The notes below the pieces were generated by a model that was not told where the DNA came from, did not search any database, and was given only the letters and a program-made list of their open reading frames with translations. A stretch of DNA of 64,000 nucleotides. Source: Actinomadura sp. HBU206391 (GTDB lineage Bacteria > Actinomycetota > Actinomycetes > Streptosporangiales > Streptosporangiaceae). Of this stretch, positions 1 to 64,000 are shown in pieces. Position 1 is the first letter of the stretch; each line of letters starts with the position of its first letter. The position numbers and the translations under genes are program-made. Location of the stretch: contig NZ_JABVEB010000001.1 in NCBI RefSeq assembly GCF_014323665.1, positions 62,001 to 126,000 on the forward strand, given 5' to 3'.

Positions 1-166
1 TCTGGGCGAGCGCGAGGCGGAACTGCGGATCCACCGTGCGCCAGAGCTCATCGATGGCGCCGCGGCGGAGCACGTCGACGATGGCGAACGCCAGGGCGGG
101 CAAGCCAGACTCCGCCATCGCGATGGTCTCATCCCAGTCGGGCGAGGTGTCCCCGTCTTCCTGCAT
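1..166 (-). CDS. Partial hypothetical protein, C-terminus beyond window
   Basis: An open minus-strand frame starts at an ATG ending at 166 and runs off the left edge, giving 55 visible residues (begins MQEDGDTSPDWDETIAMAES). The start overlaps the stop of the upstream gene as TGATG, the usual sign of translational coupling. I do not recognise the product. It is acidic at the N-terminus with a helical, alanine/leucine-rich stretch after it. The context is small AICE-type genes downstream of an FtsK-like transfer gene, so it is probably an element gene. The function is unknown. Confidence 0.5.
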   Translation of the reverse strand, partial: MQEDGDTSPDWDETIAMAESGLPALAFAIVDVLRRGAIDELWRTVDPQFRLALAQ

Positions 167-411
167 CAGATGGTGGGCTTGTGGGCTGCAGGGGTCTCGG
201 CTGCCGTCAGCACGGCGGCCGCGCACGCCTTGGAGCATGCGACCGCCGCGAACCGGTGCTGCTGCACAGTGGACTCGCCTTGTCCGACCTGCTGAAGGTA
301 GACCTCGTGGACCTGTACCCAGTGGTACGACATGGTGAGCTCGGAGTGGGTGGGGGACGGGCAATCAGCGTTGGCGCATCTGCTCATCTGCGAACTCCCG
401 GGTTCGGCCAA
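166..411 (-). CDS. Small hypothetical AICE-type protein
   Basis: This encodes 81 residues with paired Cys positions (SRCANADC near residues 10-17 and a later Cys in AVACSKAC). Its stop overlaps the start of the next gene (TGATG). I do not recognise a named family. The Cys/His spacing would suit a small metal-binding protein. It lies in a minus-strand run of small genes downstream of the FtsK/TraB-like remnant. The start is uncertain: an internal Met at residue 9 (MSRCANADC) is an equally plausible start. Confidence 0.5.
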   Translation of the reverse strand: MAEPGSSQMSRCANADCPSPTHSELTMSYHWVQVHEVYLQQVGQGESTVQQHRFAAVACSKACAAAVLTAAETPAAHKPTI

Positions 412-435
412 TGGGGGGAGCCGCAGTCTCTCAAA

Positions 436-693
436 TTAGCGTCGCCGTTTGTGGACGATGCGGACGCCAAAGCGTTCCCGCCGGCCGCTGCCCTTGCACC
501 GCTTGCAGACCCCCCACCGGTTGCGGTTCGAGCCGGGGCTCTGGCCGTTGCCGTCGCATCGCCGGCACCGCCCGTACGGCCCCAGCCGCGCGCTCAGCAG
601 GTAGCCCGCGGTGAACACGAGGACGGTCACGACGACCAAGAGCCGGCCGCCAGCGGTATCGGTGGTGCCAGCAGCGAGGTCGGTAGGGGTCAC
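436..693 (-). CDS. Small membrane protein with two CxxC pairs
   Basis: This encodes 85 residues. One hydrophobic segment (about residues 17-36, LLVVVTVLVFTAGYLLSA) is followed by two zinc-ribbon-like pairs, CRRCDGNG and CKRCKGSG, and a basic tail. The repeated CxxCxGxG pattern resembles DnaJ-type zinc knuckles. Small membrane-anchored proteins of this layout occur next to the transfer gene of actinomycete integrative elements, and here it sits just downstream of the FtsK-like remnant on the same strand. A role in transfer or spread is inferred from position only. Confidence 0.6.
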   Translation of the reverse strand: MTPTDLAAGTTDTAGGRLLVVVTVLVFTAGYLLSARLGPYGRCRRCDGNGQSPGSNRNRWGVCKRCKGSGRRERFGVRIVHKRRR

Positions 694-784
694 GAGGTGC
701 CTCCCGGGGCGGTTGTAGCGTGATGGCGTGAGGGCCGCTAGTCCGCTGGTTGCCTGGTCAGGGCCGCTAGCAGGGTTGCTAGGT

Positions 785-2443
785 CTAGCGGCCAGGGCCG
801 CTGGCCAAGCGACCAGACCAGCGACCCGGGATGTCCGTTTCTGAGCGTTTGCGCTGCGCCTCCTGCAGGGTCTTCAGGTCGACGCCGCGCTTGTTCTTCC
901 GCTCCCCCTGGCTGTCGTCCCGTTCGAGCTGCCGGCGTTTGATCCCGTGGGCGCCCAGTGCGTTGCCGAGGTCCTGCGCGCTCCACCCGGCGTACAGCTC
1001 GGGTGCTCCTGGGCGAGCCGCGTCACGATGACTTCGTTCCACAGCGAGGCCTCGCCCGGACGGAACACCGCGGCCGCGTGGTCGACAAGGGTCTCGGCCG
1101 CGGCGATGACAGACAGCTCGCCGGCGGCGACCCCGGTGAGGGTGCCGGCCGCGCTGCGGAGCTCAAGGGCCCGGTCGGTGACGGCGTCGCCGGCCGGGTT
1201 GTCCAGGTAGTACGTCCGGACGATCTGCACGTCGTCGGCCTCGCCCAGGAGCATCCCGATCCCCAGGTCCTTACGGGAGAACGAGGTGGCCCTGACCCCG
1301 TTCTTGTACTGCGAGGTCCCCAAGATCATGTCGTTGGTGTCCTGGTCAGCGACCCGCAGCGCCATCCGCATCGCCACGTTCGACCGGACCCCGGTCGGAC
1401 AGCTCTTGGAGTTCGGCTTCTGCGTGGCCAGGATCAGGATGATGCCCAGGGCAGGGCCGACCTTGATGATCCGCTCGGCGAGCTCGGCGGCGCGGTCGCC
1501 GAACCCCGGATGCGCGAACAGGTTCTGCGTCCCGTTCACCGCGGCCAGGATCGGCGCCAGGTCGTAGCGAGGGTTCTCGCATAGCTTCCGCGTCACCTTG
1601 TTCTCGGGACAGTCCATCGGGTGCTTGGCGGCGATCTCCTTGATGAGCTCGCTGCGCCGCTCGACCTCCCCGTTGAGGTCTTCCAGGCTACGGAGGCACG
1701 CCTCGATGGCCGGGTCGATGATCCCGGACGCGTAGTGGTGGGAGACCTTCCGTAGCGGCGACAGGTCATCGGTGCCCTTCAGCTCGAACACCCGGAGCTG
1801 GACGATCGGGTCCAGCGCCGCGGCGAGCAGCAGCACCCGGACGCTGAACGTCTTGCCCTGCCTCGGCATCGCCCCGACCAGCAGGTTTTGGAAGATCAGG
1901 GTGACGTTCACCGCGCGGCCTCGGACGTCGACGCCGAGCGGCAACGCCTGGAAGATGTCCGCACGGCCGTCCTTCAGTAGCGGCCACGCGGGCATGTGCA
2001 GCTCCCGCAGCGGCCGGTCGTCGACCCACAGGACCAGCCGCCCGGCGTGCTCGTCCGGGTCGGTCTCCGGCCACGTCGCGCTTGCCGATGATGTCGGCTG
2101 CGGTCTCACCGAACGGCAGGTCGACGTCAGGGCGCCACCCTGGCCCGTCACGGTAGGGGTCGGACACGGAGGTGATGCCCTCCCCACCGGCGGCGAGCGC
2201 CTTGTTCACCTCGGCGATGCCCAGTGACCCCAGGGCCCGGGTCACGATCGGCGCGGTCAGCTTCGGCGCCGAGGCCCCGGCGATGACCGCATGCTCCACG
2301 AACGGCCTGCCGATCGGCCGGCCCAGGTAGCCCAGCAGCATGACCAGCGTGAACACCAGCGGGTACGAGGACGGCGGCGACACCCACACCGGACCAGTCC
2401 TGGCGCCAGTGCCACGTGACCGTCCTGTAGCCGTGATCCTCAC
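785..2443 (-). pseudogene. FtsK/SpoIIIE-type AICE transfer protein (TraB-like), two frameshifts
   Basis: The protein can be followed across three frames. The N-terminal part from the GTG at 2443 has a hydrophobic segment and runs to about 2080 (ends near GETAADIIGKR). The reading then shifts frame (WPETDPDEHAGRLVLWVDD) and continues to about 1015. A second shift leads to the C-terminus (PELYAGWSAQDLGNALGAHG) ending at 785. A Walker A motif (GAMPRQGKT) and a Walker-B-like strand (LGIILILATQKP) are present in the central part, which is typical of the single-protein DNA translocases that move AICEs between mycelia as double-stranded DNA. With two frameshifts it should be inactive unless these are sequencing errors. 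Confidence 0.8.
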
Positions 2444-2446
2444 TGA

Positions 2447-3047
2447 TTACGCAGGCGGGTTGATGATCCGATTCATCTTGCGTCGGTCGATCTGCAAATC
2501 ACGGGCGACGGCACGCTGGCTGGCGCCCGCCTGGTACCGCGCCTGCACCAGTTGCTCCAGCGTTGGTTCCTAGACCGGCGCAATGGGCAGGCTCGGCTCA
2601 GGAGACGGTGCCGTAGGACTACCGAACGTGTCGGACCCCGCCTTCACGTTGCCCTCCGAGCCTGCCCGGATGAGCGTCATGAGCAGCTCGAACGACCCAA
2701 CAAGGGCCAAGACCGGCCAGGCATTGACTAGGGCACCGATAACGCCGCGGTTCAGGCCATGCGCCACATTGGCACCGACCGTGGCCACCATGCCCACCCC
2801 CGAGGCTCCACTTTGCCAACGCTGGTACACGTTGTTTCGGCGCTTGGCGTCGAGGATGACCATCGGCGCGGCCCAGATGAGGCCATCCCCCGGTGAGCGG
2901 TACCAGCCGCGCGGTAGTCCCCGACTCTCCGTGCGAGCGCACCAACTCGTAGGCGTGCCAGCAGGAGGTGACAGCGGCCACGCCGACCACCGCCAAAGCG
3001 GTGATGACCGGGATGGTCGGCTCTGGTTCTACCGGTGGATGATCCAA
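2447..3047 (-). pseudogene. DUF2637-family membrane protein, broken copy
   Basis: This is clearly homologous to the intact gene at 4123-4710. It shares HAYELVRSHGESGTTARLVP and, in another frame, MVILDAKRRN and GANVAHGLN. One frameshift lies near 2870 and one in-frame TAG near 2571. The C-terminal helix-turn-helix tail (SQRAVARDLQIDRRKMNRII) follows in frame and ends at a TAA at 2449-2447, immediately before the FtsK-like start. The family consists of actinobacterial membrane proteins often found on mobile elements; its function is not established. The start at 3047 (TTG) is a guess. Confidence 0.7.
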
Positions 3048-3154
3048 TAAGCGATTACAGATACGAGGCTGGCGCCGAGCGCGGAAGCGATCCCGCGAGT
3101 AAGGGCGAAAAGCGAGGCGTGTACGAGACGGCGGCGCATGGGCTTGCCAAGCAT
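3029..3154 (-). CDS. Possible 41-residue membrane peptide
   Basis: A short frame begins MLGKPMRRRLVHASLFALTR with a purine-rich GAGGAGA just upstream. It contains one predicted membrane helix (ALGASLVSVIAYWIIH) after a basic N-terminus, and it slightly overlaps the presumed start of the broken DUF2637 gene. Positive-inside topology and the Shine-Dalgarno-like sequence favour a real small gene, but no family is recognised and the surroundings are decayed. Confidence 0.35.
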   Translation of the reverse strand: MLGKPMRRRLVHASLFALTRGIASALGASLVSVIAYWIIHR

Positions 3155-3328
3155 GCATTCTCCTCAACTCGAGTCGTGATGTCGTCGTTGTCAATGACAG
3201 CCGTCCGGAGGGTTTTCGGCGATCAGTCGCGCAGTCGGTCAACGACGGGCAAGGTAGTTGACCTGGAGGTTTGACCTCAGGGAGATGTTTTCCGGTTGCG
3301 TTCGGTCCGGATTCGGTAGCGTTTGCGA

Positions 3329-4060
3329 GTGGCTGAGGAGCACAGCAGCAGCACCAAGGTGTTCACTACCGCGTTGCGCGAGCTGTACAAGGCGGCGGGC
3401 TCGCCGCCGTACAAGGCTGTGGTCAAGCGGGCGCAAGTCCAGCAGCCGGCCATATCGATGTCGACCACGTCGCTGAGTGACTGGCTGGCAGGCAAGCATG
3501 TGCCAGCTAAACCCGAGACCGCGAAGTTCTTGGTGCGATATCTGCGGAGTGAAGCAGCACGCCGAAATCGGAGTTTCCGGGTGGCCTCAGATGAGCGGTG
3601 GGAGGAGATGCGCGAGGCGGCGCTCAGGGAACGGAATGAGGGCCGCCAGAGCGGTCGGCCACCCAAGCGACGCGACCGTGACGAGTTCCCCGACAGGCAA
3701 GATACTGACGATGATAGCGAGACCCCTCAACCGGTCTTCGCTACCGTCGAAGAATATGTTACCGAACGCTTTATCCCCATGTATCGCCGTATCCTCGGCA
3801 GCGAATTCCGGTGGTGTCCTCGCTGGTGGGAGCATGCCGAAGCGATCTCCCGACTGACGGCGATATGGCACTCATGGGAAGTTAAACGACTGGAACCTGG
3901 TACCGGAATACCCGAGTGGTACAGAGATTACTTGGACCCACAGCTTCCAATCTTGATGGGCCCAAATGGGCCGTTCGCGATGTGCAACGAATACGAGCAT
4001 AAAGAAATTTCTCAGGCGCGACTTGTTCCAGCCCCTGATGGGTATTGGGATCCGTCATGA
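3329..4060 (+). CDS. HTH-like N-terminus fused to DUF4913 domain
   Basis: About 243 residues from a GTG start. Residues 10-75 resemble the helical DNA-binding segment used by many actinobacterial regulators (LRELYKAAGS, then SMSTTSLSDWLAGKHVPAKP). A charged linker (about 90-135) follows, then a DUF4913 domain (ATVEEYVTERFIPMYRRIL, WCPRWWEHAEAISRLTAIWH, and the ending PEWYRDYLDPQLPILMGPNG). DUF4913 proteins are common on actinomycete AICEs and plasmids, with unknown role. The fusion to a putative DNA-binding segment suggests a regulatory or replication accessory role, which is inference. It is transcribed opposite to the transfer genes. GC content appears lower than in the core genes. Confidence 0.65.
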   Translation: MAEEHSSSTKVFTTALRELYKAAGSPPYKAVVKRAQVQQPAISMSTTSLSDWLAGKHVPAKPETAKFLVRYLRSEAARRNRSFRVASDERWEEMREAALRERNEGRQSGRPPKRRDRDEFPDRQDTDDDSETPQPVFATVEEYVTERFIPMYRRILGSEFRWCPRWWEHAEAISRLTAIWHSWEVKRLEPGTGIPEWYRDYLDPQLPILMGPNGPFAMCNEYEHKEISQARLVPAPDGYWDPS

Positions 4061-4122
4061 CACTTCCGCCCAGTATGAGAAGAGCCCTCCACCAAGAGAT
4101 TTTGGTGTAGGACCTCTCTACT

Positions 4123-4710
4123 TCATGCGGGTTGGTCAATGATGCGTTTGACTTTGCGGCGGTCGATCTTCAGTTCACGAGCGATGGCTCGTTGACTTTC
4201 GCCCGCTCCGTGCCGCACGCGCACCATCTGCTCCAGAGTTGGCGTCTCCGACGGCTCAAGTGGTGCATCGCGTTCTGCCGCTGGCGGAGCATGGCTCTCA
4301 GCCTCATCTGGCGCCGATTCCATCGTGCTGGCTTCGGACCTGATCAGCATCATGAGCAACTCGTAGGAACCGACGAGCGCCAGAGCGGGCCACGCGCTGA
4401 CCAGGGCACCGATCGGTCCGTGGCCCATCCCGTGCGCCAGGTTGGCGCCGACAGTCGCCACGATCCCGACGCCCAGGCTCCAGCCAGCCAACGGTGGAAC
4501 ACGTCGGTCGCGCCGATTGGCATCGAGGATCACCATCGACGCGGCCCAGATGAGACCGTCCACGGTGACGGGCACCAGCCGGGCTGTTGGACCGGACTCC
4601 CCGTGAGTGACAACGAGTTCGTACGCGTGGCGATAAGAGATGATCGTGGCTACCACGGCGACGGTCAGCACCGCCACCGCCGTCGTGATCCGGATGAGTC
4701 GATCGATCAT
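4123..4710 (-). CDS. DUF2637-family membrane protein with C-terminal HTH
   Basis: About 195 residues starting MIDRLIRITT. This ATG overlaps the stop of the upstream gene as ATGA, which decides the start. Four hydrophobic segments are visible (residues about 5-25, 48-60, 74-92 and 98-118). They are followed by a charged proline-rich linker and a C-terminal helix-turn-helix (residues about 170-193, SQRAIARELKIDRRKVKRII). It is the intact homologue of the broken gene at 2447-3047. The family is found on actinomycete mobile elements. A membrane-tethered DNA-binding role is suggested by the architecture but not demonstrated. Confidence 0.75.
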   Translation of the reverse strand: MIDRLIRITTAVAVLTVAVVATIISYRHAYELVVTHGESGPTARLVPVTVDGLIWAASMVILDANRRDRRVPPLAGWSLGVGIVATVGANLAHGMGHGPIGALVSAWPALALVGSYELLMMLIRSEASTMESAPDEAESHAPPAAERDAPLEPSETPTLEQMVRVRHGAGESQRAIARELKIDRRKVKRIIDQPA

Positions 4711-5021
4711 CGGCTTTCCCGCAGGCGCATCCAACGCTCCTCGCTGATCGGGCGAAGCTCGCTGGAGTCACGGAAGCATGCAGGACACAGAAGGTCCTCC
4801 GGCGCGTCTCCGTTCGGCACGTTCGGACCGGGCTCGGCAAAATCGAGTACCTTGACGACGACGTAGCACTCATCCGGGCAGCACTGGCGCAAGATCGAGC
4901 CGGGCAGCCATGCCCACGTGCACCGGTCGTGGGCGTCGGCACCACAGGGCGGATACCAGACCAGCAACGTGCTGCCATTGGGAAACTGAGGGTCGTTCTC
5001 TTCGTTGATCTTGTTTCTCAT
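4707..5021 (-). CDS. Cysteine-rich hypothetical AICE protein
   Basis: This encodes 104 residues with six Cys, several paired or closely spaced (CGADAHDRC, QCCPDEC, LLCPAC), compatible with a zinc-binding fold. It precedes and overlaps the DUF2637 gene by 4 bp, so the two are probably co-translated. It is the first gene after the GGGAGCC-rich region at 5025-5140, which may contain its promoter. No function is recognised. Confidence 0.6.
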   Translation of the reverse strand: MRNKINEENDPQFPNGSTLLVWYPPCGADAHDRCTWAWLPGSILRQCCPDECYVVVKVLDFAEPGPNVPNGDAPEDLLCPACFRDSSELRPISEERWMRLRESR

Positions 5022-5024
5022 GGG

Positions 5025-5140
5025 GGCTCCCCTCCCGCCGGGAGGGAGCCACGGGAGCCATCTCGGGAGCCAATGCCTCCAAGCTCCCTCGGACCCGCCG
5101 CGACTCCCTCAGGGCATTGGTGCAGGTGAGGGGCTCCCCG
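5025..5140. promoter_or_regulatory. Cluster of GGGAGCC motifs upstream of AICE genes
   Basis: The heptamer GGGAGCC occurs at 5044, 5053 and 5065. Its complement or near-complement occurs at 5025-5031, 5083-5088 and 5131-5138. The first and second copies form an inverted repeat (5025-5050) close to the start of the gene ending at 5021. Such clustering next to the first gene of an element suggests an operator or origin-type region, but no binding protein is identified. Confidence 0.4.
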
Positions 5141-5224
5141 ATCGACTCAGGCAGACCTAGATCGACTCACCGGAATTGCTTCGGGACGAAGAGGTCGTGG
5201 GTTCAAATCCCGCCACCCCGACCA
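5119..5224 (+). repeat. AICE attachment site, tRNA-Pro 3' half (copy 1)
   Basis: Bases 5180-5224 are the 3' half of a tRNA-Pro, from the anticodon loop (TTCGGGA, anticodon CGG) through the T arm GGGTTCAAATCCC to an encoded CCA. The 43 bp at 5180-5222 are repeated without a mismatch at 7155-7197. The preceding 5119-5169 is nearly repeated at 10757-10807 and carries two GATCGACTCA motifs 20 bp apart (5140, 5160), with a third related copy at 5279. No 5' half of the tRNA is present. The reading is an attR-type scar of tRNA-Pro integration, with candidate integrase arm sites. Confidence 0.75.
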
Positions 5225-5229
5225 GGTCA

Positions 5230-5263
5230 GAGGCCCTGTACCGCTCCGGTACAGGGCCTCTTT
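5230..5263 (+). terminator. Terminator after tRNA-Pro remnant
   Basis: A 13-bp stem (core AGGCCCTGTACC pairing GGTACAGGGCCT) with a very short loop is followed by TTTCT. It lies 6 bp after the CCA of the tRNA-Pro 3' half and matches a tRNA transcript terminator. Confidence 0.8.
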
Positions 5264-5409
5264 CTATGCTGGGCCGCCTAACGACTCAAGCTAGGTCGAC
5301 TTCCAACGCCCCGCCGATGATCTCGGCCCCTACGTGATGACCGGACGCAGCTCGTGAAGGTAGACCGCCTCCGTCGTCGCCGTCGTCGTGTGCCCGACCG
5401 AACGCGAGA

Positions 5410-5517
5410 GCCTCGGCCGACGAGGTCGCGACGTTCGTCGCCTTCCTCCTCAGCAACGAGGCGGCGTTCATAACCGGTGCCGCCCTCGCGATCGACGGGG
5501 GCGGCACGGCGGGGTGA
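5410..5517 (+). pseudogene. C-terminal remnant of a short-chain dehydrogenase
   Basis: An open frame reading ASADEVATFVAFLLSNEAAF and ITGAALAIDGGGTAG before a TGA is the standard C-terminus of an SDR oxidoreductase (segment before and including the ITG-DGG motif). No nucleotide-binding GxxxGxG region or start codon is present upstream, so only about 35 residues of the original roughly 250 remain. It lies between attachment-site copies 1 and 2. Confidence 0.7.
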
Positions 5518-5644
5518 GACGGCGGGCGCGACGCGGCGTCAGCGCGTCGCGCCCGCGGAGGCGGACGGGGATCCGGAGGCTGGCGCGGGCCCGACGGATT
5601 CTACGGCTGTGGTCATGGCGATCCTTGAATGTCCTTCGCGGGCC

Positions 5645-6037
5645 TCAGAACATGCCGTTCGGGTTCGCGGACCGCTCAGGGATCGGCTGCATGACGTCCC
5701 AGTGCTCGACGATACGGTCGCCGTCGAACCGGAAGATGTCGACGATGGCGGTACCGGTCTGGCCGGGCACCCGCACGCCGTGGACGTGCGCGACGACGTA
5801 GTCGCCCTCGGCGACGATCCGCTTGACCTCGGCGCGGAGGCCGGGGAACTCCTCGGCGATCTGCGTGACGAACCCCTTGAAGCCCTCGACGCCGTCGGCG
5901 ATCCGCGGGTTGTGCTGGACGTAGCGGTCGCCGATAAGAGCTGACGCGGCGGCGAAGTCCTTGTTGTTCAGGCCAGCCTCGTAGAAGGCGAGGACGGTCT
6001 GTTTGTTCCTCTCGAGCTGCTCGGACGTGGTGTCCAT
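5645..6037 (-). CDS. SnoaL-like ester cyclase/NTF2-fold protein
   Basis: 130 residues starting MDTTSEQLERNK. The pattern AFYEAGLNNKDFAAASALIG, YVQHNP, and the closing FRFDGDRIVEHWDVMQPIPE identifies the SnoaL-like polyketide cyclase/ester cyclase branch of the NTF2 fold. Such proteins form a small alpha+beta cone binding hydrophobic or polyketide-like molecules; many have no known substrate. The gene is divergent from a TetR regulator, with a 26-bp palindrome between them, so repression by that regulator is likely. The ATG at 6037 was chosen because the upstream frame runs through the operator. Confidence 0.8.
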   Translation of the reverse strand: MDTTSEQLERNKQTVLAFYEAGLNNKDFAAASALIGDRYVQHNPRIADGVEGFKGFVTQIAEEFPGLRAEVKRIVAEGDYVVAHVHGVRVPGQTGTAIVDIFRFDGDRIVEHWDVMQPIPERSANPNGMF

Positions 6038-6073
6038 GGTGATGCCTCTCCGTAAGTGAACGACTGTTGTGTT

Positions 6074-6109
6074 ACAACTGTAGCCTAACGGCCGTTCCTC
6101 TACAATTGC
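6074..6109. promoter_or_regulatory. TetR-type operator palindrome
   Basis: A palindrome centred at 6091.5 has arms TGTAG (6079-6083) and CTACA (6100-6104) around a perfect inner AACGGCCGTT (6087-6096). Partial symmetry extends outward (ACAAC/ATTGC). It lies between the divergent SnoaL-like gene (start 6037) and tetR (start 6114), close enough to both starts to control both. The cognate regulator is inferred to be the adjacent TetR. Confidence 0.7.
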
Positions 6110-6113
6110 GGTC

Positions 6114-6734
6114 ATGGACTCGACTTCCTCGGTCAGGCGCGGCAGCCGGGACCGCAACCCGCGGGGCCAGGGCGAACGCCTGCGGGCGGACATCGTCACG
6201 GCCGCCCTGCGCATGCTCGACGAGCTGGCCGACGACGAGGCGCTGTCGCTACGCGCCGTCGCGCGCGAGGTCGGTATCGCCGCGACGTCCGTCTACATCC
6301 ACTTCGCCGACCGCGACGCCCTGGTGCTTGCCGCCATCCGGCGCTGCAACGACGACCTGTTGCGCGCCGTCGACGAGGCCGGGGCCGCCTCCGACGATCC
6401 GGTGCAGCTGCTGCGCGCCCGCACCGTGCTGCTCGGCACCTGGGCCCACCGGCACCCGGGCCTGTACAAGGTGCTGCACGAGAGCACGCTCAACCGGCGC
6501 ACCGACATGTCGTTCAAGAACGAGCTGGCAGAGCGGACCACCGCCGCGATCCAGCGGTGCATGGATGCCGGGCTCGCGCCGATCGACGACGCCGCAACCG
6601 TCACGTTCGACCTGCGCGCGGCCGTCCACGGCACCGTCTCGATGCGCGTCAACCAGCCCGATCTGCCATGGCCACCGCTGGAGGAGCAAGTCGACCGCTT
6701 CCTGGTCAAGCTCGTCGGCGTCCGTATGGCATGA
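6114..6734 (+). CDS. TetR/AcrR family transcriptional regulator
   Basis: 206 residues. An N-terminal TetR helix-turn-helix lies at about residues 22-70 (LRADIVTAALRMLDE, LSLRAVAREVGIAATSVYIH, FADRDAL). The C-terminal ligand domain (GTWAHRHPGLYKVLHES) resembles the WHG-type TetR C-terminal domain. It is divergent from the SnoaL-like gene with a strong palindrome in the 76-bp gap, so it probably represses both its own gene and the neighbour. The ligand is unknown. Confidence 0.85.
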   Translation: MDSTSSVRRGSRDRNPRGQGERLRADIVTAALRMLDELADDEALSLRAVAREVGIAATSVYIHFADRDALVLAAIRRCNDDLLRAVDEAGAASDDPVQLLRARTVLLGTWAHRHPGLYKVLHESTLNRRTDMSFKNELAERTTAAIQRCMDAGLAPIDDAATVTFDLRAAVHGTVSMRVNQPDLPWPPLEEQVDRFLVKLVGVRMA

Positions 6735-7154
6735 TCGCTGTGGCTGCCCAGTCGGACGCCGCTCGCATGGGTCGAATAGCCCGTTACGTTCACCTGGTGG
6801 CGTGTGGCCAGCCCCTCCGGCGTCTGATGCCCGGGTAGATCGCGCCCGCGGACGGTCTACGTCAATTCCGCCACCGCTCACCCCGCTGTAGAGATCCTCG
6901 AGCGTTTTGAATCAGAGGCGTATGCATCCCATGTATCTCATGTATCCCTGAGGCGCTGACCAGGACAAACGCGGGATAAATCTTGGATACACGTATGACT
7001 GCACGTGATCTGAGCAGATGTACGGATGGGCCGCCTGAAAGGCCGCCTACTTCTGCGGTCAACCACGAACGTCGACGAACTCCGCTGATGGCGTCTGCGC
7101 CGGTCGCGCTCCTGCTCGGGCAGGGAAGCGCAGGTCACCCGAGCCTGGGATTCA
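6735..7154. other. Non-coding stretch between tetR and attachment copy 2
   Basis: No convincing gene is seen. The stretch is less GC-rich around 6890-7010 (for example repeated GTATGCATCCCATGTATC-like bases at 6917-6934) and holds no recognisable protein remnant. It ends at the tRNA-Pro 3'-half repeat. Confidence 0.5.
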
Positions 7155-7197
7155 TTCGGGACGAAGAGGTCGTGGGTTCAAATCCCGCCACCCCGAC
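7155..7197 (+). repeat. AICE attachment site, tRNA-Pro 3' half (copy 2)
   Basis: A 43-bp match, without mismatch by eye, to 5180-5222. It runs from the anticodon loop TTCGGGACGAAG through the T arm to the acceptor strand CACCCCGAC. The CCA is not preserved (ACA follows). The integrase remnant ends 37 bp to the right, on the opposite strand, as expected for an AICE attL/attP junction where int abuts the core site. Confidence 0.75.
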
Positions 7198-7233
7198 ACA
7201 GGTCAGGCCCCTTTCGGGGCTTGGCCCGGAGAA

Positions 7234-7721
7234 CTAAAACGTTCTCCTGTGGGAATTCTGTGGGACGATCTTCGGATCGTCCCACTTTCCTTTCTGGGCA
7301 CGGGCCATCAGAACCTCGTCGAGGGCGATCATCAGAGACCGTGGATTCATCGCCAGACGAGCGTCCAGCGCCGCGAACCACCGCTCGGGAGCTGATCGCA
7401 CACCTCCGTCCGCATGGTCTGCGTCACATGTGAGTACCGGCCGCCGATCCCCTCCAGCTCGTGACCGAGTCGCTCATGGCCGAGGACCTCCGGCGTACGC
7501 AGCTCGGCCATCAGCGTCTTGTGGGAGTGCCGCAGACCGTGGGGTGTTAGCCCGCGGGCGATCGGCGTCCAGTTCGCTTCCGCGCGGCCGGCGGCGTTCC
7601 GGCCGCGGACTGGCACACCGGGGAACGGGTCGGCGAGCAGCGGCACCGGCCGGGCCTTCTGCGGGCTCTTGGGCGGGAACCACCCCGTCGCCGCCGGTTG
7701 AAAGATCCAAGTCGCGAATCC
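7234..7721 (-). pseudogene. Tyrosine site-specific integrase remnant (C-terminal part)
   Basis: The catalytic C-terminal motifs of an AICE/phage tyrosine recombinase are visible. These are the box HGLRHSHKT (Arg and His of the active site) and RLGHELEGIGGRYSHVT with the nucleophilic Tyr. The preceding region (QPAATGWFPPKSPQKARP) is integrase-like, but the N-terminal arm and core-binding domains are missing. Near 7385 the frame shifts, and the natural tail (ALDARLAMNPRSL to NSHRRTF) ends at a TAG at 7236-7234. The same tail is found again after attachment copy 3. It is non-functional. Confidence 0.8.
7260..7285 (+). terminator. UUCG-loop terminator inside the integrase tail (copy 2)
   Basis: An 11-bp perfect stem, GTGGGACGATC and GATCGTCCCAC, is closed by a TTCG tetraloop and followed on the plus strand by TTTCCTTTC. 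It lies antisense within the last codons of the integrase remnant, downstream of the tRNA-Pro sequence. The homologous hairpin at 10923-10948 carries two compensatory pair changes, so the structure itself has been maintained. Confidence 0.7.
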
Positions 7722-7757
7722 GCTCCGTCGCCAGTGAGCAGCGACGGCCGCGTGGAC

Positions 7758-7904
7758 CCGGCCGCCGCGAACGAACCCGAGACCAGCGATCGCGTCCTCG
7801 ACCAGGACCCGGGTTCTCTCGGCCACCCGCTCGGGCCGGTTAAGGACGTTCGACACCGTCTCGGCCGAGACGCCGGCGCGGCGGGCGACGTCGGCAAGGC
7901 CCGC
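7758..7904 (-). pseudogene. Isolated LacI-type HTH fragment
   Basis: About 49 residues, GLADVARRAGVSAETVSNVL then NRPERVAERTRVLVEDAIAG LGFVRGG, are a textbook LacI-family N-terminal DNA-binding domain. No periplasmic-binding-like ligand domain follows. Instead the frame runs directly into integrase sequence. It is a gene fragment trapped between other remnants, although a stand-alone HTH peptide cannot be excluded. Confidence 0.65.
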
Positions 7905-7979
7905 GCCCCTCGGCCCGGCGGCGTCCTTCCCACGGAACACGTACGTCAGCCCGTGGCAGGCGCACGGCCCGCGGCGCCG

Positions 7980-8324
7980 TACGGGCGATGTGCGCGGACA
8001 CCAGCGCGGAGAACCGGTGCGGCAGCGTCCACGTCCCTGAAGGAGTTGTCTTTCGGCGGGCGGCGCAACAGGCTGCCGTCGTCGAGCTCGTACAGCTGGT
8101 GCGCGTCCGGTGGTGCGTGCCGCTGCGTCTGCGCGCTTCTCCGGCGGTGTACGAGTCCCACCTCCGAGGATCGCCTCGCCGGCGTCCTGGCAGCAGATGA
8201 GCGTGGTGAATCGGAGCCGCCAGATCTCGGTCATGAGCGGGACCATCTCCACATCGACGTCGACGATCGCACCGGTCGGCGTGGTCACCAGCTGGGCGGG
8301 GTGTACCTGGGTCCAGGCGGTCAC
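7980..8324 (-). pseudogene. Remnant of a conserved actinomycete hypothetical protein
   Basis: The frame begins at a GTG overlapping the stop of the upstream kinase (GTGA). It reads TPTGAIVDVDVEMVPLMTEI then TLICCQDAGEAILGGGTRTP, after which the meaningful reading moves to another frame (QLYELDDGSLLRRPPKDNSF). The CCQDxGE segment is reminiscent of small AICE-associated proteins, but I cannot name a family. The frameshift lies near 8110. It was once translationally coupled to the APH-like gene. Confidence 0.5.
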
Positions 8325-9130
8325 CGCAGGCTCCTGCGGTAGTCGGCCCACCGGCGGGTGAGTTCGGCGTGCTCGGTAACCCAGCCTTCACCGTTGCCGG
8401 CCGCGTGCCGGGCCCACCGCTCGGCGAACGCGTCGGAGAACAGGTCGACGTCGGCTGGGTCGGCGCTGGCCCATGAGGGGAACCGGGCGACCCATCGCGC
8501 GGCCTCGGCCGGTGTATGGCCCGCCTTGAGCAGCCAGGGGATCAGGAGGCCCAACTCCACCCAAGCCGCTCCGCGGGAGGTGAACGCCCAGTCCACGACG
8601 TAGGCGCGGCCGTCGTCGGTGATGAGCAGGTTGGTGGCGTTCACGTCGGTGTGCAGGAGCGCGTCACCGGCCATCGGTGTCACGTCGTCGGCGACGGTCT
8701 CCCAGCGCCGCTCGACCCGCATGCCGACCACGTCGGGGCAGGGCACCGCCTGAAGGCCGTCGATGACTTTTACCAGCAGTTCGAGGTCTGGCGAGCCCGG
8801 TGAGTAGTCGGCATGCCTGCCGTGCACATGCTCGAACCCGAGGGCGAGCCACCCCCCGGCCTCTGCTTCCCACAGAAGCCGGGGGGCGAACTCGCACACG
8901 TGCAGGTTGATCCTGGCCTCGTTACGCAGGGACCGGACCTCCGGCCCGTCCCGATCCGCCGACACTTTCCGGGCGGCTTTGACGAACACCCGCCCGCCCA
9001 CGGCGTGCACGGTGGCGGCGATGTCGGCGTGGTTCCCGGTCGGCGCGGGCTCGACGTGGTGGATCGGGCCGGTGTGCGCCTTGATCGCGCCGAGCACCTC
9101 GGGCGGCAGATCGGTCCAGTCGCTACGCAT
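8321..9130 (-). CDS. APH-like phosphotransferase (aminoglycoside/choline kinase fold)
   Basis: About 269 residues starting MRSDWTDLPPEVLGAIKAH. The protein-kinase-like signature is present: an N-lobe Lys in GGRVFVKAARK, the catalytic loop HTDVNATNLLI (Asp and Asn), and the metal-binding Asp in AYVVDWAF. This matches the APH/choline kinase superfamily, whose members phosphorylate small alcohols or antibiotics using ATP or GTP. The substrate cannot be assigned. It overlaps the following remnant by 4 bp and lies in the segment between attachment copies 2 and 3. The ATG at 9130 is preferred over upstream ATGs that read through an unrelated sequence. Confidence 0.75.
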   Translation of the reverse strand: MRSDWTDLPPEVLGAIKAHTGPIHHVEPAPTGNHADIAATVHAVGGRVFVKAARKVSADRDGPEVRSLRNEARINLHVCEFAPRLLWEAEAGGWLALGFEHVHGRHADYSPGSPDLELLVKVIDGLQAVPCPDVVGMRVERRWETVADDVTPMAGDALLHTDVNATNLLITDDGRAYVVDWAFTSRGAAWVELGLLIPWLLKAGHTPAEAARWVARFPSWASADPADVDLFSDAFAERWARHAAGNGEGWVTEHAELTRRWADYRRSLR

Positions 9131-9211
9131 GAGACCCCTTGTCGGATCCGGATGGTGTGCGGACCGTCCGACACGATGCCATCCCAGCTGCCCATCGGCA
9201 CCAGACCGCCC

Positions 9212-9500
9212 ATGCATCACTACCGGTACGACCCGGGGAAAGGTGATGCCTACGCCGCAACGACGCTGTCATGGCTCGGGGATCCGGCCGCCGAGCCGTA
9301 CGCCAGACGGGTGCTCGCTCGCTTGGAATCAGTGGCAGAGGGTCCGCCACGTCCACGCCGGGCCGCATCCGCGCGTCTTGACCTGTCGCTGGCGCTGCTG
9401 GCTGCCGGTCAGCCCGACGAGGCAGCACAACTGACCCATGCGGCAATCATGAGCGGCGTGCTGGTGCCGTCGAACTACTGGCGGGCGTCCGAGGTGCGTC
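9212..9500 (+). pseudogene. C-terminal fragment of an actinomycete XRE/TPR-type regulator
   Basis: The frame reads MHHYRYDPGKGDAYAATTLS then DPAAEPYARRVLARLE, RAASARLDLSLALLAAGQPD and VPSNYWRASEV. This matches the C-terminal helical repeats of the common actinobacterial HTH-plus-TPR regulators, but the HTH and most repeats are absent. After about 9500 the reading becomes unrelated. It is a decayed fragment. Confidence 0.55.
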
Positions 9501-9982
9501 CCACTGCGTCCACCGGTCGAGGAACGGCTCCTGCAGATCTCCACGGACCAGCGTCCGGCCGGCGACGATGGCGCACTCCGGGGCCTTTTCTGTCTTCGCG
9601 GTCGTCAAGAGCCGATCGGGGAGCCGACCGACCTTGGGCGATCGCCTGCGACCGGTTGGGTCGTGGCCAGTTGATTGAGGTCGAAGCAGACCTACAGACT
9701 GACCCGGTTTTCCATATGAGTGCGTTTCGTTCTAGCCCCGCGAATACGCCCACTGTCCAAAGGTTTATCGATAGCGAGATCATCGCAATCCACTGGTGAG
9801 CCTCACGCTGCGGCATCGGCTGCTGCGCTGCTAACGCGGGGGCAGGCCGAATACGCCCGCTCCGTTTGCTGCAGTGGCGCGCCCTCGGGGCCTACGCAGT
9901 AGCCACTTCTAGATATGATCACTGCTCGAAATCGCCCCGTACGACCCGAGGCACGATTCTCGCCGACCGAAATGGAGAAAGC
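9501..9982. other. Region without recognisable gene
   Basis: No start codon with family-like sequence is seen on either strand. Bases 9690-9960 are visibly less GC-rich. The last 25 bases contain the Shine-Dalgarno-like GGAGAAAG of the next gene. Confidence 0.5.
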
Positions 9983-10711
9983 ATGGGACTCGCTGATCTG
10001 GAGACCGTCGACCTCGTCTCGTCCGACCCGGAAGGCGGCGAGGAATTGCACGTCATCGCGGGCGCGGGCTGGCCTGTGGAGGACGAAGCGCTGTATCACG
10101 TCCAGTTGCTCATCAAGATCGCCGGGGTGCTCGGATACGCCGAGAGCAGGCGGGCGGAGGGCAAGCGCTCCACGGTGACCGTGTGGGGGCCCGATGAGCC
10201 ACCGGCCGGGGTACTGGAGTACCTGCGCTCCAAGGGCGTCAGGGTCCTGACCGGTGACCCTGGCTCCCGTCAGCAGGCCTCCGGACGCGTGCCGCGGATC
10301 CCGAACCTGCCCGACGGACAACCCGACATCAACGCTCTGCAGGCCGCGAACGCCGCGAACTTCGCCAGGCGACACGGCTTGGACGGGTCGGTGGAGTCGC
10401 TGCCGAGACTCGACGAGATCCTGGAGGCCAGACGTGCGGAGCACGGCCTGGGGCCGGACGATGTCGATGAGGACTTCACCGACGGCGATCTGATCGTGCT
10501 CGGCGGCGCCTACGCCGGCGAGGTGATGCGGGCGGCCGTCGGGGGCACCTGGGCGCTCGGCCCGCACGGGCCGCTCGGGCCGGTGCATCTACGGGTCGGG
10601 ACGATGTCCGCCAACGTGCTGGGCAAGGTTCACAAGTACTTGCAGCACGGCGCCGCCGAATCCGTGAGCGGGATGGTGACCTTTGGGATATCGGAGCTCA
10701 ACGGGCACTGA
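9983..10711 (+). CDS. Hypothetical protein
   Basis: 242 residues starting MGLADLETVDLVSSDPEGGE, preceded by GGAGAAAG at ideal spacing. Coding is clean and GC-rich. The first half (residues 1-90) is an acidic alpha/beta region. The middle (95-160) is Pro/Asn-rich linker with helical segments. The C-terminal part (about 170-242) contains LIVLGGAYAGEVMRAAVGGT and ANVLGKVHKYLQHG. I cannot assign a family. It is the last gene before attachment copy 3 and may be element cargo. Confidence 0.65.
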   Translation: MGLADLETVDLVSSDPEGGEELHVIAGAGWPVEDEALYHVQLLIKIAGVLGYAESRRAEGKRSTVTVWGPDEPPAGVLEYLRSKGVRVLTGDPGSRQQASGRVPRIPNLPDGQPDINALQAANAANFARRHGLDGSVESLPRLDEILEARRAEHGLGPDDVDEDFTDGDLIVLGGAYAGEVMRAAVGGTWALGPHGPLGPVHLRVGTMSANVLGKVHKYLQHGAAESVSGMVTFGISELNGH

Positions 10712-10756
10712 TTTCCCGCCCGGCGAGGCCACGTCCTCGGGGCTCGGCCCGGCGTC

Positions 10757-10859
10757 GGTGCAGGTGAGGGGCTCCCCGATCGACTCAGACAAACCTCAAC
10801 CGACTCACCGGAATGCTTCTGGACGAGAGGTCGTGGGTTCAAATCCCGCCACCACGACG
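10757..10859 (+). repeat. AICE attachment site, degenerate tRNA-Pro 3' half (copy 3)
   Basis: Bases 10757-10788 are identical to 5119-5150, followed by a diverged match through the GACTCA motif pair (10778 and 10798, again 20 bp apart). The tRNA-Pro 3' half at 10815-10857 is altered in the anticodon arm and acceptor, but the T arm GGGTTCAAATCCC is intact. It marks the right edge of the segment that starts at copy 2 and the left edge of another int remnant. Confidence 0.75.
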
Positions 10860-10863
10860 CAGG

Positions 10864-11055
10864 TCAGGCCCTCTCTCGGGGCCTGGAACGGAGAGGGTAC
10901 GCCCTCTCCGCGGGAGAATTCCGGGAGACGATCTTCGGATCGTCTCCCATCTTCTTTTTCAGCCGGGTCTTCAGCGACTCGTCGAGCGCAGGCACGAGTG
11001 AACCCGGGTGCATCGCCGCCCGCGCATCGGGGGACGCCCGGTCAACTCCCCGCAC
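10864..11055 (-). pseudogene. Integrase C-terminal tail remnant (second copy)
   Basis: The frame contains DARAAMHPGSLVPALDESLK and GDDPKIVSRNSPAERAYPL, homologous to the integrase tail beside copy 2 (DARLAMNPRSLMIALDEVLM, WDDPKIVPQNS). Nothing of the catalytic domain remains upstream on the minus strand beyond about 11055. It therefore represents the edge of a further, mostly deleted element. Confidence 0.65.
10923..10948 (+). terminator. UUCG-loop terminator inside integrase tail (copy 3)
   Basis: The stem GGGAGACGATC pairs with GATCGTCTCCC around TTCG and is followed by ATCTTCTTTTT on the plus strand. Compared with 7260-7285, two base pairs have changed on both sides, preserving pairing. 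It is likely the terminator for transcripts passing through the tRNA-Pro end. Confidence 0.7.
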
Positions 11056-11205
11056 AACTGGCGCGCATCGCCGATTGCGCAGCGGTATTCAGGGTGCGGT
11101 TCTGGGAGGTCTTGCGGTACTTTCGACGCAGCGCCCCTCGGTGCGAAGGCCCCGGCTACTTCGGTGGATGCGCTTCGGCGCGTGTGAAACTACGCCGGTG
11201 CTGTA

Positions 11206-11246
11206 TTGATCTCGGGGGGATACAACTTCAGATCGTTCCCGGTGCG
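11206..11246 (+). repeat. Direct repeat A flanking the Y RNA candidate
   Basis: TTGATCTCGGG (11206-11216) and CCCGGTGCG (11238-11246) recur with almost the same spacing at 11358-11396. The matching blocks frame the tRNA-like RNA on both sides. Meaning unknown; a duplicated promoter or RNA-protein contact is possible. Confidence 0.5.
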
Positions 11247-11248
11247 CA

Positions 11249-11354
11249 GGCAATGGTCACCTCCACCTTGTGATTGGGAGGTCGCGGGTTCAAATCCCGT
11301 CGTCCCCCGCGGGGATGTAGCTCAGTCAGGCAGAGCCCTTACGTCACCGTCGCC
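11249..11354 (+). ncRNA. Bacterial Y RNA candidate (YrlA-type) with permuted tRNA-like domain
   Basis: In order: an outer stem 5' strand (11249-11257); a small hairpin CAC/GTG (11258-11272); GAGG pairing CCTT (11278-11281 with 11337-11340); a T arm GCGGG-TTCAAAT-CCCGT (11284-11300); acceptor-like CGTCCCC-CGC-GGGGATG (11301-11317, seven pairs, one G-U); a D arm GCTC-AGTCAGGCA-GAGC (11320-11336); and the outer stem 3' strand (11346-11354). T arm, acceptor and D arm are tRNA-like but in 3'-half then 5'-half order, with the acceptor closed by a loop and the anticodon arm replaced by the outer stem. This is how YrlA Y RNAs mimic tRNA. It ends 60 bp before the Ro/Rsr gene. Exact ends are inferred. 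Confidence 0.7.
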
Positions 11355-11357
11355 GAC

Positions 11358-11396
11358 TTGATCTCGGGCACGATTCCGAAGGCTCCTCCCGGTGCG
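11358..11396 (+). repeat. Direct repeat B flanking the Y RNA candidate
   Basis: Second copy of the TTGATCTCGGG/CCCGGTGCG block (11358-11368 and 11388-11396). It lies between the RNA and the Ro/Rsr ribosome binding site (GGAAGGAG at 11399-11406). Confidence 0.5.
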
Positions 11397-11414
11397 ACGG
11401 AAGGAGCGTTTCGC

Positions 11415-13094
11415 ATGTCCAAGTTCAACCGCGCGGGTGTCGGCGCCGCGACGTCGAGCCCGGTGAAGTCCGAGCCGACGCCGTCCGGCCGCACCCATGA
11501 GGGAGCGCCCGGGTACGCCCGCGACGCCAAGAGCGAGCTCTACCTCCTCGCGATCAGCAACATGGTCGGCGAGGAGACCTTCTACGAGCAGGCCAGGCAG
11601 CGCGACGACCGGTACGTCCATCTCGTCCAGCGGTGCGCCATCGAAGACCCCGTCTGGACCGCCGGCCTGCTCGAGTGGATGCGCAGCGAGGCGAACATGC
11701 GGTCGGCCGCGCTGGTCGGCGCCGCCGAGTACGTCCGCGGCCGGCTGCAGCACGGCGGCGAACAGCCCCTCCCGCGCAAGCACCACACCGTCGAGGGCGG
11801 CGACTCCCTCGGCTACTCGATCGCGGCGAACCGCCGGGTCATCGCGTCGGTGCTCCAGCGCGCCGACGAGCCGGGCGAACTGCTCGCGTACTGGACGTCC
11901 AAGTACGGGCGGTCGGTGCCCAAGCCGATCAAGCGCGGCATCGAGGATGCCCTCCGCCGCCTGTACACCGAGCGCTCGCTGCTCAAGTACGACAGCGCCG
12001 GCGCCGGCTACCGGTTCGGCGATGTCATCGAGCTCACCCACCCGTCGCCGTCCTCGGCCCCGCAAGGTGATCTGTTCAAGCACGCGATCGACCGGCGCCA
12101 CGGCCGCGACGTCCCCATCCCGGAGTCGCTCGTGATGCTCGGGAACCGGGCCGAGCTGATGTCGTGGCCGGTGGAGGAGCGGCGTGCGCTGTTCGACCGC
12201 ACCCAGGCGGCCTTCGTGCTCAAGGACGCCGGGATGACGTGGGAGGCGGTCGCCGGGTGGCTGCAGGGGCCCATGGACGCGAAGGTGTGGGAGTCGATCG
12301 TCCCGAGCATGGGGATCTTCGCGCTCGTGCGGAACCTCCGGAACTTCGACGAGGCCGAGGTGTCCGATGAGGTCGCCGCCCAGGTCGCGGCGAAGCTCAC
12401 CGACCGCGCAGTGATCGCGAAGTCTCGGATGCTGCCGTTCCGGTTCCTGTCCGCGCACCGCGCCGCGCCGTCGCTGCGGTGGGCGTGGCCGCTCGAGCAG
12501 GCCCTCAACCACTCGCTCGACAACGTCCCGCGGCTGCCCGGCCGGACGCTCGTGCTGGTCGACCGGTCACCGTCGATGTGGCACGCACAGTTCTCCAAGC
12601 GGTCGACGATGCCGTGGGCGGACGCCGCCGCGGTGTTCGGCGCCGCGGTCGCGCTGCGCGCCCAGGACGCCGACCTGGTCGAATTCGGCATCGAGAACGC
12701 CCCGATCCGGTTCAGGCGCGGCGAGTCGGTGCTGAAGGTGATCGATCGGTTCCGCCGGCTGAACGGCACCGACATCCCCTCGGCCGTGAAGGCGCACCTG
12801 CGCGGGCACGACCGGATCGTCATCGTCACCGACGAGCAGACCCGACCCGGCTACCTGCCCTCCAACGGACAGGGCTGGGGCGGGATGGCACCGACCGCGA
12901 TCGACGAACTAATCCCGCAGAGCACGGCGCTGTACATGTGGAACTTCGGCGGCTACACCCACGGCGCGACGCCGTCCGGCTCCCCCAACCGGCACACCTT
13001 CGGCGGGCTCTCCGACGCGGCCTTCGGGATGATCCCGCTCCTGGAGCGGGGGCGCGACGCGGCGTGGCCGTGGGAGGTGGCGAGCGGCTCGTAA
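11415..13094 (+). CDS. rsr: Ro60/Rsr-type RNA-binding protein (TROVE plus vWA domain)
   Basis: 559 residues from the ATG at 11415 (MSKFNRAGVGAAT), preceded by GGAAGGAG; upstream in-frame sequence is the tRNA-like RNA and is not coding. Residues about 30-365 form the TROVE HEAT-like ring (typical stretches VPSMGIFALVRNLRNF and LPFRFLSAHRA). Residues about 375-550 form a von Willebrand A domain with a complete metal site start, D383-R-S385-P-S387. Ro proteins bind Y RNAs and misfolded or structured RNAs. Bacterial Rsr works with Y RNA and exoribonucleases in RNA quality control and stress recovery. The adjacent Y RNA candidate supports this. Neither RtcB nor PNPase is nearby. Confidence 0.92.
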   Translation: MSKFNRAGVGAATSSPVKSEPTPSGRTHEGAPGYARDAKSELYLLAISNMVGEETFYEQARQRDDRYVHLVQRCAIEDPVWTAGLLEWMRSEANMRSAALVGAAEYVRGRLQHGGEQPLPRKHHTVEGGDSLGYSIAANRRVIASVLQRADEPGELLAYWTSKYGRSVPKPIKRGIEDALRRLYTERSLLKYDSAGAGYRFGDVIELTHPSPSSAPQGDLFKHAIDRRHGRDVPIPESLVMLGNRAELMSWPVEERRALFDRTQAAFVLKDAGMTWEAVAGWLQGPMDAKVWESIVPSMGIFALVRNLRNFDEAEVSDEVAAQVAAKLTDRAVIAKSRMLPFRFLSAHRAAPSLRWAWPLEQALNHSLDNVPRLPGRTLVLVDRSPSMWHAQFSKRSTMPWADAAAVFGAAVALRAQDADLVEFGIENAPIRFRRGESVLKVIDRFRRLNGTDIPSAVKAHLRGHDRIVIVTDEQTRPGYLPSNGQGWGGMAPTAIDELIPQSTALYMWNFGGYTHGATPSGSPNRHTFGGLSDAAFGMIPLLERGRDAAWPWEVASGS

Positions 13095-13133
13095 CACGCG
13101 GCCGGCATCCCAACGCAAGGTTGAGGCAGTACA

Positions 13134-13166
13134 GAGGGCCCTGCACCGTCACAATGCAGGGCCCTC
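13134..13166 (+). terminator. Hairpin terminator after rsr
   Basis: A perfect 12-bp stem GAGGGCCCTGCA/TGCAGGGCCCTC with a 9-nt loop lies 39 bp after the rsr stop. There is no T tract; it is probably a GC-rich actinomycete-type terminator. Confidence 0.7.
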
Positions 13167-13301
13167 CGCCCCACGTGGCCGCCTGAAGGCCGCCTATCAC
13201 CTGGGCAGTGCCGGCCGTCGCCCTGAGCGGGCGTGATCCAGGACGCCGGCCAGAGCAGCGGCGGCGATCACCGCTGCCCGCGAACCCTAGGAATTCACGC
13301 G

Positions 13302-13778
13302 TCACAACGGGCGCAGGTGCTCGATCGTGACGTGGTGCTGCTCGGTCAGCCGCTGGGCGATCAACGAGCGGTGGCAGGCCTCGGGGTCGCGCTCGACACA
13401 GAGCAGCGCTGCGGTCCCACTGCTCGACAGCTCCGACACGATCGGCGTGAGGCTGGCGCGGTCGAGGATCTCGGTCGTGTAGCGGCGGGTGTACTCGGCA
13501 GCGAGTTCGCGGCGCGAGCGCTTGCCGGCCCCTTGGCGGTCATCCTCGGCGTACTGGAGCCGACGTAGCTCGGTGGTCGGGGCGAGCTCGGGGTGGTGCT
13601 CGTAGGCGATCCGAGCATGGGCGAGGGCCGCCTGCAGCCGACGTGAGTTCGCCCAGGCGTACTCGGGTCCGCGGACACCGCGGCGCCGGCGTACGTCGAG
13701 CAGCAGACGAACGTCCGCGTGCCGCAGTCGTTGCAGGAAGGACTCGCCGCCGAAGCCATAGACGCCGATCGTCACCAT
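13302..13778 (-). CDS. DUF488 family protein
   Basis: About 158 residues. It has the DUF488 hallmarks: N-terminal VTIGVYGFGGESFLQRL, the LLDVRRRRGVRG segment, and the C-terminal ALLCVERDPEACHRSLIAQR with the conserved Cys-His-Arg. The family is widespread and uncharacterised; the Cys-containing C-terminal loop has prompted suggestions of a phosphatase-like or nucleic-acid role. The ATG at 13778 is chosen over a GTG at 13787. It is convergent with rsr and separated by the terminator hairpin. Confidence 0.85.
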   Translation of the reverse strand: MVTIGVYGFGGESFLQRLRHADVRLLLDVRRRRGVRGPEYAWANSRRLQAALAHARIAYEHHPELAPTTELRRLQYAEDDRQGAGKRSRRELAAEYTRRYTTEILDRASLTPIVSELSSSGTAALLCVERDPEACHRSLIAQRLTEQHHVTIEHLRPL

Positions 13779-13858
13779 CCTGAGCACCGCACATCACCCA
13801 CCTGCCTACCACTCGTACCGGTTCGACCGGCAGGGCTGCCGGAGGCGGCGAGGCCGCA

Positions 13859-13999
13859 TCATCCGACGGCGGTCCCCTCAAGCTCGACCATCAGGTCGCA
13901 GTACAGGGTCCGGGTGTGCCCGGAGACGATCTCACCCTGGTTGTACCCCATCTCCACCGACCACGCCCACGGGTTTACCGTCGTTCGCTCCATTGCCAT
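13859..13999 (-). pseudogene. RidA-family protein with large internal deletion
   Basis: A 46-residue frame starts MAMERTTVNPWAWSVEMGYN, goes through QGEIVSGHTRTLYC, then jumps to LMVELEGTAVG and a stop. The first part is the N-terminus and the last part the C-terminus of RidA/YjgF enamine deaminases. About 80 central residues, including the active-site Arg region, are missing without loss of frame. It is divergent from the WYL regulator, an arrangement commonly seen for intact RidA-like genes. Confidence 0.7.
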
Positions 14000-14128
14000 A
14001 TCAGCTCCATTCGATTCGTCGACATCACGTACGTCCATCGGCTAGGCAGCCGCCGTCTTTTCGTCGCGTTGATCAGCATCGCGGTAAATCACGACATCCT
14101 GTGTCGTGTATTTCTGTAGAGTTTTCGT

Positions 14129-15103
14129 ATGCGCGCCGACCGGTTGGTCTCGCTGGTGCTGCTGCTGCGCCAGCACGGTCGGCTGTCAGCGGCGGCGCTG
14201 GCCCGCGAGCTGGAGGTATCCACCCGCACCGTGCTGCGCGACATCGAGGCGCTGTCCGCGGCCGGCGTCCCGGTCTACGCCGAACGCGGCCGGCACGGCG
14301 GTTTCGCGTTGTTGCCCGGTTTCCGGACCGAGCTCACCGGACTGAACCACGACGAGGCCCTTGCCCTGCTGGTCGCCGGTTCGCGGCGCGGCGCGCAGGC
14401 ATTCGGCCTCGGCTCGGCGCTCGCATCGGCGATGCTCAAGGTGGTCGACGCGCTCCCCGAAAGCTATCGGGACACCGCGGCCGGCGCGGCCCAGCGATTG
14501 CTCATCGACCCGGAGACCGACCTCCTCTCGCGTCGGCTGGTCGCTGAGGAGGTGCCTGACACCATCGTGGCCGAGGTCCTGCGCGCGGTGTTCGCCGGAC
14601 ACAAGCTGCGCATCCACTACGCGGCTGTGGACCAGACCCCGCAGTGGCGCACGGTGGACCCGATCGGCCTGGTCACCGTACGCGACCAGGCCTATTTGCT
14701 GGCCACGAGGTCTGGCGAGGACCGCACCTACCGGCTGTCCCGGGTCTTGGCCGCCGAGGAACTCGCCGAACCCGCACAACGACCAGACCGGGTCGATCTG
14801 GACCGGGCCTGGCAGGAACGCAGCACGCGGTTCCGGACCGGCGGCGACCAAGTCACCGTGCTGGTACGGGTGAACCCGGCGCGGCGGGAGGACCTGGTGG
14901 GCACCGCACTGGCCGTCCGCGCCGAAGAAGCCGACCCAGACGGCCGGCTGCGGCTGGAGGTGACCTTCCAAGATCCGAGACACGCCGAATGGGCGCTGTG
15001 GCAGCTCAGCACGAACGCGGAAGCCCTGGCCCCGCAGTGGTTGCGCAACTCCCTGCGCAACCGCGCCGCCGCGATCGCCACCCGCTACGGAATGTCATCC
15101 TGA
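14129..15103 (+). CDS. HTH-WYL transcriptional regulator (DeoR-like HTH)
   Basis: 324 residues. The N-terminal winged helix (residues 1-58, RLVSLVLLLRQHGRLSAAAL, STRTVLRDIEALSAAGVPVY) is typical of HTH_11/DeoR-type regulators. The WYL domain lies at about residues 140-220 (LRIHYAAVDQTPQWRTVDPI, DQAYLLATR, YRLSRVLAAE), followed by a WCX C-terminal domain. WYL domains sense nucleic acid or other ligands. The neighbouring divergent RidA gene, its probable original target, is now a remnant. Confidence 0.88.
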   Translation: MRADRLVSLVLLLRQHGRLSAAALARELEVSTRTVLRDIEALSAAGVPVYAERGRHGGFALLPGFRTELTGLNHDEALALLVAGSRRGAQAFGLGSALASAMLKVVDALPESYRDTAAGAAQRLLIDPETDLLSRRLVAEEVPDTIVAEVLRAVFAGHKLRIHYAAVDQTPQWRTVDPIGLVTVRDQAYLLATRSGEDRTYRLSRVLAAEELAEPAQRPDRVDLDRAWQERSTRFRTGGDQVTVLVRVNPARREDLVGTALAVRAEEADPDGRLRLEVTFQDPRHAEWALWQLSTNAEALAPQWLRNSLRNRAAAIATRYGMSS

Positions 15104-15206
15104 GAGTTGTCGCCTTCTTGGGGTAGCGGTGGCCGACCGAGTTGCCAACTTCTCAGCGCCTGTGTAGCGGCCGTGTCGCAGGTGCGAACGGGTTTGGTCG
15201 CGGGTG

Positions 15207-15752
15207 TCACAGAGGTGTCAGGACCATGAGGATCTCGTCTAGGTCGTCACCGGGGGCGAGGCGGAGGGCGCTGGGCCAGCGGCCGATCTCTTTCCAGCCG
15301 AGACCACCGTAGAAGTCCTCCAGGCCGACACCGGCCCGCGCGGCCAGATGGAGTTGTTCCAGGCCCATCGCATCGCGGGCGACCTGGCGGGTGTGGTTCA
15401 TGAGGGCGGACCCGATGCCACGGCCGCGGAAGGCGGTGTGTGACTGGACGTGGTAGACGGTGCCCCAGTGCGCGACCAGCGGATGGGGGTCGCGGCGGAT
15501 GTTCAGCCAGCCCGCCAGAACGCCGTCGACCAGAGCCACGACCAATCGGCTGCGCTGTGGGTGCAGGCCGGTGATGAGCTGTTCGGCCACCGGGGCGACA
15601 TCCTCGACGGTGACGGGAGGGAAGGGGAACCCCGCGGCTCCGCCGGCATTGGTCACCTTGACCCAGCAGTCGACCAGCTCGCGGGTCAGCTCGGCGTCGA
15701 TCTCATGAGGGTGGTGGATCTGACGCATATCGGGGACGTTTTTGCTGGTCAT
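15207..15752 (-). CDS. GNAT family N-acetyltransferase
   Basis: About 181 residues from the ATG at 15752 (MTSKNVPDMRQIHHPHEIDA). The acetyl-CoA site is clear at about residues 113-125 (VQSHTAFRGRGIGSALMNHT, Q/RxxGxG/A pattern). Upstream beta strands carry VVALVDGVLAGWLNIRRD. The C-terminal FYGGLGWKEIGRWPSALRLA is a usual GNAT ending. The substrate is unknown. It lies downstream of katG on the same strand but is separated by a strong hairpin. Confidence 0.82.
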   Translation of the reverse strand: MTSKNVPDMRQIHHPHEIDAELTRELVDCWVKVTNAGGAAGFPFPPVTVEDVAPVAEQLITGLHPQRSRLVVALVDGVLAGWLNIRRDPHPLVAHWGTVYHVQSHTAFRGRGIGSALMNHTRQVARDAMGLEQLHLAARAGVGLEDFYGGLGWKEIGRWPSALRLAPGDDLDEILMVLTPL

Positions 15753-15789
15753 GGCAGGGATTGCGACAGACGGCCCTGCAGGCTGAGGA

Positions 15790-15823
15790 CGTCCAGGTCG
15801 GCCCGTGCGGGCCGACCTGGACG
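15790..15823 (-). terminator. katG terminator hairpin
   Basis: A perfect 15-bp stem (CGTCCAGGTCGGCCC with its complement) and a 4-nt loop lie 7 bp after the katG stop. There is no T tract. Confidence 0.75.
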
Positions 15824-15829
15824 TGACGA

Positions 15830-18079
<2,250 letters not shown>

Positions 18080-18092
18080 TCAGAGCTTGCGC

Positions 18093-18530
18093 TCAGGAAC
18101 TTTTTGCGGTGGAGCAACCGGGGCACAGGCCCCAGTAGACGACCTCGGCCTCGTCGATCGCGAAGCCCTGATCGTTGGACGCGGTCAGGCAGGGCGCCTC
18201 GCCGACCGCGCAGTCGACATCGGCGACGACACCGCACGACCGGCACACGACGTGGTGGTGGTTGTCCCCGATGCGCCCCTCGAACCGGGCCGGGCTGCCG
18301 GCCGGTTCGATGCGGCGCACGAGTCCCGCCGCGGTGAGCGCATGGAGGGCCTCGTACACGGCTTGAAGGGAGACATGGCCCACGCGATCGCGCACCCCGG
18401 AGGCGATCGCCTCGACGCCGAGGTGGTCACCGGCACGGACGGTCTCGAGCAGTGCGACGCGGGCGGCCGTCACCCGCAGGCCGACACCGCGCAACTCCTC
18501 GGCGGTGGTCGGAATCCGGGATGCGGTCAT
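18093..18530 (-). CDS. furA: FurA-type ferric uptake/peroxide regulator
   Basis: 145 residues. The winged-helix N-terminal half contains LRVTAARVALLETVRAGDHL and HVSLQAVYEALHALTAAGLV. The metal-binding region has the NHHHVVCRSCGVVADVDC segment and a C-terminal WGLCPGC. FurA proteins repress katG and their own gene and respond to peroxide and iron. The gene is immediately upstream of katG. The AT-richer stretch at 18541-18595 just before its ATG is the expected site of the promoter and FurA operator; no perfect box was delineated. Confidence 0.93.
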   Translation of the reverse strand: MTASRIPTTAEELRGVGLRVTAARVALLETVRAGDHLGVEAIASGVRDRVGHVSLQAVYEALHALTAAGLVRRIEPAGSPARFEGRIGDNHHHVVCRSCGVVADVDCAVGEAPCLTASNDQGFAIDEAEVVYWGLCPGCSTAKSS

Positions 18531-18665
18531 GGGCCAAACCTACCCTTACAAACGCGAACGATCCAAGACAACGAATAGTCCAAGTCTAGATGCCGCGTCG
18601 GCAACGGTGGTCGGCGGCCTGGTCGAACGCCTGTACGCCTGTACGCGATGGCCGACAACGCGGAC

Positions 18666-18698
18666 GGCCCACCCACACCGGCTGGGTGTGGGTGGGCC
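18666..18698 (-). terminator. Terminator of the CE15 esterase gene
   Basis: A perfect 14-bp stem GGCCCACCCACACC/GGTGTGGGTGGGCC with a 5-nt loop starts 15 bp after the stop at 18714. Confidence 0.75.
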
Positions 18699-18713
18699 GG
18701 GGAGCGCCGGCTG

Positions 18714-20891
18714 TCAGGCGCAGGTGTATCCGGACGGAACCTCGGCATTGCCGTTCGGGCGGCTCGCCTGGAAACCGACGCTGGTGCTGGCTCCGGGGGC
18801 GAGCGTGCCGTTGTGGCCGGCGTTCCTGATGATCACGGTCTGCCCGCTGACGGTGACGGCGCCGTTCCACGAGCCGGTCAGCGTGTGCCCGGCCGGCAGC
18901 GTGAAGGTGACCGCCCATCCGGTCCTCGTCGAGGTGCCGGTGTTGGTAATGGTCAGCGGCTGGACGACGTACCCGGTGGGCCATTGGGTCTGCACGGTCG
19001 CAACGACCGTGCAGGTTCCGGTGGACGTGCCGGGCTGGGTGGTGACCTCCGCGGTGTTCGAGACCGGCGAGGTGTTGCCCGCGTCGTCCTTCGCCCTGAC
19101 CTGGTAGCGATAGGTGGTGCTCGGGGTCAGGCCGGTGTCGCCGAACGAGGTCGTGACCGAGGTGCCGACCTGGGTGAACGTGCCACCGCTCGCGCCGGGC
19201 GCGCGCAGGATGTCGTAGCCCGCGACGCCGTTGTCGTCCGTCGAGGCGGTCCAGCTCAGGTTCGTGCCCGTGGAGGTGGTGCCCGAGGCCGCCAAGCCGG
19301 CCGGGGCCGTCGGCGGCGAGGTGTCGCCACCGCCGCCGGTGGTCGTGGTGAACGTGACCGGCTGCGAGTCGGCGGACAGGTTGCCCGCGCCGTCACGCGC
19401 CCGCACGTACACCTGGTACTGGGTGTTCGCGGTCAGCCCGGTAAGGGTGATCGAGTTGGTGGTGGACTGGCCGAGTTGCGGGTCGGTGGCGCCCTGCTCG
19501 CGGTGGACGTTGTAGCCGGCCAGGCCGGAACCGCCCTGGTCGGTGGACGCGGCCCAGGTGAGCGTGGCACTGGTGGCGGTCACGTTGGACGCGGCCGGGG
19601 TGCCCGGCGTACTCGGCGGAGTGGTGTCGCTGCCGGAATCGGTGAGGGTGGGAGTCTGCCAGTCTCTCCACTCGGACAGATTGCCGAGCGCCCTGGACGA
19701 GATCCTGATCGCGCCGGGAGCATTGCCCGTCTTCAGCAGGAACTTCTGGATGTTCTGCTGCAACGGGGTCCTCCATTCAGACCTGTTGGCGCAGTGGTTA
19801 CCGTCCTGAATGTCGGACCAGTAGGTGATGTTGTCCCCCGCGCCGAGCGCCTTGTAGACCTCCGCTCCGCCCAAGGCCGCCACACTCGCCGACCTGGGAC
19901 CCAGATTGGCGATGTGCGGATTGTCCATGATGAAAAGTCCTCGCGGCGCGACCATGCCCACCATCTGGTGCGTGTCCACCGGCAGCCTGGTCGGGCTGCT
20001 CGTGAAGGAGCCGAACGCGTCGCCCAGCCACGGCTGCTCTCCGTAGGCGCTGCTCAGACTCTGGGCGCCTTCCCCCGGAATCCCGCGGAAGATGGGAACA
20101 CCAGCGCTACCCGACTCGATCGGCATGGTCAAAGCGATGCGCTGATCGAACGCACCGGTCACGAGGGCGCCCTTTCCGAACCGCGAACATCCCGTGACGC
20201 CGGTCGCATCCGCTTTGAGGATGCTGCCGTCCGACTGCTCGATGACGTCGATGATCCGGCTCACCCCCCAGCCCCAGGCGAGCAGCAGCCCTGTGCTGCT
20301 CGAGGAGCCGTAGACGCTGTAGAACGCGCCTTGTTTGTTGTTCCGTGGCGTGCCCTCTCGCCCGACCACGTAGGGGTCGTAGTTGATGACGGCGGCACCG
20401 GCCGCTCTGATGGCGGCCGTGTCGGCTCCAAGTCCTCCCAGGACGACGACGGCCGGGAAAGGTCCGGAACCACTCGGCAGTGAGACGCTCGCCGAGAAGC
20501 CGGCGCTCCTGCCGCCCTGGCTCACGTTCACCGTGATGCCGGTCCTCGAGACCGTCCCCGTGACACTCGCCGGCTTCACGGGCTTCTCGCCGTAGACGAA
20601 TTTCTCCGCCAGCCTCTTGATCTCTTCCCGTCGGCACCGCCACTCGGACTTGGCGGAGATGCGCGTACCATCCAGCTTTCTGAAGGGATCGGGGAGCCTG
20701 GAGTCGGTGGGCAGGGATCCTGCGTCGGGCAGGCCGGGCACTGCGCAGTCGGCACCCTCGTTCTCGACTCCAGCGGCCGCAGCGGCCTCGGTGGGGGCCA
20801 CCGTCACTGCGCCGGCGACCGAGAGCGTCACCGCCACGGCCAGCGCGACGACCCTCGAACGGACCTTGGAGCGGGCCAGGCTGGTGATCAC
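18714..20891 (-). CDS. Secreted glucuronoyl esterase-like CE15 enzyme with two FN3 and a CBM2
   Basis: 725 residues from a GTG at 20891, preceded by GGAGGGAG. A signal peptide (1 to about 38) has a basic start and hydrophobic core ending TEAAAAAG. The CE15 catalytic domain (about 45-420) has the nucleophile motif GCSRFGKG (S236), a nearby acidic residue in MPIESGSAG (E259) and the catalytic His in DGNHC (H366). Two fibronectin-III modules follow (about 430-515 and 525-612), then a C-terminal cellulose-binding CBM2 (about 620-725, with bracketing Cys residues and conserved Trp). Glucuronoyl esterases cleave lignin-glucuronoxylan ester links. The upstream CGAAA/TTTCG palindromes suggest hemicellulose-responsive control. 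Confidence 0.9.
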   Translation of the reverse strand: MITSLARSKVRSRVVALAVAVTLSVAGAVTVAPTEAAAAAGVENEGADCAVPGLPDAGSLPTDSRLPDPFRKLDGTRISAKSEWRCRREEIKRLAEKFVYGEKPVKPASVTGTVSRTGITVNVSQGGRSAGFSASVSLPSGSGPFPAVVVLGGLGADTAAIRAAGAAVINYDPYVVGREGTPRNNKQGAFYSVYGSSSSTGLLLAWGWGVSRIIDVIEQSDGSILKADATGVTGCSRFGKGALVTGAFDQRIALTMPIESGSAGVPIFRGIPGEGAQSLSSAYGEQPWLGDAFGSFTSSPTRLPVDTHQMVGMVAPRGLFIMDNPHIANLGPRSASVAALGGAEVYKALGAGDNITYWSDIQDGNHCANRSEWRTPLQQNIQKFLLKTGNAPGAIRISSRALGNLSEWRDWQTPTLTDSGSDTTPPSTPGTPAASNVTATSATLTWAASTDQGGSGLAGYNVHREQGATDPQLGQSTTNSITLTGLTANTQYQVYVRARDGAGNLSADSQPVTFTTTTGGGGDTSPPTAPAGLAASGTTSTGTNLSWTASTDDNGVAGYDILRAPGASGGTFTQVGTSVTTSFGDTGLTPSTTYRYQVRAKDDAGNTSPVSNTAEVTTQPGTSTGTCTVVATVQTQWPTGYVVQPLTITNTGTSTRTGWAVTFTLPAGHTLTGSWNGAVTVSGQTVIIRNAGHNGTLAPGASTSVGFQASRPNGNAEVPSGYTCA

Positions 20892-20939
20892 TAGGGCTCT
20901 CCCTCCGGCCGGGGCATTGGCGATCAGTCTGAGAATCCG

Positions 20940-20976
20940 TTCGAAACATGTCAATGCGGATATCGAAATGTTTCGA
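20940..20976. promoter_or_regulatory. Proximal CGAAA/TTTCG palindromic operator
   Basis: CGAAATGTTTCG (20964-20975) is palindromic in its arms. A further half-related TTCGAAACAT (20940-20949) is the exact reverse complement of 20968-20977. The sites lie 50-85 bp upstream of the CE15 start. They resemble LacI-type operators reported for Streptomyces xylan-degrading genes; this is recalled similarity and has not been tested here. Confidence 0.55.
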
Positions 20977-21027
20977 AGACCGCCCACAGGTCGCTTCCCT
21001 GAGCTGGAAATATGCCTAATTCTGGTA

Positions 21028-21040
21028 CCGAAACTTTCGG
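21028..21040. promoter_or_regulatory. Distal perfect palindrome CCGAAACTTTCGG
   Basis: A 13-bp perfect palindrome about 137 bp upstream of the CE15 start. It has the same CGAAA/TTTCG arms as the proximal site but a 1-bp rather than 2-bp centre. Confidence 0.55.
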
Positions 21041-21333
21041 AAACCAAACTGAAGGTAAGGCGCTTTCCAGCTCGCCCGCCCTTGATCACCAAAGGGGCTC
21101 CTCTCACGCCCGCAGGGACCCACAGGACCTTGTGCACGGAGCCGGCCATGAGAGTTCGTTCCAGCGGCTTCCGGAAATGGCCACGCCCTTGCTCCGCCGG
21201 GTCGGGCGGCGCGACCCTGCGAGGTGAGCGATGACCTCGTCCAGAACACGAGGGTCGTCACACCGGACCAGGAGCGGCAACCGGCACGCGGAGTGGCGGG
21301 CGATGCCCCGGGCGAAACGCGACGGAGAACACC

Positions 21334-22302
21334 ATGAAGGCGATCGTCCAAGACCAGTACGGCTCACCGGACGTCCTCAGGCTGGAGGACATCGACAAGC
21401 CCACCCTCAAGGACGACGAAGTGCTGGTGCGTGTGCACGCGGCCGGGCTGGATCCCAGCGTCTGGCACCTCATGACGGGCCTGCCGTACCTCGCTCGCAT
21501 GGCCTTCGGCTTGCGGAGACCCAAGTTCCGCATTCGAGGCTGGGACGTCGCGGGGCGCGTTGAGGCGGTCGGCGAGAAGGTCACCGAGTTCCAGGCGGGT
21601 GACGAGGTGTTCGGTACCTGCAACGGGTCCTTCGCCGAGTACGCGTGTGCCAGAGAGGACAAGTCCGTGCCCAAGCCGGCGAACCTCACCTTCGAGCAGG
21701 CCGCAGCCGTACCCACCTCCGCCGTCACCGCGCTGCAGGGGCTCCGCGACAAGGGACGAATACAGCCGGGGCAGAAGGTTCTGATCATCGGTGCGGCCGG
21801 GGGCGTGGGGACGTTCGCGGTGCAACTGGCCAAGGCGTTCGGGGCGGACGTCACCGGCGTGTGCAGCACGACGAAGACGGACCTGGTCCGATCGATCGGC
21901 GCGGACGACGTCATCGACTACACACGCGACGACTTCGCCGACAGCGCGCACCGCTATGACCTCATCCTCGACACCGCAGGCATGCGTTCACTGTCACATC
22001 TCCGGCGCGCCCTCACCCCCAAAGGAACTCTCGTCATCGTCGGGGGCGAAGGAGAAGGACGATGGGTGGGGGGATCGGGGCGCACTCTCAAAGCGGTCTT
22101 GCTGTCACCGTTCGTGGGTCAGAAACTGCGTGGGCTGCTCGCGGCGGCGCGCAAGAAGGACCTTCAGTTCTTGACGGAGTTCATCGAGGCCGGCAAGGTC
22201 ACGCCGGTCATCGACAGAACGTATCCGCTGAGCGAGGCCCCAGAGGCCATCCGGTATCTGGAGAAAGGCAACGCACGCGGCAAGGTCGTCATCACCATGT
22301 GA
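21334..22302 (+). CDS. NAD(P)-dependent medium-chain dehydrogenase/quinone oxidoreductase
   Basis: 322 residues. The GroES-like N-terminal domain (MKAIVQDQYGSPDVLRLEDI, GWDVAGRVEAVG) lacks the catalytic zinc ligands of alcohol dehydrogenases. The Rossmann domain carries the MDR nucleotide motif in VLIIGAAGGVGTFAVQLAKA. The end (TYPLSEAPEAIRYLEKGNAR GKVVITM) is typical of quinone oxidoreductase-like zinc-independent MDRs. It probably reduces quinones or enones with NADPH. It stands alone between the CE15 regulatory region and a sigma-factor operon. Confidence 0.88.
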   Translation: MKAIVQDQYGSPDVLRLEDIDKPTLKDDEVLVRVHAAGLDPSVWHLMTGLPYLARMAFGLRRPKFRIRGWDVAGRVEAVGEKVTEFQAGDEVFGTCNGSFAEYACAREDKSVPKPANLTFEQAAAVPTSAVTALQGLRDKGRIQPGQKVLIIGAAGGVGTFAVQLAKAFGADVTGVCSTTKTDLVRSIGADDVIDYTRDDFADSAHRYDLILDTAGMRSLSHLRRALTPKGTLVIVGGEGEGRWVGGSGRTLKAVLLSPFVGQKLRGLLAAARKKDLQFLTEFIEAGKVTPVIDRTYPLSEAPEAIRYLEKGNARGKVVITM

Positions 22303-22571
22303 GCCGCGGCCCGTAGCGCAGCCTTCTTGTGGGCTCGACTCCTCCCGTCCTGGATCAGCGGCGGCCTGGTACCTGAACTCCGCTGCTGACTTCGGCCGTC
22401 CTGCGCTGGATGTGGGGCATCCGACTACGGCATCACGTCCTGTGGTGCCTGGCCGCGAGCACCGGCGTGATCCAGAGCAGGCGGCATGGAAGACGATTCG
22501 GGCCTGCGGTGGAGTACGGGTGACCGTTGACCACTTCGCACGGAAGGAACCTGTATGACGGAGACAGTGTC
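22303..22571. other. Intergenic region before the sigma-factor operon
   Basis: No gene is seen. GGAG at 22560-22563 sits 8 bp before the chosen TTG start; an ATG at 22555-22557 is out of frame. A TTG at 22527 is an alternative start that would extend the sigma factor by 15 residues. Confidence 0.4.
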
Positions 22572-23144
22572 TTGACCGCCGATGTGGGCGAACAGGTGAC
22601 CGACGCCGAGCTCGCCGCCCGGTTCCGGCGGGACCCGGAATCGTTCACCACCGTCTACGACCGGTACATCCAGGCCATCCACCGGTACGTGGCCGGAAGG
22701 CTGGACGCGCAGGCGGCCGAGGATCTCGCGGCAGAGACGTTCTGCGTGGCGTTCGACCGGCGTGACCGGTTCGACCCCGAGCGCGGCAACCTGCGGCCCT
22801 GGCTGTTCGGTATCGCCACCATCCTGGTGGCCCGTCACCGGCGCAAAGAGGCCCGTCACTACGAGGCGCTGGCGCGCATGGGCGCCGAGCCCGCCACCGA
22901 CAGCCACGAGAACCGGGTCGTCGCCTCGGTGGCCGCCGCCCGAATGCAGCCGCAATTGGCCAAGGCCCTCGCCGCGCTGTCCCAGGGCGAGCGCGACGTC
23001 GTGCTGCTCGTCGCCCTGGGCCAGCTCAGCTATGACGAGGTGGGCGAGGCGCTCGGCATCCCCCCGGGCACGGTGGGTTCCCGGCTCAACCGTGCCCGCA
23101 CCAAGCTGCACGACGCAATCGATCAGGAGGCAGTCAATGGATGA
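22572..23144 (+). CDS. ECF-type sigma-70 factor
   Basis: About 190 residues. Sigma region 2 is clear (FTTVYDRYIQAIHRYVAGRL, AEDLAAETFCVAFDRRDRFD, NLRPWLFGIATILVARHRRK). Region 4 contains ALSQGERDVVLLVALGQLSY and the HTH EVGEALGIPPGTVGSRLNRA RTKL. It directs RNA polymerase to a specific regulon. It overlaps the next gene by 8 bp, whose product is a membrane-anchored CU044_5270 family protein, an arrangement typical of actinobacterial sigma/partner pairs. The start is uncertain (TTG 22572 or TTG 22527). Confidence 0.88.
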   Translation: MTADVGEQVTDAELAARFRRDPESFTTVYDRYIQAIHRYVAGRLDAQAAEDLAAETFCVAFDRRDRFDPERGNLRPWLFGIATILVARHRRKEARHYEALARMGAEPATDSHENRVVASVAAARMQPQLAKALAALSQGERDVVLLVALGQLSYDEVGEALGIPPGTVGSRLNRARTKLHDAIDQEAVNG

Positions 23145-24042
23145 CCTGCAGATGCTCGCCACCGCGCTGGACGCACCCGAGATGCCGCGCGAAGCGGTCG
23201 ACCGCGGCCGGCACCGGCTCCAGAACAGGATGCGCGGCCCGGTGCCCAAGCGCCGCACCGGCTGGCTGACGGCCGGTCTCAGCCTGACGGCAGCGGCCGC
23301 GGCGGCCGCGGTCGTGGTCACCTCGGGTACGACGGCGCCCCCCGCCACCCCCAACAGCCCACCCGCGACGGCCCAGCCGTCGGCCCGGCAGATCCTGCTC
23401 GTGGCGGCCACCACGGCGGAGCGGACGCCAGAGGGTTCCGGCACCTACTGGTACGTCAAGACCACGTCCACTGGCGGAAGGGCGGACAAGCCGTTCCAGT
23501 CGGAGAGCTGGACTCGGCGCGATGGCCAGACCTGGTTCAGGGGAGAGAAGTCGCAGGGCAAGGTGGTCAAGCTCGCCCTACCCACGCCGTTCCGGCTGGG
23601 CGGCCCCGATGTGAGCTTCGCGCGGCTGCAGAAGCTGCCGACCAAGCCCGACGAGTTGAAGGCGTGGATCGCCGACGCCCTGAAGCGCAGTGACGTCAGG
23701 ACCAGCGCGGGACGGCCGGACGCCGCTGTGCAGAGGCAATTGGTGTTGGACGGGCTGATCTCCCTGGTCTCGCAGCTGCCGGCCCCTCCGAAGGTCCGCG
23801 CCGCCGCCTTCCGGGCGATCGCCTCGTACCCGATCGTCAAGAGCCTCGGCGTGGTCAAGGGCGGGCAGGGACTACTGATCCCCTCTCATCAAGGACAGCA
23901 GGCGAGACTGGTCGTCGACACGGCGACCTCGCGGGTGCACGACACGAACTTCTACGTCACCGCCGACGGATCCCAGGCCTGGCTGCCGAGCGACCGCAGT
24001 GCGACGGTCGTCGCCGAGTGGACGAACCTGCTGCCCGACTAG
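23137..24042 (+). CDS. CU044_5270 family protein, probable membrane partner of the sigma factor
   Basis: 301 residues from ATG 23137 with AGGAGG six bases upstream. It has a short cytoplasmic N-terminus (DDLQMLATALDAPEMPREAV), one membrane helix (residues about 46-64, GWLTAGLSLTAAAAAAAVVV), a Pro/Ala linker and an extracytoplasmic beta-rich domain (GTYWYVKTTSTGG, QTWFRGEK, LLIPSHQGQQARLVVDTATS). These proteins are regularly encoded with ECF sigma factors in actinobacteria. An anti-sigma or sensor role is inferred from coupling. Confidence 0.8.
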   Translation: MDDLQMLATALDAPEMPREAVDRGRHRLQNRMRGPVPKRRTGWLTAGLSLTAAAAAAAVVVTSGTTAPPATPNSPPATAQPSARQILLVAATTAERTPEGSGTYWYVKTTSTGGRADKPFQSESWTRRDGQTWFRGEKSQGKVVKLALPTPFRLGGPDVSFARLQKLPTKPDELKAWIADALKRSDVRTSAGRPDAAVQRQLVLDGLISLVSQLPAPPKVRAAAFRAIASYPIVKSLGVVKGGQGLLIPSHQGQQARLVVDTATSRVHDTNFYVTADGSQAWLPSDRSATVVAEWTNLLPD

Positions 24043-24588
24043 GCCGCGCGGCACCGCGCCGCCGGGTCGGTGAAGACCCGTCTCGCGATCGGTGCACGCC
24101 GAGGAGTGACGTGTGACGCGTACCGGAACGGATGCGCGATCACTGGTGGCGGCGGCCGGCGTACGGCGGGGCCGCCGCCACGGGTCCGGCACGTCCTCGC
24201 CGACGACCGGGGACGGATGCACACCGACATCCACGGCCCGGCGAGTGCCCGGGGAATGACGTCATCGGGCCATTCAGCACGGTGCTCGACGCCGTCGGGG
24301 CGGAACCCGACTCCGAGTACCGAACGGCGATCGAACCCGAACTGCAGCTCGCCCTCACGTTCGGCCGGCCCATCGCGACGCCGGACCCGGAGTCGATGCC
24401 CACCACGACGAGTGACGCCCCCTCGACCTGACCGCAGGTCTGCGCCTTGCGACACACCCGTTGAATGCCGGTCCGTCCTCGCTGCCACCGGTCTATGTTG
24501 GCAAGCCGGAGAAACGCGGTTCGCCCCGCTGCTGCGGCTCTGTCCGCATGGGTGAAGCAGGCCGCGCTCGGAGGAGGAGGACGACGAC
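24043..24588. other. 546-bp gap, no confident gene
   Basis: Open frames exist because of high GC, but none has a recognisable family. The weakly protein-like FSTVLDAVGAEPDSEYRTAI (around 24270-24340) could be a remnant. The last 20 bases hold a strong ribosome site GGAGGAGGAGG (24570-24580) for the next gene. Confidence 0.4.
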
Positions 24589-24780
24589 GTGTCAGCCAAG
24601 GACGTGTGGGAATACGGGATCGACACCGGCGACGGTGGCAAGAAGTGGCGGGCCGGGGCGGTTCTCGGCCACCTCGAGAAGGCCCAGGACGAGACCAACG
24701 CGATGCTCAAGGAAACGCTCGAACGGCTCGCCGGTCTCGAGGCGCGCCTGGCCGAGCTCGAAAGAAGGGCGGAAACGTGA
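24589..24780 (+). CDS. Small coiled-coil protein
   Basis: 63 residues from GTG 24589 with GGAGGAGGAGG eight bases upstream. The N-terminal half (MSAKDVWEYGIDTGDGGKKW) is followed by a heptad-like amphipathic helix from residue 28 to the end (AQDETNAMLKETLERLAGLE ARLAELERRAE). It probably oligomerises. It is 79 bp upstream of the HslV-like peptidase on the same strand, so they may be co-transcribed. The family name is unknown to me. Confidence 0.7.
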   Translation: MSAKDVWEYGIDTGDGGKKWRAGAVLGHLEKAQDETNAMLKETLERLAGLEARLAELERRAET

Positions 24781-24859
24781 AGAAGGCCATGGGCGTCCGG
24801 CCGGCCCGGCTTCTCCTGCCGGGCGCGTGGCCGGGCCGTCCCCTCGGGCCAGCGTCGTC

Positions 24860-25408
24860 ATGACCGCGATCGTCGGCCTCGTTCACGAGGGCGTCGTCCA
24901 CATCGGCGGCGACTCGGCCGGAGTCGCGGGGTGGTCCCTCACCGTTCGCGCCGACTCCAAGGTGTTCACCAACGGCCCGTACGTCATGGGCTTCACCACC
25001 AGCTTCCGGATGGGCCAGCTCCTGCGCTACGCCCTCCATGCCCCACATCCCGAGGGTGACCTCGAGAGGTTCATGGCCACCACGTTCGTCGACGCCGTCC
25101 GCAAGTGCCTGAAAGAGGGCGGGTGGGCCAAGAAGGACTCCGAGCGCGAGGAGGGCGGCGACTTCCTCGTCGGGGTCAACGGTCGCCTGTTCTGTGTCGA
25201 ATCGGACTACCAGGTCGGCGAAGCGGCCGACGGATACGCGGCCATCGGCTGCGGCGAGGAACTCGCCCTCGGTGCCCTGTACGCGACCGCGCGATCCCGC
25301 ATGGCTCCGAAGAAGCGGCTCAAACTGGCGCTCGAGGCGGCCGAGCGTTTCAGCGCCGGGGTGCGCGGGCCGTTCGCGTACGTGAGCAGGAAGGCCGAGA
25401 CCACCTGA
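24860..25408 (+). CDS. Stand-alone HslV/proteasome-fold Ntn-hydrolase
   Basis: 182 residues starting MTAIVGLVHEGVVHIGGDSA. If Met1 is removed, Thr1, Asp17 (GGD) and Lys33 (ADSKVF) fall exactly at the proteasome-beta/HslV catalytic positions. Further HslV-like elements are VMGFTTSFRMGQLLRYAL and AIGCGEELALGALYATARS. It is therefore probably an N-terminal-threonine peptidase or amidase. No HslU or other ATPase is nearby; the only linked gene is the small coiled-coil protein upstream. Its length matches HslV. No clear Shine-Dalgarno precedes the ATG, and the start is chosen because it exposes Thr. Confidence 0.8.
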   Translation: MTAIVGLVHEGVVHIGGDSAGVAGWSLTVRADSKVFTNGPYVMGFTTSFRMGQLLRYALHAPHPEGDLERFMATTFVDAVRKCLKEGGWAKKDSEREEGGDFLVGVNGRLFCVESDYQVGEAADGYAAIGCGEELALGALYATARSRMAPKKRLKLALEAAERFSAGVRGPFAYVSRKAETT

Positions 25409-25431
25409 CCGGACGCGTCACCGAAGACGAC

Positions 25432-25467
25432 GGCGGTCCCCGAACCTCTGTGAGGACGGGGACCGCC
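25432..25467 (+). terminator. Terminator after the HslV-like gene
   Basis: An 11-bp perfect stem GGCGGTCCCCG/CGGGGACCGCC with a 14-nt loop, 24 bp after the stop codon. Confidence 0.7.
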
Positions 25468-25763
25468 ACGGCCGACATCCGTTTCCATCTCCAAGGAGGC
25501 ATCGGCTAGGCCGACCCTATCCCCAGACGCGCGAAACCTTCGTCACCAGCGACGACGTGTCGCTCATCGCGGCGAGCCCGGCCGGTCAGCGCCTGCGCCG
25601 GCCGGCATGGAACATCGCGGCGCCGGTCAGGACGAACAGACCGGCGGAGATCATCAGGGTCACGCTCGTGCCCCATCCGCCACACCGCCCTGTGGATCAG
25701 TGCATCCCTCCCGGCGCCGCCTGCCGGGGGGCGATAGCGGAGGTATAGGCGGGACCAGGAACA
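25468..25763. other. Gap before carbonic anhydrase, possible membrane-tail remnant
   Basis: On the minus strand around 25590-25680 a short reading SVTLMISAGLFVLTGAAMFH followed by AGRRRR and a stop looks like a C-terminal membrane anchor with a basic end. No start or body is present, so it is at most a remnant. Confidence 0.35.
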
Positions 25764-26390
25764 ATGCACGTTATGGGTGGAACGTGGCCGAAGACTCCGG
25801 CCCAGGCACTGGACATGCTCCTCGAGGGCAACAAGCGCTTCATCGTCGGCGACCGGCTGCATCCCCACCAGGACACCGACCACCGAACCGCCGTCGCGCC
25901 GGCACAGCACCCGTTCGCCGTGCTGTTCGGCTGCGCCGACTCCCGGGTCGCCGCAGAGATCATCTTCGATCGCGGCCTGGGTGACCTCTTCGTGGTCCGC
26001 ACCGCCGGGCACGTGATCGGCCCGGAGGTGCTCGGCAGCATCGAGTACGGCGTGGACGTCCTCGGCGCACCGCTGATCGCGGTTCTCGGTCACGACTCCT
26101 GCGGTGCCGTCGCCGCCACTCGCGAGGCCATGGTCAACGGCGTGACGCCCCCCGGCTTCATGCGCGACGTGGTGGAGCGGGTCATGCTCAGCGTCCTGTC
26201 CGCGCCGGACGGCCTCACCAATCCGGACGCCGCCGGCGAGGCGCACGTCGGCTACACCGTCGACCTGCTCGTCGATCGCTCCAACATCATCGCGCAGCGA
26301 GTCGCCGACGGGTCCTGCGCAGTGGTGGGCCTGTCCTACCGGCTCGCGGAGGGCAGCGTACGCCTCATCGCCGGTCATGGGGTCCCATGA
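25764..26390 (+). CDS. Beta-class carbonic anhydrase
   Basis: 208 residues. The zinc ligands and catalytic dyad of beta-carbonic anhydrases are in FGCADSRV (C57, D59, R61) and LGHDSCGAV (H110, C113). The N-terminal helix (TPAQALDMLLEGNKRFIVGD) and the GSIEYGVDVLGAPLIAVLGH strand also match. It interconverts CO2 and bicarbonate in the cytoplasm. No membrane SulP transporter is fused or adjacent. The start could also be Met4. Confidence 0.93.
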   Translation: MHVMGGTWPKTPAQALDMLLEGNKRFIVGDRLHPHQDTDHRTAVAPAQHPFAVLFGCADSRVAAEIIFDRGLGDLFVVRTAGHVIGPEVLGSIEYGVDVLGAPLIAVLGHDSCGAVAATREAMVNGVTPPGFMRDVVERVMLSVLSAPDGLTNPDAAGEAHVGYTVDLLVDRSNIIAQRVADGSCAVVGLSYRLAEGSVRLIAGHGVP

Positions 26391-26478
26391 GCCGGCGAGG
26401 GGACGACTGACCGAAGAGACGCGCTGGCCGGACGCGCCGAGACCAGGGCCCCGGGCGTCCGGCTCGCCGCCGGCCCCG

Positions 26479-27921
26479 TCAGTCGTTCACGCGGCGGGGA
26501 AAGAGCTGCACCAGACCGGCGACCGCGACGCCCAGGGCGATGAGCAGAACGAGGCCGAGGGCGAAAGCGCGCGGGAAGTCACGTCCGGCCGGGTGCGCGC
26601 CCAGGGCGTCGTAGAACACCACTCCGATGAGCGCCACGCCGATCGCGCCGCCCGCCTGCTGCGAGGTGGCGAGGACCCCTGAGGCGGCCGCGGCGTGCCG
26701 TGGCTGCACCCCGGCGAGCACGAGCGCCGGAAGCGGGGCCATGACGAGGCCCATTCCGGCACCGGCGACCAGCAGGCCCGGAATGATCCACTCGATGGCT
26801 CCATGGTCGCCGATCGAGGCGGCGGTCCAGGCGAGCAGGGCGTACCCGGCCGCGACCACGAGCGTGCCGATGGTTAGGGTCTGGCGGCCCAGCCGCGCCG
26901 CGACCCGGCCCGACCGCATCGACGCCGCGAAGTAGCCGATGCCCAGCGGCAGGAAGATCAGGCCGGAGTGCAGGGCGCTCAGGCCGCGGCCGTCCTGAAG
27001 ATAGAGCGCGAGCACCAGGAAGAACGACGCCATGGTCATCTGGAAGACGAGACTGGTGACGACCCCGGCCGAGAACGCCCGCCGGGTGAACAGGGAGAGA
27101 TCCATCAGCGGCGACCCGCCTCGCCCGGCGAGGCGGCGCTGCTGGAGGGCGAAGGCTCCGAGCAACGGCACCGCCGCCGCCAGGCAGAGCCACGTCCACG
27201 CCGGCCAGCCCTCATAGCGGCCCTGCACGAGCGGGAACACGATCGCGGTCAGGCCCAGCGTGACCAGGGCGGCGCCCGCCAGATCGACGCGCGCCCCGCC
27301 GGCGGCACGGGACTCGGGCACCAGCCTCGGGGCGAGCGCCAGCGCGACGATCCCGACCGGCACATTGATCAGGAAGATGCTGCGCCAGCCGAGCCCGGCG
27401 AGGTCGGCTCTGATGAGGACACCGCCGATGAGCTGGCCGAAGACGCCGCCGAAGCCGATGGCCATGCCGTAGGCGTTAAAGGCCCTGGCCCGGTGCTCGC
27501 CGGTGTAGACGGTGTTGATGATGGCCAGCACCTGCGGCATCAGCAGCGCGGCCGCCATCCCCTGGGCCACCCGGGCGCCGACCAGGAATCCGGCGGTCGG
27601 CGCCGCCCCGCACGCCGCGGAGGCGAGGGTGAACAGGCCCATGCCGAGGACGAACAGCCTGCGCCGCCCGTACAGGTCCCCGAGCCGGCCACCGATGATC
27701 AGGCCCGCGGCCAGCGCCAGCCCGAAACCGGCGACGATGAACTGGATCGCCGACGGGCTCGCGCCCAGCTCGCTCTGGGTGGAGGGGATCGCGACATTGA
27801 CGATGAAGAAGTCGAGCGTGGTGATGAAGATGCCGGTCAGCAGAACCAGCAGGGTGGCCCATGAGGGCGCCCCGCTCGGCGCCGGCGGCGCGGCCGGCCG
27901 CGGGCTTGCAGTGAGTGTCAT
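26479..27921 (-). CDS. MFS drug exporter, DHA2 (EmrB/QacA) type, 14 TM
   Basis: 480 residues with about fourteen hydrophobic segments. The DHA2 motifs are TLDFFIVNVAIPSTQSELGA in TM1, GGRLGDLYGRRRLFVLGMGL (motif A, loop 2-3) and RVAQGMAAALLMPQVLAIIN (motif B). It is a proton-driven exporter of lipophilic compounds. The next gene downstream is on the same strand but reads toward it: the SnoaL-like gene starts at 28312 and ends 29 bp before this start, so both probably share one transcript divergent from the large LuxR regulator. Confidence 0.9.
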   Translation of the reverse strand: MTLTASPRPAAPPAPSGAPSWATLLVLLTGIFITTLDFFIVNVAIPSTQSELGASPSAIQFIVAGFGLALAAGLIIGGRLGDLYGRRRLFVLGMGLFTLASAACGAAPTAGFLVGARVAQGMAAALLMPQVLAIINTVYTGEHRARAFNAYGMAIGFGGVFGQLIGGVLIRADLAGLGWRSIFLINVPVGIVALALAPRLVPESRAAGGARVDLAGAALVTLGLTAIVFPLVQGRYEGWPAWTWLCLAAAVPLLGAFALQQRRLAGRGGSPLMDLSLFTRRAFSAGVVTSLVFQMTMASFFLVLALYLQDGRGLSALHSGLIFLPLGIGYFAASMRSGRVAARLGRQTLTIGTLVVAAGYALLAWTAASIGDHGAIEWIIPGLLVAGAGMGLVMAPLPALVLAGVQPRHAAAASGVLATSQQAGGAIGVALIGVVFYDALGAHPAGRDFPRAFALGLVLLIALGVAVAGLVQLFPRRVND

Positions 27922-27949
27922 ACGAGCTCCGGCTCTCTGTGTGGCCGCA

Positions 27950-28312
27950 TCAGGCCGGGACCTTGTCGAGGAAGCCGAGGACGCTCGCGATGCGGCCGTC
28001 CCCGTTCATCACCGCGACGTCGAAGCCGACCACGATGGCCTCGCCGCCGGCCGGCCCGAGGTGCCACGTGAACCGGGCGATGTCGTGGTGGGCGTCCACC
28101 GCCCCGGCCAGGCTGAACGTGAGGCCGGCGAACTGTGCCTGCACCGCCGCGATGGTCGCGTCGATGGCGTCGCGGCCCTCGGCGACCCCCATCGGGTCGA
28201 CGTAGGTTCCGTCCTCGGCCCACAGTTCGTCGATTGCGGCGCGGCGGGCCGCCGGGTCGGTCTCGTTCCAGGTGCGCAGGTACCGGCCGACCAGCTCGGT
28301 GATGTCGCTCAT
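27950..28312 (-). CDS. SnoaL-like NTF2-fold protein
   Basis: 120 residues. The NTF2/SnoaL pattern is YLRTWNETDPAARRAAIDEL, then DGTYVDPMGVAEGRDAIDAT, and the strands ARFTWHLGPAGGEAIVVGFD and DGRIASVLGFLDKVPA. These proteins bind or isomerise small hydrophobic molecules, or simply scavenge; no catalytic assignment is possible. It precedes the MFS exporter by 28 bp and is divergent from the LuxR-type ATPase at 28446, which may regulate both. Confidence 0.8.
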   Translation of the reverse strand: MSDITELVGRYLRTWNETDPAARRAAIDELWAEDGTYVDPMGVAEGRDAIDATIAAVQAQFAGLTFSLAGAVDAHHDIARFTWHLGPAGGEAIVVGFDVAVMNGDGRIASVLGFLDKVPA

Positions 28313-28445
28313 GAGTGCTCTCCCGTTTCGGTGATCCGTTCGTTCTTGCAGTTCAGAACGCTACGTAGATCACGAGAAGGAGGAATCCGTCGCGCTTAAG
28401 TACTTGATTTCGCCGTGACCGATCGGCATAGGTACGGTGCCGTAC

Positions 28446-31217
28446 ATGCTTTACGGGCGCGACGCGGAGCTGTCCGCCATCGAGGACCTCCTCGCCGGCG
28501 CCCGCGAGGGCAAGAGCGGTGCGCTGCTGGTGCGCGGCGAGGCGGGCATCGGCAAGACGGCGCTCCTCGACCATGCCGAGGCGGTCGCCACGGGGCTGCG
28601 TGTGATCCGCGGAGCGGGGGTCGAGTCGGAGGCCGAGCTGCCGTTCGCGGCGCTGCATCTGCTGCTCCGCCCGGTGCTCGACCGTGTCGGCGCGCTCCCC
28701 GGCGTACAGGCGACGGCGCTCAGGGCCGCGCTCGGGCTCGTGCCCGCCGCCGACTCGGGCGACTGGTTCCTCGTCGGCCTCGCGGTCCTGTCGCTGCTGT
28801 CCGACCTGGCCGAGGACCGGCCCGTGCTGTGCCTGATCGATGACGCCCAGGGGCTGGACAGGGCGTCGGCCGGCGCTCTGCTGTTCGCCGCCCGGCGGCT
28901 CGACGCCGAGGGCGTCGTGATGGTCTTCGCCGCCCGGGACGGCGAGCGTGGCTTCGCCGCACACGGCCTGCCCGAGCTCCGGCTGGACGGCCTGGACGCA
29001 CGTGCGGCGGCCGGCCTGCTCGGCGAGTACGGCGAGGATCTCGGCCCCGACGTGCGCCGCCGGGTGCTGTCCGAGGCGGCCGGCAACCCGCTCGGCCTCA
29101 TCGAACTGCCCAAGGCCCTCGGCGAGAGCCACCGCGTGGGCGAACGCGTCGGCGGCCAACCGCGGGGGGTGCCGCAAGGTATCCTGCCGCTGACCGATCG
29201 GCTGCGCGAGGCGTTCCAGGGGCAGGTCGAACGGTTGCCCGAAACGGCGCGGGCGCTTCTGCTCGTCGCGGCACTCGAGGACACCGGTGATCTCGGTGTG
29301 ATCCTGGCCGCCGCGGAGCGCTCCGGCGCGTCGCTGGACGATCTCGACGTGGCCGAACGCGCCGGACTGGTCCGGACCGGTGACGGCGGCGTCCGGTTCC
29401 GCCACCCTCTGCTGCGCGCCGCCGTGGTGGACGGCTCACCGCTCGGCACTCGGGTCGCCGCGCACGCCGCCCTCGCCACGACCCTCGACCGCCCCGCGGA
29501 CGCCGACCGTCGCGCCTGGCATCTGGCCGCCGCCGCGACAGGCCCCGATGAGCGGGTCGCCGCGGAACTCGAACGCACCGCCGTACGGGCCAAGCGGCGC
29601 AGCGGCTACTCCGCCGCGGCCTCGGCCTACGAGAGAGCCGCCCGCCTGACCCCGCACACCGGGCCGCAGGAGCGCCGGCTCGCCCTTGCCGCGGAGGCGG
29701 CCGCCGAGTCGGGCGAGCTCGACCGGGCGGCCGGGCTCGCCGAGCAGGCCGCCGGGCTGACCACCGACCCGGCCCTCCGGGCCAGGCTCACCGAGATACG
29801 GGCGGCGGCGTCCTTCTGGGCCGGTTCGCTGGGCGCCGCCTATCGGTTGCTGATGGAGGGCGCCGAGCTGGTGTCGGCCGCCGATCCGCACCGTACGGCC
29901 TCGATGCTGATCGAGGCGGCGCACATCGGCTGGTACACCGGAGAGCGGGAACTCACCGAGAGCCTCGAACGGCTGGCGGCGGTGCCGCTCGCCGCCGCGG
30001 ATCCGCTCGCGCCGATGAGCCGGCTGCTGATGCTCGCCACCTCGCCGACGGTCGGGTGGGCCGTGACCGGCGCGGCGGCCGAGGACGCGCGGGCCGACTC
30101 CGACGAGCTCATCGCGGTGGCCCGCGCGGCTGCGGGCGACCCCGCGGACCTGATCCTGGTCGCCGCCATCGGGCTGATCCTGGGGCAGGACACGGTGACC
30201 CTCGAACTCGCGTCGGCACTGGCCGCCGAGACCCGCGAACAGGGCCGGATCGGCCTGCTGCCGCAGATGCTGTTCTACCTCTCCTCGGCCCAGCAGTTCA
30301 TCGGACGGCACGGCGACGCTCTGGCCACCGCCACCGAGGCCCTGGGCATCGCGCGCGACACCGGTCAGCGGCAGTGGGCTCAGCGGCTCGGCGAACCGCT
30401 CGCCCATCTGGCCGCCTTCGACGGCGACGAGGCGCTCTGCCGCCGGCTCACCGACGACGCGCTCGCCCGCGTGACCACCGGCGACCCGAGCTGGGAGGTG
30501 CCCTGGGTCTACTCCGCGCTGGGCGTACTCGATCTCGGGCTGGGACGGGCCGAGGCGGCACTGGCCCGGCTGACGACGCTCGAACAGGGACGGGCGCGCT
30601 TCCACATCGCCGCGATCCGCAGCACACCGGATCTGGTCGAGGCGGCCGTACGCGTCGGCGGGCCGGACGCCGCGACCGAGGCGTTCGGCCAGTTCGAGAA
30701 GTGGGCCGTGCACGCCCGGCAGCCCTGGATCGACGCCCTGACACTGCGCTGCCGGGCCCTGCTCGCACCGGCCGAGCGCGCGGCCGACCACTTCGAGGCC
30801 GCGTTGCGGCTGCACGCGAAGGCGAGCCGGCCGTTCGACCACGCGCGCACCGCGCTGCTGTACGGGGAGTGGCTGCGCCGAGCCCGCCGCAAGGCCGAGG
30901 CCCGCACCCATCTGCGGACGGCCCTGGAGGCCTTCGAACGCCTCGGCGCGAAGCCCTGGAGCGAGCGTGCCCGTACCGAGCTCGGCGCGACCGGCACCAC
31001 CGCGCCGCGACAGCCGGCTCCCGGCGCGCTCGCCGGGCTGACCCCGCAGGAGCTGCAGATCGTCCGGCTGGCGGCACGGGGCCTGTCCAACCGCGAGATC
31101 GCGGCCCAGCTGTTCCTGAGCCCCCGCACGGTCGGCTATCACCTGTACAAGGCCTACCCGAAGCTGGGTGTCGCCTCGCGTGGCGAGCTCGCCGCGGTGC
31201 TCACGACCGTGCCCTAG
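28446..31217 (+). CDS. Large LuxR-family ATPase regulator (LAL type)
   Basis: 923 residues from ATG 28446 (MLYGRDAELSAIEDLLAGA); a GTG at 28437 is an alternative. It has an N-terminal AAA-type ATPase with Walker A GEAGIGKT (residues 31-38) and Walker B VLCLIDDAQ, a long alpha-helical TPR-like middle, and a C-terminal LuxR HTH (LTPQELQIVRLAARGLSNRE IAAQLFLSPRTVGYHLYKAY). LAL regulators are ATP-dependent activators of metabolism or export genes. It is divergent from the SnoaL-MFS pair, the natural candidate target. Confidence 0.9.
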   Translation: MLYGRDAELSAIEDLLAGAREGKSGALLVRGEAGIGKTALLDHAEAVATGLRVIRGAGVESEAELPFAALHLLLRPVLDRVGALPGVQATALRAALGLVPAADSGDWFLVGLAVLSLLSDLAEDRPVLCLIDDAQGLDRASAGALLFAARRLDAEGVVMVFAARDGERGFAAHGLPELRLDGLDARAAAGLLGEYGEDLGPDVRRRVLSEAAGNPLGLIELPKALGESHRVGERVGGQPRGVPQGILPLTDRLREAFQGQVERLPETARALLLVAALEDTGDLGVILAAAERSGASLDDLDVAERAGLVRTGDGGVRFRHPLLRAAVVDGSPLGTRVAAHAALATTLDRPADADRRAWHLAAAATGPDERVAAELERTAVRAKRRSGYSAAASAYERAARLTPHTGPQERRLALAAEAAAESGELDRAAGLAEQAAGLTTDPALRARLTEIRAAASFWAGSLGAAYRLLMEGAELVSAADPHRTASMLIEAAHIGWYTGERELTESLERLAAVPLAAADPLAPMSRLLMLATSPTVGWAVTGAAAEDARADSDELIAVARAAAGDPADLILVAAIGLILGQDTVTLELASALAAETREQGRIGLLPQMLFYLSSAQQFIGRHGDALATATEALGIARDTGQRQWAQRLGEPLAHLAAFDGDEALCRRLTDDALARVTTGDPSWEVPWVYSALGVLDLGLGRAEAALARLTTLEQGRARFHIAAIRSTPDLVEAAVRVGGPDAATEAFGQFEKWAVHARQPWIDALTLRCRALLAPAERAADHFEAALRLHAKASRPFDHARTALLYGEWLRRARRKAEARTHLRTALEAFERLGAKPWSERARTELGATGTTAPRQPAPGALAGLTPQELQIVRLAARGLSNREIAAQLFLSPRTVGYHLYKAYPKLGVASRGELAAVLTTVP

Positions 31218-31292
31218 ACCTTCGCGGGGCCGAGTGCTCACACCTGTGTCGAGCGACACCTTCGCCGCCGCCGCTGCGTGTGAACCTTGGTC

Positions 31293-31991
31293 ATGCAGCT
31301 CATCGAGGTGACCGAACTGGCCGGTGTACGGTCCGCAGTCATCGTGATGAAGCGTCGCGGGTCTCCCATGCGGTTCGTGCTGTTCCCCATGCTCCATGTG
31401 GGCGAGCAGCACTTCTACGAGGCCGTCGCCGCGCGCGTCCGGTCGTGCCAGATCGTGGTCACCGAGGGCGTCATCGGTGACTCCTCGCGCGCCGACGCCA
31501 TCACTCGTATCTACCGCTGGATCCGGTTCAGCCGCCGGCATGACCTGGTCGTCCAGGACGTCGACTACGACGCACTGGGCGTCCCGTCGGTCCGGCCGGA
31601 CATGACGGCCGCGGAGTTCGACCGGCGATGGGGCGAGATTCCACTCCGCGCCCGGCTGTTGATCTATTTTCTCGTCCCCCTGTTCGCCCTGTACCTGCTG
31701 ATGTTCTCCGACCGCAGGTTCCTGGCCCGCCATCTCGAACTCGACCTCGAGCTCTCCGACGCCGAACTCTCGACCTCGGAGCTCATCGACGCCATGGAAG
31801 AGGTGATCGTCGACCAGCGCGACCGGCTCCTCATGCGGGCGCTGGTGTCGATCCACGAGGAGCGGCACACCGAACCGATCGACGTCGCGGTGGTCTGGGG
31901 GGCCGGGCACATGCGAGCGGTCGTACGCGGTCTCAAGGCCCTGGGTTATCAGCCCTGCGGCACCGACTGGCTGACGGTCTTCCGGTTCTGA
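31293..31991 (+). CDS. TraB/PrgY-like hypothetical protein
   Basis: 232 residues. The motif layout fits the TraB/PrgY/GumN (TIKI-like) superfamily: an N-terminal histidine strand (FPMLHVGEQHFYEAVAARV), a glutamate in IVVTEGVIGDSS, a membrane-like helix at about residues 122-140 (LLIYFLVPLFALYLLMF), and a C-terminal VVWGAGHMRAVVRGLKALGY. Members are proposed metalloproteases or hydrolases, mostly uncharacterised. The assignment rests on these motifs alone. It stands alone, 75 bp after the LAL regulator. Confidence 0.55.
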   Translation: MQLIEVTELAGVRSAVIVMKRRGSPMRFVLFPMLHVGEQHFYEAVAARVRSCQIVVTEGVIGDSSRADAITRIYRWIRFSRRHDLVVQDVDYDALGVPSVRPDMTAAEFDRRWGEIPLRARLLIYFLVPLFALYLLMFSDRRFLARHLELDLELSDAELSTSELIDAMEEVIVDQRDRLLMRALVSIHEERHTEPIDVAVVWGAGHMRAVVRGLKALGYQPCGTDWLTVFRF

Positions 31992-32086
31992 TCCGCGCTC
32001 CGCGCTCGACGAAGTCGGCGAGGCGGTCGTCCAGCGGTTCGGCCGCGCCATGGGGAGCCACCCTTCTCCCGTGATCATGCAGTTGT

Positions 32087-34417
32087 TCACTCACCGCCGT
32101 TGCGCTGCTCGATCACCCACGCGGCGATCCGGGTGCGGGATGAGAACCCGAGTTTGGCGAGGATGTGCTCGAGGTGCGCGTCGACGGTGCGCTTGGCAAC
32201 GACGAGCCGTTCGGCGATCTGCCGGTTGGACAGACCTTCGGCCACCAGCTCGGCGACCTGCGACTCGCGGGGGGACAGCGGCGGGCCGCCATGCCGCCCG
32301 GTGGCACCCGGTCGCGGCGTCTCCCCGAGGGCCTGGGCGACCACCTGCTCGACGGTCAGACCGGCGCCGCGCTGGAAGGCGGCCTCGTGGGCGGTGTCGC
32401 CGAGTGCCTGGCGCGTCCGTTCCACGCAGGCGTCGTGGGACGGGTGCGGGGCGGATCGCGACATCGCGTCGGCGCCGTGCGCCCGCCGGAGTTCGTGGGA
32501 CGCGCCGAGCAGGACCGCCGCCCGTTCGGCGTCGCCGTCGGCCTCGGCGATCCAGGCCAGCAGCTCGACGGCGCGGGCGAGCGTGACCGGGTCGGGGGAG
32601 GTTCGCCACAGCCGTACGGCCTCGCACGCATGGGCTGCGGCCGGCGCCCTTTCGCCGCCGTTCCATTCGGCCCCGGCGAGCAGGTTGAGCACGTGCCCCT
32701 GCAGGGTGCCGTCGCCCCGTGCCCGGCAGATCACCAGGCAGCGCAGGCAGCGTTCGACGGCGCCTTCGAGGTCTCCTCGCAGGTCGTCGGCCGCGGCCAG
32801 CTCGATCTGGGCGAGCACCGCGTCGGCCTGGTCCCCCGCGCCCACCGCCTCGTAGCGGGCCAGCGCCTCCTCGAGCAGCGTCGCCCCGCCGTCCGGATCC
32901 CCGCTTGCAACGGCGACGGCTCCCTCGCGGTGCCTCGCCTGTGCCAGCGCGAGCGCGTCGCCGAGCCGCTCCGCGAGCTCGCGCCCGAGACCCGAGAGCC
33001 GGGCCGCCGACTCCGGATCGCCCTGGTGGCTCGCCAGCAGGCCGCTCACGTAGAGCGCCTCGGCCCGGGCGGTGGTCGGCTCGCCGGGGAGGGCCAGGAC
33101 GCGTTCCAGCCATCGCCGTCCCACCGCCGCCCGGCCGGGCGAGAGCCAGTGGAAGCGCAGCGCCGAGGCCAGCCGCAGCCCGGCCCGGGTCTCGGCCCGT
33201 TCGACGCAGAAGTCCAGGGCGGCCAGCAGATTGACGTGCTCCCGATCGAACCGCCGTAGCCACCGGCTCTGCTCGGGCCCGAACCACGCCCGCTCGCCCC
33301 GCGCGGCCAGCCACAGGTAGAAGTCGCGGTGCCTGCGCAGGAACGCCTGCTCCTCGCCCAGCGCACGCAGCCACTGCTCGCCGTACTCCCGTAGCGTGGT
33401 GAGCAGCCGGAACCTCAGCCCGTCCGGGGTCTCCTCGCGCAAGGCGATGGACTTCTCCACCAACCCCGACACGAGCTCCAGCACCTCACCCGCAGCAAGC
33501 CGCTCATCACAGCACACCGCCTCGACCGCATCCAGATCGAAATCCCCGGCGAACACCGACAACCGAGCCCACAACAACCGCTCCCCCGGCGCGCACAACT
33601 CATGACTCCACCCCACCGCCGTACGCAACCCCCGATGACGACCCGGAACCGCACGCCCCCCACCCGACAACAACCCAAAACGATCATCAAGCCGAGCAAC
33701 GATCTGCTCCACCGACAACACCCGCAACCGACCCGCCGCCAACTCGATCGCCAACGGAATCCCATCCAACCGACGACACAACCCCGCCACCGCATCCCCA
33801 TTACCCGCCGACAACACAAAACCCGGCACCACCGCCGCCGCACGCTCAGCGAACAACGCCACGGCGTCGTACGCCGCGACGGACTCTCCCGGGCAGCCGG
33901 GCGCGGGGGCGCGCAGCGGCGGCACGACCAGCGTGCGCTCGCCGGCGACGCCGAGGAGCTGGCGGCTGGTGGCGAGGATGCGCAGTTCCGGCAACCCGCG
34001 CAGCAGGAGCCCGGCGAGGTTCGCACAGGCGTCGACGAGATGTTCACAGGCGTCCAGGACCAGCAGCAGCCGCCGGTGCGCCAGGCGGTCGAGGAGCACT
34101 TCGTTCTGCGGACGGGCCGCCCGGCCCTTCACGCCGAGCGCCGCCGCCACGACATGGCCGAGCAGCGCCGGATCCTGCACGGAGGTCAGGTCGACCCACC
34201 GGACGCCGTCCGGGAACGACCTGCCCAGCTCGCTCATCGCGGCCAGCGCCAGCCGGGTCTTGCCCACCCCCGCGACACCGGTCAGCGTCACCAGCCGCGA
34301 CCCGGCGACCGCCCGCCTGATCTCGGCGAGCTCACGGCGCCGCCCGACGAGGCCGCTCATGTCCTTAGGCGACGGCTCCTTGGGCGACGGCGCACTGGTC
34401 ATCGGCGCGTTCGTCAT
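32087..34417 (-). CDS. LuxR-type ATPase/TPR regulator, paralogue 1
   Basis: 776 residues. It has an NB-ARC-like ATPase with Walker A GVAGVGKT (47-54), a Walker B-like LLLVLDACEHLVDA, and an ARC2/winged region GLCRRLDGIPLAIELAAGR. TPR-like repeats span about residues 380-680, and the LuxR HTH is at the C-terminus (LSPRESQVAELVAEGLSNRQ IAERLVVAKRTVDAHLEHIL). It is likely an ATP-controlled transcription activator. It lies 28 bp downstream of paralogue 2 on the same strand. A 439-bp part (33430-33868) matches paralogue 2 without a visible difference, while the flanking parts are diverged. Confidence 0.88.
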   Translation of the reverse strand: MTNAPMTSAPSPKEPSPKDMSGLVGRRRELAEIRRAVAGSRLVTLTGVAGVGKTRLALAAMSELGRSFPDGVRWVDLTSVQDPALLGHVVAAALGVKGRAARPQNEVLLDRLAHRRLLLVLDACEHLVDACANLAGLLLRGLPELRILATSRQLLGVAGERTLVVPPLRAPAPGCPGESVAAYDAVALFAERAAAVVPGFVLSAGNGDAVAGLCRRLDGIPLAIELAAGRLRVLSVEQIVARLDDRFGLLSGGGRAVPGRHRGLRTAVGWSHELCAPGERLLWARLSVFAGDFDLDAVEAVCCDERLAAGEVLELVSGLVEKSIALREETPDGLRFRLLTTLREYGEQWLRALGEEQAFLRRHRDFYLWLAARGERAWFGPEQSRWLRRFDREHVNLLAALDFCVERAETRAGLRLASALRFHWLSPGRAAVGRRWLERVLALPGEPTTARAEALYVSGLLASHQGDPESAARLSGLGRELAERLGDALALAQARHREGAVAVASGDPDGGATLLEEALARYEAVGAGDQADAVLAQIELAAADDLRGDLEGAVERCLRCLVICRARGDGTLQGHVLNLLAGAEWNGGERAPAAAHACEAVRLWRTSPDPVTLARAVELLAWIAEADGDAERAAVLLGASHELRRAHGADAMSRSAPHPSHDACVERTRQALGDTAHEAAFQRGAGLTVEQVVAQALGETPRPGATGRHGGPPLSPRESQVAELVAEGLSNRQIAERLVVAKRTVDAHLEHILAKLGFSSRTRIAAWVIEQRNGGE
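33430..33868. repeat. 439-bp shared tract, copy in paralogue 1
   Basis: By eye every base matches 35780-36218 (offset 2350). It encodes 146 identical residues. Its sense-strand codon use is unlike the flanks: Leu mostly TTG, Arg CGT/CGG, Gly GGT/GGG, Asp GAT, Phe TTT, whereas the flanks use C-ending codons. Confidence 0.85.
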
Positions 34418-34445
34418 CCGCGCCTCACCTCCAGGCGGCCCCGGC

Positions 34446-36752
34446 TCACTCCGCGCCCGTTCGCCGGCCGGTCACCCATGCGGCGATCTGAGTACGGGAG
34501 GTGAACCCGAGCTTGGCGAAGATGTGCTCGACGTGCGCGTCGACGGTGCGTTTCGCGACGTACAGCCGCTCAGCGATCTTGCGGTTGGACAGGCCTTCGG
34601 CAACCAGCTCGGCGACCTCCCGTTCGCGTGGGGTCAGCAGGGCCGGACCGGGCGGGCGGGCGGCCGTCCCGTCCTCGCCCAGGGCGTAGGCGATCGCCTC
34701 GTCGAAGGTCAGCTCGGTGCCCTCGGCGAAGGCCGCGTCGTAGGCACGGTCGCCGACCATGCCGCGGGCGGCGAGCTCGGACCGGTCACGCGCAGCGATC
34801 AGTTCCGGGCAGCCGACCTGGGGCAGCCCGATGGCGCGCCAGACCTGGTGGGCGGCGCCGAGCAGCCGGGCGGCGCGGTGGGCCTCGCCGTCCGCGGCCG
34901 CGGCCCAGGCGAGCAGGTCCACCGACGCCGCGATGCCCACGATCTCGCCGAGCTGCCGTCGCACGCCGAGTGAAGCGCGGCCGTACGACACCGCCGAGGC
35001 GGTCCGTCCTCGGCCGAGCTCGGCCAGGCCGCGCACGTAGTCGCTGTAGGAGCGGGTCCACAGCTCACCGTGCTTCTCGCACTCGGCCCGGTGTTCCTCG
35101 AGTACGGTCACGGCGCCGTCGAAGTCGCCCATCATCGTGAGCGCCATCGCCTGGTTCACCATCACGATGAGCGGGCCAGTGCCCGGATCATCACTGAGCC
35201 GGTAGAGCTCGGCCGACTCCCGGCTCAGCGACGCGCCCTGCGCCAGGTCTCCCCGGTAGACGGCGGCGAGCCCGGACACGTGGGCGGCCCGTGCCGCGGC
35301 GGCCACGTCGCCGTCCGCCGCGTGCTCCCGGCACTCGGCGGCGAGCGTCTCGGCGGCGTCGAAGTCACCCTGGGTTATCGCGACCACCCCGCACGCCCAC
35401 ACGGCCTTTGCGCGGACCGGCCCGGGGCTCCGATCCAGCACGAGGGCCCGGTCGAGATAGTGCCTGCCCTCCCTGGCGAGCCCGCAGGCGGCCCAGAGCA
35501 CCCAGAGGGTGCCGGCCAGATCGACCCCGACGCGCACCTGGCCGGGCGTCGCGAAGCAGAAGTCGAGAGCCGCGCGGAGGTTGGCATGCTCGCGCGTCAG
35601 CCGCGCCCGCCACTCCACCTGGTCAGGCCCGCACCACTCCTCGTCACAGCGCCGCGCCAGGCGCAGGTAGTGGTCGCGGTGGCGGGCCAGCATGGTGCGC
35701 CGCTCGCCGAGCGCGTCGAGCCAGTCCCGCCCGTACTCCCGGATGGTGTCGAGCAGCCGGTATCGCACGCCGGCGGCGTTCTCCTCGCGCAAGGCGATGG
35801 ACTTCTCCACCAACCCCGACACGAGCTCCAGCACCTCACCCGCAGCAAGCCGCTCATCACAGCACACCGCCTCGACCGCATCCAGATCGAAATCCCCGGC
35901 GAACACCGACAACCGAGCCCACAACAACCGCTCCCCCGGCGCGCACAACTCATGACTCCACCCCACCGCCGTACGCAACCCCCGATGACGACCCGGAACC
36001 GCACGCCCCCCACCCGACAACAACCCAAAACGATCATCAAGCCGAGCAACGATCTGCTCCACCGACAACACCCGCAACCGACCCGCCGCCAACTCGATCG
36101 CCAACGGAATCCCATCCAACCGACGACACAACCCCGCCACCGCATCCCCATTACCCGCCGACAACACAAAACCCGGCACCACCGCCGCCGCACGCTCAGC
36201 GAACAACGCCACGGCGTCACAGCGGGCCGCCGCGGGGCCCGAGTCCGGCACCCGCATCGGAGCGATCGCGAGTGTCCGCTCACCGGGGATGTTCAGTGGT
36301 TGCCGGCTGGTGGCCAGGATGCGCAGGCCGGACGCGGCCCGCAGCAGCGTGCGGGCGAGCGCGGCGCACTCGTCGATGAGGTGTTCACAGGTGTCCAGGA
36401 CGAGCAGCAGCCGTTTGTCCGCGCAGTAGTCGGACAGCACCTCGACGTGCGGGCGGGTGCTGGTGTCGGCCAGCTTGAGCTGCTCCGACACCTCGTGCGC
36501 GAGAAGCTCGGGGTCCTGCAACGCCGACAGCTCGGCCAGCCAGACACCGTCGGTGAAAGCACCGTGCAAGCGGCGGGCGACCCGCAACGCGATGCGGGTC
36601 TTGCCCACACCCCCCACGCCGGTCAGCGTCACCAGCCGGGACACCGAGAGCATGCGCCTGGCCTCGGTCAGCTCCTGACGCCGCCCTACGAAGCTCCTCA
36701 CCTCGGCGGGAAGATTTCCCGCCCGACCCCCCATCGAAGTGTCCGTCACCAT
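34446..36752 (-). CDS. LuxR-type ATPase/TPR regulator, paralogue 2
   Basis: 768 residues with the same architecture as paralogue 1: Walker A GVGGVGKT (45-52), LLLVLDTCEHLIDECAALAR, the ARC2/winged-helix region, TPR-like helices, and the C-terminal LuxR HTH (LTPREREVAELVAEGLSNRK IAERLYVAKRTVDAHVEHIF). Outside the shared 439-bp tract, identity is moderate. Tandem duplication followed by gene conversion, or insertion of a common cassette, would explain this. Targets are unknown. It is probably the first gene of a two-gene transcript. Confidence 0.88.
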   Translation of the reverse strand: MVTDTSMGGRAGNLPAEVRSFVGRRQELTEARRMLSVSRLVTLTGVGGVGKTRIALRVARRLHGAFTDGVWLAELSALQDPELLAHEVSEQLKLADTSTRPHVEVLSDYCADKRLLLVLDTCEHLIDECAALARTLLRAASGLRILATSRQPLNIPGERTLAIAPMRVPDSGPAAARCDAVALFAERAAAVVPGFVLSAGNGDAVAGLCRRLDGIPLAIELAAGRLRVLSVEQIVARLDDRFGLLSGGGRAVPGRHRGLRTAVGWSHELCAPGERLLWARLSVFAGDFDLDAVEAVCCDERLAAGEVLELVSGLVEKSIALREENAAGVRYRLLDTIREYGRDWLDALGERRTMLARHRDHYLRLARRCDEEWCGPDQVEWRARLTREHANLRAALDFCFATPGQVRVGVDLAGTLWVLWAACGLAREGRHYLDRALVLDRSPGPVRAKAVWACGVVAITQGDFDAAETLAAECREHAADGDVAAAARAAHVSGLAAVYRGDLAQGASLSRESAELYRLSDDPGTGPLIVMVNQAMALTMMGDFDGAVTVLEEHRAECEKHGELWTRSYSDYVRGLAELGRGRTASAVSYGRASLGVRRQLGEIVGIAASVDLLAWAAAADGEAHRAARLLGAAHQVWRAIGLPQVGCPELIAARDRSELAARGMVGDRAYDAAFAEGTELTFDEAIAYALGEDGTAARPPGPALLTPREREVAELVAEGLSNRKIAERLYVAKRTVDAHVEHIFAKLGFTSRTQIAAWVTGRRTGAE
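35780..36218. repeat. 439-bp shared tract, copy in paralogue 2
   Basis: Second copy of the tract at 33430-33868, in the same orientation and reading frame. The sharp loss of identity at both edges (next bases differ, protein flanks diverge) points to recombination endpoints. Confidence 0.85.
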
Positions 36753-36915
36753 CGCCGCCGCCTCCGGTCGGTCACGTCCCCCAATGCCATGATGAACGGA
36801 CGCACTCGCCGCCGCATGTATTCGGGTGAGCCGCCGCAGGTATTCGGGTGAGACAGTGCCGGAAGGCCGATGACCTGGTATTACATGTCATGCAATAAAG
36901 GCATGTGCAGCACCA
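36753..36915. other. Upstream region of the LuxR-type pair
   Basis: No gene is seen. A near-duplicate 18-bp stretch (GTATTCGGGTGAG at 36818-36830 and 36840-36852, separated by CCGCCGCAG) forms a direct repeat with 22-bp period upstream of paralogue 2 and may be a regulatory site. Confidence 0.45.
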
Positions 36916-37158
36916 TTAGTGCTTTGCCCGACTCTTCGAGGCCTTCTTGGTGCTCTTCTTCTTTTTCGACTTCTTGTGATCAGAGCCGGACTCCCATTCG
37001 TAGCCCGGGGTGTTCCTCTCGCAGAAGCTGTCGGCGACACGCGTGTCCGTCGCGTCGTGCTCGCACCACCGGTCCCCGCCGCACGCGGTGAGCCCCGCGC
37101 CGACGATGACCGCGATCACGGCGGTCGCTGACAGACGTCGTACCCTAAGCATGATCAA
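36916..37158 (-). CDS. Small lipoprotein with Lys-rich tail
   Basis: 80 residues. The signal sequence (MIMLRVRRLSATAVIAVIVG) leads to the lipobox LTAC with the lipidated Cys at residue 26. The mature part has two further Cys (DRWCEHD, DSFCERN), possibly a disulphide. The last 22 residues are dominated by Lys/Ser (SDHKKSKKKKSTKKASKSRA), suggesting interaction with anionic cell-wall polymers or membranes. The start could be Met3. Divergent from the serine hydrolase at 37185. Function unknown. Confidence 0.7.
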   Translation of the reverse strand: MIMLRVRRLSATAVIAVIVGAGLTACGGDRWCEHDATDTRVADSFCERNTPGYEWESGSDHKKSKKKKSTKKASKSRAKH

Positions 37159-37184
37159 CCTCCAGGACGTGGGGAAACCTGACG

Positions 37185-38141
37185 ATGGGGCTCCGGCCCG
37201 AGCCTGTGACTCTGACGCATGACGGTCTCATACGGTTCAGCGGAATGGTGTCCGCGGCCGTTGTCGCCGGCTCGCTGCCGACCGGGATCGTGGCCCCGCC
37301 CGGCGCCGCGGCGGCCGCCGCACGGGTCTGCTCATCGGCGGCCGACGCGGCGACGGCACAGCGGCTCGGCACCGGCATCCGCACCGCGCTGCGCGGACGC
37401 TGGAGCACGACCTCGGTCACCGTCTACGACCGCCGGCGGCGGATCAGGTGCCGGGTGAGCCCCGGACGGCACTACGACTCCGCGAGCATCGTGAAGGTGA
37501 CCATCCTCGGGGCCCTGCTGCGCCACGCCATCGAACAGGACAGGCTGCTCACCGCGAGCGAGATCTCGCTGGCCGGCAAGATGATCACCAGGTCGGACAA
37601 CGACGCGGCCTCGACCCTGTGGAAGCGGCTCGGCCGCGCCCGGCTGAAGCGCTTTCTGCGGCTCGCGGGAATGACCCACACCGCGCTCGGGCCCGGCGGC
37701 CACTGGGGTCTCACCCAGATCACCGCAGCCGACCAGCTGACCCTGCTGACCAGGTTCACCGAGACCAACGCCGTGCTGACCGACCGGTCCCGGAGATACG
37801 CGCTCACGCTGATGAACGCCGTGGTCGCCTCCCAGCGATGGGGAGTGCCGGCCGGTGCACCCCATGGGGTCACCGCGCACGTGAAGAACGGCTGGCTGCC
37901 GCGCTCGACCCACGGCTGGCGGGTGCACAGCATCGGCGGCTTCGACGGCGACGAGCACGACTACCTGATCGTCGTGCTCAGCCACGACAACCCGTCCATG
38001 GCCTACGGCGTCAAGACCATCGAGCTGGTCGCCCAGGCCGTGCACCGCGCTCTGAACCCGGGCCGGCCGGCCGCGGTGCCGCAGAGCACTCCCGATCCGG
38101 CCTGGGAGATCCCCGGCGAGCAGGTCCCGGGCCTGCCCTGA
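37185..38141 (+). CDS. Secreted class-A beta-lactamase-like serine hydrolase
   Basis: 318 residues at most. A hydrophobic signal region (about 20-47, MVSAAVVAGSLPTGIVAPPG AAAAAA) is followed by the penicillin-recognising fold: SxxK in DSASIVKVT, SDN in ITRSDNDAAS, and a K-N-G triad variant in HVKNGWLP. It may be a beta-lactamase or a cell-wall peptidase-like protein; the KNG in place of KTG and the low overall similarity make antibiotic hydrolysis uncertain. The start is uncertain because a GTG at residue 8 lies closer to the signal peptide. Confidence 0.75.
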   Translation: MGLRPEPVTLTHDGLIRFSGMVSAAVVAGSLPTGIVAPPGAAAAAARVCSSAADAATAQRLGTGIRTALRGRWSTTSVTVYDRRRRIRCRVSPGRHYDSASIVKVTILGALLRHAIEQDRLLTASEISLAGKMITRSDNDAASTLWKRLGRARLKRFLRLAGMTHTALGPGGHWGLTQITAADQLTLLTRFTETNAVLTDRSRRYALTLMNAVVASQRWGVPAGAPHGVTAHVKNGWLPRSTHGWRVHSIGGFDGDEHDYLIVVLSHDNPSMAYGVKTIELVAQAVHRALNPGRPAAVPQSTPDPAWEIPGEQVPGLP

Positions 38142-38158
38142 CGCGCGATACTGGGCGC

Positions 38159-39922
38159 ATGGTCAACGAGGAACGCTGGAAGGCACGGTTTCGCGCAGCC
38201 CGGGTGAGCCTGCCGGGCTGGGCTCTCGACGCGCCGCATCGCAGCACCTACCGCTCCAACGTCACCGGCACCTGGGAGATCTACGCCTGGGACCGTACGA
38301 CCGGCACCCGGCGGCAGGTCACCGACCGCGTCAACGGCACCTGGATAGGCGCCGTCGAGGTGACCGGCCAGTGGATCTGGTGGTTCGCCGACACCGACGG
38401 CGACGAGTTCGGGGTCTGGATGCGGCAGCCGTTCGAGGGCGGAGCCGACGAGGTCGCCGCGCCCGAACTACCCGCCTCATACCCCGCGGGCCTGGCGGTC
38501 GGGCCGAGCGGTCTCGCCGTCATCGGCCGTACGGGCGAGCACGGCACCAGCATCCATCTGTGCCGCCCCGGCGCGGAACCGGAGACCGCCTACGAACATC
38601 GCGAGGACGCGCACCTGGTCGCCCTGTCCCGCGACGAGACCCTCCTCGCGATAAACCACAGCGAGCACGGCGACAGCCGGCACATGGCGCTGCGGGTCAT
38701 CCGGCCCGACGGCACGACCGTCGCCGACCTGTGGGACGGCGCGGGCAAGGGGCTCTACGGGCTCGGCTTCGCCCCCGTGGCCGGCGACCCCCGGCTGCTG
38801 GTGCAGCACGAGCGACGCGGACGCCCCGAGGCGCTCATCTGGAACCCCGTCGACGGATCGGAACGGGAGATCACCTTCGATCTGCCCGGCGAGATCGACG
38901 CCGACTGGTACCCCGACGCCTCCGCGCTGCTGATCTCGCACTCCCACGAGGCGCGGGACGAGCTCTACCGCTATGACCTGGCCGGCGGAACGCTGGAGCG
39001 CATCGAGACCCCGCGCGGCGTCATAGGCGGCGCCACCGCCCGGCCCGACGGCACCGTCGAGTTCTCCTGGACCAATGCCGCCGAGCCGCCGGTCATCAAG
39101 TCGACCTCCGGTGCCGTGGTGCTCACTCCGCCCGGCCCGCCGCCGCCCGGCTCGGTGCCGGTCACCGACGTCTGGGTGGACGGTCCGGGCGGGCGCATCC
39201 ACGCCCTGGTCTCCACGCCGCCGGGCGAGGGTCCCCACCCCACGGTCTTCGACATTCACGGCGGCCCGACGGCGCAGGACACCGACTCCTTCTCCCCACC
39301 CGCCGCCGCCTGGGTCGACCACGGCTTCGCGGTGGTCCAGGTCAACTACCGCGGCTCGACCGGATACGGCTCGCAGTGGCGCGACGCCATCGAGGGCCGC
39401 GTCGGGCTGACCGAGCTCGAGGACATCAAGGCGGTCCGGGACTGGGCGGTCTCGTCCGGGCTCGCCGATCCGGCCGCGCTGGTGCTGACCGGCGGCTCGT
39501 GGGGCGGCTTCCTCACCCTGCTCGGCCTCGGCACGCAGCCGGACGACTGGACGGTTGGCGTGGCGGCGGTACCGGTGGCCGACTATGTCGCCGCGTACGA
39601 GGACGAGATGGAGGGCCTGCAGGCCTTCGACCGGTCCCTGTTCGGAGGGTCGCCCACCGAGGTGCCGGAGCGCTACCGCGAATCGTCGCCGTTGACGTAC
39701 GTCGAGAAGGTCCGCGCCCCGGTGCTGATCCTCGCCGGGGAGAACGACCCGCGCTGCCCCATCCGGCAGATCGACAACTACCTCGAGCGACTGGACGAAC
39801 TCGGCGCGCCGCACGACGTCTACCGCTATGACGCCGGGCACGGCTCACTCGTGGTCGAGGAGCGGATCAAGCAGATGGCCGCCGAGATGGCCTTCGCCCG
39901 CCGGCACCTCGGCATGGTCTGA
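38159..39922 (+). CDS. S9 family prolyl oligopeptidase-like peptidase
   Basis: 587 residues. The N-terminal two-thirds form a beta-propeller-like domain (GTWEIYAWDRTTGTRRQVTD, WYPDASALLISHSHEARDEL). The C-terminal alpha/beta hydrolase has the Ser nucleophile in LTGGSWGGFLTLL, Asp in GENDPRCP and His in YDAGHGSLV. The sequence ahead of the hydrolase (DIHGGPTAQD, QVNYRGSTGYG) provides the oxyanion region. It lacks a signal peptide, so it is a cytoplasmic peptidase or acylaminoacyl-peptidase. It starts 17 bp after the serine hydrolase stop. Confidence 0.92.
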   Translation: MVNEERWKARFRAARVSLPGWALDAPHRSTYRSNVTGTWEIYAWDRTTGTRRQVTDRVNGTWIGAVEVTGQWIWWFADTDGDEFGVWMRQPFEGGADEVAAPELPASYPAGLAVGPSGLAVIGRTGEHGTSIHLCRPGAEPETAYEHREDAHLVALSRDETLLAINHSEHGDSRHMALRVIRPDGTTVADLWDGAGKGLYGLGFAPVAGDPRLLVQHERRGRPEALIWNPVDGSEREITFDLPGEIDADWYPDASALLISHSHEARDELYRYDLAGGTLERIETPRGVIGGATARPDGTVEFSWTNAAEPPVIKSTSGAVVLTPPGPPPPGSVPVTDVWVDGPGGRIHALVSTPPGEGPHPTVFDIHGGPTAQDTDSFSPPAAAWVDHGFAVVQVNYRGSTGYGSQWRDAIEGRVGLTELEDIKAVRDWAVSSGLADPAALVLTGGSWGGFLTLLGLGTQPDDWTVGVAAVPVADYVAAYEDEMEGLQAFDRSLFGGSPTEVPERYRESSPLTYVEKVRAPVLILAGENDPRCPIRQIDNYLERLDELGAPHDVYRYDAGHGSLVVEERIKQMAAEMAFARRHLGMV

Positions 39923-40130
39923 CTCCGGAAGTACGAGCCGGTACGCGAGGAGGGCGGCTGCGCTGTTCTTCAGCCGCCCTCCGAGACCGACCGCAGGTCA
40001 ATAGGCGCGTGCCCATCCGGTACAGACCGCGAGTACGACAACCTCGCGCCTTGTCCGCATCCGGTCGACTCCGCCGGTCGGTCGAACCGGGAGGTCGCCT
40101 CGATCGGTGATCCGGCTGCCGAACCGGTCC

Positions 40131-40799
40131 CTAGGCGCGGACGTCGCGGATGACGCCGACGAGGTCGCGGGTGACGGAGCGGAAACCCGGCAGCCGCGAC
40201 ATCGACACCATGCGCTTGACCAGCGGAACCGTACGCTCGACCAGGAGGTAGGTCTTGCGGCAGCCCGGTGAACTGTCATGCACCCAGTACAGGACGATCC
40301 CCATCGAGTAGAGCCACAACAGCTCCGGCAGCTCCTCACGGAAGCCGGAATCGATCTTCAGATCGGACCCGTCGACGACCTCGCGGTAGATGGCGATGGC
40401 GCCCTGGCGGGACGGACCGGACTCGGCGCTGAACGGGTTGAGCGGGCTGGTCGGCTCGGCGGCGAACTTGAAGAACTTTCCGGCGAAGGCGTGGTAGGGC
40501 ACCATCGTGTCGATCCTGGCCTTGAGCACGCCGAGCAGCCGTGGCGCGAAATCGCTCTCCCGGTCGAGCACCGCCCGGCATGCGACGTTGTGCTCCTTCT
40601 GCAGTTCGTCGTAGTACGCCTGGATCAGCTCTTCCTTGGAGCCGAAGTAGTAATAGGCGTTGCCGACCGAGACGCCCGCCTCCTTGGCGATGCCCCGCAT
40701 CGTGGTCGCTTCGTAACCACGCTCGCGGAACAGCCGGAGTGCCGTCTCGACGATCAGCATGCGGGTCTGCTCGGACTTGGCGGCCTTCGGCTCGGTCAC
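40131..40799 (-). CDS. TetR family transcriptional regulator
   Basis: 222 residues from the GTG at 40799 (VTEPKAAKSEQTRMLIVETA). The HTH is at residues 14-60 (ALRLFRERGYEATTMRGIAK EAGVSVGNAYYYFGSKEELI). The ligand domain contains HAFAGKFFKFAAEPTSPLNP and ends VIRDVRA. The family's mode of action is repression relieved by a ligand; the target is not evident. The close TACCCTCATAGGGTGA just upstream of the start has inverted character (TACCCT/AGGGT) and could be its own operator. Confidence 0.88.
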   Translation of the reverse strand: MTEPKAAKSEQTRMLIVETALRLFRERGYEATTMRGIAKEAGVSVGNAYYYFGSKEELIQAYYDELQKEHNVACRAVLDRESDFAPRLLGVLKARIDTMVPYHAFAGKFFKFAAEPTSPLNPFSAESGPSRQGAIAIYREVVDGSDLKIDSGFREELPELLWLYSMGIVLYWVHDSSPGCRKTYLLVERTVPLVKRMVSMSRLPGFRSVTRDLVGVIRDVRA

Positions 40800-40910
40800 C
40801 CTATGAGGGTAGTGGCGCGCCGTCACGGGCCAGGGCCACACGCCATGACGCCGGAACACCCGCCGGTCCCGTCGGTGGCGACGGCCCCGCCCGGCGGCGC
40901 CCGCCCGCCA

Positions 40911-41942
40911 TTACCGGTCCGGCCAGGAGCAGGCATCGTCCAAGGCACCGACGCTCACGCCCGCAGCGATCCGGCCGAGCTGCGGCTCGGTCAGCGCCGG
41001 ACCGCCCTCAGAGTCGGCGACGACCAGCAACCGGCCCGCGCCGAGGTCCACGGCGATGGCCGTGCCGGGCTGCGCGTCTGCGGAGGGCGGCGCCAGCGGG
41101 TAGACGCGGGCCGAGCGCCCGCCGATCTGAAGCGACCTGCCCCGCGCGGGAAGCGAACCCCGGCCTACCTCGATACTGAACGAGCGCAGCGCGCTGAACG
41201 CGATCAGTTCGGCCCGGCAGCCGGAGCCGGCCCGGCTCACGAGGACACGGCCGGTGGAGTACGGCGCCGGCAGCCAGCCGGCCCGCAACGGCGGCACCAC
41301 CGTCGCCTCCTCGTCCCGGACCACCGAGCGTGCCGTCCGTACGGCGTCGCCACACGAGCCGGGAAGATTCCGCGTCGTCACGGACAGGACCCGCTCGGCC
41401 GTGGGCCGCCATGCCACCACGCACATCGCGCCGTCCTGCCGACGCAGGGCCCGGTGTCCCTTCACCGTCACCTCCGCCGCGTCCGCCAGCCGCCGCAGCG
41501 ACTGGAAGGTGTCGTCGTGACCGCCTTGCGTACGGCCCTCGACGCGGACCGAGACCATGGGGGCCGAGTCGCCGCCCGCGGCGCTCGCCCAGACACGTTC
41601 CCGTTCCGACTCCCGCACGCCCACGCCGATCCAGCGCGCTACCTCCGTCAGCCCACGCGGCATCCACGCCGGGCGGTAGAGCAAGGGGACCGGCGCCGGC
41701 GGCGGACCCGCCTGGACCTGGTGCGGAATCGGCTCCGGCCGCTCGGTCAGCGCGTCCTGCCCCAGCAGGACGGCGGACACGCCCACGGCGGCGGCCACCG
41801 CGGCCGCAGCGCCCCGCGTCATCGCACGCCGCCGCCGGGCGCGGTGCGCCCTGACCCGGAAGCGGGCGAGCACCTGGCCGGGGTCGGGAGCCTGCCGCGC
41901 CTGCCGCTCGAACGCCTGGCGGATCAGTTCGTCGGTCGTCAT
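40911..41942 (-). CDS. Membrane-anchored partner of a SigE-family sigma factor
   Basis: 343 residues. A cytoplasmic N-terminus with a basic end (LARFRVRAHRARRRRAMTRG) precedes one membrane helix (about 43-60, AAAAVAAAVGVSAVLLGQ). The extracytoplasmic part has a Pro-rich linker and repeated strand-like segments with isolated Cys. Its ATG overlaps the sigma-factor stop (ATGA), indicating translational coupling and a probable anti-sigma function. No known anti-sigma motif is recognised. Confidence 0.7.
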   Translation of the reverse strand: MTTDELIRQAFERQARQAPDPGQVLARFRVRAHRARRRRAMTRGAAAAVAAAVGVSAVLLGQDALTERPEPIPHQVQAGPPPAPVPLLYRPAWMPRGLTEVARWIGVGVRESERERVWASAAGGDSAPMVSVRVEGRTQGGHDDTFQSLRRLADAAEVTVKGHRALRRQDGAMCVVAWRPTAERVLSVTTRNLPGSCGDAVRTARSVVRDEEATVVPPLRAGWLPAPYSTGRVLVSRAGSGCRAELIAFSALRSFSIEVGRGSLPARGRSLQIGGRSARVYPLAPPSADAQPGTAIAVDLGAGRLLVVADSEGGPALTEPQLGRIAAGVSVGALDDACSWPDR

Positions 41943-42472
41943 CGGAGCTCTCCCTTGGCGGTGTCACCTTGCAACTCCAGGTCCCCACCGGAATCCAGCC
42001 TGAGCTCGGCCAGCGCACGAGAGGCGTGGGAACGCACGGTCGTCTCGGAACAGCCGAGGATGTCGGCGATCTCGGCGGTGGACATGCCCTCGTAATAGCG
42101 GAGGGCGAGCACGGCACGCTGCCGAGGCGGCAGCACGGCCATGCCGGACCATAGGGCGTCGCGCTGCTCGTACCGGCGCGCGGGGTCGTCCTCGGGCTCG
42201 ATCGCCGCGTCCAGCAGCCCCTCGGCCGCCGGGACCTCTTGGGACGAACGGCGCCGCCGCCACGACAGGTACTCATTGATGATCATGCGCTTCAGGTACG
42301 CCTCGGGGGCGTCCATCGCGCTGATGCGCCGCCAGCGGCCTTGCGCCCGGATCAGCACGTCCTGGACGACGTCTTCGGCCCGGTGGGGATCACCGACCAG
42401 GGCGGTGGCGAAACGCAGCAGCGCGGGAAGCCGCGCGGTGAGGAACTCCTCGAAGCCCACCGGAATCCTCAT
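41939..42472 (-). CDS. SigE-family RNA polymerase sigma factor
   Basis: 177 residues from the ATG at 42472 (MRIPVGFEEFLTARLPALLR). Region 2 is FATALVGDPHRAEDVVQDVL IRAQGRW and YLKRMIINEYLSWRRRR. Region 4 is LPPRQRAVLALRYYEGMSTA EIADILGCSETTVRSHASRA. It resembles the SigE/SigM-type small sigma factors abundant in actinobacteria. It is followed by the coupled membrane protein. A tandem repeat of 13-bp units lies 46-96 bp upstream (42518-42568). Confidence 0.9.
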   Translation of the reverse strand: MRIPVGFEEFLTARLPALLRFATALVGDPHRAEDVVQDVLIRAQGRWRRISAMDAPEAYLKRMIINEYLSWRRRRSSQEVPAAEGLLDAAIEPEDDPARRYEQRDALWSGMAVLPPRQRAVLALRYYEGMSTAEIADILGCSETTVRSHASRALAELRLDSGGDLELQGDTAKGELR

Positions 42473-42517
42473 CTCTCGGCTCGGTCGTCTCTCCCCCTTG
42501 AACGTGGCGAGCGGACC

Positions 42518-42568
42518 GATTCGTTGAGCCGATTCGCCGGGCGATTCGTTGAGCGGATTCGTCGAGCC
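42518..42568. repeat. Four tandem 12-13-bp GATTCGNNGAGC units
   Basis: Consecutive units GATTCGTTGAGCC, GATTCGCCGGGC, GATTCGTTGAGCG and GATTCGTCGAGCC lie directly upstream of the sigma-factor gene. It may be a promoter-region repeat with several binding sites, or a minisatellite. Confidence 0.6.
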
Positions 42569-42585
42569 GCCGGCGCAAAGAAAAC

Positions 42586-42611
42586 GCGGCCCGGGGATCA
42601 CCCCGGGCCGC
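42586..42611 (-). terminator. asd terminator
   Basis: A perfect 11-bp stem GCGGCCCGGGG/CCCCGGGCCGC with a 4-nt loop. On the minus strand, after the asd stop at 42637, the hairpin is followed by GTTTTCTTT, a good intrinsic terminator. Confidence 0.85.
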
Positions 42612-42636
42612 GCGTCGCCGCTTCAGCTCAACGTCG

Positions 42637-43706
<1,070 letters not shown>

Positions 43707-43710
<4 letters not shown>

Positions 43711-44990
43711 CGCCCGGTGCCTCCGTAGATGACCGCCTCGACCTGGTCGGCGTCGAGGTCGAAGGCGGCGTGCGCACTCTGCACCGCGGCGTCGATGTCG
43801 TCCTGGTCGACGATGACCGAGATCCGGATCTCCGAGGTGGAGATCATCTCGATGTTCACGCCGGCGTTGGCGATCGCGCCGAACAGCCGCGCGGTCACGC
43901 CAGGGTGCGAGCGCATGCCGGCGCCGATGAGCGACACCTTGCCGATGCGGTCGTCGTATCGCAGCGACTCGAAGCCGATCCGCTCCTTGACCTTGTTGAG
44001 CGCGGTCATCGCCGCCTGGCCGTCGGTGCGCGGCAGCGTGAAGGAGATGTCCGTACGCCCGGTGGCGGCGGCCGACACGTTCTGCACGATCATGTCGAGG
44101 TTGATCTCGGCGTCGGACAGCACCGCGAAGATCGTGGCGGCCTCGCCGACCTTGTCGGGTACCCCGACGACGGTGATCTTCGCCTCGCTCCGGTCGTGTG
44201 CCACGCCGGAGATGATCGCTTGCTCCATCTCGTCCCCCTCGGCCTCACTGGCCTCGATGCTGTCCCTGACCCAGGTGCCCACCCGCTGGCTGAACGAGGA
44301 GCGGACGTGGATCGGCATGTTGTAGCGCCGCGCGTACTCCACGCAGCGCAGGTGCAGGATCTTGGCCCCGCAGGCGGCCATCTCGAGCATCTCCTCGAAG
44401 GAGATCTGCGGGATGCGCCGCGCGGACGGGACGATCCGCGGATCGGCGGTGAAGATCCCGTCGACGTCGGAGTAGATCTCACAGACGTCCGCGTTGAGCG
44501 CGGCGGCCAGCGCCACGGCCGTGGTGTCGGAGCCGCCCCGGCCGAGCGTGGTGATGTCCTTGGAGTCCTGGGAGACACCCTGGAAACCGGCCACGATGCA
44601 GATCGAGCCCTCGTCCAGGGCGCTACGGATCCGGCCGGGGGTCACGTCGATGATGCGGGCCTTGCCGTGCGAGCCATCGGTGATCACACCGGCCTGGGAG
44701 CCCGTGAACGAGCGCGCCTCATGACCCAGGTTGGCGATGGCCATGGCGAGCAGCGCCATCGAGATCCGCTCGCCCGCCGTCAGGAGCATGTCGAGCTCCC
44801 GACCGGGCGGAAGCGGACTGATCTGCTCGGCCAGGTCGATCAGCTCATCTGTGGTGTCGCCCATCGCCGAGACCACGACGACCACGTCGTTGCCCGTCTT
44901 CTTCGTGGCGACGATGCGCTGGGCGACCCGCTTCACGCCGTCTGCGTCGGCGACGGAAGAGCCGCCGTACTTCTGCACGACAAGAGCCAC
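43707..44990 (-). CDS. lysC: Aspartate kinase with probable internal beta-subunit start
   Basis: 427 residues. The kinase domain begins [20 protein letters not shown] and includes [18 protein letters not shown] and [19 protein letters not shown]. Two C-terminal ACT domains (about 265-420) provide feedback control by Lys/Thr. Residue 255 is a Met preceded on the coding strand by GAGGGGG at good spacing, giving an in-frame beta polypeptide (44228-43707) as in Corynebacterium-type aspartokinases with alpha2-beta2 structure. It is the first enzyme of the aspartate pathway and is co-transcribed with asd. No lysine riboswitch is seen upstream. Confidence 0.96.
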
Positions 44991-45096
44991 GAGTGTGCGC
45001 TCCTCGGATCGGGGTCAGGCGTACCGGCCGTCGAGTCTACCCAGGTCGTGAACCCACGACATGGGCCGGATCGTCTCGCAAGATGAGACATCCGTA

Positions 45097-45660
45097 TCAG
45101 GAAGTGGCGACGGGTTCCGTCTCGACGTCCAGCCTGGCACCGGCCACCACCGCGTGCAGCGCCCGCAGCGCGGCACCGGCGTGGTTGCCCCAGTGGTTGA
45201 AGTAGCTGTACTGCCACCACCACAGTGCCTCCAGGGGGCGGCCCTTCTCGTAGTGCCGCAGCCCGTGGATCAGGTCGCTGGCGACGTCCACGAGGTCGTC
45301 GGAGAGCCGGTACGGCGTCGACTCGTTGTCCTTGTAGGGGTCGAACACCTCGGTGTAGTCGTCCACGAGGGCCAGCCGCTCGGCGAGTCCCTGTCGTACG
45401 GCGTCCAGGTCGGGGTCCTCGCCCACCTCGGGCTCCCAGTTGTCCGGCAGGATCACGTCGGCGCTGGCACCGAGCTGTGCTCCGGCGAGGATCACCTGTG
45501 ATACCTCGAGCAACAGCAGCGGCACGGTGTGCGTGCCCGCCTCGCCTCGCGCCACCGCGTCGAGCCCACCGAGGTAGTTCCTGACGTGGCGCACCACCCG
45601 CTCGGCGAGGGTGTTCCAGTCCTCTGCGGTGTTGAAGTCTGCGGTGTTGAAACTAGACAT
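45097..45660 (-). CDS. DUF5063 domain protein
   Basis: 187 residues, mostly alpha-helical (residues 14-35, [20 protein letters not shown]; 120-150, [20 protein letters not shown]), with the aromatic motif [17 protein letters not shown] near the C-terminus. This family regularly lies between recR and the aspartokinase gene in actinobacteria; its function is unknown. It overlaps recR by 8 bp, so it belongs to the dnaX-ybaB-recR transcript. Confidence 0.88.
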
Positions 45661-46252
45661 CGAGGAGCCTCCTTCCTTCGAATGCGCGGCCCAGTGTGAC
45701 CTCGTCTGCGTACTCGAGGTCGCCTCCCACGGGGAGGCCGCTGGCCAGGCGGGTAACAGTGATGCCCATGGGTTTCACAAGCCTTGCGAGGTAGGTCGCC
45801 GTCGCCTCTCCCTCCAGGTTGGGGTCGGTGGCGAGGATCAGTTCGGTGATCTCACCGTCCGCGAGGCGCTGCATCAGCTCCCTGATGCGCAGTTCCTCGG
45901 GGCCGATCCCCTCGATGGGGCTGATCGCCCCTCCGAGCACGTGGTAGCGCCCGCGGAACTCACGCGTCTTCTCGACCGCGACGACGTCCTTGGACTCTTC
46001 GACGACACAGATGACGTGCGGATCCCGCCGGTGGTCGCGGCAGATCCGGCACTCCTCGGCCTCGGCCACGTTGCCGCACGTGCGGCAGAACCGGACCTTG
46101 TCCTTCACCTCTATGAGCGCCTCGCTCAGCCGGGTGACGTCGGCCGGATCGGCGGCGAGCAGGTGGAAGGCGATCCGCTGCGCACTCTTGGGACCGACGC
46201 CGGGCAGCCTGCCCAACTCGTCGATGAGGTTCTGGACGACGCCCTCGTACAT
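45653..46252 (-). CDS. recR: Recombination mediator RecR
   Basis: 199 residues. The N-terminal HhH region is [20 protein letters not shown]. The four-Cys zinc finger is [16 protein letters not shown]. The Toprim domain starts with [19 protein letters not shown] and contains [19 protein letters not shown]. RecR with RecO loads RecA at gaps during replication-fork repair. The start lies 3 bp after the ybaB stop. Confidence 0.97.
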
Positions 46253-46255
46253 GGA

Positions 46256-46609
46256 TCAGAACCCGGGCAGACCGGGGAAGCCGGCTCCGCCAAGGCCCTC
46301 GGTGAGCGGCCCCATCTTCTCTTCCTGGATCTCCTGAGCGGCGCGTCCGGCATCGCGGATCGCGGCGAGGATCAGGTCAGCCAGCGTCTCAGCCGTCTCC
46401 TGGGGCTCACCGGGATCGATGGCCTTGGGGTCGATGACCAGCTCCATGATCTCGCCAGTGCCGTTCACCGTCACTTTGACCAGGCCACCGCCCGCCGTGC
46501 CTTCCACCTCCGTCTCCGCGAGCTCCTGCTGAGCGCTGAGTAGTTGCTGGTTCATGCGCTGCGCCTGCTCCAGCACATGTTGGAAGTTGAGCTCACCACC
46601 GGGTTCCAC
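46256..46609 (-). CDS. ybaB: YbaB/EbfC nucleoid-associated protein
   Basis: 117 residues. The N-terminal helix ([39 protein letters not shown]) and the central [20 protein letters not shown] are standard for YbaB/EbfC. It forms DNA-binding dimers affecting nucleoid organisation or recombination. It sits between dnaX and recR as in most bacteria. The glycine-rich end ([13 protein letters not shown]) is a common actinobacterial extension. Confidence 0.94.
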
Positions 46610-46755
46610 GGTGCTCTCCTTTGAGTGTCCGTCTTCCCGAGACTACGGGTTCCGGCATCGATGCGGTACGTGGGCCCTCCCCTCGGGAGGCGGCGGCGCC
46701 GCTTCCCGAAAGGGAGCGAATCGGTTGAGAACCGACCACCGTCGAGGGTGGCCGG

Positions 46756-48840
46756 TCAGGTGTTGTCGATCTCTCTGATGATCTGCCCGCCGAGCTCACG
46801 CTGGATGAGCGCCATGCCGCTGAACTCGGTATCGGTGCTCGCGTCCGCGTCACCGTCGGGATCGACCTCGTCGCTCTCGTCCATCGGCGCAGGACCGTCA
46901 GGCGGTGGCGGTGGCGGTGGTTCCGCGGGTCGATCCCGTGCCGCCGTCGCCGTGTTCGGCCTCGCGGCCGATGGCGGCTGCGAGGCCCCGGCGGACCGGA
47001 CGGTGCCGGCGGGAGGCCCGGGAGGACCGGTGGGGCCGCTGGGCCTGGAGTCGCCGCCCATGGGACGCACCGTACGGGGATCGGCGAGCACCGTCTCGAC
47101 CCGCCAGTCGACGCCGAGGTACTCCTTGAGGACCGCACGGAAGACGACGTCCTTGCCGCCGACCGCGAAGCCCTTGCGCTTGCCCTCCTCGGCGAAGGCG
47201 ACGGTCAGCACGTTCTGCTCGACCGACGCGGGCTGCGTGCCGTCGAGCATGATCCAGGCGACCTTGCTCCGCTGCTTGACCGCTTCGAGGATGTCCCCCC
47301 AGGAGCGATGGACGGCTCCGATGTCCAGACCTCCGGCCGCTGCGGGCGCGGCGGCCGGGGGCGGAGCGGCCTGGGGAGTCGGCTGCGCCGGTGGCCGGGC
47401 GGCTTGCGGAGCGGGGGCGGGCTCGGCCGCCCGTGGCGGCGGAGCGGGGTCCTGCGATCGCGTCCGGGGGGCCGCGTCGCCGCCGTCACGGGCAGCGGCG
47501 GGCGCCGGCGAGTTATCCACAGAACGCCGTTCGGCCTCCGCGGGGACGGCGCCGCGCTGGACAATGGAAGTGGGGTCGCCCCCCTGGGTGGGCGGGGGTT
47601 GCGCGGGTGCAGGTCGCGCTGGTGCTGGGGCCGGTTGCGCCGGCCGGGCCGGTGGTCGCACGGGGGCCTCGCCGCCGCCCATGGCGAAGCGTCGTTCGAG
47701 CCGGTCGAGCCGGGCGAACACCGAGACCTCGTCGTCGTAGGCCCCGGGCAGCAGGATCCGGGCGCAGATCAGTTCGAGCAGCAGCCGCGGAGACGTCGCC
47801 CCGCGCATCTCGGTCAGGCCGGTGTGCAGCAGGTCGGCGGCCCGGGTCAGCTCTCCCTGCCCCATGCCGGCGACCTGGTCGCGCATCCGTTCGAGTTCGT
47901 CCTGGGGCATGTCCAGGAGCCCTGTGGCGCCGGCGTCCGGCACGTTCGCCAGCACCACGAGATCGCGTACTCGCTCGAGGAGATCGGCGGCGAACCTGCG
48001 CGGGTCCTGGCCGCTCTCGATCACTCGGTCGACGGCGGCGAAGACCGCGGCTCCGTCCCGGGCTACGAACGCGTCCACGACCTCGTCCAGCAGGGCCGAG
48101 TCGGTGTATCCGAGCAGCGACACGGCGCGCGCGTAGGTGATGCCGGCCTCGTCGGACCCGGCGAGCAGCTGGTCGAGGATCGACAGCGAGTCGCGCGCCG
48201 AACCGGCCCCGGCCCGGACCACCAGAGGCAGCGCCGCGGCCTCGAACTCCACCTTCTCGGACCGAAGGATCTCCTCGAGCAGATCCCGCAGCACCCCCGG
48301 CGGCATCAGCCGGAACGGGTAGTGGTGGGTTCGGGACCGGATCGTCCCGATCACCTTCTCGGGCTCGGTGGTCGCGAAGATGAACTTCAGGTGCGGCGGC
48401 GGCTCCTCGACGAGCTTCAGCAGCGCGTTGAAGCCCTCGCGGGTGACCATGTGCGCTTCGTCGATGATGTAGATCTTGAAGCGCGCGGCCACCGGCGCGA
48501 AGAAGGCGCGCTCGCGAAGGTCACGGGCATCGTCCACACCGCCGTGGGAGGCGGCGTCGATCTCGATGACGTCGATGTGCCCCGAACCGGCGGGCCCCAG
48601 AGCGACACAGGAGTCGCACTCGCCACACGGGTCCGGAGTCGGGCCCCGCTCACAGTTGAGCGATCGGGCCAGGATGCGGGCGCTGGAGGTCTTGCCGCAG
48701 CCGCGCGGCCCGCTGAACAGATATGCGTGATTGACACGACCGTTGCGCAGCGCCTGCTGGAGCGGCTCGGCGACGTGTTCTTGTCCCTTGAGCTCGGCGA
48801 ACGTCGCTGGCCGGTACTTTCGGTACAGAGCCAGACTCAT
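46756..48840 (-). CDS. dnaX: DNA polymerase III subunits gamma and tau
   Basis: 694 residues. The AAA+ clamp-loader ATPase has Walker A FSGPRGCGKTSSARILARS, a zinc module CERGPTPDPCGECDSC, Walker B IYIIDEAHM and the sensor IFATTEPEKVIGTIRSR. A long Pro/Ala-rich linker (about 385-500) is followed by the tau C-terminal domain contacting DnaE/DnaB and an acidic end. It loads the beta clamp at the replisome. No clear programmed-frameshift slippery sequence was found, so only the long form is predicted. The SRP RNA gene ffs lies just upstream. Confidence 0.96.
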   Translation of the reverse strand: MSLALYRKYRPATFAELKGQEHVAEPLQQALRNGRVNHAYLFSGPRGCGKTSSARILARSLNCERGPTPDPCGECDSCVALGPAGSGHIDVIEIDAASHGGVDDARDLRERAFFAPVAARFKIYIIDEAHMVTREGFNALLKLVEEPPPHLKFIFATTEPEKVIGTIRSRTHHYPFRLMPPGVLRDLLEEILRSEKVEFEAAALPLVVRAGAGSARDSLSILDQLLAGSDEAGITYARAVSLLGYTDSALLDEVVDAFVARDGAAVFAAVDRVIESGQDPRRFAADLLERVRDLVVLANVPDAGATGLLDMPQDELERMRDQVAGMGQGELTRAADLLHTGLTEMRGATSPRLLLELICARILLPGAYDDEVSVFARLDRLERRFAMGGGEAPVRPPARPAQPAPAPARPAPAQPPPTQGGDPTSIVQRGAVPAEAERRSVDNSPAPAAARDGGDAAPRTRSQDPAPPPRAAEPAPAPQAARPPAQPTPQAAPPPAAAPAAAGGLDIGAVHRSWGDILEAVKQRSKVAWIMLDGTQPASVEQNVLTVAFAEEGKRKGFAVGGKDVVFRAVLKEYLGVDWRVETVLADPRTVRPMGGDSRPSGPTGPPGPPAGTVRSAGASQPPSAARPNTATAARDRPAEPPPPPPPDGPAPMDESDEVDPDGDADASTDTEFSGMALIQRELGGQIIREIDNT

Positions 48841-48865
48841 GGGGGTCCGTCCTGGTCAGAAACAG

Positions 48866-48957
48866 GGGACCCCCCGCACACCCGTCAGAGCCTGCTTATC
48901 CTTGCTGCCTTCCGGCCCTGGGGAGGTTCACAGGATGGACGCCGTGCGAGGGGTCTC
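48866..48957 (-). ncRNA. ffs: Bacterial signal recognition particle RNA (4.5S)
   Basis: The minus strand contains the universal SRP domain IV: CCAGGGCCGGAAGGCAGCAA with the GGAA tetraloop and the symmetric and asymmetric internal loops. The distal stem closes through GACCCCTCGCAC against GTGCGGGGGGTC (48944-48955 with 48868-48879). The length of about 92 nt fits the short bacterial form. It binds Ffh to target membrane proteins. Its position immediately upstream of dnaX is typical for actinobacteria. Exact ends are approximate. Confidence 0.92.
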
Positions 48958-49023
48958 AGCCGAGTCTATGGCATCCGCGACGTGAGTTCCGCCAGCTCCG
49001 CAGAGTCCATAGGCTCAAGCCCC

Positions 49024-49344
49024 ATGGAGATCTTCCACATCGCCCGGCGGGCCGACTGGGACGCGGCGTCCGCGGCCGGGGGGCCGTACGAGATGTCGAC
49101 CCGCGGACGGACCCTCCAGCAGGAGGGATTCATCCACTGCTCCAGCGATGAGACGCAGGTCGAGGCGGTCCAGCGCGCCTTCTACGCCGACCTCGACGAC
49201 CTCGTACTGCTGGAGATCGACACCGAGCGGATCACCGCGCCCGTACGGCATGAGGCCGTGGGCGACGACGTCTTCCCGCACATCTACGGACCCCTCCCCC
49301 TCAGCGCCGTCGTGGGGGTACGGCCACTGCCCGCGAACCGGTAA
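49024..49344 (+). CDS. DUF952 family protein
   Basis: 106 residues. It starts MEIFHIARRADWDAASAAGG, has EGFIHCSSDETQVEAVQRAF with conserved His and Cys, and ends HIYGPLPLSAVVGVRPLP. DUF952 proteins are small, share the glutathione S-transferase-like or ADP-ribosyl-like H-C signature, and have no established function. It starts 67 bp after ffs on the opposite strand and ends 10 bp before tRNA-Ser. Confidence 0.88.
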   Translation: MEIFHIARRADWDAASAAGGPYEMSTRGRTLQQEGFIHCSSDETQVEAVQRAFYADLDDLVLLEIDTERITAPVRHEAVGDDVFPHIYGPLPLSAVVGVRPLPANR

Positions 49345-49354
49345 GCTCAGCGGC

Positions 49355-49442
49355 GGAGGATTCGCCTAGTGGCCTAGGGCGCACGCTTGGAAAGCGTGTT
49401 GGTGGCAACGCCTCAGGAGTTCGAATCTCCTATCCTCCGCCA
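49355..49442 (+). tRNA. tRNA-Ser (anticodon GGA)
   Basis: The acceptor GGAGGAT pairs ATCCTCC. The anticodon loop is CTTGGAAAG in the arm ACGCTTGGAAAGCGT. A long class-II variable arm (GTTGGTGGCAACGCCTC) and T arm AGGAGTTCGAATCTCCT are present. CCA is encoded (49440-49442). Confidence 0.96.
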
Positions 49443-49462
49443 GCCCTGAGCAGGCACAACGT

Positions 49463-49492
49463 GAAGGCCGGTGTCCTGGGACACCGGCCTTC
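49463..49492 (+). terminator. Terminator after tRNA-Ser
   Basis: The stem GAAGGCCGGTGTC/GACACCGGCCTTC with a 4-nt loop is followed by GTTGATCTT. Confidence 0.8.
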
Positions 49493-49507
49493 GTTGATCT
49501 TCCAGTC

Positions 49508-50023
49508 TCATCCGCGAGCCCGTTCAGGTTCGGAGCGCGGAAGGGCAAGCCAGTCCCGCCAGGAGATGTCACGGCCCAGGTAGCGGGGCCGCCGGAACGG
49601 CCAGTCGGCGGCGATCCACTGCGGCACCAGCGCGTCCAGCGCGCGCTCCACCGCGCTGCCGAGCAGTTCGTCCACCACCCACCAGGAGATCTCGCCGTCC
49701 GCGCCGACCCGCTCGGGCGGGTCGATGTAGACGCAGCCGAGGATGGCGGTCTCCGTCGCGTCGAACAGCGCGTAGTTGAAGGACTGGTGGGCGGCTATCT
49801 CCTTCTCGTGCCGGAGGAGGTCCACACGGTCCTCCTCGTAGGTCATCGTCTCCTTCGGCCAGCCCCAGGCCGGACCGAAGATGCCCCACAACCGCTCGCG
49901 GGAGCCCATCACGGCCGGGTGGTCGAGCTCGGTATCGGCCTCCCTGATCGGCCGCAGGTGATGTGCGCCGCCGGGCAGTGGAACGTGGACGGGGTGGGCG
50001 AAACCATCGGGCAGCCAGCTCAT
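49508..50023 (-). CDS. GNAT-like N-acetyltransferase
   Basis: 171 residues. The layout is that of a GNAT protein: HLRPIREADTELDHPAVMGS at the N-terminus, ILGCVYIDPPERVGADGEIS WWVVDELLGSAVERALDALV as the central core. The canonical R/QxxGxG/A acetyl-CoA loop is not evident (GSAVERAL occupies the position), so catalytic competence is uncertain. It ends FRRPRYLGRDISWRDWLALP. Convergent with tRNA-Ser and divergent from the next GNAT gene. Confidence 0.7.
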   Translation of the reverse strand: MSWLPDGFAHPVHVPLPGGAHHLRPIREADTELDHPAVMGSRERLWGIFGPAWGWPKETMTYEEDRVDLLRHEKEIAAHQSFNYALFDATETAILGCVYIDPPERVGADGEISWWVVDELLGSAVERALDALVPQWIAADWPFRRPRYLGRDISWRDWLALPRSEPERARG

Positions 50024-50159
50024 GGGACCGAGGCTATCTGCGCCCCTCGCCCTGGTGACGCTCGGCCGTGGCGGCGCTCGACCCGATGCGTTCCCCGGCC
50101 CAGTGCACTCTCGGCCGACCGGTTGCCGTCAATGTGATCGGTCTGCTTCAGTCGCCTGC

Positions 50160-50759
50160 ATGACCTCAGTCTGGACTGGTGAACGGGTTCGGCTGCGAGG
50201 AGTCGAGCCCGAGGACTGGCAAGCCTTCAAGGAATTCGACGAGCATTCGGTCGACAAGCGCAGCGGGGACATGCTGCATCCGCCGCGGTCGGACGAGGGG
50301 TACCGGCGATGGACCCTGGAAGAGGCGGCCCGACCACCGGACGGCGACAGCTTCCGGCTGGCGATCGTGGCTCTGCGGGACGAGGTCATGGTCGGCACGC
50401 TGAACACCGGCGACGCCGACCCCAGAGCGGGGCACTTCAGCTATGGCATTGTGATCGGCCACCGCCATCAGCGCTCCGGATACGCCAGTGAGGCCATTTC
50501 GATCCTGCTCACCTTCATGTTCGGCGAGCGCCGCTACCACAAGTGCGAAGTCGGGATCCACGCCTTCAACGAGGCCTCGATCGCGCTCCACACCAAGCTC
50601 GGCTTCGTCGAGGAGGGACGACTACGCGATCACGAGTACTTCGCCGGTCGCCATCACGACCTGATCATGATGGGTCTCACCGCCGAGGAGTTCTCCGAAC
50701 GCCGAGCGTTCCCCGATGTGAATCACCCCCGGTCCGACTCCGGGACCGTAGCCCCTTGA
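50160..50759 (+). CDS. GNAT N-acetyltransferase, RimJ/RimL type
   Basis: 199 residues from the ATG at 50160 (MTSVWTGERVRLRGVEPEDW). The RimJ/L-type fold shows GIVIGHRHQRSGYASEAISI as the acetyl-CoA loop, then FGERRYHKCEVGIHAFNEAS IALHTKLGFVEEGRLRDHEY. These enzymes acetylate protein N-termini or small amines; the substrate is not predictable. It lies 136 bp from the divergent GNAT gene and just before the toxin-like pair. Confidence 0.88.
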   Translation: MTSVWTGERVRLRGVEPEDWQAFKEFDEHSVDKRSGDMLHPPRSDEGYRRWTLEEAARPPDGDSFRLAIVALRDEVMVGTLNTGDADPRAGHFSYGIVIGHRHQRSGYASEAISILLTFMFGERRYHKCEVGIHAFNEASIALHTKLGFVEEGRLRDHEYFAGRHHDLIMMGLTAEEFSERRAFPDVNHPRSDSGTVAP

Positions 50760-50791
50760 CAAGCTCGTCGACCTGGCCGAGGTAATTCTCA

Positions 50792-51235
50792 ATGGTTAAA
50801 TGGCATCCGCCGAGATCCGCCGGCGGCAGTGGGGCCAAAGGTCCGTTCAAGGCCGCCGAGAGTTTTCTCCGGTGGATGCAGAGGCATGGCCAGGGCGCGA
50901 AGCCGTCCGACGCGCTGCCGCATCACGGTGGGATTCCCGCACATCCCGTCGGGATCAAAGGCGCCAAACAACGCGAACATGTCCCGGGAACCCCTGAATT
51001 CGAAGCCCGGAAAAGGCGCGGTCAACAAGGATCGGCCTGGAACGGGGACGAGAGATATGCGAACGAACACACCTATGAGGCGTGGTCGCGCGGAACGACC
51101 AACCCGCGCAACCCCAGACAACGAGATCTTGACTTTGGGTACACTACCGGCCATACGGTCGACGGCAAGCCTCAGACGAAGGTCCGTGTGCACATGGACG
51201 ACAAGGGCATGATCCACGGACATCCAAAGACTTAA
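50792..51235 (+). CDS. Orphan polymorphic-toxin-like C-terminal domain
   Basis: 147 residues, basic and Gly/Pro/His-rich. No signal peptide, membrane helix or delivery domain is seen. A flexible first half (MVKWHPPRSAGGSGAKGPFK, GAKQREHVPGTPEFEARKRR) is followed by a compact C-terminal part (YTTGHTVDGKPQTKVRVHMD DKGMIHGHPKT) with conserved-looking His, Asp, Lys and Gly. The style is that of a CDI/Rhs-type nuclease tip. The next gene starts 12 bp later and looks like an immunity protein. Toxicity is inferred from architecture only; I do not recognise the exact family. Confidence 0.45.
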   Translation: MVKWHPPRSAGGSGAKGPFKAAESFLRWMQRHGQGAKPSDALPHHGGIPAHPVGIKGAKQREHVPGTPEFEARKRRGQQGSAWNGDERYANEHTYEAWSRGTTNPRNPRQRDLDFGYTTGHTVDGKPQTKVRVHMDDKGMIHGHPKT

Positions 51236-51247
51236 CAGGTGAAATCA

Positions 51248-51742
51248 ATGGATGAGATTCTACGGAGAATCGAGCAGACCTACGGGTCACTATCGGATCC
51301 GAAATTCTTCTTCGTCCGCAGGGCCTTGGAGGAACGCCCTTACGATGCCCTCGTCGAGTCGATCGCCAAGAACTTCAAAGTCACCGAGGACACCGACGAG
51401 AACGACGACCTCGCTTTCAATTATCTCGTTTCCAGCGACAACCGTACATGGGCGATGTCGATCTCCATGGTCGGGCCGTACGCGCTGCTGGCCCGGGTCG
51501 GCCAGGCATGGGACGAGATTCTTACCCCCTCCACCGACGACCTCTCCGACCATGAGCGTTGGTTGCTGAGCCGGCTTACCGATTCCGGCCTCCGGCCGCT
51601 CGGCCGAGAGGAGCTCGAAACCCCCGTGGCCCTCAAGCTCACCGGTCCGGATGACGTCCGCGTCTATCACGCCCTGTTCACCGACACCGACGGTCTGCCG
51701 TGGGACAAGGAGACGCTACGGCGACTCGGACTGATCGACTGA
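51248..51742 (+). CDS. Putative immunity-type partner protein
   Basis: 164 residues starting MDEILRRIEQTYGSLSDPKF; AGGTGA lies five bases upstream of this ATG. It is acidic (many Asp/Glu), cytosolic, with predicted alternating helices and strands (FVRRALEERPYDALVESIAK, NRTWAMSISMVGPYALLARV, WLLSRLTDSGLRPLGREELE). Acidic partners encoded immediately after a small basic toxin-like protein are characteristic of immunity genes. No named immunity family is assigned. Only 12 bp separate it from the upstream gene. Confidence 0.45.
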   Translation: MDEILRRIEQTYGSLSDPKFFFVRRALEERPYDALVESIAKNFKVTEDTDENDDLAFNYLVSSDNRTWAMSISMVGPYALLARVGQAWDEILTPSTDDLSDHERWLLSRLTDSGLRPLGREELETPVALKLTGPDDVRVYHALFTDTDGLPWDKETLRRLGLID

Positions 51743-51827
51743 GGCCGATGCCACCGACCGGGGCCGGGGCGACCATTCCTGTTCCTCTGGTCGGCCCGAT
51801 CTCGCCGAGCCACGTAGACTCCACTGC

Positions 51828-52127
51828 GTGATCTTTAAGTCGGTAGGCGAAGGGCGCCCTTATCCCGAGCACAGACTCGAGTCTCGGGACTGGGCGAAGA
51901 TCCCCCCGCGCCAGGTCCGCCTGGACCAGCTGATCACCACGAAGCGGGAGCTCGACCTGCACTCGCTGCTCGCCAGGGACTCGACGTTCTACGGGGACCT
52001 CTTCCCGCACGTCGTGCAGTGGCACGGCGAGCTGTACCTGGAGGACGGGCTGCACCGCGCTCTGCGCGCCGCACTCCACCAGCGGCTCGTGCTGCATGCC
52101 CGGGTGCTGGACCTCGACGCCCAGTGA
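51828..52127 (+). CDS. Conserved actinobacterial ParB-like small protein
   Basis: 99 residues from a GTG. The sequence MIFKSVGEGRPYPEHRLESR DWAKIPPRQVRLDQLITTKR then LEDGLHRALRAALHQRLVLH resembles a short ParB/sulfiredoxin-like fold (DGLHR, compare the DGHHR of that superfamily). It lacks a partitioning context. The family appears conserved in actinobacteria; its function is unknown. Confidence 0.65.
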   Translation: MIFKSVGEGRPYPEHRLESRDWAKIPPRQVRLDQLITTKRELDLHSLLARDSTFYGDLFPHVVQWHGELYLEDGLHRALRAALHQRLVLHARVLDLDAQ

Positions 52128-52196
52128 GCGGGCGGCCTCCGGCCGACGTGCCGGCGCCGCGCCTCTCCTCCCCCGTGTTCACGCGCCCCCTGCGGC

Positions 52197-52940
52197 CTAC
52201 CGCCCGTCCCACGGCCCGGGCACGGCGCCCTGGCCGGGCGTGATCTTGACGACCACCGTGCCGGCGAACTTGTCGTGCAGGCACTGGCGGTGCGGCCTGT
52301 CCCAGAGATGCCACAGCACATCCAGCAGACCCAGTACGGGGATCTGCCCCGCGACGGCATAGGCCCCGGCGCGCTTGGCGGCGGTGCCCCCGGTCAGAGG
52401 AGCGCGGTCGGGCAGCGCGACGACCCTGGTCTTCATGACGCGCTTGCCGACGGTCTGCCCCGATCTCCCCTGCTGGAGCCAGTCGTAAAAGAACGTGATC
52501 ACCGCCTGTACCAGGCCGATCAGCAGGCTGAGGCCGAAGAACGCCAGTTCCTGCCTCAGCGCCGCTTCCAGGTCGGGCTCGCCTGCGGCGGTCTCGGGGT
52601 ACGGAAGTCCGAAGTACCAGACATAGAGCCAGATCCACAGCGGCAAGACCACCAGGCCGATGATGACGGTGTCGACGATCCGGGCGACCAGCCGCTGCCA
52701 CCACTCGGCGAGGGTCGGGTCGGCCGGTGGCGGCGCATGGAGGTAAGGAGGGGCTTGGGGGTACGGCTGATAGGGCGGCGGCGCCCCATGGGCGCCCGGC
52801 GAGCTGCCGGGCACCGGTCCCGGCGTCCCGTAAGGCCGTCCGTATGGTGGCGGCTGAGGCTCGGCGGCCGGACCAGGGTCGGGCAGCGGCTCGGACGGCG
52901 GGGCGAAGCCGGGAGGGTCGTCCTTGGAATCCTGCGACAT
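52197..52940 (-). CDS. RDD family membrane protein
   Basis: 247 residues. A Pro/Tyr/Gly-rich cytoplasmic N-terminus (1 to about 75) precedes the RDD domain with RDD-type start RLVARIVDTVIIGLVVLPLW (R and D conserved), a second and third membrane segment (LSLLIGLVQAVITFFYDWLQ), the characteristic GQTVGKRVMKTRVV and the C-terminal LHDKFAGTVVVK. RDD proteins are possible transporters or scaffolds; the role is unknown. It precedes the tRNA-Ser(CGA) terminator. Confidence 0.9.
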   Translation of the reverse strand: MSQDSKDDPPGFAPPSEPLPDPGPAAEPQPPPYGRPYGTPGPVPGSSPGAHGAPPPYQPYPQAPPYLHAPPPADPTLAEWWQRLVARIVDTVIIGLVVLPLWIWLYVWYFGLPYPETAAGEPDLEAALRQELAFFGLSLLIGLVQAVITFFYDWLQQGRSGQTVGKRVMKTRVVALPDRAPLTGGTAAKRAGAYAVAGQIPVLGLLDVLWHLWDRPHRQCLHDKFAGTVVVKITPGQGAVPGPWDGR

Positions 52941-53001
52941 GACCGGATCATCCCCGGCGAGCCCGGCGCCAACAAGGGCACGGCCGGGTCCGGAAAACGA
53001 C

Positions 53002-53031
53002 GAAGCCCGCTCCGCGGGGGGAACGGGCTTC
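53002..53031 (-). terminator. Terminator of tRNA-Ser(CGA)
   Basis: Stem GAAGCCCG/CGGGCTTC. On the minus strand it is followed by GTCGTTTTCC. Confidence 0.75.
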
Positions 53032-53054
53032 AGCGTGCTCGTTGGTCGGCTCGG

Positions 53055-53141
53055 CGGTGGAGGTGGGATTTGAACCCACGGATGAGTTGCCCCATCACAC
53101 GCTTTCGAGGCGTGCGCCCTCGGCCACTAGGCGACTCCACC
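53055..53141 (-). tRNA. tRNA-Ser (anticodon CGA)
   Basis: On the minus strand the acceptor GGTGGAG pairs CTCCACC. The anticodon loop is CCTCGAAAG, with a long variable arm (TGTGATGGGGCAACTCATC) and T arm GTGGGTTCAAATCCCAC. CCA is not encoded. It lies 10 bp downstream of tadA on the same strand. Confidence 0.95.
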
Positions 53142-53151
53142 GCGGGGAAGC

Positions 53152-53646
53152 CTACCCGACTCTGCGGCGCGCGAAGAACTCGGTGAGCAGAGCTCCGCAC
53201 TCCGGTGCGAGCACCTCGGCGATCACCTCGGGCCGATGGTTGAGCCGGCGGTCCCGTACGACGTCCCAGAGAGATCCGACCGCGCCGGCCTTGGGGTCGA
53301 CGGCGCCGTACACGACCCGGTCGACCCGGGCGAGCACGGCCGCGCCGGCGCACATGGTGCAGGGCTCCAGTGTGACGACCAGCGTGCAGCCCTCGAGCCG
53401 CCACGCGTCCAGCCGGGCGGCGGCCCGGCGAAGCGCGACCATCTCGGCGTGACCGGTGGGATCGGCCGTGCGTTCCCGCTCGTTGTGACCGGTGCCGACG
53501 ATCTCCCCTGCGGCGTTCACGACCACGGCGCCCACCGGGACCTCCCCGGCCTCGCCCGCCCGCCGGGCCTCGGCCAGCGCCAGCCGCATGACCTCGTCGA
53601 ACTCCGTCGGCTCGGCGAGCCCGCCGGGGTCGGTCGGCTCAGTCAC
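53152..53646 (-). CDS. tadA: tRNA adenosine(34) deaminase
   Basis: 164 residues. The zinc deaminase motifs are TGHAEMVAL (His ligand and catalytic Glu) and LEPCTMCAGAA (two Cys ligands). The N-terminal helix EFDEVMRLALAEARRAGEAG and the C-terminal ECGALLTEFFARRR are usual. It converts A34 of tRNA-Arg(ACG) to inosine. It overlaps the next upstream gene, a TadA-associated protein, by 8 bp, and is followed by a tRNA gene. Confidence 0.95.
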   Translation of the reverse strand: MTEPTDPGGLAEPTEFDEVMRLALAEARRAGEAGEVPVGAVVVNAAGEIVGTGHNERERTADPTGHAEMVALRRAAARLDAWRLEGCTLVVTLEPCTMCAGAAVLARVDRVVYGAVDPKAGAVGSLWDVVRDRRLNHRPEVIAEVLAPECGALLTEFFARRRVG

Positions 53647-54097
53647 GGAGGCGGTCGAACTCCTCGGCGAATCCGGTCTGCTCGGCGACGGTCAGCAGCG
53701 CGTCGCCGGGCAGCGCCCGCTCGCTGAGCTCGAGCAGCCGCTTGGCGTCGACGCCCAGATCGTCGAGCAGGTCGGCGTCACCGCTCGCGTCGCCGTCGAG
53801 TGGTGTCTCTCCGACCGACTGGCTGAGCAGGCCCGCGAGGTCGCTGGTCAGACCGGCGGCCGAGTCGGACACGAAGACGCGCGGCTCATCCTGGTCGTCC
53901 ATGCGGATGACGGCGAACCACTGGTCGTCCTCTTCGAGGAGCAGCAGGACGGGGTCGCCGGTCGTCTCCATCGCGACCTCGCGCATCACGTCGGCGACGT
54001 CGTCTATGCCCTCTGCCTCGGCCAGTTCGGTCTCGGTGCCCAGCCAACCCTGCTCGGTGCGGGCGAAGACGGCAGCGAAGTACGGCATGTCTCTCAT
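53639..54097 (-). CDS. tRNA adenosine deaminase-associated protein
   Basis: 152 residues. It has the two-lobed acidic layout typical of the protein encoded with tadA in actinobacteria: MPYFAAVFARTEQGWLGTET, then DPVLLLLEEDDQWFAVIRMD, then DADLLDDLGVDAKRLLELSE. Its role with TadA is unknown. Translational overlap with tadA (8 bp). The start may be Met4 at 54088. A paralogous gene follows at 54185-54670. Confidence 0.8.
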   Translation of the reverse strand: MRDMPYFAAVFARTEQGWLGTETELAEAEGIDDVADVMREVAMETTGDPVLLLLEEDDQWFAVIRMDDQDEPRVFVSDSAAGLTSDLAGLLSQSVGETPLDGDASGDADLLDDLGVDAKRLLELSERALPGDALLTVAEQTGFAEEFDRLRD

Positions 54098-54184
54098 TGT
54101 GACCTAGTGACGACCGCGAAGCATCCGTGTCAACGATGCGGTCAAGGGATTCACGGCACATCGGGCCCCGCCCACGGGGCGGGA

Positions 54185-54670
54185 TCAGCCGATGCTGTCG
54201 ATCGCGCGCTCGAACGGGTGGCCGAAGCCGAGACGGCCGGCGATGCTCAGCAGCATCTCGTCAGGATAGAGGTCGAGATCACCGGAGAGCGCGCCGAGCT
54301 CCATCTCGTCCAGACCCAGGTCCGCGAAGATCGACATGTCCCCCACGGGCAGCACCTGATCGAGTTCCTCGTCCTCGGGCACCGGAATGTCGAGGTAATC
54401 GAGGACCTGCCGGGCCAGTCCCCACTCGACCGACGCGGTCACGTCGGAGAGGAACACCATGACGTCGTCGCCCAGCACGCGGATCGCGACGAAGAAGTCA
54501 TCGCCGACCGCCGCCAGCCCGATCGTGCCGCCGATGCCGGGCTGCTGCCGCAGAGCGTGCACGAACCCCGCCAGATCACCGGTGAGGGCGACCGGGAGCA
54601 GCTCTGTCTCCCAGCTGTCGTCCTCCCGGAAAACCACAACAGCGAAGTCAGTCATGCTTACGTCCGTCAT
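54185..54670 (-). CDS. Second TadA-associated-type protein (paralogue)
   Basis: 161 residues from the ATG at 54670 ([20 protein letters not shown]). It has the same design as the gene at 53639-54097: an acidic N-lobe with [20 protein letters not shown] and a C-lobe with [20 protein letters not shown] and [20 protein letters not shown]. Two neighbouring copies suggest an ancient duplication. Function unknown. It is separated from its paralogue by 87 bp. Confidence 0.78.
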
Positions 54671-54761
54671 CGTCACCCCACCGCCGCGGTACCTGCCTGG
54701 GAATGGTCGCAGATGCGGCGTGCGGACGCGCGCTCCACCCCGAAACTCGCGGTGCCCTCGG

Positions 54762-54944
54762 TCAGATGATCCGGAACGTACGCATGCGAAGCGTCGCGCG
54801 GATGGCGGCACGGCGAGATCGGCGGGGGGCGACCCTCCGCCGGAGCTCCCGGGCCTCGGCAAGCTCGCGCAGGAAGATCGCGCGGCGTTGGAGCCGCTCC
54901 CGGACCTCCTCGGGACTCGGTTCTTCGGGACGTTCAGCGGTCAT
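54762..54944 (-). CDS. Small basic helical protein
   Basis: 60 residues from the ATG at 54944 ([20 protein letters not shown]), almost entirely helical and strongly basic in its second half ([28 protein letters not shown]). It may bind nucleic acid or acidic protein. It recurs in front of upp in related actinobacteria as far as I recall. No function known. Confidence 0.6.
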
Positions 54945-55014
54945 GCGCCACTTCCTTCCCAGCCCAACGGCATCCATTCGGCACAGCAAGAGACGGCTGG
55001 GTACCTTTGCTCAC

Positions 55015-55653
55015 ATGAAAATCCTGGCGGTCGCGCACCCGCTTGTCGCGCACAAACTGACCACGCTACGTGACGTGCGAACCGACTCGCCCACCTTCCG
55101 CCGGCTCGCGGACGAGCTGGTCACGCTGCTGGCGTACGAGGCGACGCGCGACGTTCGTGTCGTCGACACGAGCGTGGACACCCCGCTTCAGTCCACCGAG
55201 GGCGTGCGGCTCGCGCGGCCCGCCCCCGTCGTGGTGCCCATCCTGCGGGCCGGGCTCGGCATGCTCGACGGCATGACGAGGTTGCTGCCGACCGCCGAGG
55301 TCGGCTTCCTCGGCATGATCCGCGACGAGGGGAGCCTCCAGGCCCAGACGTACGCCACGCGGCTGCCCGACGACCTGTCCGGCCGGCAGTGCTATGTCCT
55401 CGACCCCATGCTGGCCACCGGCGGCACGCTCGCGGCGGCCATCCGATTGCTGCTCGAACGGGGGGCGCGTGACGTCACCGCGCTGTGCCTGCTCGCGGCG
55501 CCCGAAGGGTTGAGGTTCCTGGAGGACGCGTTCACCGACGCCGCCGCGCCCATCCGGGTCGTCACCGCGGCGATCGACTCGCACCTGAACGAGCAGGGAT
55601 TCATCGTGCCCGGTCTGGGCGACGCCGGAGACCGGCTGTACGGGGTGGTCTGA
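55015..55653 (+). CDS. upp: Uracil phosphoribosyltransferase
   Basis: 212 residues. It starts [20 protein letters not shown] and contains the PRPP loop [20 protein letters not shown] and the uracil-binding [28 protein letters not shown]. It makes UMP from uracil and PRPP (salvage). It is a single gene with its own upstream region, divergent from the small basic protein gene. Confidence 0.96.
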
Positions 55654-55822
55654 CCGCAGGCTCGCTGGGGATCCCTTTAATCCGGCATGGGTTGATCGCT
55701 GGACTACCGAGGGTAATGAACCGCTACGGAACGGCTACGGTCGTTCCCTCCGCCGCCGTGACCATCGGGGGTCTGACGGAGGGCGCCGACCAGGGGCGCG
55801 TGAGCGATGTTCGAGGAGCGTC

Positions 55823-56074
55823 ATGGCCCACCCAGCGGGAAGCGAACTACCCGGTTACGAACAGGTGACCGCGAGCCTCATCGAGGAGTTCACCGGCGTC
55901 CACCCGCCGGCGCTGGTGTCTCGCTGCGTCGCGGCGGCCCGGCACAGCTCCGAGGACGTGACCGGCTCGGCCACCCCGGAGCTCGTCGAGAGCATCGCGC
56001 GCAAGCATTTGCGGATCCTGGCCACGGTGGCCGCGGAGCGACGACGCCAGATCACCTTGGACAACACGCCTTGA
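55823..56074 (+). CDS. Three-helix-bundle dimerisation-domain protein
   Basis: 83 residues. The pattern EQVTASLIEEFTGVHPPALV SRCVAAARHSSEDVTGSATP ELVESIARKHLRILATVAAE is that of the small actinobacterial three-helix bundle dimerisation domain. These proteins often lie near regulators and are thought to oligomerise. It stands alone between upp and the PH-domain operon. Confidence 0.7.
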   Translation: MAHPAGSELPGYEQVTASLIEEFTGVHPPALVSRCVAAARHSSEDVTGSATPELVESIARKHLRILATVAAERRRQITLDNTP

Positions 56075-56149
56075 CCTGCTTTACCGGGCGTTGCCGCTAG
56101 TGTAGAAACGGAGCTGGGTCTGTGGGTCAGCACGTTTCGGGAGGCAGTC

Positions 56150-56311
56150 GTGCCCGCCAAGGATTACATCCCCTGGGTGGCCACGGCGATCACGCTGTGC
56201 CACCCGCTCGAATCATCCGTGTGGACGGCCCCCGACGTTGAGTCCGGCGCCGACGGCCTCGCCTCAGCGGCCGGCGCCCTGCCCGCCCTCGTCCACACGC
56301 CCACCTCATGA
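56150..56311 (+). CDS. Small 53-residue hypothetical protein upstream of PH-domain gene
   Basis: A GTG start is preceded by GGGAGG six bases upstream. The frame (starts VPAKDYIPWVATAITLCHPL) ends at a TGA that overlaps the next ATG as ATGA. Alanine-rich second half. The Shine-Dalgarno spacing and the coupled overlap make a real small gene likely. No family is recognised. Confidence 0.6.
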   Translation: MPAKDYIPWVATAITLCHPLESSVWTAPDVESGADGLASAAGALPALVHTPTS

Positions 56312-56835
56312 GGCTCGTGACGCCCGGCGACTCCGCCCCGGCGTCCGTCAACCGCTACCTCCTTCCGCATGAGAATCAGGTCATCACCGTGCGGCGCCAC
56401 CCGGCGGTGCTCATGCAGCCGGTCGCGCTGGTGCTCGGCGGGCTGATCATCGCGGGATTCCTCAGCAACACCATGGCCGGCACCGCGGGTTCCGCGGTCA
56501 GCTGGATCTGGTGGGCCTGGTTGATCCTGCTCGCATGGTTCGTCTGGAAGGTCGCCGAATGGTCGGTCGATTACTTCGTCATCACCAACCAGCGCATGAT
56601 CCTCACCACCGGCCTGATCACCCGCAAAGTGGCGATGATGCCGCTGACCAAGGTGACGGACATGGGCTTCCAGCGTTCCATCACCGGGCGCATCCTCGGC
56701 TACGGCGAGTTCGTCCTCGAGTCCGCGGGGCAGGAGCAGGCGCTGCGTACCGTGGACTACCTGCCCTATCCCGAGCAGCTCTACCTCGAAGTCTGCGAAA
56801 TGATCTTCCCCAACAAGAACCCCTCTGATGATTGA
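56308..56835 (+). CDS. PH-domain (bPH2/DUF304) membrane protein
   Basis: 175 residues. Two membrane helices (residues about 35-55, QPVALVLGGLIIAGFLSNTM; 65-82, VSWIWWAWLILLAWFVWKV) are followed by a bacterial PH domain (YFVITNQRMILTTGLITRKV AMMPLTKVTDMGFQRSITGR, ILGYGEFVLESAGQEQALRT). Such proteins probably act at the membrane; their role is unknown. It is translationally coupled to the 53-residue gene upstream. The upstream in-frame sequence is that small gene. Confidence 0.9.
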   Translation: MRLVTPGDSAPASVNRYLLPHENQVITVRRHPAVLMQPVALVLGGLIIAGFLSNTMAGTAGSAVSWIWWAWLILLAWFVWKVAEWSVDYFVITNQRMILTTGLITRKVAMMPLTKVTDMGFQRSITGRILGYGEFVLESAGQEQALRTVDYLPYPEQLYLEVCEMIFPNKNPSDD

Positions 56836-56994
56836 CGAAGACGCCCACATCCGGTTCAAGGCGATCCGGCCGATACGACGAGAACTGCATAACTTTGTCT
56901 GCAATGCTTGGGTTACTCTCGATGTGAGCTGTGTCTCAGCATGCAATCATGTCGGAACCAGTACCGCCTGATTACTTCCGTTAAGTGAGTTCAC

Positions 56995-58365
56995 ATGCCG
57001 GGTCTTGGCAATGTCGGTGAGCGAGTCCGCGACCTGCGTCTGACAAGGCGCCTGTCACAGGCGCAGCTTGCCGGGCATGACCTTTCTGACAGTTACATCT
57101 CATTGATCGAGTCCGGCAAACGCACCCCCACGCCGGCGGTGCTCCGGCTGCTCGCCGAACGCCTCGGCTGCACGGCCGAGTACCTCTCGGAGGGAATCGC
57201 GCCGGAACAGCGCGCCCACCTCGAGGTGCGTGAGCGCCACGCCGATCTCGCGCTGCTGGCCGGCCGGCCGGCCGTGGCGCTGGCGGGTTTCGACGAGGTG
57301 ATCGAACACACCGACGACCCCGAGCTGACGGCCCGCTCCCTGCGGGGACGCGCGCGCGCACTCGAGGCGATGGATCGCTACGACGATGCCATCGGAGCCC
57401 TCGAGTCGCTGCGCGAGCAGGCGGAACGAGACCCGGGCCGATCGAGCTGGCTGCCGCCCGTGATCTCGCTGGCCCGCTGCTATCACGCCGCCGGCGACCT
57501 GGGACAGGCCATCGCGCTGGGCGAGCGGGCGCTCGCCCGGCTGCACGAACTCGAACTCACCGTCGGGCAGGAGCACACCGAAGTCAGCCGCGTGCTGCTG
57601 CTGGCCTATGTGGACCGGTCCGAGCCGGACCGCGCGCACGGACTCGGCCGGAGCGTCCTGGTCGACGCCGAGACCGGCGGCGTGCCGATCTCGCTCGCCT
57701 ACCAGCGGGCCAGTGCCAAGGCCCTCGACGAGAGCGCCGTCGGCGACGCGCTCTACTTCGCCGAGCAGGCACTGGCGGCGCACGTCGAGGGAGAGCGGCT
57801 GCAGGCCCACGCCCGGCTCCAGATGGCCGGGGCCCGGGCGCTGCTGCGCGGCACCGCGCCGTACGGCATCGGCGCGGCCGGATGGGACGCCGCACAGGAG
57901 GCACTGGGCCTCTTGCGCGCGTCCGCGCCCGTACTGCAGGGAGCCGAGGCCACCCAGTGCGCGATCGAGACGGCCCGGGCGCTGGTGCTGCTCGGTGAGC
58001 CGGCCCGGGCCGTGCACACGGCCGAAGAGGCGCTCACCAACCTCGTCGGCGACTCCCCGCTCGAACTCGTGGACAGGACGCGGGCGCTCGAGACGGTGCG
58101 GGCCCGGCTGGTCCTCGCCCAGGCTCGATTGGCCCAGGCCGACCGCGGCGCCGCCACATCCGTGCTGCGCACCGCGACCACCGAACTCGACCGGATCACT
58201 CCCAGTAGGCCGACCGCGCACCTGTACCGCGAGCTCGGCGATCTGTACGAATCCGCCGGCGACACCGCCGGAGCCACCGGTGCCTACCGTCGGGCCCTGG
58301 AGGCCGCCGGGCTGCGTCCGATCTCACGAGCGCAGCACGTCGCCTCTCACGTGGTCGGGCTGTAG
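56995..58365 (+). CDS. XRE-family regulator with TPR domain
   Basis: 456 residues. The N-terminal HTH (residues 6-62, VGERVRDLRLTRRLSQAQLA GHDLSDSYISLIESGKRTPT PAVLRLLAERLG) is followed by TPR-like helical repeats (about 70-450, for example LAGRPAVALAGFDEVIEHTD and LYRELGDLYESAGDTAGATG AYRRALEAAGL). Widely conserved in actinobacteria. The TPR part probably senses a peptide or protein. Likely autoregulated from the 160-bp upstream gap. Confidence 0.88.
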   Translation: MPGLGNVGERVRDLRLTRRLSQAQLAGHDLSDSYISLIESGKRTPTPAVLRLLAERLGCTAEYLSEGIAPEQRAHLEVRERHADLALLAGRPAVALAGFDEVIEHTDDPELTARSLRGRARALEAMDRYDDAIGALESLREQAERDPGRSSWLPPVISLARCYHAAGDLGQAIALGERALARLHELELTVGQEHTEVSRVLLLAYVDRSEPDRAHGLGRSVLVDAETGGVPISLAYQRASAKALDESAVGDALYFAEQALAAHVEGERLQAHARLQMAGARALLRGTAPYGIGAAGWDAAQEALGLLRASAPVLQGAEATQCAIETARALVLLGEPARAVHTAEEALTNLVGDSPLELVDRTRALETVRARLVLAQARLAQADRGAATSVLRTATTELDRITPSRPTAHLYRELGDLYESAGDTAGATGAYRRALEAAGLRPISRAQHVASHVVGL

Positions 58366-58716
58366 GAGCATTCGCGCGCCGGCCTCCGCCCCGCGCGTAC
58401 CGCCCGCTCGGGAGGCACCGGGGCGGCCCCGGACGAGTGGCGGCGAAGAGCTCCGCTCGGCCACCCACAACCGCCCTACGCTGGGACGAAGCGTTCATCC
58501 GGTTGGCCTAACATAGGTCCGGGGGGATGCCCCGCTCGTCGGAGGGACCTTGGCTTCGCGCACGGCCCGCTGCGCGTCCCCGGCCGTTTCGAAGCGCCGA
58601 TCAGGCAGCCGATCGGCCGGATGACGCGAGGAATCGGGGGCGCGGACCGTGCGGGACAAGGTCCCTCCCGGGCCGGGCCCCCGGACCGGTCGCCCATTCG
58701 GCCGAGGGCGACCGCC
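58366..58716. other. 351-bp convergent gap containing a long inverted repeat
   Basis: No gene is seen. The gap lies between convergent genes (XRE/TPR regulator and the EamA transporter). GGAGGGACCTTG (58541-58552) and CGCACGG (58559-58565) pair with CCGTGCG (58647-58653) and CAAGGTCCCTCC (58657-58668), forming an imperfect stem around a loop of about 80 nt. Confidence 0.5.
58541..58668. repeat. Long inverted repeat
   Basis: Arms of 12 and 7 paired bases, separated by short internal loops, enclose 58566-58646. It could be a bidirectional terminator for the two convergent genes, or a structured RNA or mobile-element remnant. Confidence 0.55.
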
Positions 58717-59577
58717 TCAGCCGAGGGTGACGAGGGCGACACCGGCGACCGCCACCGCCAGCCCGGCCCGCTGGATCACCCGAAGCCGCTCGCTGTAGAC
58801 CACCCGGGCGAGCAGCACGGTCACCGCGGGATAGAGCGAGGTCAGCACGGCGGCGAGGCTGAGCATCCCCTGCTGGGCGGCCAGGAAGTACAGCGCGTTA
58901 CCGGCGGCGTCGAGCACGCCCGAGAACGCCACGAGGACCAGGGTCGCGGTCCCGGACAGGCTCGCGCCCTTCGGCCCACCCGCGATCAGAGCGGTGACCA
59001 GGAGCAGAGCGAATCCGCTCGTCCGTGAGGCGACGAGCGGCCACAGCCCGCCGTCGTCACCTGCCTCGTTCAGCATGATGAAGAAGCCGCCGAAGGCGAA
59101 GCCGGATACGGCGGCCATGAACGGACCGCTGTCCAGCAGCGTCCGGCGGGAAGCACCCTCTTCGGTTCTGCCGCCGTCCTCCATGCTCACCAGAGCGACG
59201 GCCGCCACGCAGAGGACGACCCCGGCGAGGACGGTGCCCTCGAGCCGTTCGCCGCTCAAGGCGCCGGCCGCGACGGGCAGGATCGCGGCCGCGAGTGCGG
59301 AGACCGGCGCCACGACGCTCATCGGACCCTGGGCGAGCGCGCGGTAGAAGGTGAGGATGCCGGTGCCGCCGGCCAGGCCTCCCGCGAACCCCCAGGCCAT
59401 GCCGTCGCTCGGCGGCGCTCCCGTGGTGAGGACGGCGGCGGCGAGCAGCAGCACCAGGCCCACCGGCATGCTCAGCAGCAGGACCCTCAGCGCACTCGAA
59501 CGCCGTGAAGCGGCGCCGCCGAGGAAGTCGGCGACTCCGTAGCCGAGCGCCGCGCCGATGCCGAGCAGCGTCACCAT
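58717..59577 (-). CDS. EamA/DMT-family transporter
   Basis: 286 residues with ten predicted membrane segments. The start MVTLLGIGAALGYGVADFLG overlaps the stop of the upstream B3/4 gene by one base (TGATG). The EamA duplication is visible (YRALAQGPMSVVAPVSALAA in the first half, LYFLAAQQGMLSLAAVLTSL in the second). It is a probable metabolite exporter or importer of unknown substrate, co-transcribed with the B3/4 protein. Confidence 0.88.
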   Translation of the reverse strand: MVTLLGIGAALGYGVADFLGGAASRRSSALRVLLLSMPVGLVLLLAAAVLTTGAPPSDGMAWGFAGGLAGGTGILTFYRALAQGPMSVVAPVSALAAAILPVAAGALSGERLEGTVLAGVVLCVAAVALVSMEDGGRTEEGASRRTLLDSGPFMAAVSGFAFGGFFIMLNEAGDDGGLWPLVASRTSGFALLLVTALIAGGPKGASLSGTATLVLVAFSGVLDAAGNALYFLAAQQGMLSLAAVLTSLYPAVTVLLARVVYSERLRVIQRAGLAVAVAGVALVTLG

Positions 59578-60254
59578 CAGGTGCCCAGGGGACCGACGAG
59601 CCGGCTCTCGATCTGGACGTCGGGCGCGATCACGCGCAGCCGGGTGGCGAGGTCGTCGGCCGCCGCACGGAGTGTGCCGAGGGCGTACGGCTCCAACCGC
59701 TCGAAGATGAACAGCGCGTTCTTGGTCGATTCGGTGATGCGGGTACGGGTGCACTGGCGCCAGTTCCAGCGGCGGCAGGTGACTCCCTCGTCGTCGCGCC
59801 AGACGACCTCGCCCGGCTCGGGGTGCTCGACCACGGGCTCCCCTCCGGCCACCGTCTCGAACGCCTCGTCGCCACCGGCCCGCACCAGCCGGGCCGCGCC
59901 GCGGTAGCCGTCGAGATCCTCGCCCCCCACCGGCAGGACGTACTCGACGCTGACGGCGTTGTAAGCGTCCACGACCCGGTTGATCGCAGGCAGCGATTCA
60001 ACCCGCCGCAGCAACGCGTCGACGGAGGGCCGAGTCCGCTTCGGCTTGGCCCCGAACCCTCGGTAGGCCTCCTGCCAGGCCGTCACGTGCGGATGGGCGG
60101 CCGCGTCCGCGGCGCCGTCCGCGGCGGTGTGCAGCCAGCCTGCCGAGACCGGGTCGCTCGGCCCGTTGCTCAACCCCTCGGCGGTCATGAGCAGAGCCGC
60201 GAAATCCGGCCGAAGGCTCCACACGGCGCCATCAACCGCGATCTTCTCTAGCAC
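59577..60254 (-). CDS. B3/B4 tRNA-editing-like domain protein
   Basis: 225 residues from the GTG at 60254, preceded by AGAGGGAG. The stretches LHTAADGAADAAAHPHVTAW QEAYRGFGAKPKRTRPSVDA and LPAINRVVDAYNAVSVEYVL PVGGEDLDGY are those of the B3/4 domain, the editing fold of phenylalanyl-tRNA synthetase beta, found here free-standing. The TKNALFIFERLEPYALGTLR segment is also typical. It could deacylate mischarged tRNA or act on amino acids. Coupled to the EamA transporter, divergent from the XRE-cupin regulator. Confidence 0.82.
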   Translation of the reverse strand: MLEKIAVDGAVWSLRPDFAALLMTAEGLSNGPSDPVSAGWLHTAADGAADAAAHPHVTAWQEAYRGFGAKPKRTRPSVDALLRRVESLPAINRVVDAYNAVSVEYVLPVGGEDLDGYRGAARLVRAGGDEAFETVAGGEPVVEHPEPGEVVWRDDEGVTCRRWNWRQCTRTRITESTKNALFIFERLEPYALGTLRAAADDLATRLRVIAPDVQIESRLVGPLGT

Positions 60255-60305
60255 GCTGACGCTCCCTCTGCCATGACAGTCCTTCTGCCGTCGGTCATCA
60301 TAATG

Positions 60306-60322
60306 TAATGCAGAGTGCATTA
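60306..60322. promoter_or_regulatory. Palindromic operator TAATGCA-GAG-TGCATTA
   Basis: A perfect 17-bp inverted repeat located 52 bp upstream of the B3/4 gene and 130 bp upstream of the XRE-cupin gene, in a locally AT-rich stretch. The likely binder is the adjacent XRE-cupin regulator. Confidence 0.65.
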
Positions 60323-60451
60323 TAACGACCGAGCGGCCGATTCATCGCCAGTCGGCCCGGCCCGGTTGGCCCTACTGTTGTCGCAGCCGGGTGAGCCGAC
60401 GGCGAGGCGACCGCTCCAGGCCGCCGCCGGGGCGGCGGACCAGGAGGTGCG

Positions 60452-61015
60452 ATGAAGGAGTCGGAACCGGTCGGCGAGGCGGTGGCGAGGACCGTACGCG
60501 CGCTGCGCTCCGAGCACGCGTGGAGCCTCGACCAGCTGGCCGGCCGCGCCGGGGTGAGCAAGGGCGTCCTCGTCGCACTCGAGCAGGGGCGGGGCAATCC
60601 CAACCTGGGCACGCTGGTCCGCATCGCCGACGCGCTCGGCGTGCCGCTGACCCGGCTGGTGCAGGTCGAGGAGGAGCCTCCGGTGCGGGTCTTTCCCGCG
60701 GACCGGCACGTCGTCCTGTGGCGCGGCCCCTCGGGCGGAAGGGGAACGCTGCTCGCCGGCAGCGATCCGCGCCCGTCGGTGGAACTCTGGGAATGGGAGA
60801 TACAACCCGGCGAACCCCATGAGAGTGACGCGCACATCCCGGGTACCCGTGAGATCGCCTACGTCGAGCGAGGAACTTTGACTCTCACCGTCGACGGCAA
60901 ACGGCATGTGATCGGGACGGGCACGGCGGTGGTGTTCGCCGGAGACCGGCCGCACTCGTACGGCAACGAGCACGACGAGGTGTGCCGCTTCTTCCTCGCC
61001 GTCCTGGACCTCTGA
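60452..61015 (+). CDS. XRE-cupin transcriptional regulator
   Basis: 187 residues. The HTH is at residues 10-65 (VARTVRALRSEHAWSLDQLA GRAGVSKGVLVALEQGRGNP NLGTLVRIADALGVPLTRLV). The cupin is at about 100-185 (WEWEIQPGEPHESDAHIPGT REIAYVERGTLTLTVDGKRH, GDRPHSYGNEHDEVCRFFLA). The small-molecule-binding cupin probably senses the metabolite handled by the neighbouring EamA/B3-4 pair. GGAGG precedes the ATG. Confidence 0.92.
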   Translation: MKESEPVGEAVARTVRALRSEHAWSLDQLAGRAGVSKGVLVALEQGRGNPNLGTLVRIADALGVPLTRLVQVEEEPPVRVFPADRHVVLWRGPSGGRGTLLAGSDPRPSVELWEWEIQPGEPHESDAHIPGTREIAYVERGTLTLTVDGKRHVIGTGTAVVFAGDRPHSYGNEHDEVCRFFLAVLDL

Positions 61016-61154
61016 CGCGACACCGCACGTGAGGTGCCTTTTCAGGAACCGCCGCCGCATTCGCAATCGTTGACCGGTGAGGGCGCCGCGACACCCGCCC
61101 GTCACGGCCTCCACGTCACGCACGGGCATCCGACCATCGGGAGGGCCACGGACG

Positions 61155-62198
61155 GTGAGCCAGAGCAGAGCCCCCCTCAGGCCTACCCGGGTGCGGGGCG
61201 CCACGATGCTGCTGGGCGACGGAGCGGCCGCCTGGACGGCGGTGCCGGCCGACGTCTCCGAGCCGCAGTACCTGCTGAACGACGTGACGGCGTTGTCGCC
61301 GTCCGAGGCGTGGGCGGTCGGGCAGGCTCAGGACCATCCGGTGGTCGCGCACTGGGACGGCACGCATTGGACCGCCGCGCCGGCCGAACGGCCGCCCGGT
61401 GCCGTCGGCGCGGGGCTGCTCGGCGTGGACGTCGCCGCCCGGGCGGCCGCCATCGCCGTCGGGGGTGCCTTCGATCGGCTGGCCGGCGAGAACATCCCCC
61501 TGGTCCAGCACTGGGACGGCGCCCGATGGAACGCCGTCGAGCTCGGCCGCGGGCATGTCCTGACCGACGTCACCATGCTCTCGGCCGCCGAGGCATGGGC
61601 GGTCGGTCACGGGTTCCGCCCAGGCGACGAAGACCTCACCCCCGTCGCGCTCCACTGGACCCCGGGCGGCTGGGCCCGCGCCACGACGCCGCCGATCAGC
61701 AGGGGCCGCCTGCTCGCCGTCGCGGCGACCTCGCCACGGGACGTGTGGGCGGTGGGCGCGGCGGGCCGGAGTCCACTGATCCTGCACTACGACGGCCGAG
61801 TCTGGAGCCGGGTGCGGAGCCCGGCCGGGTCGCGGCCGCTCACCGACGTGGCCGCGCTGACCCCCTCCGACGCCTGGGCGGTGGACGGCGGCGGCGTGCT
61901 GTGCTGGAACGGCCGGTCATGGCGGCGCATGGACACCCCGCTGCTCACGTCGGCGAACACCGTCAGCGCGCTCGCGCCGTCGGACGTCTGGGTGGCCGGG
62001 GCGAGGGGCGAGCTCGCCCACTTCGACGGCCGGAACTGGAGCCGGGCCGGCTCTCCCCCACCGCTGGGCGAGGCGGCCGTGTGGCTCGGCTCGGCCTCGG
62101 CGGCGCCCCGCACGGTGTGGATGGTGGGCTCCCAGCAGACCGCCGACTCGGCACCCGCCCTGCGGCACACGTACGCGACCGATCGCGGCAAGAGCTGA
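61155..62198 (+). CDS. Repeat-containing beta-propeller-like protein
   Basis: 347 residues from GTG 61155, with GGGAGGG nine bases upstream. About six imperfect repeats of the type LNDVTALSPSEAWAVGQAQD then VVAHWDGTHWTAA can be seen (for example LTDVTMLSAAEAWAVGHGFR, LLAVAATSPRDVWAVGAAGR, DVAALTPSDAWAVDGGG). This is the actinobacterial Kelch- or WD-like propeller signature, usually of secreted or surface proteins. No clear signal peptide is visible, so localisation is uncertain. Function unknown. Confidence 0.7.
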   Translation: MSQSRAPLRPTRVRGATMLLGDGAAAWTAVPADVSEPQYLLNDVTALSPSEAWAVGQAQDHPVVAHWDGTHWTAAPAERPPGAVGAGLLGVDVAARAAAIAVGGAFDRLAGENIPLVQHWDGARWNAVELGRGHVLTDVTMLSAAEAWAVGHGFRPGDEDLTPVALHWTPGGWARATTPPISRGRLLAVAATSPRDVWAVGAAGRSPLILHYDGRVWSRVRSPAGSRPLTDVAALTPSDAWAVDGGGVLCWNGRSWRRMDTPLLTSANTVSALAPSDVWVAGARGELAHFDGRNWSRAGSPPPLGEAAVWLGSASAAPRTVWMVGSQQTADSAPALRHTYATDRGKS

Positions 62199-62248
62199 GA
62201 CCTGGACCGTGCAAGCGCTCCCCGCGCACCTGACCGGCCGGGCCCTCG

Positions 62249-62539
62249 TCAGCGGGGCATCCGGTCGGCGGTCTCGGTGACCAGCTGGTGCAGGAGCGGC
62301 GTCAGCTCAGGGCGGTCCTCGAGCAGTTCGTCCAGGCGCGCCCGCCAGGCTCCGGCCTCCGCATACGTCACGTCCTCGGCTTGGAGGCGTATGCGCGTCT
62401 CGGCCAGCTTGAGCTGGAAGATGACGCCGAGGTGCTCCCCCACCATCTCGCTGAGCCAGTAGTAAGCGTCGGCGTTCGCCGCTGCGGCGAAGATGCGTCC
62501 GCCTTCCCAGGCGACGCGCGGCCGGTGGAGGACACCCAT
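62249..62539 (-). CDS. Hypothetical helical protein
   Basis: 96 residues with good coding character (MGVLHRPRVAWEGGRIFAAA ANADAYYWLSEMVGEHLGVI). Largely helical, with an amphipathic middle segment (AETRIRLQAEDVTYAEAGAW RARLDELLEDRPELTPLLHQ). No family is recognised. Isolated between the propeller protein and the lipase. Confidence 0.55.
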   Translation of the reverse strand: MGVLHRPRVAWEGGRIFAAAANADAYYWLSEMVGEHLGVIFQLKLAETRIRLQAEDVTYAEAGAWRARLDELLEDRPELTPLLHQLVTETADRMPR

Positions 62540-62723
62540 GGCTGGACGTTAGCCCCTGCCGCCATTGCCGACAAGACCTGATCGCGCGGACGGAATTCCA
62601 GGGTCAGAAGTGAACGTGAAAAGTACTCGCATGTCTATTGACCGCTTCTCTACTCGAGGGTAACAATCCGCCTAGCGGCCGCTCCAGAGTCAGTTCTCCC
62701 ACCCCCTCCCCGAGGAGCCGACC

Positions 62724-63908
62724 ATGAGCGCACGCGTCCGTCTCGGGCGCGCCCCGGCGATTCTGGTCGCGTTGATCGTCGTGTTCAGCATGGCGATTCC
62801 GCACCGTGCCGCCACCGCCGCCGACTTCTACACCCCGCCCTCGCCCCTGCCCTCGGGCAATTCCGGTGACGTGATCCGGTCCGAGCGCATGAACTACAAG
62901 GCGACCATTCCGGCGCTCGCCCGGGCGTGGCGGGTGCTCTATCTGTCCACCTCGGCCACCGGGCAGCGGATCGCCGTTTCCGGTGCGGTCATCGTTCCGG
63001 TCCTGCCCTACGGCGGACCACGCCCGATCATCGGATACGCACCGGGTTCACACGGCCTGGGTGACCAGTGCGCGCCGTCCCGGGAGATCGACGCCGGCAC
63101 CGACACCGAGGCCTCACTGATCTCGGTGCTGCTGGCCCGCGGCTGGGCGGTCGCGGTGACCGACTACGAGGCCTTGGGAACGCCAGGCGACCACACGTAC
63201 ATGGTCGGGCCCTCGGCGGGGCACGCGGTCCTCGACGTCATGCGCGCCGCCACCCGGCTGCCGGGCGCCGGGCTCAGCGCGTCGGCCCCGATGGCCGTCA
63301 GCGGCTACTCGCAGGGCGGAGGCGCCGTCGGGTGGGCCGCTCAGCTCCGCGGCGACTACGCCCCCGAACTGCCGATCAAGGGCATCGCCGCAGGCGGAAC
63401 GCCGGCCGACCTGAACGCGGTGGCGGCGAACCTCGACGGCGGTCCGGAGTTCGGCTACGTCGCCATGGCCGGCATCGGTTTCGACGCGGCCTATCCGGAG
63501 CTGCCCTTCCAGGAGCTCCTGACCCCTGAGGGCCGTGCGCTGTTCGCCGACATCCGTGACGACTGCCTCTCGGAGATCCAGAGCAAGCTGGCCGATCGCC
63601 GGATGAACGAGTTCACGACCGTGCCGGACGTGCTGAGGCTGCCCGCGTGGCAGGCCCGGCTGGCCGAGAGCAGGCTCGGCGGCGCGACCCCCCACGTGCC
63701 GATGCTGCTCTACCACGGCCTTCTGGACGTGACGATCCCCATCGCACAGGCCGGCACGCTTCGCCGCGCCTACTGCTCGCGCGGCGTCTCGGTGCAGTGG
63801 AACGTCTACCCCGCCGACCACGTGGGCACGGCGGTCCTCGGTGCGATCCCGGCGGGCGGCTGGCTGTCCGACCGGCTGGCCGGCCGCGGCGCGCCGACCA
63901 ACTGCTGA
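62724..63908 (+). CDS. Secreted lipase of the LIP family
   Basis: 394 residues. The signal peptide (MSARVRLGRAPAILVALIVV FSMAIPHRAATAAD, cleavage after about 33) precedes the LIP-type alpha/beta hydrolase. The nucleophile is in AVSGYSQGGGAVGWAAQL, the Asp in YHGLLDVTIPIAQAG and the His in YPADHVGTAVLG. IIGYAPGSHGLGDQCAPSRE with a Cys is typical of the secretory lipase family. It hydrolyses long-chain esters outside the cell. GAGGAG precedes the ATG. Confidence 0.92.
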   Translation: MSARVRLGRAPAILVALIVVFSMAIPHRAATAADFYTPPSPLPSGNSGDVIRSERMNYKATIPALARAWRVLYLSTSATGQRIAVSGAVIVPVLPYGGPRPIIGYAPGSHGLGDQCAPSREIDAGTDTEASLISVLLARGWAVAVTDYEALGTPGDHTYMVGPSAGHAVLDVMRAATRLPGAGLSASAPMAVSGYSQGGGAVGWAAQLRGDYAPELPIKGIAAGGTPADLNAVAANLDGGPEFGYVAMAGIGFDAAYPELPFQELLTPEGRALFADIRDDCLSEIQSKLADRRMNEFTTVPDVLRLPAWQARLAESRLGGATPHVPMLLYHGLLDVTIPIAQAGTLRRAYCSRGVSVQWNVYPADHVGTAVLGAIPAGGWLSDRLAGRGAPTNC

Positions 63909-63932
63909 CCGCGTGCGGCGGATCCGCCCATG

Positions 63933-63959
63933 GCCGGGTGCCGGCGCGGCGCCCGGCCG
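63933..63959 (+). terminator. Hairpin after the lipase gene
   Basis: Stem GGCCGGGTGCC/GGCGCCCGGCC (one T-G pair) with a 5-nt loop, 25 bp after the stop; no T tract. Confidence 0.6.
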
Positions 63960-64000
63960 TGGGTCTCGCTAGATCCGGGCCCGAGACGGCGCCCGCATCG

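What the first reader, a model, noticed from the sequence alone, without database searches (positions are those of the whole stretch)
11249..11415. Permuted tRNA-like RNA next to a Ro60/Rsr gene: a Y RNA-Ro module
Seen: T arm, loop-capped acceptor stem and D arm in the order 3'-half then 5'-half, enclosed by a longer outer stem, 60 bp before a TROVE-vWA gene. Known: bacterial Y RNAs of the YrlA class mimic tRNA in this fashion and are partnered with Rsr. Inferred: this is the native Y RNA of the protein. The RNA would normally be missed by tRNA finders and by ORF-based annotation. Its occurrence in this actinomycete, without RtcB or PNPase linkage, is worth testing.
Basis: partly seen in the sequence, partly recalled or inferred. 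Interest (0 to 1): 0.8.

Follow-up and report, generated by a model that had tools for sequence, protein, structure and literature searches.

The report
Tandem tRNA-mimic Y RNAs with Ro60
Just before a bacterial Ro60-like gene lie two small-RNA genes built on one shared stem; one carries a rearranged tRNA that, in its relatives, still has an anticodon arm, making it a known kind of Ro-partner RNA in a fuller, apparently undescribed form.

Summary
The RNA spans about 11236-11371, not 11249-11354: a model built from 27 relatives, window excluded, finds it at 100.7 bits, E 1e-21. Rfam YrlA also hits it (35.7 bits, E 5.5e-6) but below its cut-off of 69. (1) A second Y-RNA unit at about 11131-11220 shares the Ro-type stem; such arrays (1-5 units) precede 97 of 98 actinobacterial TROVE genes examined. 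(2) Most tRNA-like units carry a fourth arm, a 5+7+5 anticodon stem-loop with U33, A38 and about 30 different triplets, absent from the Rfam model; the window's copy is degenerate (triplet UGU, one mismatch). (3) A hairpin buries the TROVE ribosome-binding site; a -10-like box sits just before the first unit. The protein has the Ro60 fold. Bacterial Y RNAs are known, including in Mycobacterium, so this is a new variant of a known kind. Transcription, Ro binding and effector are untested.

The parts
11118..11123 (+). -10-like box TACTTT, 7 nt before the 5' end of the first Y-RNA unit (inferred promoter of the array)
   Evidence: TANNNT lies 18-24 nt before the GGTG of the first unit in 52 of 97 loci and is nearly absent before later units. 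No sigma-70 consensus pair was found by the simple scan.
11131..11220 (+). Y-RNA unit 1, hairpin type: Ro-type stem (CCCCTCGGTGCGAAGGC...TATTGATCTCGGGGGG), TACTTC motif, UUCG hairpin, no tRNA part
   Evidence: R1 match 11135-11219, 23.1 bits, E 0.0015; same class before TROVE in L003, L010, L026, L028 and others.
11236..11371 (+). Y-RNA unit 2, permuted-tRNA (YrlA-like) type, whole unit
   Evidence: R1 100.7 bits, E 1.1e-21; Rfam YrlA core 11270-11347, E 5.5e-6.
11236..11261 (+). 5' strand of the Ro-type outer stem, TTCCCGGTGCGCAGGCAATGGTCACC
   Evidence: Near-invariant across relatives; pairs CCCG, GGC and TGG with the 3' strand.
11262..11278 (+). Anticodon-like arm TCCAC CTTGTGA TTGGG: 4 of 5 pairs (31x39 is CxU), triplet UGU; equivalently a 4-bp stem with a 9-nt loop
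   Evidence: the arm covaries in relatives.
11279..11283 (+). Variable-loop-like AGGTC, 5 nt
   Evidence: Spacing as in class I tRNA.
11284..11300 (+). T arm
11301..11317 (+). Loop-capped acceptor-type stem (7 bp, cap CGC)
   Evidence: 7/7 pairs; strongest covariation in relatives.
11320..11336 (+). D arm
11343..11371 (+). 3' strand of the Ro-type stem, ...CACCGTCGCCGACTTGATCTCGGGCAC
   Evidence: Near-invariant across relatives.
11382..11407 (+). Hairpin GCTCCTCCCG-GTGCGA-CGGAAGGAGC whose 3' arm holds the TROVE Shine-Dalgarno (11399-11406)
   Evidence: Hairpins of score >=26 before TROVE starts in 27% of 98 loci versus 0.9% of shuffles; examples with different but paired arms.
11415..13094 (+). 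TROVE-vWA protein (Ro60/Rsr-like), 559 aa, start ATG 11415
   Evidence: Pfam TROVE E 2.8e-14; AlphaFold model pLDDT 80 matches Ro60 structures 9kop, 9l5y, 1yvp and 2nvo at E 1e-17 to 1e-12.

Best explanation
This is a Y RNA-Ro60 cassette. One promoter just before 11131 (inferred) drives a transcript with two Y-RNA units in series and then the TROVE gene. Each unit has the same end stem (CCCGGTGCG-AGGC..CGG...TACTTC / CCG.CGCC..TTGATCTCGGG), which is expected to dock on the outside of the Ro60 ring (inferred from animal and Deinococcus Ro). The units differ in the domain carried on top: a plain hairpin in unit 1, and in unit 2 a tRNA circularly permuted at position 26/27 with its acceptor end sealed by a short loop, so that it cannot be charged or translate. 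In relatives this domain is a complete four-armed tRNA including the anticodon arm. Most likely the tRNA-like head recruits a tRNA- or RNA-handling effector (PNPase in the known case) to the Ro60 ring, which then handles or gates damaged or misfolded RNA. The last hairpin buries the TROVE Shine-Dalgarno, so rsr is probably expressed at a lower, controlled level than the Y RNAs. Shown here: sequence, structure by covariation, linkage and co-occurrence, Ro60 fold. Inferred: transcription, processing into single RNAs, binding, effector, regulation.
For: R1 match E 1.1e-21; Rfam YrlA E 5.5e-6; the second TROVE locus of the same genome also has a tRNA-type unit (98 bits) plus another unit; co-occurrence with TROVE 22/24 versus 1/174 genomes, p about 7e-26; units upstream of 97/98 TROVE genes, last unit a median 51 nt before the start codon; covariation at 18 pairs, 0/500 shuffles; Ro60 fold; -10-like box only before first units; SD-burying hairpin. 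Known biology: Rsr binds Yrl RNA and the tRNA-like head binds PNPase (PMC8394870; PMC4726728).
Against: No transcript or binding data. The Rfam cut-off is not met. The minimum-energy fold of the window copy is not tRNA-like. The window copy has an extra base and a mismatch in the anticodon arm. The protein is far from the NCBIfam Rsr equivalog model (18 bits against 900), so function could differ from Deinococcus Rsr. No PNPase or RtcB linkage seen.
Confidence: 0.82

Rival explanations
1. Decoy or sensor for anticodon-cutting enzymes: the array displays anticodon arms of several identities on uncharged, end-sealed tRNA mimics, so that anticodon nucleases (toxins, phage-triggered enzymes) bind or cut the mimic, and Ro60 handles the result.
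For: 7-nt loop with U33 in 86/89, R37 in 85/89 and A38 in 82/89, while positions 34-36 are the most variable (30 triplets); A34 is depleted, p 0.01. TROVE genes lie inside tRNA clusters in Streptomyces and Arthrobacter phages and beside an RNA ligase in phage Kela; a Y unit sits within a 16-tRNA array in L207. The competitive-inhibitor idea was raised for Salmonella YrlA (PMC7790460).
Against: Many units lack the arm (Streptomyces copies); Salmonella YrlA was not cut (PMC7790460); the triplets could simply be drifting inside a conserved U-turn loop; the window copy is degenerate; no nuclease is linked here.
Confidence: 0.2
2. Cis-regulatory leader: the structures mainly control rsr expression (attenuation or SD sequestration by Ro60 binding to its own leader) rather than acting as free RNAs.
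For: Fixed position a median 51 nt before the start codon; SD hairpin over-represented, and in several loci its loop repeats the CCGGTGCG motif of the Ro stem.
Against: Arrays of up to five complete Ro-stem units are more than a leader needs; Yrl RNAs are free Rsr-bound RNAs elsewhere (PMC4726728); an orphan array without a TROVE gene next to it exists (L208).
Confidence: 0.2
3. A tRNA gene pair or tRNA remnant: the 3' half of one tRNA and the 5' half of the next, seen as a permuted tRNA by accident.
For: Tandem tRNA-Asn pairs with 4-nt spacers do score 60-73 bits with model R1, and tRNA-Pro 3'-end repeats lie nearby.
Against: ARAGORN finds no tRNA here; the Ro-type outer stem is present and covaries; 100.7 bits; the same layout sits before TROVE genes across many genera.
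Confidence: 0.02
4. Permuted tRNA gene: the unit is cut at the Ro stem and resealed to make a working tRNA.
For: Complete four arms in relatives; permuted tRNA genes exist in some algae and archaea (general knowledge); RtcB is present in the genome.
Against: The Ro stem is the most conserved part; the capped acceptor has no CCA and mostly a 2-8 nt loop; no splicing motif seen; the units are linked to TROVE.
Confidence: 0.02

Closest known systems
YrlA (Rfam RF02553; Salmonella, PDB 6CU1; Mycobacterium smegmatis)
   Same: Permuted T arm - loop-capped acceptor stem - D arm on a stem formed by the RNA's ends, next to a Ro60/Rsr gene.
   Different: The actinobacterial units score 31-56 bits, below the cut-off of 69; most carry an extra anticodon arm, so the Rfam model aligns only to its core 24-84 there (L024); tandem arrays with a buried SD before TROVE.
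Deinococcus radiodurans Y RNA-Rsr-PNPase (RYPER)
   Same: Y RNA encoded beside a Ro60-fold protein (2nvo match).
   Different: No PNPase linkage seen; effector unknown; protein 17% identical to 2nvo over the structural match.
Phage Ro60 modules (Thermus phage phiLo 9l5y; Streptomyces, Gordonia and Arthrobacter phages)
   Same: Closest solved structures (9kop, 9l5y); phage copies also carry R1-positive Y units.
   Different: Phage copies lie among tRNA genes or beside an RNA ligase; the window's lies near katG without tRNAs next to it.
Salmonella rsr-yrlBA-rtcBA RNA repair operon
   Same: More than one Y RNA with one Rsr.
   Different: No rtcBA next door; RtcB is on another contig.

Membership tests
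YrlA (Rfam RF02553) | Permuted T arm, capped acceptor stem, D arm in that order | tested here: met
YrlA (Rfam RF02553) | Ro-binding stem formed by the 5' and 3' ends | tested here: met
   Near-invariant, covarying outer stem.
YrlA (Rfam RF02553) | Score at or above Rfam gathering cut-off (69 bits) | tested here: not met
   35.7 bits; the best of the actinobacterial relatives scanned is 56.3. Hence filed as a YrlA-like variant, not as an Rfam YrlA member.
YrlA (Rfam RF02553) | No anticodon arm (model structure) | tested here: not met
   Most relatives have one; the window copy has a degenerate one.
Bacterial Y RNA (Ro60 partner) | Encoded next to a Ro60 orthologue | tested here: met
Bacterial Y RNA (Ro60 partner) | Bound by the Ro60 protein in cells | not testable with these tools
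   Needs pull-down.
Bacterial Y RNA (Ro60 partner) | tRNA-type modifications (D, pseudouridine) | not testable with these tools
   Needs RNA chemistry; the D- and T-loop sequences that would carry them are present.
Ro60/Rsr protein | TROVE ring plus vWA domain | tested here: met
   Pfam, AlphaFold model and Foldseek to 1yvp, 2nvo and 9l5y.
Ro60/Rsr protein | MIDAS-like DxSxS in the vWA domain | tested here: met
   D383, S385 and S387 invariant in 16 homologues.
Rsr equivalog (NCBIfam NF041674) | Score above the curated cut-off (900) | tested here: not met
   18.4 bits: Ro60-like, but not the Rsr equivalog.
RNA repair operon | rtcB adjacent | tested here: not met
   RtcB on contig C389.

The most novel reading that the evidence does not exclude
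Actinobacteria and their phages carry, before Ro60 genes, banks of end-sealed permuted tRNAs with real but varied anticodon loops, which act as decoys or sensors for anticodon-cutting enzymes and feed an RNA-repair or decay response through Ro60.
Probability: 0.2. Interest if true: 0.88.

Novelty: new variant of a known kind. Interest (0 to 1): 0.6.

Why it matters
What bacterial Ro60 and its Y RNAs do is known in very few species. A family of Y RNAs that keeps a whole tRNA, anticodon loop included, while the triplet varies, points at tRNA surveillance or anticodon nucleases and makes that testable. The arrays are invisible to standard annotation, or are mis-annotated: ARAGORN calls Y units in three related loci tRNA-Asn or tRNA-Ile.

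Tried and rejected
Folding energy as evidence: not informative. The tRNA-gene reading: rejected (outer stem). Hits of R1 at 60-73 bits away from TROVE: the three examined are tandem tRNA-Asn pairs, not Y RNAs; a fourth, L208, is a genuine orphan Y array. Whole-tRNA capture as the source of the anticodons: not supported, because the Glu-type body (TCGTCTAG D arm) occurs with Glu, Gly, Leu, Cys and Asp triplets. A first unit counter was faulty and was replaced. The key papers on YrlA (Chen 2014, Wang 2018, Sim 2018 and 2020) are not in the library, so priority on the anticodon arm could not be checked. PADLOC gives no defence-system match for the TROVE protein.

Full report
The sequence. In window coordinates the permuted tRNA body is: anticodon-like arm 11262-11278, variable-type loop 11279-11283, T arm 11284-11300, capped acceptor stem 11301-11317, D arm 11320-11336. 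It sits on an outer stem of about 11236-11261 with 11343-11371. The TROVE start is ATG 11415, with its Shine-Dalgarno at 11399-11406.

Is it more than chance? Rfam YrlA matches 11270-11347 at 35.7 bits, E 5.5e-6 for 801 nt against all 4227 families, but below the curated cut-off of 69; at gathering thresholds the whole-window scan does not list it. I aligned 27 tRNA-type units from other species, imposed the structure, counted pairs (95% paired, 18 pairs with changes on both sides, covariation score 0.388 against 0.128 shuffled, 0/500 shuffles; slides fall to 35-48% paired) and built a covariance model without the window. It finds the window unit end to end at 100.7 bits, E 1.1e-21, and a second unit at 11135-11219 at 23.1 bits, E 0.0015. 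Folding energies do not discriminate.

Linkage. The genome has a second TROVE locus on the same contig, also headed by a tRNA-type unit (98.3 bits) and another unit (36.6 bits). In 198 genomes of the class, matches of at least 71.9 bits occur in 22 of 24 genomes with a TROVE relative and in 1 of 174 without; the one exception is a tandem tRNA-Asn pair. So model hits of 60-73 bits away from TROVE should be checked for tRNA pairs. Such pairs, with a 4-nt spacer, have the same 3'-half/5'-half order and suggest (inference) how the permuted domain could have arisen.

Arrays. In 98 distinct actinobacterial TROVE loci, 97 have at least one unit, 84 have two to five, and 83 have at least one tRNA type; the last unit ends a median 51 nt before the start codon. 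The window has two, a hairpin type and a tRNA type, as do L003 and L010. The other types carry a Ro stem with a plain hairpin, a lone T arm, or tRNA-like bodies with Glu-like or Leu-like D arms.

Anticodon arm. Selecting units only by their T arm, acceptor stem and TACTTC motif, the distance from TTC to the T stem peaks at 21-22 nt (104 of 168 units), exactly the room for a 5+7+5 arm and a 4-5 nt variable loop. Of 102 distinct units of that length, 89 form at least 4 of 5 pairs; the two freely varying pairs are 86% paired against 46% shuffled, with 62 double-change cells against 20 (0 of 2000 shuffles). In those 89, U33 is kept in 86, a purine at 37 in 85 and A38 in 82, while 34-36 vary most, with 30 triplets and one stop anticodon; A34 is rarer than A35/A36 (p 0.01). 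ARAGORN, which knows nothing of Y RNAs, calls such units tRNA-Asn(gtt) in L024 and L026 and tRNA-Ile(gat) in L011. The Rfam model has no such arm and aligns only to positions 24-84 of the four-armed units L024, L020 and L111 (first unit), but to 1-114 of arm-less ones (L110, L111 second unit). The window copy, TCCAC CTTGTGA TTGGG, has 4 of 5 pairs, triplet UGU and one extra base before the arm: a degenerate member. Relatedness of the sequences inflates shuffle statistics, but C-G, G-C, A-U and U-A states at one pair argue for real constraint.

Expression layout. A TANNNT box lies 18-24 nt before the GGTG of the first unit in 52 of 97 loci and almost never before later units, consistent with one promoter and a processed array; in the window it is TACTTT at 11118-11123. 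Before the TROVE start, hairpins are over-represented (score >=26: 27% against 0.9% in shuffles; 28 of 98 loci have a score >=22 hairpin with the Shine-Dalgarno core in its 3' arm), up to 17 bp (L069), and some are followed by T runs like a terminator; in the window it is 11382-11407, followed by only a short T run. These are inferences from sequence.

Protein. 559 aa, Pfam TROVE E 2.8e-14; PDB sequence relatives are 9l5y/9kop and, weakly, Ro60; the AlphaFold model (pLDDT 80) matches the crystal structure of a Trove domain, Thermus phage phiLo Ro60, the Ro autoantigen (1yvp), human Ro60 and Deinococcus Rsr. MIDAS residues D383, S385 and S387 are invariant. It is not the NCBIfam Rsr equivalog. 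RtcB lies on another contig.

Known and new. Reviews state that Rsr binds Yrl RNA in Mycobacterium smegmatis (PMC4726728), that YrlA has a tRNA-like head resembling D, T and acceptor arms and a Ro-binding stem and tethers PNPase (PMC8394870), and that yrlA is predicted in some mycobacteria (PMC9569102). The finding as first stated is therefore a new instance of a known kind. What I could not find described is the four-armed form with a variable anticodon, its arrays, and the buried SD; the primary YrlA papers were not readable here, so this is a statement about the held library only.

Phages. Ro-like genes of Streptomyces phages Alone3 and BRock and Arthrobacter phage Atuin lie within tRNA clusters, and that of phage Kela next to an RNA ligase. 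Viral contigs also carry four-armed units with TGT or GTT triplets (L155, L158, L156). Together with the proposal that Salmonella YrlA might inhibit an anticodon nuclease competitively (PMC7790460) and that phage tRNA clusters answer such nucleases (PMC10264068), this motivates the decoy reading, which I put at 0.2.

Noticed in passing
window 5172-5222, 7147-7197, 10808-10858: Three direct repeats of a tRNA-Pro(CGG) 3' end, with a complete tRNA-Pro(CGG) elsewhere on the contig (L176): attachment-site-like copies of nested integrated elements. The ORF at 7347-8351 (-) joins a LacI HTH to a weak phage-integrase C-terminal remnant.
   Followed up: partly
G000 contig C1 242655-244573 (L017, L037): Second TROVE gene with its own two Y-RNA units in the same genome; a further TROVE fragment lies at C307.
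   Followed up: partly
L208 280-545: Orphan Y-RNA array with a Leu-type permuted tRNA in a Streptomyces-like genome, away from its TROVE genes.
   Followed up: no
L056, L058, L060, L065: Permuted tRNA-Leu-like Y units that seem to keep a long variable arm (GTGGCGGAA D arm).
   Followed up: no
L207 (G053 contig C174): Y-RNA unit (97 bits) inside an array of 16 tRNAs next to a TROVE gene, like phage tRNA clusters.
   Followed up: no
between Y units, e.g. window about 11221-11230: Conserved linker ACAACTTCA between units in many loci; possibly a processing site.
   Followed up: no
window 13302-13787 (-): DUF488 protein next to the TROVE gene matches PADLOC candidate families PDC-M19A and PDC-M45C.
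   Followed up: no
window 10923-10948: Strong intrinsic-terminator-like hairpin upstream of the Y-RNA array.
   Followed up: no
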